Assembly: GCA_013140935.1 (NCBI GenBank)
Contig: JABFSD010000583.1
Span: 1 to 14,384 of the forward strand
DNA: 14,384 bases
Source: Acidobacteriota bacterium
Lineage (GTDB): Bacteria; Acidobacteriota; Blastocatellia; RBC074
Direction of reading: 5' to 3'
In this document: piece after piece, positions 1 through 14,384 of the stretch
Layout: the number at the start of each line of letters is the position of its first letter
Numbering within the stretch: position 1 is the first letter of the stretch
Program-made: the position numbers and the translations under genes
Notes under the pieces: generated by a model
Seen by the model: the letters and a program-made list of their open reading frames with translations, nothing else
Database searches by the model: none
Told to the model about the DNA's origin: nothing

Positions 1-1272
1 TTGGTGACGTTGACGCTGCTCAACCTGCTCAATTACGTAGACCGTTACATCTTTGCCGCGCTGATTCCTTACATCAAAGCCGACACCGGTTACGACGACG
101 CGCAACTCGGTTGGGTCGGCAGCGCCTTTACCATCATTTACACCGTCTGTTCTCCGCTCTTCGGCTATCTCGGCGACCGTTATCGGCGCGGACGCCTCGT
201 CGCTTTCGGCATAGTCATCTGGAGCCTCGCCACCGCCGCCGCAGGCATCGCTACAAATTTTATTCAACTGCTGCTCTCACGTTCTGCCGTAGGCATCGGC
301 GAAGCCAACTACGCCACGATTGCACCTGGCTTGCTGTCAGACTTTTTCATCAAGGCGCGACGCGGATTGGTGATGAGCATCTTCTTCGCAGCCATTCCCG
401 TCGGCACGGCCATCGGCTATTTGAGCGGTGGCTATCTAGGCGCACCCGAACGCATGGGCTGGCGGCATACGTTGTTTTTAGTAGGGCTGCCCGGCCTGCT
501 GACCGCCTTCGCCGCGTGGTTCATGCGCGAACCTACGCGCGGCGCAATGGATGACGAAGCCACCGGACAAACGCCTTTGGGCTGGTGGGAAAGCAACAAA
601 GTGCTGCTCGCCAATCGTGGTTACGTATTCGCCTCGTTGGGTTACGCAGCGAGTACTTTTGCGTTAGGTGCGCTCGTGTTCTGGGCACCCGAATGGTTGA
701 AGAGCGATAAAGGACTCAATGCCGAACAAGCCAACAGCGTACTCGCACTCTGCGCCATCGTCGGCGGCTTTCTCGGTACGATGCTCGGCGGCGTCATCGG
801 CGACTGGCTGGGCAAACGCATCAAGGGCGCTTACTTCTGGGTCTGCGCCGCGAGTTGCATATTGGCTGCGCCCTTCGCGTTTGCGGCTGTCATCGCGCAA
901 GATCGCATTACGCTGACCATCAACATCTTCATTAGCATGACGCTGGTCTTCATCGGCAACGGCCCCGTGAACGCCTTGCTCGTCAATCTCGTACCGGCCT
1001 ATTTACGCACCAGCGCATTGGGCCTGGTCGTCGTCATCATTCACGTATTGGGCGACGGCATTTCGTTATCGCTGGTCGGCATCGTCTCTACGTGGTTGAA
1101 AGAACATCAGGCCGCGCTGCCTGGCTTCGCGGTAAGCATCGGCAACCTGAGCGGACTCAACCCGGGTACGCAAACACTCTCGATGGCCTTGCTGATTATG
1201 CCCCTCGCCTTGCTGGTAGGCGGCGTGCTTTATTTGTGGGGCTTGCGCACGAAAGAAGGGCAACAAGTTTGA
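1..1272 (+). CDS. Spinster-like MFS transporter, 5' end cut by window edge
   Basis: Polytopic inner-membrane permease of the major facilitator superfamily; the substrate cannot be read from sequence. The visible 423 residues open inside the first transmembrane helix with a NYVDRYIFA stretch typical of Spinster-like MFS proteins. An MFS motif-A-like loop follows (GYLGDRYRRGR, residues 55-65). An acidic/glycine segment (GIGEANYATIAPG, about 94-106) and a second-half motif-A-like loop (GGVIGDWLGKRIKG) are also visible, with about 12 hydrophobic helices in all. The first codon in the window is TTG. Because family members normally carry a short cytoplasmic tail before this helix, I think it encodes leucine and the real start lies upstream. 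The gene ends with TGA at 1270-1272, almost touching the next gene, so the two are probably co-transcribed. Confidence 0.88.
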   Translation: MVTLTLLNLLNYVDRYIFAALIPYIKADTGYDDAQLGWVGSAFTIIYTVCSPLFGYLGDRYRRGRLVAFGIVIWSLATAAAGIATNFIQLLLSRSAVGIGEANYATIAPGLLSDFFIKARRGLVMSIFFAAIPVGTAIGYLSGGYLGAPERMGWRHTLFLVGLPGLLTAFAAWFMREPTRGAMDDEATGQTPLGWWESNKVLLANRGYVFASLGYAASTFALGALVFWAPEWLKSDKGLNAEQANSVLALCAIVGGFLGTMLGGVIGDWLGKRIKGAYFWVCAASCILAAPFAFAAVIAQDRITLTINIFISMTLVFIGNGPVNALLVNLVPAYLRTSALGLVVVIIHVLGDGISLSLVGIVSTWLKEHQAALPGFAVSIGNLSGLNPGTQTLSMALLIMPLALLVGGVLYLWGLRTKEGQQV

Positions 1273-1273
1273 T

Positions 1274-3613
1274 TTGGTGCTTATGCTCGAACTCGTTTTC
1301 TTTTGCCTGATGTGGTCGCAAGCGCCCTCCGACTTGCAACGCGCCCAATCGCTTTTCGATCAGCGGCGTTACGTCGAAGCCGCGCAACTCGCGCAAGCCG
1401 TACGCACTGCCACCCCTGAAAACAACGCCGCATGGAAACTCGCCGGACTCTCGTTGCAACTCGCGCAACAATTGCCGCAAGCCGCCCACGAATTCAACAG
1501 CGCCGTGCAACGCTTTCCCGCAGACGCCGAGTTGTGGTTTTTCTTCGCGCGCGTGCTTTACCTGCAATCGTCCCTCAAGCCCGCCGAGCAAGCGGCTGAA
1601 CGCGCGCTGTCGTTGCGAAGCGATTACGGCGACGCTCATACGCAACTGGCGTTGATCGTTGATGCCTTGAACGAACCCGAACGCGCGCTCAATCACTATC
1701 GCCGTGCCATTGCGCTAAACCGCAGGGCGAAACAACCGAACACGATTGCGCTCAGTTACGCCAGCCAGTTGCTTGAAAAACGCAGTGAATACACTGAGGC
1801 GTTGTTCTATGTGAATGAAGCCTTGCAACTGAATGCGAAATCCAGCGCGCTGTGGCTCGCGCGCGGACGGCTGCACGAAAAGCGCGGTGAATTTGCCGAA
1901 GCGATCAAGGCGTGCGAACAAGCCATCGCGCTCGACGGCAACGCGCAAGCCCGCAGCCTGTTGGCGCGTTTGCGTTCAGGCGCTGCGGCTAACAAAACCA
2001 CGACTGGCAATACAAATGCCCTGCCTCTTTTGGCCTTCCGTAATGTCGCACAACAAGCCAAATTAAATTTCACGTTGAACAACGGCGCAACGCCGCGCAA
2101 ATACCAAATCGAAACGATGACCGGCGGCTTGGCGGCTTTCGATTACGACAACGACGGCTGGACGGATATTTATTTCGTGAACGGTGCGGAACTGCCTGCG
2201 CTGGAAAAGACCGATTCGCCATTCTGGAATCGGCTTTTTCGCAACAACCACGACGGCACGTTCAGCGACGTGACTGAGAAAGCGGGCGTGAAAGGCGCGG
2301 GCTTTGCGATGGGTGCGGCAGTGGGCGATTACGACAACGACGGCGATCAGGATTTATTCGTCGCCGGAGTCCATCGCAATCAACTGTTCCGCAATGAAGG
2401 CAACGGACGCTTCAGCGATCAGTCATCGGCGTTGCGCAGCACGTACAAAAACGCATGGAGCGTCTCAGCCGCTTGGCTCGATTATGACAACGACGGCGAC
2501 TTAGATTTATTCGTCGTGAACTATTGCGAATGGAATCCGCAGATTGATCCCGTGTGCGGCGCGGACAAGCCCGGCTGGCGCACTTACTGTTTCCCTGATC
2601 GTTATCAAGGCCAACCGAACCAACTCTTTCGCAATAACGGCAACAGCGTGTTTGAAGATGTTTCAACCGCAAGCGGCATCGCACAACACATCGGCAAAGG
2701 CATGGGCGTGAGCATTGCTGATTACGACGATGACGGATGGATGGATGTTTTCGTAGCCAACGATACGCTGCCCAACTTTCTCTTTCGCAACACCGGCAAA
2801 GGCGCGTTTGAAGAAGTCGCTTTCACTGCGGGCGTAGCCGTCAACGACAACGGACGCCCGGTGTCGAGCATGGGCACGGACTTTCGCGATTACGATAACG
2901 ACGGTTTGCCCGACCTGATCTTTTCGGCACTGGAAGGCGAAACCTATCCGCTGTTTCGCAACGCGGGCAAAGGTTTTTTCACCGACGTGACATGGGCGAG
3001 CGGCTTGGGCCAGGCTACGATCAAACGCAGCGGTTGGGGACTGGGGCTATTCGATTTCAACAACGACGGCTGGAAGGATTTGTTCACCGTCAACGCCCAC
3101 GTTAACGACAACATCGAGTTGTATAACCAACAAACCTATCGCCAACCGAACAGCCTTTTCGCCAATCGCGGCAACGGCACGTTTGTTGAAGTGAACGCTT
3201 TTGCCAACAAAGCAGCGCATCGCGGCTGCGCGTTTGCCGACTTCGACAACGATGGACGGTTGGACATCGTGACGACCGCGCTAAACGAACCGGCGGAATT
3301 GTGGCGAAACGAATCGGCGCGCGAGCAGCATTGGTTGGCTATCAAATTGGTTGGCGTAAAAAGCAATCGCGACGGCATCGGTGCGAAACTCAAGCTGACC
3401 GATGACACGGGTCGCGTGCAATTCAATCAGGTGACGACGAGTGTGGGGTACGCTTCGGCGAGTTCCGGCTTGGCGCATTTCGGATTGGGCAAAGTGGCAA
3501 AGGTGAAACAGCTTGAGATTCGTTGGCCGAACGGAATTTCGCAGACGTTGCGCGAGGTAAAAGCCGACCGCGTGCTGACCGTACGTGAGGAAGACAACCG
3601 CGCTGTCAAGTAG
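1274..3613 (+). CDS. CRTAC1-type protein: TPR repeats, VCBS/FG-GAP repeats, ASPIC/UnbV domain
   Basis: 779-residue, probably exported protein of unknown exact role. A short hydrophobic N-terminus (LELVFFCLMWSQA) resembles a minimal signal sequence. TPR-like helical repeats occupy about residues 18-235. Seven calcium-loop motifs of the FG-GAP/VCBS type follow (DYDNDG at about 290, 353, 404 and 540; DYDDDG at 483; DFNNDG at 594; DFDNDG at 657), each inside a beta-propeller blade pattern such as LFRNNHDGTFSDVT. The C-terminus (about 686-770) is an ASPIC/UnbV domain ending in the IRWPNGISQTL signature. The start is uncertain: TTG at 1274, GTG at 1277 and ATG at 1283 are all in frame, and a GAAGGG element at 1255-1260 is the only SD-like sequence. 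Family knowledge points to extracellular binding or adhesion. Adjacency to the MFS gene suggests a shared transcript. Confidence 0.88.
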   Translation: MVLMLELVFFCLMWSQAPSDLQRAQSLFDQRRYVEAAQLAQAVRTATPENNAAWKLAGLSLQLAQQLPQAAHEFNSAVQRFPADAELWFFFARVLYLQSSLKPAEQAAERALSLRSDYGDAHTQLALIVDALNEPERALNHYRRAIALNRRAKQPNTIALSYASQLLEKRSEYTEALFYVNEALQLNAKSSALWLARGRLHEKRGEFAEAIKACEQAIALDGNAQARSLLARLRSGAAANKTTTGNTNALPLLAFRNVAQQAKLNFTLNNGATPRKYQIETMTGGLAAFDYDNDGWTDIYFVNGAELPALEKTDSPFWNRLFRNNHDGTFSDVTEKAGVKGAGFAMGAAVGDYDNDGDQDLFVAGVHRNQLFRNEGNGRFSDQSSALRSTYKNAWSVSAAWLDYDNDGDLDLFVVNYCEWNPQIDPVCGADKPGWRTYCFPDRYQGQPNQLFRNNGNSVFEDVSTASGIAQHIGKGMGVSIADYDDDGWMDVFVANDTLPNFLFRNTGKGAFEEVAFTAGVAVNDNGRPVSSMGTDFRDYDNDGLPDLIFSALEGETYPLFRNAGKGFFTDVTWASGLGQATIKRSGWGLGLFDFNNDGWKDLFTVNAHVNDNIELYNQQTYRQPNSLFANRGNGTFVEVNAFANKAAHRGCAFADFDNDGRLDIVTTALNEPAELWRNESAREQHWLAIKLVGVKSNRDGIGAKLKLTDDTGRVQFNQVTTSVGYASASSGLAHFGLGKVAKVKQLEIRWPNGISQTLREVKADRVLTVREEDNRAVK

Positions 3614-3619
3614 TGCAGA

Positions 3620-4645
3620 TTAACGCGCAGCCTCATTTGATTGGCTGTTCGCGTTGATTTGTAACCAATTGAGCAAGTCGTCTTTGGTCGTGAAAAAGAG
3701 CAAGGCTTCGCTCAGGTTTTCCAGTTGCTCCGTCACCAACGCACGAATCCGCTCATCGAGTTCCGCTCCCAAAATTCCGAAGCGACGATGAAGTTGACGC
3801 AAGGCTAATTTTGCCGCTTCGCGCTGCTCACCAATTTGCTCGCCTATTTGCTTACCGCGTTCTTCACCTCTTTGTTCGCCTTCTTTAATCCATACTTCAG
3901 CTACACTTCTCATAATTTCTTCCAATTGTTCGGGGAACGCAGCGTCCACCTCTGGTTTAATGGTTTCCGGCTTCAGCACGGTTTTCGCACCGAGCAAGTA
4001 TTTCAAGATGGTCTTGATATAGCCCATCACGAGACGTTTGGGCAACCCTTTAGCCGCCGCGAAAATCTCGCGCAAGCGTTGCGGCAATTCCGCGCTAGCG
4101 ACGTATTTCAACGCCAGCAAGCCCGCCCGCAAGCGCGCTCCACCCCGATTGATTTCGAGCTTCGACAGATCGCAGACGTGATACTGAAACCCCGGCAGGT
4201 ATTCGCGCAGCATTTCAAGTCCCGTGAAATCGCACAGTGATTGAAAGTTACGGTTCGCCTTCCAGCTTGCGGTGCCATGATAGAACACGATGGGAAAAAC
4301 CAGCGGCAACGGCTTCGTACGCTTACCTAAAAAAGGCCGCCAGATTTGCGCCAGATAAACGAGCAACTGCAAGGCGACGAATTCGTCCGGCTTACTTTTG
4401 TGTTCAAGCAAGAGGTATATGAAAACCGCGCGGCCTTGTTTCAAACGCACACGCAACAGCAGGTCGGAAAAATACTGGCGCAACTCTTCGTCAATGAAAC
4501 TTTCCTTGACGATGGTCAGGCGGGTCAGGTCAAGCTGGGCGACAAAGGCTTCAGGCAAATAATGGCGCACGAAATCTGCGGCGGTTTCGCGTTGCGAGAA
4601 CAACTCCTTGAAAAAGCGGTCGTGCGGATTGGGAATTTCGACCAT
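3620..4645 (-). CDS. Rpn-family recombination-promoting nuclease / PD-(D/E)XK protein
   Basis: 341-residue protein of the Rpn / putative-transposase (PDDEXK) family. These are metal-dependent DNA endonucleases related to E. coli RpnA, linked to RecA-independent recombination and possibly to phage defence. The N-terminus NPHDRFFKELFS (6-17) is the family hallmark. The nuclease core shows SDLLLRV (D61) and LLLEHKSK (E81-x-K83), the expected catalytic D...ExK, followed by VFPIVFYHG. The C-terminal third holds a hydrophilic Gly/Glu/Gln/Arg repeat and a helical tail. I place the start at the ATG at 4645, not at an upstream in-frame ATG at 4690, because the family begins at MVEIPNPHDRFF and the extra residues would overlap the terminator ahead of it. 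It converges on the CRTAC1-type gene with only 6 bases between stops. No good SD is visible. Confidence 0.85.
   Translation of the reverse strand: MVEIPNPHDRFFKELFSQRETAADFVRHYLPEAFVAQLDLTRLTIVKESFIDEELRQYFSDLLLRVRLKQGRAVFIYLLLEHKSKPDEFVALQLLVYLAQIWRPFLGKRTKPLPLVFPIVFYHGTASWKANRNFQSLCDFTGLEMLREYLPGFQYHVCDLSKLEINRGGARLRAGLLALKYVASAELPQRLREIFAAAKGLPKRLVMGYIKTILKYLLGAKTVLKPETIKPEVDAAFPEQLEEIMRSVAEVWIKEGEQRGEERGKQIGEQIGEQREAAKLALRQLHRRFGILGAELDERIRALVTEQLENLSEALLFFTTKDDLLNWLQINANSQSNEAAR
3622..3655 (+). terminator. possible terminator hairpin after the CRTAC1-type gene
   Basis: An 11-bp stem is formed by AACGCG+CAGCC (3622-3632) and GGCTG+CGCGTT (3643-3647 and 3650-3655), with a 10-nt loop and a 2-nt bulge. 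On the plus strand it is followed by GATTTG, a weak T-run. It begins 8 bases after the CRTAC1-type stop and overlaps the last codons of the convergent Rpn gene, so it could stop rightward transcription before it runs deep into that gene. The weak T-tract keeps confidence low. Confidence 0.35.
3821..3880 (-). repeat. five degenerate 12-bp units coding Gly-[Glu/Lys]-[Gln/Glu]-[Arg/Ile]
   Basis: Inside the Rpn gene, residues 256-275 read as five consecutive tetrapeptides: GEQR, GEER, GKQI, GEQI, GEQR. At DNA level these are imperfect 12-bp tandem units. The stretch links the nuclease domain to the C-terminal helical tail and is probably a charged helix or flexible linker. Rpn-family proteins often carry such charged repeats, and unit number could vary between strains. 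Confidence 0.6.
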
Positions 4646-4667
4646 AGCGTAGCGTCCCAATGAAAAC

Positions 4668-4699
4668 GGCCACGGCCTGCCGAGTGGCAAGCCGTAGCC
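4668..4699 (-). terminator. Rho-independent terminator after the TonB-receptor gene
   Basis: A 14-pair stem with two C-A mismatches and a 4-nt loop occupies 4668-4699. Arms begin GGCC and end GCC, with the inner pair set TGCC/GGCA. Read on the minus strand it is followed at once by GTTTTCAT, a short T-run. It starts about 27 bases past the receptor stop codon and lies ahead of the Rpn gene, so it should end the receptor transcript. The plus-strand side also has an A-rich flank, GGAAAAAA. Confidence 0.6.
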
Positions 4700-4725
4700 G
4701 GAAAAAATTCAGCCTACCGTTTTCG

Positions 4726-7700
4726 CTAGAACAGCAACTTGAAGCCAAGCTGCCAGAAGCGCGGGAAGTTGGATTGCCGCACGTTGTTCTTGTTGATCGA
4801 ACCGAATTCGGGATCAGTCGGCGTCGTGTTGTAAGCACGCTCGTCGTATTGCGGCGTGTTGAACAGGTTGTAGGCTTCAGCACGGAACTGGAATTTGAAT
4901 TTCTCGGTGAGACGGAAGGTCTTAGAGAAATTCAAATCAAGTTGTTCATAGCTGGGCCGACGCACTTTGTAATCACGCACCGCCGTCGTACGCGTGGTGA
5001 ACGGTTCACGAATGATGAACGACGGAGCCGTGCAACCCGCCGCGACCGAATACGCCAACAAGACCGGTACTAAACGGCCTTGCGCATCGCGGTTGTAAGT
5101 GGTCACGCCGCCGGTCGTCGTCGTGGCGTATTGCGCTACGCAGGGACGTACGCCCTGAAAGAACTGCACGCCGTTGACGAAACGCTTGCGGTCAACCTGA
5201 TTGTAATTCGGGTCAACGACATCTACGTTGGCGGGCAATTGCCAGGGGCGGCCTGAGTTGAAGATATACAAGCCGGATGCCTGCCAACCGCCGACCAGAA
5301 TGTCAGCCCACTTGTTCGCGCCGCTCAGGAACTTGCGGCCTTTGCCGAAAGGCAATTCCCATACGCCCGAAGTCGTGAAGCGATGCGGACGGTCAGAGAA
5401 CGCCAGACTGTGGTTCTTAATTTTGGCGATGTCGTCAATGTAAGAAGCCGTGCTGTCTTGCGTGCCCGGTTGTTGAATCGCTTCTTCGATGGTTTTTGAA
5501 AACGTATAGGTTCCGCTGACTGACAGGCCGCGCGAGAACCGTTTATTGACCATCGTCTGGAACGAGTTGTACCAGACTTTGCCTTCATTCAGTTCGAGCG
5601 CCGTGATGCCGCCGAATTGCGGGAAGGGGCGGCTTAATTCAAAGCGGCTCAACGTGGCGCTGGTGAAGCGCGCGCCGCTGAAACCGGCTACGCCTTGGAA
5701 GGGGTTCGGCAACAGTTCGTCGCAAACAGCACGATTGCCGCCTTTAGTCACGTCGCAACGGTCGCGGAACGCGAGACTCGGTTCATTGATGCCGCCGTAT
5801 GCCGATTGCGCGTCATAGGTGTGGCTGCCGACGTAACTGACTTCCGCCGCGATATTCCACGGCAGTTGCCGTTGAATGCCCAACGAATAGTTATCCACTT
5901 TCGGTACGATGAAAGTGGTGTTGGAATAGCTGAAGCCTAAGCCTAAAAAGGTTTCGGCTCCGACGCTGCTGCCGCCCGGGCGCAATACGCCCTGGGGAAA
6001 AGGATTCGCCAGTGAATTAGCGATGGGAGTGCGGTTGCTGTCATTCGAAGCCACGAAAGGCGTTTGCACGCTGAACCCGTTGTTCGGATAACCAGGCGCT
6101 CCCACCGGATTGACGTAATAGCGTCCGTAACCGCCACGCACTACAGTCTTGTCGGTCAGCTTGTAGGCAAAACCGATACGCGGTTGGAAGTTGTTATTGT
6201 CTCGGTTGACGGCTGCCTGCCCGTCTTTGGCGAAGCCCAAGCCGCCGAGGATTTGGTTGCCGTTGATCAGCTTGGTGCGATCAATGCGCGCGTTGGCCGG
6301 ATTGACCGTCGTCGTATCGAAGCCGAAGTTGATGCGGTTATAACGCTCAACACCGGGGTTATTGAAATCCCAACGCACGCCGAAATTGAGCGTCAGCTTG
6401 CGCGAGATTTTCCAGTCGTCCTGAAACCACGGCGCGTAATACTTAGCCATGTAAATCGGGAAAACGTTGTTATCAATGTTGCCGCCGATTGGCGCGCCGA
6501 TTAAAGCGGAAGCGATGGAACTGCCGCTGAGCACGTCGGCGCGATTGAAGATTTCCTGTGTGAAGGTGCGGTCAAACGTGAGGCGTAAGCCCGCATTGGC
6601 AGCGTTCTGACGCGCGTACTGTTGATAGCGAATGTCTGCGCCAAAGCGCAGCGAGTGAGTGCCTTTCGCTACTGACAGGTTGGGTTGCACGCTGTAAACA
6701 TTCGTGACTTCACGTCCGAACGTTCCGCGTCCGAGATTGATGAAATCGCTGAACTCGAAACGTGGAAACATCTTGACCGGCAACTGACTAATTAGCCCCG
6801 AAGGGAAGCCCAGTTGCGACGCGTCGTAACCAAGGCCGTCCTGGAAGCGGGATTCTTCGATGTAACGGTTGGACGAAACACGCAGGTTGAACACCGTTGT
6901 GCTGCTGATCGTGCGCACCCAATCGGCGACGCCCGTGTAATTGACGCGGTTGAGCGGCAACTGGCCGTCTTGCGCGGGGCCTTCGGTGATGCCGTTCGTC
7001 CAGCGGATTTCGGCGCGGTTGTTATAGCCATAGCGGAAAAAGATTTTGTCTTTTTCGCCGAAGTTTTGATCTATCTTGAAAATCCAGTTTTTGAATTTGT
7101 CGTTGGCAATGTTAGGAATGTCGGCGAAGTTGTTGCGCCACGGGTCGCCCGTTACCGGCGTCGTATTCGCTTTCGGATAGAGCGCCATCAGCTTTTGCGC
7201 AATCGGGTTGATGCGATTCGGGCAGATGACGTTCAACACGCCGTTGCAGCTAAATTGCTGCCGCGTGTTGTTGTTGGCCGCATTGGCGCTGAGCGGATCA
7301 AAGATTCTGATCTGCTGTCCCGCTGCGGTTTTGTATTGCGTGAAATCGCCCGTGCGGAAAGCATCCGTCGGGACGGTGATGACCTGCGGATTCGGCGTGC
7401 CTTCACGATAGCCTTCATAGTTGAACAGGAAGAAGGTCTTGTCGCGTCCGTTGTAAATTTTCGGAATCCACACCGGGCCGCTGATTACGCCGCCGTATTG
7501 ATCGAGGAAGTGTTCAGCCTTTTCGAGCGTGCCGTCGGCCTTGCGGAAGCGACCGGCGGGCAGGTTGCGGAAGTTCGAGAACAGATAGTTCGAGTCGAGC
7601 CAGTTGCGGCGATAGAACTCATAGAGCGAACCGTGGAACTGGTTGCCGCCCGATTTGATTTGCACGTTCACGACGCCGCCCGCACTGCGGCCATATTGCG

Positions 7701-8385
7701 CGTCGTAACTGTTCGTGATGATTTTGAATTCGCCCACCGCGTCTACCGGCGGAACGTAAGCCAGGTTGTTGCCGCCCTGAATTGAATTATTCGGTGCGCC
7801 GTCGAGCAAAAATTCATTGCTGCGATTGAGGCCGCCGTTGATTGACCAGTCGGCGATGGCTCCGTTGTCGAAGGGGCGTTGATAAATTGCGGGGCCGTTA
7901 AACGTGATGCCCGGCGTCAGGGTCGCCAGCATGAACGGATTGCGCGCGTTGAGCGGCAATTCGACGATGCGGCGGTTTTCGATGACGTTGCCGCGATCCG
8001 CCTTGGCTTCTTCGAGCAAAGGCGCATCGGCGGTGATGGTGACGGTTTCGCTGGCCGCGCCGACTTCAAGCGTGATGTCAATCGTCGCGTTTTGTCCGAC
8101 CTGCAATTCCTGATTGTCGCGTTGATATTTTTTGAAGCCGTTGGCTTCGACCGTGAAGGTGTAAAGACCAGGTTTCAGAAAAGGCACTTTGTATGAGCCT
8201 TCTGCGTTGGTCGTTACGGTCGCGGTTTCGTTGGTGCTCGTGTTACGAACGGTAATGGTGGCATTGGCTACCGCCGCCCCAGCCGGGTCGGCTACGCGCC
8301 CTGTGACGTTGGCGCGAAATTCCTGTGCTAATCCGCTGACAGAGCAGAGCAGCAGAGCAATGGATAGTAGCAATAACTTCTTCAT
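4726..8385 (-). CDS. Oar-like TonB-dependent receptor with carboxypeptidase-regulatory-like domain
   Basis: 1,219-residue outer-membrane receptor. It starts with a signal peptide (KKLLLLSIALLLCSVSGLA, cleavage near residue 20/21). A carboxypeptidase-regulatory-like Ig-fold domain follows (about 24-105: VTGRVADPAGAAVANATITV ... GSYKVPFLKPGLYTFTV). Next is a plug domain (about 130-245) with ELPLNARNPFMLATLTPGI, LLDGAPNN and EFKIITNSYDAQYGRSAGGVV. A long beta-barrel completes the protein and ends in a terminal Phe (FWQLGFKLLF). This architecture, like myxobacterial Oar, is heavily expanded in Acidobacteriota. Ligands are mostly unknown and glycans or peptides are the usual guess. A strong AAGGAG lies 5 nt before the ATG, supporting the start. 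It lies 92 bp downstream of the preceding same-strand gene and has its own terminator, so it may be a separate unit or a read-through gene. Confidence 0.95.
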   Translation of the reverse strand: MKKLLLLSIALLLCSVSGLAQEFRANVTGRVADPAGAAVANATITVRNTSTNETATVTTNAEGSYKVPFLKPGLYTFTVEANGFKKYQRDNQELQVGQNATIDITLEVGAASETVTITADAPLLEEAKADRGNVIENRRIVELPLNARNPFMLATLTPGITFNGPAIYQRPFDNGAIADWSINGGLNRSNEFLLDGAPNNSIQGGNNLAYVPPVDAVGEFKIITNSYDAQYGRSAGGVVNVQIKSGGNQFHGSLYEFYRRNWLDSNYLFSNFRNLPAGRFRKADGTLEKAEHFLDQYGGVISGPVWIPKIYNGRDKTFFLFNYEGYREGTPNPQVITVPTDAFRTGDFTQYKTAAGQQIRIFDPLSANAANNNTRQQFSCNGVLNVICPNRINPIAQKLMALYPKANTTPVTGDPWRNNFADIPNIANDKFKNWIFKIDQNFGEKDKIFFRYGYNNRAEIRWTNGITEGPAQDGQLPLNRVNYTGVADWVRTISSTTVFNLRVSSNRYIEESRFQDGLGYDASQLGFPSGLISQLPVKMFPRFEFSDFINLGRGTFGREVTNVYSVQPNLSVAKGTHSLRFGADIRYQQYARQNAANAGLRLTFDRTFTQEIFNRADVLSGSSIASALIGAPIGGNIDNNVFPIYMAKYYAPWFQDDWKISRKLTLNFGVRWDFNNPGVERYNRINFGFDTTTVNPANARIDRTKLINGNQILGGLGFAKDGQAAVNRDNNNFQPRIGFAYKLTDKTVVRGGYGRYYVNPVGAPGYPNNGFSVQTPFVASNDSNRTPIANSLANPFPQGVLRPGGSSVGAETFLGLGFSYSNTTFIVPKVDNYSLGIQRQLPWNIAAEVSYVGSHTYDAQSAYGGINEPSLAFRDRCDVTKGGNRAVCDELLPNPFQGVAGFSGARFTSATLSRFELSRPFPQFGGITALELNEGKVWYNSFQTMVNKRFSRGLSVSGTYTFSKTIEEAIQQPGTQDSTASYIDDIAKIKNHSLAFSDRPHRFTTSGVWELPFGKGRKFLSGANKWADILVGGWQASGLYIFNSGRPWQLPANVDVVDPNYNQVDRKRFVNGVQFFQGVRPCVAQYATTTTGGVTTYNRDAQGRLVPVLLAYSVAAGCTAPSFIIREPFTTRTTAVRDYKVRRPSYEQLDLNFSKTFRLTEKFKFQFRAEAYNLFNTPQYDERAYNTTPTDPEFGSINKNNVRQSNFPRFWQLGFKLLF

Positions 8386-8390
8386 CGCAT

Positions 8391-8396
8391 CTCCTT
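8391..8396 (-). promoter_or_regulatory. ribosome binding site of the TonB-receptor gene
   Basis: AAGGAG on the minus strand, 5 nt upstream of the ATG at 8385. It is among the best SD sequences in the window and fixes the start. The 92 bp between this gene and the methyltransferase-like gene show no convincing -35/-10 pair or terminator hairpin by eye. Confidence 0.8.
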
Positions 8397-8477
8397 AAAG
8401 ATTGAGTGGTTGGCCGCATGGAGTTCACACGACCGTGGTTGATGGTAGTGATTGTTGCAAAGCTAGCGATGAAGTCT

Positions 8478-9893
8478 TTATTCAGACTTTTTGTCGGTCT
8501 TTTTTTGATGAACCGCTATGAAATCGTAAAGCGGCGCGCTCTTGCCCGAAGCGATCAGCACGGTGCGACTGTGTTGAAGCGGAAGATGTAGAGCTTGGGT
8601 GACGGCGGAAGCCGTCGCGCGCGGCTCATTATGCACAACGTAACCAGTTTCGCCTAACTGTTTGGCAAGGTTGGTAAGCGCCAGCATCAACTCAACATCG
8701 CTGAAGTAAGGAAAGACATTCGTGACGATTATGAGGTCATAAGGCGAGGCGAGAGCTTGGCGTTCGGTTAGGACGTTCAGCTTGAGCGCGCGAATGGTTT
8801 TGTTGATGGTGGGTCTTACGGCTAGCGACTTGCTCAAATGGTCTGCCAGTTGCGCAGGCGGCTTGAGCGGAGCGGTCAATCCGATGCCTTTTCCCAACGC
8901 AGCGAAATAAGTTTTGAAATCTTCAGACAACGGAGCCTCGGCGCGATCAGCTACGCCGGAAAGCAATTTGACCAGGTGAGGCTTTTGTTGCGTGCCGCGT
9001 TGATTCACGCGCTGCCAATGCGCGATGACGCGGTCGTTGATGTCTGCGCAATCAATTTGCAGACTGGTTTCGTCACTGAGCTTCAACTGCAAGAGCGCAT
9101 CGGCTACGGCAAAAGGCTGGTAACTTTGCGGCTCGAACTCATCGAGCAAATCGGTACGCGGCGCGAAATCAAGGCCAGGGCCTACGATTAGGACGCGGTT
9201 GAGCTTTAACGCAGGCCGTTCGCTTTTGAGGATCGTCAGTATCGTGTGAACCGCGAAGTTCGCTTCGATTTGCGTATCGGTGCTGTGTCCTCTCGACTGA
9301 TAAAGCGCAGCGATTTCAGCGGCAGTGGGTTTAGCCTGAAATTCTTTTTGATAAAGAAACTGCATCGTCGCCGCATATTCACGCCGCAATGCTGCTGGCA
9401 AATCCGTCACGTTGCGAGTGAATTGCTGAAAGTAACTCATCCGTTCGTCCTTCGTTTTGCTCGGCAAGGCTTGTTGAAAGGCCGCGAGCCGCGCGTTGAC
9501 TTCGGGTGGAAGCTGCTGCGTCGTTGGGGAGAATTCGTTGGCGCTGAGCCAGCGTATTCGTTCTTCGGCTTTCAGTTTTTGTGCGAAGCCACGCGCGCTC
9601 AAGGCCGGCTCGATCTTGGGCAGCTTGGTGAAGCGGGAAGATTGCAAACCGTAATAGATCAGATGTTCCCACTCGCCGCGTCGTTCACGTTCGGCGGTTT
9701 GCGCTTCGATGCGTTGGCGGTAAGCGGCAAAGCTTTCCGCCGTAATTCCCTGTTCTTTCAACCAGGTGTGAAAGGTCGCTGGAATGTCGGCGAATTCGAT
9801 GGGGCGCACGGCTCGGGTCTGACCGTAAGCCGTCAGCGCAAAACACCACCCAATGACGAGACAGAATATTGTTTGCCTGAATAATCGTTTCAT
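8478..9893 (-). CDS. exported protein with class I SAM-methyltransferase-like C-terminal domain
   Basis: 471-residue protein that I cannot assign to a named family. It has a clear signal peptide (residues 1-24, KRLFRQTIFCLVIGWCFALTAYG, predicted cut at G24/Q25). A mostly helical, charged region (about 30-200) follows, with WEHLIYYGLQSSRFT. The C-terminal part reads like a Rossmann methyltransferase: VLIVGPGLD (234-242) as motif I, a possible second-strand acidic motif QIDCADIND (279-287), YDLIIVTNVFPYF (385-397) as motif IV, then TGYVVHNEP (416-424). A SAM-fold domain on an exported protein is odd, because SAM is cytosolic. It may have lost catalysis, bind another ligand, or be a membrane-anchored protein facing inward. 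It starts 8 bases after the HpnI-type gene stop, so it is almost surely in that operon. No SD is obvious. Confidence 0.75.
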   Translation of the reverse strand: MKRLFRQTIFCLVIGWCFALTAYGQTRAVRPIEFADIPATFHTWLKEQGITAESFAAYRQRIEAQTAERERRGEWEHLIYYGLQSSRFTKLPKIEPALSARGFAQKLKAEERIRWLSANEFSPTTQQLPPEVNARLAAFQQALPSKTKDERMSYFQQFTRNVTDLPAALRREYAATMQFLYQKEFQAKPTAAEIAALYQSRGHSTDTQIEANFAVHTILTILKSERPALKLNRVLIVGPGLDFAPRTDLLDEFEPQSYQPFAVADALLQLKLSDETSLQIDCADINDRVIAHWQRVNQRGTQQKPHLVKLLSGVADRAEAPLSEDFKTYFAALGKGIGLTAPLKPPAQLADHLSKSLAVRPTINKTIRALKLNVLTERQALASPYDLIIVTNVFPYFSDVELMLALTNLAKQLGETGYVVHNEPRATASAVTQALHLPLQHSRTVLIASGKSAPLYDFIAVHQKKTDKKSE

Positions 9894-9901
9894 TGCAGCA
9901 A

Positions 9902-11212
9902 TTATTCTTTGATAGGAGTTAATTTACCATCTCGCAGCACGCGCATCCGCACGCCGCGCCATTCAATTTCATTCCCCCAAAAGCCGAGCAACCAAACTAC
10001 GAACGCCAGCACATCACGCAACAGCACGAGCCAAAACCATTTCAGCAACGTGCGATCACGCAAAGCGACGAAGCCTGCGACAAAGGCTGCCAGCATTCGC
10101 AAGGCCAGCGTTACAAACCACAAACGCCACGCCCACGAACTAAACCCATTCACCAACAAAGCCAAACTCGCCGTCACCGTGCCGTAAGTCACGATCAGTC
10201 CAACATAGCCAGCAGGGCGCGATACACGAATAGCACGCATCCAGCGCAGTTGGTGTTGGAACATCTCGCCTAACGTGGCGGCGTTGGCGACATGGTCTAC
10301 GACGCAATCTGAAAGGATGACCTGCAAATTAGCTCGGTTTTTACCTGGGTTTACGGCAAGCGCGCTGTGGGGCAGGTTCTCAACCTGCCCCACAGCGCGT
10401 GCGACTTCGGAGTTGTGGGGCAGGTTGGGAACCTGCCCCACAACTCCGTTAGCATTTTTCTCGTAGACCGAACTGACAACCGATCTAAGTTGCGTAGCCA
10501 CGCGATAGCCGAGTTCATAATCATCAGCCAGATGATCGGCAATTGCCGTGAATCCGCCGATGGCTTCGAGCGTAGCGCGCCGCATCACAACGCCTGCACC
10601 CAATGCGAACTTCACACCTTGCAGCATCCGCGCCGTCAGAACTTCAGGCGCAAACAACGAAGCGAGACCGATGTTTTCCAACAAGTCGCCGAAGGTCTTG
10701 GCGCTAATGCCGCGATAAAGGCAGGTGACCATTCCGACCTGTGGGTCTTGCAACGGAGCTACGACGCGACGCAGGTAATCGGGCGCGACGCGAATGTCTG
10801 AATCGGCGATGAGCAATACGTCATGTTTAGCTGAGGGCAAAGCGTTTTGCAGATTCGAGACTTTGCCGTTGTAACCATGCACGGTTTCGTTCACGACCAA
10901 CGCGATGTCGCAGTGCGGAAAGTCTGCACGCAGTTTTTCGACAATCGGAATGACCGCATCGCGCGGGTCTTTTACGCCAAAGACGATTTGATAAGACGGA
11001 TAATCAAGACGGCAAAAGCTGGCGAGCGTCGCATACGATTCTGCTTCAGCTCCGCGTAAAGGTTTGAGAATCGTGACGGGCGGCGTAAAGGCAGGCAGCG
11101 CGCGCTGTCGTCTTGCATCAGCGAGCCACAAGAAAGCGGCTACGCACGCGGCGAGGTAATAGCAGCAAGCAGCAATCGCACAAATCCATAAAACCAGTTG
11201 AAAGATATACAT
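9902..11212 (-). CDS. hpnI: HpnI-type membrane glycosyltransferase (GT2, ceramide-glucosyltransferase-like) with in-frame repeat insert
   Basis: 436-residue integral-membrane glycosyltransferase. In hopanoid producers HpnI adds N-acetylglucosamine to bacteriohopanetetrol, and HpnK then removes the acetyl group. One N-terminal helix (1-31) is followed by a cytosolic GT2 domain (VTILKPLRG at 46-54; DSD at 137-139; LADDYELG at 228-235; QLRWMR, a QxxRW motif, at 321-326). Three to four C-terminal helices end the protein (about 336-412). Between GYRVATQ (to about 241) and LQVILSDCVVDHV (from 296) there is an extra segment of about 54 residues encoding two VGQVxNLPHxS peptides. Family members run straight from one block to the other; removing it leaves about 382 residues, the usual size. 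The segment carries two perfect DNA palindromes. The ATG is 3 bases after the preceding stop, so translation is coupled. Assignment to hopanoids rather than another lipid is inference. Confidence 0.85.
   Translation of the reverse strand: MYIFQLVLWICAIAACCYYLAACVAAFLWLADARRQRALPAFTPPVTILKPLRGAEAESYATLASFCRLDYPSYQIVFGVKDPRDAVIPIVEKLRADFPHCDIALVVNETVHGYNGKVSNLQNALPSAKHDVLLIADSDIRVAPDYLRRVVAPLQDPQVGMVTCLYRGISAKTFGDLLENIGLASLFAPEVLTARMLQGVKFALGAGVVMRRATLEAIGGFTAIADHLADDYELGYRVATQLRSVVSSVYEKNANGVVGQVPNLPHNSEVARAVGQVENLPHSALAVNPGKNRANLQVILSDCVVDHVANAATLGEMFQHQLRWMRAIRVSRPAGYVGLIVTYGTVTASLALLVNGFSSWAWRLWFVTLALRMLAAFVAGFVALRDRTLLKWFWLVLLRDVLAFVVWLLGFWGNEIEWRGVRMRVLRDGKLTPIKE
10361..10399. repeat. perfect palindrome 1 (REP-like) inside the HpnI-type gene
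   Basis: Two 18-bp arms, CGCGCTGTGGGGCAGGTT and its exact reverse complement, flank a 3-nt loop (CTC). The inner 12 bp of each arm, GTGGGGCAGGTT, are shared with palindrome 2; the outer 6 bp differ. It stays in frame and encodes part of VGQVENLPHSALA on the minus strand. It resembles small interspersed palindromic repeats seen in many copies in some bacterial genomes; copy number here cannot be tested. Confidence 0.9.
10408..10448. repeat. perfect palindrome 2 (REP-like) inside the HpnI-type gene
   Basis: Two 19-bp arms, CGGAGTTGTGGGGCAGGTT and its exact reverse complement, flank a 3-nt loop (GGG). It lies 8 bases from palindrome 1 and shares its 12-bp core GTGGGGCAGGTT, while the outer 7 bp are different yet still fully self-complementary. 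It is translated in frame as part of NGVVGQVPNLPHNSE. Two such units head to tail look like a paired REP/BIME-type element. Confidence 0.9.
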
Positions 11213-11215
11213 CGT

Positions 11216-11587
11216 TCAGCGCGCCGCCAGAGTAATGATGATGACGCCCGCCATCACCAACAACGTACCCAGCCAGCGTTTCGGTTCGATCTGTTCGCCG
11301 AGAAAGAACTTCGCGCCCAGCGTATTCGTCACGTAACTCACGGCCGTGAGCGGTACGACCAACGACAGGTCGGCGTAACTCAGCAAACTGATGAACGAGA
11401 AAAACGAAACGGCGAGAAAGATGACGCCCGCGAATAAAAACGGATTGCGCAGCATGCGTCCGATGGCGCGCAACAATTCACGTGGATTCAATGAAACCGC
11501 TCCTACTTGTTGCATGCCTTTGGCCGAAAGAATTTCGCCGAGCGAACTGCACGCGATCAGGCTCACCAATAACAAAGCCGTTTTCAC
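11216..11587 (-). CDS. small 4-TM DMT/EamA transporter subunit (second of pair)
   Basis: 123-residue membrane protein of the drug/metabolite transporter superfamily, half-size like SMR or ArnE/ArnF proteins. Predicted helices are at about 3-20, 49-70, 74-93 and 105-121. Typical motifs are YADLSLVVPLTAVSY and EPKRWLGTLLVMAGVIII. I choose the GTG at 11587: it has a strong GAAGGAGG four bases upstream, matches the paralogue's N-terminus (MKT..LLV), and its GTGA overlaps the preceding stop by 4 bp. A longer reading from 11770 would only add residues that duplicate the upstream gene in another frame. Half-size DMTs often work as hetero- or homodimers; ArnE/ArnF flip undecaprenyl-linked aminoarabinose. 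Its place between a lipid deacetylase and a lipid glycosyltransferase suggests moving a glycolipid or its precursor. Confidence 0.85.
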   Translation of the reverse strand: MKTALLLVSLIACSSLGEILSAKGMQQVGAVSLNPRELLRAIGRMLRNPFLFAGVIFLAVSFFSFISLLSYADLSLVVPLTAVSYVTNTLGAKFFLGEQIEPKRWLGTLLVMAGVIIITLAAR

Positions 11588-11982
11588 GCAGCCTCCTTCG
11601 CGGTGGTCTTCTGTTCGGTCGTAGAGACAATCGCTACGCCGGCGCAAATGACGGCGGTACCGAACCAGCGCAACGGCGAAATCGGTTCGTGCAAGAGCAG
11701 CTTCGCCAGCAGTGCGTTGAGCAAGTAACCGAAGGCCGTAGCGGGTACGACAAAGCTCAAGTCCGCCCACGAGAGGGCGACGAGATAGAGCAGATAAAAT
11801 ATCGTGAGTGTCGCGATGCCCAGCCAGATGAAAGGATTCGTAAAGACCTGAATACCAATCTGAAATAACGCCGCCGGGTTGAGCGTATTCACTTCGCCCA
11901 CGGCTTTCATGCCTTTGGTCAAGCAGACATCGCCCAACACTTGTGCGCAGATGGCGACGAAAAGAACGACGAGAGTTTTCAT
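11584..11982 (-). CDS. small 4-TM DMT/EamA transporter subunit (first of pair)
   Basis: 132-residue four-helix membrane protein (about 2-19, 51-71, 76-96, 105-121) of the DMT/EamA superfamily. It is paralogous to the gene that follows: compare WADLSFVVPATAFGYLLNAL and PLRWFGTAVICAGVAIV with the partner's YADLSLVVP and PKRWLGTLLVMAGVIII. A charged tail (TTEQKTTAKEAA) follows the last helix. The ATG at 11982 has no recognisable SD; the bases upstream are TTTCCCATT, and a long inverted repeat starts 9 bases before the start codon. Its stop overlaps the next gene's start (GTGA), so the two subunits are translationally coupled, as expected for an obligate heterodimer. Substrate unknown; a lipid-linked sugar is inferred from context. 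Confidence 0.85.
   Translation of the reverse strand: MKTLVVLFVAICAQVLGDVCLTKGMKAVGEVNTLNPAALFQIGIQVFTNPFIWLGIATLTIFYLLYLVALSWADLSFVVPATAFGYLLNALLAKLLLHEPISPLRWFGTAVICAGVAIVSTTEQKTTAKEAA
11592..11599 (-). promoter_or_regulatory. ribosome binding site deciding the GTG start of the second DMT gene
   Basis: GAAGGAGG on the minus strand with a 4-nt spacer to the GTG at 11587. It lies inside the 3' end of the first DMT gene and picks this GTG over any upstream in-frame ATG. Confidence 0.75.
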
Positions 11983-11991
11983 AATGGGAAA

Positions 11992-12059
11992 CCGCGTTCG
12001 TAGTTCCGCCTTTAGGCGGTCAGGTGCGGAACCGCCTAAAGGCGGAACTACGAACGCGG
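11992..12059. repeat. perfect 29-bp inverted repeat with 10-nt loop between HpnK-type and DMT genes
   Basis: Left arm 11992-12020 and right arm 12031-12059 are exact reverse complements over 29 bp, with loop CAGGTGCGGA. The inner part, TTCCGCCTTTAGGCGGT, is itself partly palindromic (CCGCCTTTAGGCGG), so cruciform or double-hairpin forms are possible. It fills most of the 81-bp gap between two co-directional genes. It has no T-run, so it is more like an intergenic mosaic or MITE/REP-type repeat, or an mRNA-processing or stabilising structure, than an intrinsic terminator. Confidence 0.92.
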
Positions 12060-12063
12060 ATGC

Positions 12064-12924
12064 TTACAGGTTTTGGTAAGTCGCCAGTCGAAAACCGGCC
12101 TGTGCGATTGCGGTGTGCAACGCCGGGCTGGTCAACGCCGCGAGTTCGCGCGTGCCACCGGGATTGGCGCGTTGCTCTCTTTCGTCCGCATCGAACGCCA
12201 AGGGATGTGCGTAAATTTCGCTCGGTGTTTTTTCCATGCGCGACAAGAGACCGCGCAGATATTGCTCATTCATATCGCCGGTTTGCAACAAACCGTAAAC
12301 CTTGCGCGGTGGCGTGAAGCCGCGTCCTGCCAACTGTTTGTCGCACCAACGTCCGAGGCAATTAAAGACTACGCCCCACAGCAATTTGATCGGCAGACGT
12401 TGGCGGTCGAGCGCAAGGCTCAAACGCATTTCGCCTTTCACAATGCGGACGCGACGCACGTTGAACTCTTCGCAAAGCACAATGAGTTCTTTGAATACGA
12501 CGGGATGCATGTGCAAGTGCGTATGACCGTCTACGTGTGAGAACGGCAAGCCGGTCGCGGCAAAACGCTCGAATTGTGCGCGCATCTCGCGGCGCACTTC
12601 GCGGCGCGCAGCGGGCGAAAAGAAATAGTGAAAACCTGCGACAGGCGAACTGTCGCTGAAGCGGCCTTGCGCGTCGGTGATATGCGGAATTTCGTGATGC
12701 GGCAGCGTGGCGCGACCGAGTACGAGAGCGAGATGCAAGCCGACGGCTAATGTCGGATGTGCTTGGGCTAAGGCGATGGCTTCATCAGCAGCGGCTTCGT
12801 TCACCATGAGGCTGGCGCTGGTCAATACGCCTTGCGTGTGTGCTTGCACCACTGCGCGATTGACGGCGGAGGAATAGCCGAAGTCATCGGCGTTGATAAT
12901 CAGTGGAACAGCATGTTCAGGCAT
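12064..12924 (-). CDS. hpnK: HpnK/ChbG (YdjC-like) metal-dependent carbohydrate deacetylase
   Basis: 286-residue deacetylase of the YdjC/ChbG family. These enzymes remove N-acetyl groups from sugars using a divalent metal in a TIM-barrel-like fold. HpnK does this on N-acetylglucosaminyl bacteriohopanetetrol. Visible motifs: LIINADDFGYS (9-18; D13, D14 as catalytic/metal residues), AVGLHLAL (H64), SHVDGHTHLHMHP (129-141; histidine metal ligands), and EIYAHPLAFD (H240). Loss of GlcNAc acetyl is the expected reaction; if the lipid is not a hopanoid the same chemistry could apply. The ATG at 12924 has an AGGTGAG SD 7-9 bases upstream and overlaps the upstream kinase gene by 8 bp, tying the two together. 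It is separated from the DMT pair by 81 bp that hold a long inverted repeat. Confidence 0.88.
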   Translation of the reverse strand: MPEHAVPLIINADDFGYSSAVNRAVVQAHTQGVLTSASLMVNEAAADEAIALAQAHPTLAVGLHLALVLGRATLPHHEIPHITDAQGRFSDSSPVAGFHYFFSPAARREVRREMRAQFERFAATGLPFSHVDGHTHLHMHPVVFKELIVLCEEFNVRRVRIVKGEMRLSLALDRQRLPIKLLWGVVFNCLGRWCDKQLAGRGFTPPRKVYGLLQTGDMNEQYLRGLLSRMEKTPSEIYAHPLAFDADEREQRANPGGTRELAALTSPALHTAIAQAGFRLATYQNL

Positions 12925-13978
12925 GGTTCAACTCACCTAACAGCACAGCGGCGGCTTCGGGAACTTCCAGCAAATCGCGGCCTGCTTGCAATTCCCAACT
13001 GCGCGCGCTTTGTGCGAGTTGTGTGAGGCATTGCAAGTGTGCGCGGCCCGTGAGCGGATCGAAACAGGCCCACGGTGATTGCCGCAAGAGCCGCATCATC
13101 GCGGCAGCCTGCGTAAGGGGAGCGAGACGGCTTTTCGCTGCGTGAGTGAGGGTCGGAAAAACCAAATGGCGTGGCGCTAGTTGCACGGCGTGGCGAGCGG
13201 GAAACAGGTTTGCAGGTTCGATGAATCGTTTGTCATCTGACGACGGCAAGCCGGTTTCCGCTACGCCGCAGGCTTGCAAGGTTTGCGGGGTCAAGCCGAA
13301 CTTGCGGCGCAGCGGGACGACGCGCAAACCATCTGCCTTATCGCGCAACAATACCGAATCATCCGTCAGGTAACGCCAGCCTTGCGCGGCCAACCGCATC
13401 GTCAACGTAGATTTGCCGCTGCCTGAGTCGCCGATGAACAACACGCCGGCACCATCAACGGGTGCGGTTAAAGCGGCGCAGTGCAATTCATAACGTTGCG
13501 CGCGACGCAAGGCGGCGTGCAAGGCGTGTGTGAAAAGAATACCGATGAGCGCGGCATCGTCCGCGTCAGCGAGGCAAATTCTGAGCGGCGCGTCAGGCTC
13601 GATGACGAGCGCGGCATCCGCAATCGCAATGTAAATCGTTTGGTCAGCAACGTGCGCAACGCCATGCGCCAGCGTAAGACGCGCGCCGCCAACCGGCAAC
13701 GTTGGTAACCGGTGATTGAATTGAAAATGAATGGCGACGACGGCAGGTTCCGACGTGAGTCCGGGTTCGACCCAATGGCTTCGGGTAAAAGCGTAAACGC
13801 CCGCCGCGACACGGTCGTCGTCAGCACACACTTCTAACCGCAGGCCGTCAACGTCAAAGTGTTGTTGCCAGTGAGTAAAAGCGTGATGTGTTTTTTCAGA
13901 AGGATGGGATTGCAGCGTAACTTCAGCGGTTACGAGATACCGCAAGGCAAACGGTGAAAAGGCCTCAGGCCTTTTCAC
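12917..13978 (-). CDS. HPr-kinase/phosphorylase-like P-loop protein (RiPP-associated HprK-type)
   Basis: 353-residue protein with an HprK-like kinase domain in its C-terminal half. It shows ELHCAAL (164-170), a Walker A loop GDSGSGKST (183-191), and YLTDDSVLL (203-211, acidic pair D206/D207). This is the layout of P-loop HprK-related proteins often found beside RiPP precursors, some of which phosphorylate lasso peptides on a C-terminal serine. The N-terminal half (about 10-140) is a beta-rich domain without a name. It lacks the HPr-binding context of true HprK, and no ptsH is nearby. The start is GTG at 13978 with TTTAAGG five bases upstream; both lie in a strong hairpin. The gene begins 13 bases after the small peptide gene and overlaps the deacetylase gene by 8 bp. 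Kinase function is inferred from motifs; the substrate is not shown. Confidence 0.8.
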   Translation of the reverse strand: MKRPEAFSPFALRYLVTAEVTLQSHPSEKTHHAFTHWQQHFDVDGLRLEVCADDDRVAAGVYAFTRSHWVEPGLTSEPAVVAIHFQFNHRLPTLPVGGARLTLAHGVAHVADQTIYIAIADAALVIEPDAPLRICLADADDAALIGILFTHALHAALRRAQRYELHCAALTAPVDGAGVLFIGDSGSGKSTLTMRLAAQGWRYLTDDSVLLRDKADGLRVVPLRRKFGLTPQTLQACGVAETGLPSSDDKRFIEPANLFPARHAVQLAPRHLVFPTLTHAAKSRLAPLTQAAAMMRLLRQSPWACFDPLTGRAHLQCLTQLAQSARSWELQAGRDLLEVPEAAAVLLGELNHA

Positions 13979-13986
13979 CGTGCCTT
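13944..13986 (-). promoter_or_regulatory. hairpin covering RBS and start codon of the HprK-like gene
   Basis: A palindrome of 15-bp arms around a single central base (13951-13965, 13967-13981), extended by AAGGC/GCCTT (13944-13948 with 13982-13986) across a 2-nt bulge. In the minus-strand mRNA the AAGGC that serves as SD and the GTG start are both paired. It could limit kinase translation relative to the peptide, or act as a stabilising 3' structure for the peptide message. There is no U-run after it (GTTTGCC), so an intrinsic terminator is less likely. Confidence 0.6.
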
Positions 13987-13991
13987 AAACT

Positions 13992-14189
13992 TTAAGGAAG
14001 GTTGCCGGATGAAACGGCTTGGGCGAAAAACTTGGTCACTTCGAGAATGTCCGTCGGGTCTGACACGGCGGGATCAACGAAGGGCTTGCGCGCCGCCACA
14101 TTGTTTTCGCTCACTGCCTCGGTCGAAGCCAGCGCGTTATCAGTTTCCTGAGTCGGCGCAAACGTAGATTGATCGTTCTGATTCTGCAT
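13992..14189 (-). CDS. small RiPP-precursor-like peptide, 65 aa
   Basis: 65-residue hydrophilic peptide followed by a short hydrophobic tail: MQNQNDQ...ARKPFVDPAVSDPTDILEVTKFF...SSGNLP. Residues 37-52 fit the spacing of the lasso-type RiPP leader pattern YxxPxLxxxGxxxxxT, with F37, P40, V42, T46 (Gly in the consensus) and T52. The tail after T52-K53 would be a 12-residue core, FFAQAVSSGNLP. That core has no Gly/Ala at position 1 and no Asp/Glu at 7-9, so a lasso ring is unlikely; two serines near its end are possible targets of the neighbouring kinase. I use the ATG at 14189, with AAGGAG 12 bases upstream. An in-frame ATG at 14243 has no SD and would put the SD inside the gene. Function is a hypothesis; it could be a non-RiPP small protein. 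Confidence 0.6.
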   Translation of the reverse strand: MQNQNDQSTFAPTQETDNALASTEAVSENNVAARKPFVDPAVSDPTDILEVTKFFAQAVSSGNLP

Positions 14190-14201
14190 TTCTTTATGTT
14201 T

Positions 14202-14207
14202 CTCCTT
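14202..14207 (-). promoter_or_regulatory. ribosome binding site of the small peptide gene
   Basis: AAGGAG on the minus strand, 12 bases before the ATG at 14189. The spacing is long, but no better SD/start pair exists here. It argues for the 65-residue product over the longer in-frame reading. Confidence 0.55.
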
Positions 14208-14260
14208 AGAGCAAATTGGTTTCGGGGTTTTAAGTCCGAACAAGGGGGCGAGGCGCGGGC

Positions 14261-14289
14261 AGTATACCTCAATTCCCGTTTTGTGCCAG
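14261..14289 (-). promoter_or_regulatory. candidate sigma70-type promoter of the peptide-kinase operon
   Basis: On the minus strand, CTGGCA (14284-14289, 4 of 6 matches to TTGACA) and TATACT (14261-14266, 5 of 6 to TATAAT) are separated by exactly 17 bp. A start near 14254 would give a leader of about 65 nt before the peptide ATG. The -35 and spacer overlap the 3' end of the preceding gene. This is a by-eye match only. Confidence 0.4.
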
Positions 14290-14384
14290 CAGAATGATGC
14301 GCAACGGTTCGCTTTCGCCTCCCGACAGATTCATTCGCCGCATCAATTGCACGGGAACCGGCAATTGGCGCAGCACATCTTCGA
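14269..14384 (-). CDS. C-terminal fragment of an unidentified protein, cut by window edge
   Basis: An open minus-strand frame enters from the right edge and ends with TGA at 14269-14271. The 37 visible residues read EDVLRQLPVPVQLMRRM... and end ...RIILLAQNGN. I do not recognise the family. An LSGGE pentapeptide recalls the ABC signature, but no Walker B or H-loop can follow because the frame stops 17 residues later. It is co-directional with the peptide gene, whose candidate promoter overlaps its end, so it may be the upstream member of the same cluster. Confidence 0.5.
   Translation of the reverse strand, partial: EDVLRQLPVPVQLMRRMNLSGGESEPLRIILLAQNGN

Follow-up and report, generated by a model that had tools for sequence, protein, structure and literature searches.

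MITEs derived from IS630 elements are short, have IS630-like terminal inverted repeats and TA at their ends, and lack a transposase of their own, as described for RUP of pneumococcus. Excerpts of PMC2229807 and PMC10969869 cover such MITEs, IS630 with its TA target, and the Rickettsia palindromic elements (RPEs), which are ~150 bp long, palindromic, and placed in frame in conserved protein genes. ISY100, an IS of the Tc1/mariner type (PMC2170065, in excerpt), provides a comparison system for IS630-type ends. REPs and REPINs are short palindromes with many copies, inverted doublets, intragenic copies, and compensatory changes. In the portions available, PMC3733652 treats GTAG and CGTC REPs, dimers, intragenic REPs, and acidobacterial tyrosine transposases with their own terminal inverted repeats; PMC3116915 treats compensatory changes in REPINs, and PMC8266576 treats TnpA-REP recognition.

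Here, we analyzed a 14,384-nucleotide stretch of DNA from an Acidobacteriota bacterium (the window; its genome is G000). The feature under study is very probably a nonautonomous 154-bp MITE of the IS630/Tc1-mariner type that carries two REP-like hairpins and was inserted at a TA in hpnI, in frame, with a gain of 52 residues. It differs from RUP and ISY100 in having REP-like hairpins in its middle and in lying in frame in a conserved enzyme. It differs from RPEs in its IS630-type ends, and its likeness to them is one of description, not of compared sequence. The hairpins share with REPs and REPINs the features listed above but have a 3-nt loop, a tag that lies inside the stem and reads GTGG in the window, and several copies nested in MITEs. 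Their stems reach ~19 bp in G000 and its genus mate G001, compared to 5–13 bp for GTAG families in the excerpt of PMC3733652.

Each part of this arrangement (IS630 MITEs, REPs, and in-frame elements in Rickettsia) is known, and the composite looks new. Among the literature matches listed, no paper deals with REP-like hairpins within IS630 MITEs of this lineage. The novelty appears to reside in the composite, the lineage, and the covarying stem. Here, an IS630-type MITE with REP-like hairpins has added a segment to a protein of an uncultured lineage; Rickettsia provides the best-known examples of new coding sequence gained in this way.

The hpnI Gene Contains an In-Frame Insertion

The product of the interrupted gene is assigned to HpnI by the curated equivalog TIGR03472, with 379.5 bits against a cutoff of 310. 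Coordinates are collected in Table 1.

Table 1. Features of the hpnI locus in window coordinates
Feature	Position	Strand	Details and basis
hpnI, bacteriohopanetetrol glucosamine biosynthesis glycosyltransferase, 436 aa	9902..11212	-	ORF; TIGR03472; PF13506
Probable MITE, IS630/Tc1-mariner type, 154 bp, in frame	10332..10485	.	Ends, TA, in-frame size
Left TA, one copy of proposed TA target duplication	10330..10331	.	Joined flanks resemble empty homologue P0007
Right TA, second copy	10486..10487	.	
Left terminal inverted repeat, TA included	10330..10357	+	22/28 bases identical to left end of L265
Right terminal inverted repeat, TA included	10460..10487	-	22/28 bases identical to right end of L265
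Hairpin 1	10361..10399		Arms 10361–10378/10382–10399, 18 nt, 100% complementary; loop CTC
Spacer between hairpins 1 and 2	10400..10407		8 bp
Hairpin 2	10408..10448		Arms 10408–10426/10430–10448, 19 nt, 100% complementary; loop GGG

The insertion adds 156 bp (the 154-bp element plus one TA), exactly 52 codons. Since this length is a multiple of three and no stop occurs in the frame used, HpnI gained a 52-residue segment. An earlier, sequence-only reading had noticed this extra segment and put it at about 54 residues; it had given 10361..10448 for the two hairpins, and the inserted unit is wider (10330–10487). Joining the flanks without the insert gives a 384-aa protein that reads QLNLQVILSD across the junction, compared to QLNQQVVLSE in the empty homologue P0007; the joined-flank stretch RVATQLNLQVILSD corresponds to RVATQLNQQVVLSE in that homologue. 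The segment is absent from 11 of 13 aligned homologues, including P0004–P0010, which are seven of the nine nearest. P0002 and P0003 carry a shorter insert at the same site with the same VGQVxNLPH peptides.

AlphaFold2 (37 sequences) gave a pTM of 0.77 and a mean pLDDT of 76, with the five models ranging from 53 to 76. Residues 231–293, comprising the insert and ~11 native residues before it and adjoining the LADDYELG motif, fall below a pLDDT of 50, indicating that the insert is not predicted to fold. The enzyme presumably tolerates the added segment. Several HpnI homologues are labeled Acidobacteria or Blastocatellia by their sources, which makes an uncultured member of this group the probable host. 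Many homologues of ~540 aa (P0011, P0013, and others) also contain an EamA (PF00892) domain; in P0011 the extra part precedes the HpnI part. Two small ORFs lie directly upstream of hpnI in the window, at 11216–11982.

In the best tree, the carriers P0001, P0002, and P0003 do not form one clade, and three changes are needed; P0023, whose motif did not match, was left out of this analysis. Forcing the carriers into one clade costs 19.2 log units, with an AU p of 0.0596, so that one clade is not clearly rejected. One gain before the split of the three carriers followed by losses, repeated insertion at one TA, and exchange are all possible. In P0003, one hairpin is flanked by D and I, compared to V and N in the window. 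Because GAT/ATC and GTT/AAC are both complementary, this change can be a compensated one, judged at the protein level. A contig scan for DNA resembling P0002 or P0003 returned only homologues with at most 48% identity in the best segment.

The Element Has IS630-Type Ends

The termini were compared with those of two full-length IS630 elements from the related genome G006, L265 (1019 bp) and L267 (1016 bp), both of which have TA outermost at both ends. These are the two cases, out of eight DDE_3 matches in G000, G001, and G006, in which both ends of an element were located. The transposase of L265 lies in two overlapping frames, of which the second scores 127.2 bits against NF033545 (cutoff 100) and the first scores 58.7 bits, below it. 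Elsewhere in the window, the L265 ends match at best 16/28 bases, compared to the 22/28 found at each MITE end. The right end of L267 matches the window ends at 22 and 21 of 28 bases; its left end matches at 17 and 18, which is chance level (17 elsewhere). The two window ends match each other at 19/28 bases, with a local score of 16, the value reached by mismatched flanks at their 95th percentile; given this low mutual match, the case rests on the family comparison.

TA is present at both ends, with the empty site compared at the protein level, and the element, short as it is, contains no transposase. An IS630 transposase would have mobilized it in trans. An IS630 transposase (125.1 bits) is also encoded on contig C743 of the same genome; the left end of that element matches the window ends at only 13/28 bases, and no right end was detected in the part of the contig examined. 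Relatives of the window MITE occur in its own genome on contigs C360 (91% over 114 bp) and C794 (94% over 79 bp). The palindromic repeat very probably entered hpnI as cargo of this IS630-type miniature element, which the first description had not foreseen.

The Hairpins Belong to a Dispersed Family

The arms of both hairpins are fully complementary, bearing out the description of two perfect, closely spaced palindromes. Their common core is 13 bp (TGTGGGGCAGGTT), one base pair longer than had been stated. With up to three mismatches allowed, GTGGGGCAGGTT-N3-AACCTGCCCCAC occurs twice in the window, compared to no occurrence in 200 shuffles.

The sequence-only reading had named two outcomes that would count against it, a single genomic copy of the core and an insert of similar length and sequence in all HpnI orthologues of distant species, and neither was found. 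The 23-base core occurs at 16 exact places in G000; the flanks on C638 and C854 suggest that these contigs share a single copy, which would lower the count to 15. The 27-base core with at most three mismatches occurs at 47 places (control 0), the high copy number of a short palindrome expected of REPs. At 18 of the 20 places with two mismatches, both fall at partner positions (counted by eye; the search ignored pairing). The exact core was detected in 4 of 38 sampled genomes of relatives, own genome included. A related pattern with at most three mismatches gave 27 places in G001, 44 in G006, 5 in G003, 2 each in G010 and G029, 1 in G008, and 0 in G007. In a phylum sample of 159 genomes, whose only member of the family to which G000 belongs is G000 itself, a match at no more than one mismatch was found in G000 only. 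Some copies form a core subfamily with CAGGAT-N3-ATCCTG instead of CAGGTT-N3-AACCTG: L058 and L060 in G000, L221 in G001, and L213 in G006, where one CAGGAT copy is paired with a CAGGTT copy.

Besides the window, stop-to-stop frames of at least 400 aa cross a hairpin on seven G000 contigs. In five, the hairpin lies well inside the predicted frame: C941 (CHAT/AAA, 1213 aa), C726 (632 aa, no Pfam match), C987 (DUF6541, 580 aa), C163 (PMT_2, 575 aa), and C290 (sugar kinase-like, 424 aa; the hairpin falls in the part matched by SBD_N). On C360 (543 aa), hairpin positions are residues 23 and 39, which may precede the start; on C840 (477 aa, no Pfam family match), the hairpin lies near residue 70. 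The genome-wide copies and the homologues without the segment bear out the earlier description of an interspersed palindromic repeat that lies in frame within a conserved enzyme.

The Outer Arms Covary

We collected 112 hairpins with 40-bp flanks from G000, G001, G003, and G006, of which 83 remained after related copies were dropped. They were picked by core pairing (at least 10 of 12 pairs), so pairing in the core is partly built in; positions from 13 outward were not used in picking. In G000 (n = 42), positions 14–18 are paired in 60–71% of hairpins, compared to 26–45% with permuted partners, and position 19 in 45% compared to 26%. From position 20, pairing is 14–33%, around the 25% background. 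In the full set, core positions 2, 5, 7, 9, and 10 exceed all 500 permutations, a test over hairpins in which kinship between copies remains in the statistic.

Stem lengths in G000 form two groups, 12–13 bp (13/42) and 17–21 bp (15/42), with peaks of 8 each at 12 and 19. G000 and G001 together have 35 stems of 13 bp or longer; 20 of these reach 17 bp, and 10 of the 20 end at exactly 19. None of the 18 G006 stems exceeds 14 bp, indicating that long stems are characteristic of G000 and G001. Judged from sequence, the variable outer arms resemble a stem of ~19 bp (12–14 bp in G006) whose two sides covary, in agreement with the earlier remark that the outer arms differ and yet are self-complementary. 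The outer arms would be a coevolving stem in which selection on the folded strand, template-switch correction between arms, or both maintain the pairing.

Related MITEs Carry Different Cargo

The end motif TTAnAnCGGTTTTCAnTTGnGTG is common to the window MITE and to many elements of 62–291 bp in G000 and G001. Allowing at most two mismatches, motif AGCGRTTTKCANTTGNGTG gave 33 sites in G000, compared to 2 for the control, and 253 in G001, compared to 7; because each element has two ends, these are counts of sites and not of elements. Some MITEs lack the family hairpin (e.g., those of 62–69 bp, L235, L244, L249, and L285), some carry one hairpin (105–118 bp; L052, L056, L220, L240, L219, and L017), and some carry two (145–160 bp; L028, L215, L216, L222, and L015, which is the window element). 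Others contain different palindromes (e.g., L237, L241, L255, L257, L261, L277, and L290). The empty L285 (69 bp) and L290 (174 bp, with a dimer of GTAGGGGCAGACC palindromes) are identical in their left 28 bp and differ at 3 of their right 28, suggesting that palindromes were gained by an existing MITE or lost from one.

Window-type ends are present on both sides of 18 of 86 hairpin clusters, ~4 of them by chance as judged by eye. Inverted-repeat scores of the flanks, calculated for 81 of the 86 clusters with the five at contig ends skipped, average 12.8 for true flanks, 9.8 for mismatched flanks, and 8.3 for shuffled flanks. This excess comes mostly from MITE ends, and long copy-specific outer inverted repeats were rejected as a general rule. 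Hairpins also occur in elements with other ends, AATGAGATTAAGGCAAG in G006 and AGTACTCCATCAAGCTG or GGCTTTTGAAAA in G001, indicating that the hairpin is not tied to one MITE. The G006 MITE with AATGAGATTAAGGCAAG ends and two hairpins is found at ~8 near-identical loci (L196, L204, L207). By eye, it seems to have inserted into sequence that was itself palindromic, and direct repeats of ~7–11 bp lie next to it.

Alternative Origins of the Hairpins

We considered whether the hairpins themselves are the mobile unit, a REP/REPIN spread by a RAYT (TnpA-REP) that entered the MITE or the gene directly. Their REP-like size, the GTAG start of many copies, and their presence in several MITEs with unrelated ends are consistent with such an origin, as are the inverted doublets of the family. 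In 25 doublets, 8 of which are near-copies of one G006 element, the two loops are identical in 0, and in 14 the second is exactly the reverse complement of the first, compared to 170 of 3403 random pairs with this relation; the loops of the window pair correspond in this way at 2/3 bases. Y1_Tnp genes are present in all six genomes searched. One of them, L115 in G001, has its own flanking inverted palindromes, CCGTGGGTT-TTC-AACCCACGG (1341–1361 and 1927–1947), in a RAYT-like layout and with the same GGTT-N3-AACC tip as the hairpin family. A REP-associated gene had been put forward as a lead, and it was not borne out in the loci examined: CAGGWT-N3-AWCCTG was absent from all 30 Y1_Tnp loci examined out of 45 matches in the six genomes (95,915 bases, up to 1.5 kb on each side; the genome of the window is 74% complete). 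The window copy, moreover, has terminal inverted repeats and TA ends outside its hairpins, and its tag reads GTGG inside the stem and not GTAG at the stem foot. Spread as a REP is possible but on the unlikely side for the feature; it may hold for the hairpins even if the window copy arrived with the MITE.

The outer arms could also stem from the insertion event, either because existing hairpins (terminators or palindromes) received the core in their tip or because a flank was copied by fold-back synthesis. Some outer arms resemble intrinsic terminators (TAAAAAGCT on C454 and AAAAAAAGAAAGGCT on C1014), and some elements lie within further inverted repeats (L204, L226). This origin is made rather doubtful by the return of G000 pairing to near background from position 20 across unrelated contexts, by the 10 of 20 G000/G001 stems of at least 17 bp that end at exactly 19, and by the compensated pairs that distinguish related elements. 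Nor was an empty site with the arms alone found in two element types: all 5 places of the first type lie beside a hairpin, and of 4 places of the second, the hairpin is complete in 3, while in L299 the left part of the element is missing. A functional RNA or regulatory hairpin kept in the hpnI mRNA would fit the fold of the insert (−98.2 kcal/mol, z −12.4). No Rfam family was matched at gathering score, and 13 of 16 weaker matches are miRNA hairpins, judged chance matches arising from the fold alone. Most close homologues lack the insert and the same hairpins occur in other open frames, and we regard such a function as very improbable. The preferred reading remains an IS630-type MITE with two hairpins inserted at a TA of hpnI, the 156 bp adding a segment that the enzyme would tolerate.

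Maintenance of the Stem

The sequence-only reading had left a choice between selection for a hairpin and a mechanism that produces one by copying. About a hundred related hairpins, both within and outside open frames, form a natural test set for this question. Under template switching, several pairs are expected to change together and the loop to be inverted, whereas stepwise selection should leave one-sided intermediates. Across three dependent pairs, L052, L076, and L220 show 10 compensated and 2 single stem changes. All related pairs together show 27 compensated, 87 single, and 14 other double stem differences, many of the single ones coming from G006 copies, in which positions 13–19 lie outside the stem. 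Window hairpin 1 differs from its C360 relative by one compensated pair and two one-sided differences.

In G001, the siblings L298 (the same element as L220) and L300 are distinguished by 4 of 86 aligned bases: one compensated stem pair, a loop that reads AGT in one and its exact reverse complement ACT in the other, and the last base. There is no single-sided stem change; the loop change is one base, and this is one case. A compensated pair with an inverted loop is named as the strongest support for template switching in the excerpt of PMC8794818, and the excerpt of PMC8604942 reports template switching in yeast coding genes. Exact loop inversion was found in 6 of 39 related pairs with different loops, which are interdependent, compared to 170 of 3230 random pairs (L300 lies outside this set), and as a general rule among related pairs it was rejected.

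These changes raise the idea that the hairpin is a self-templating module, which settles in unrelated miniature transposons and genes and whose stem is rewritten as a unit by template switching between arms, so that pairing would be kept by copying, without selection for a product, in and outside reading frames. The L298/L300 mark makes this idea slightly more probable than before, and we offer it as speculative. Maintenance by selection and maintenance by template switching both stand, with one sibling pair favoring copying.

Other Repeats in the Window

An ORF for a Transposase_31 (YhgA-like) protein with a DUF4351 domain occupies 3620–4690. A second perfect inverted repeat, with 29-bp arms and a 10-nt loop, lies at 11992–12059 and is built on CGTTCGTAGTTCCGCCTTTAGGCGG. 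The 265,154 bases scanned from the same genome contain 12 copies of its inner palindrome, CCGCCTTTAGGCGG, and 4 of these copies are arranged in 48-bp steps in L082.
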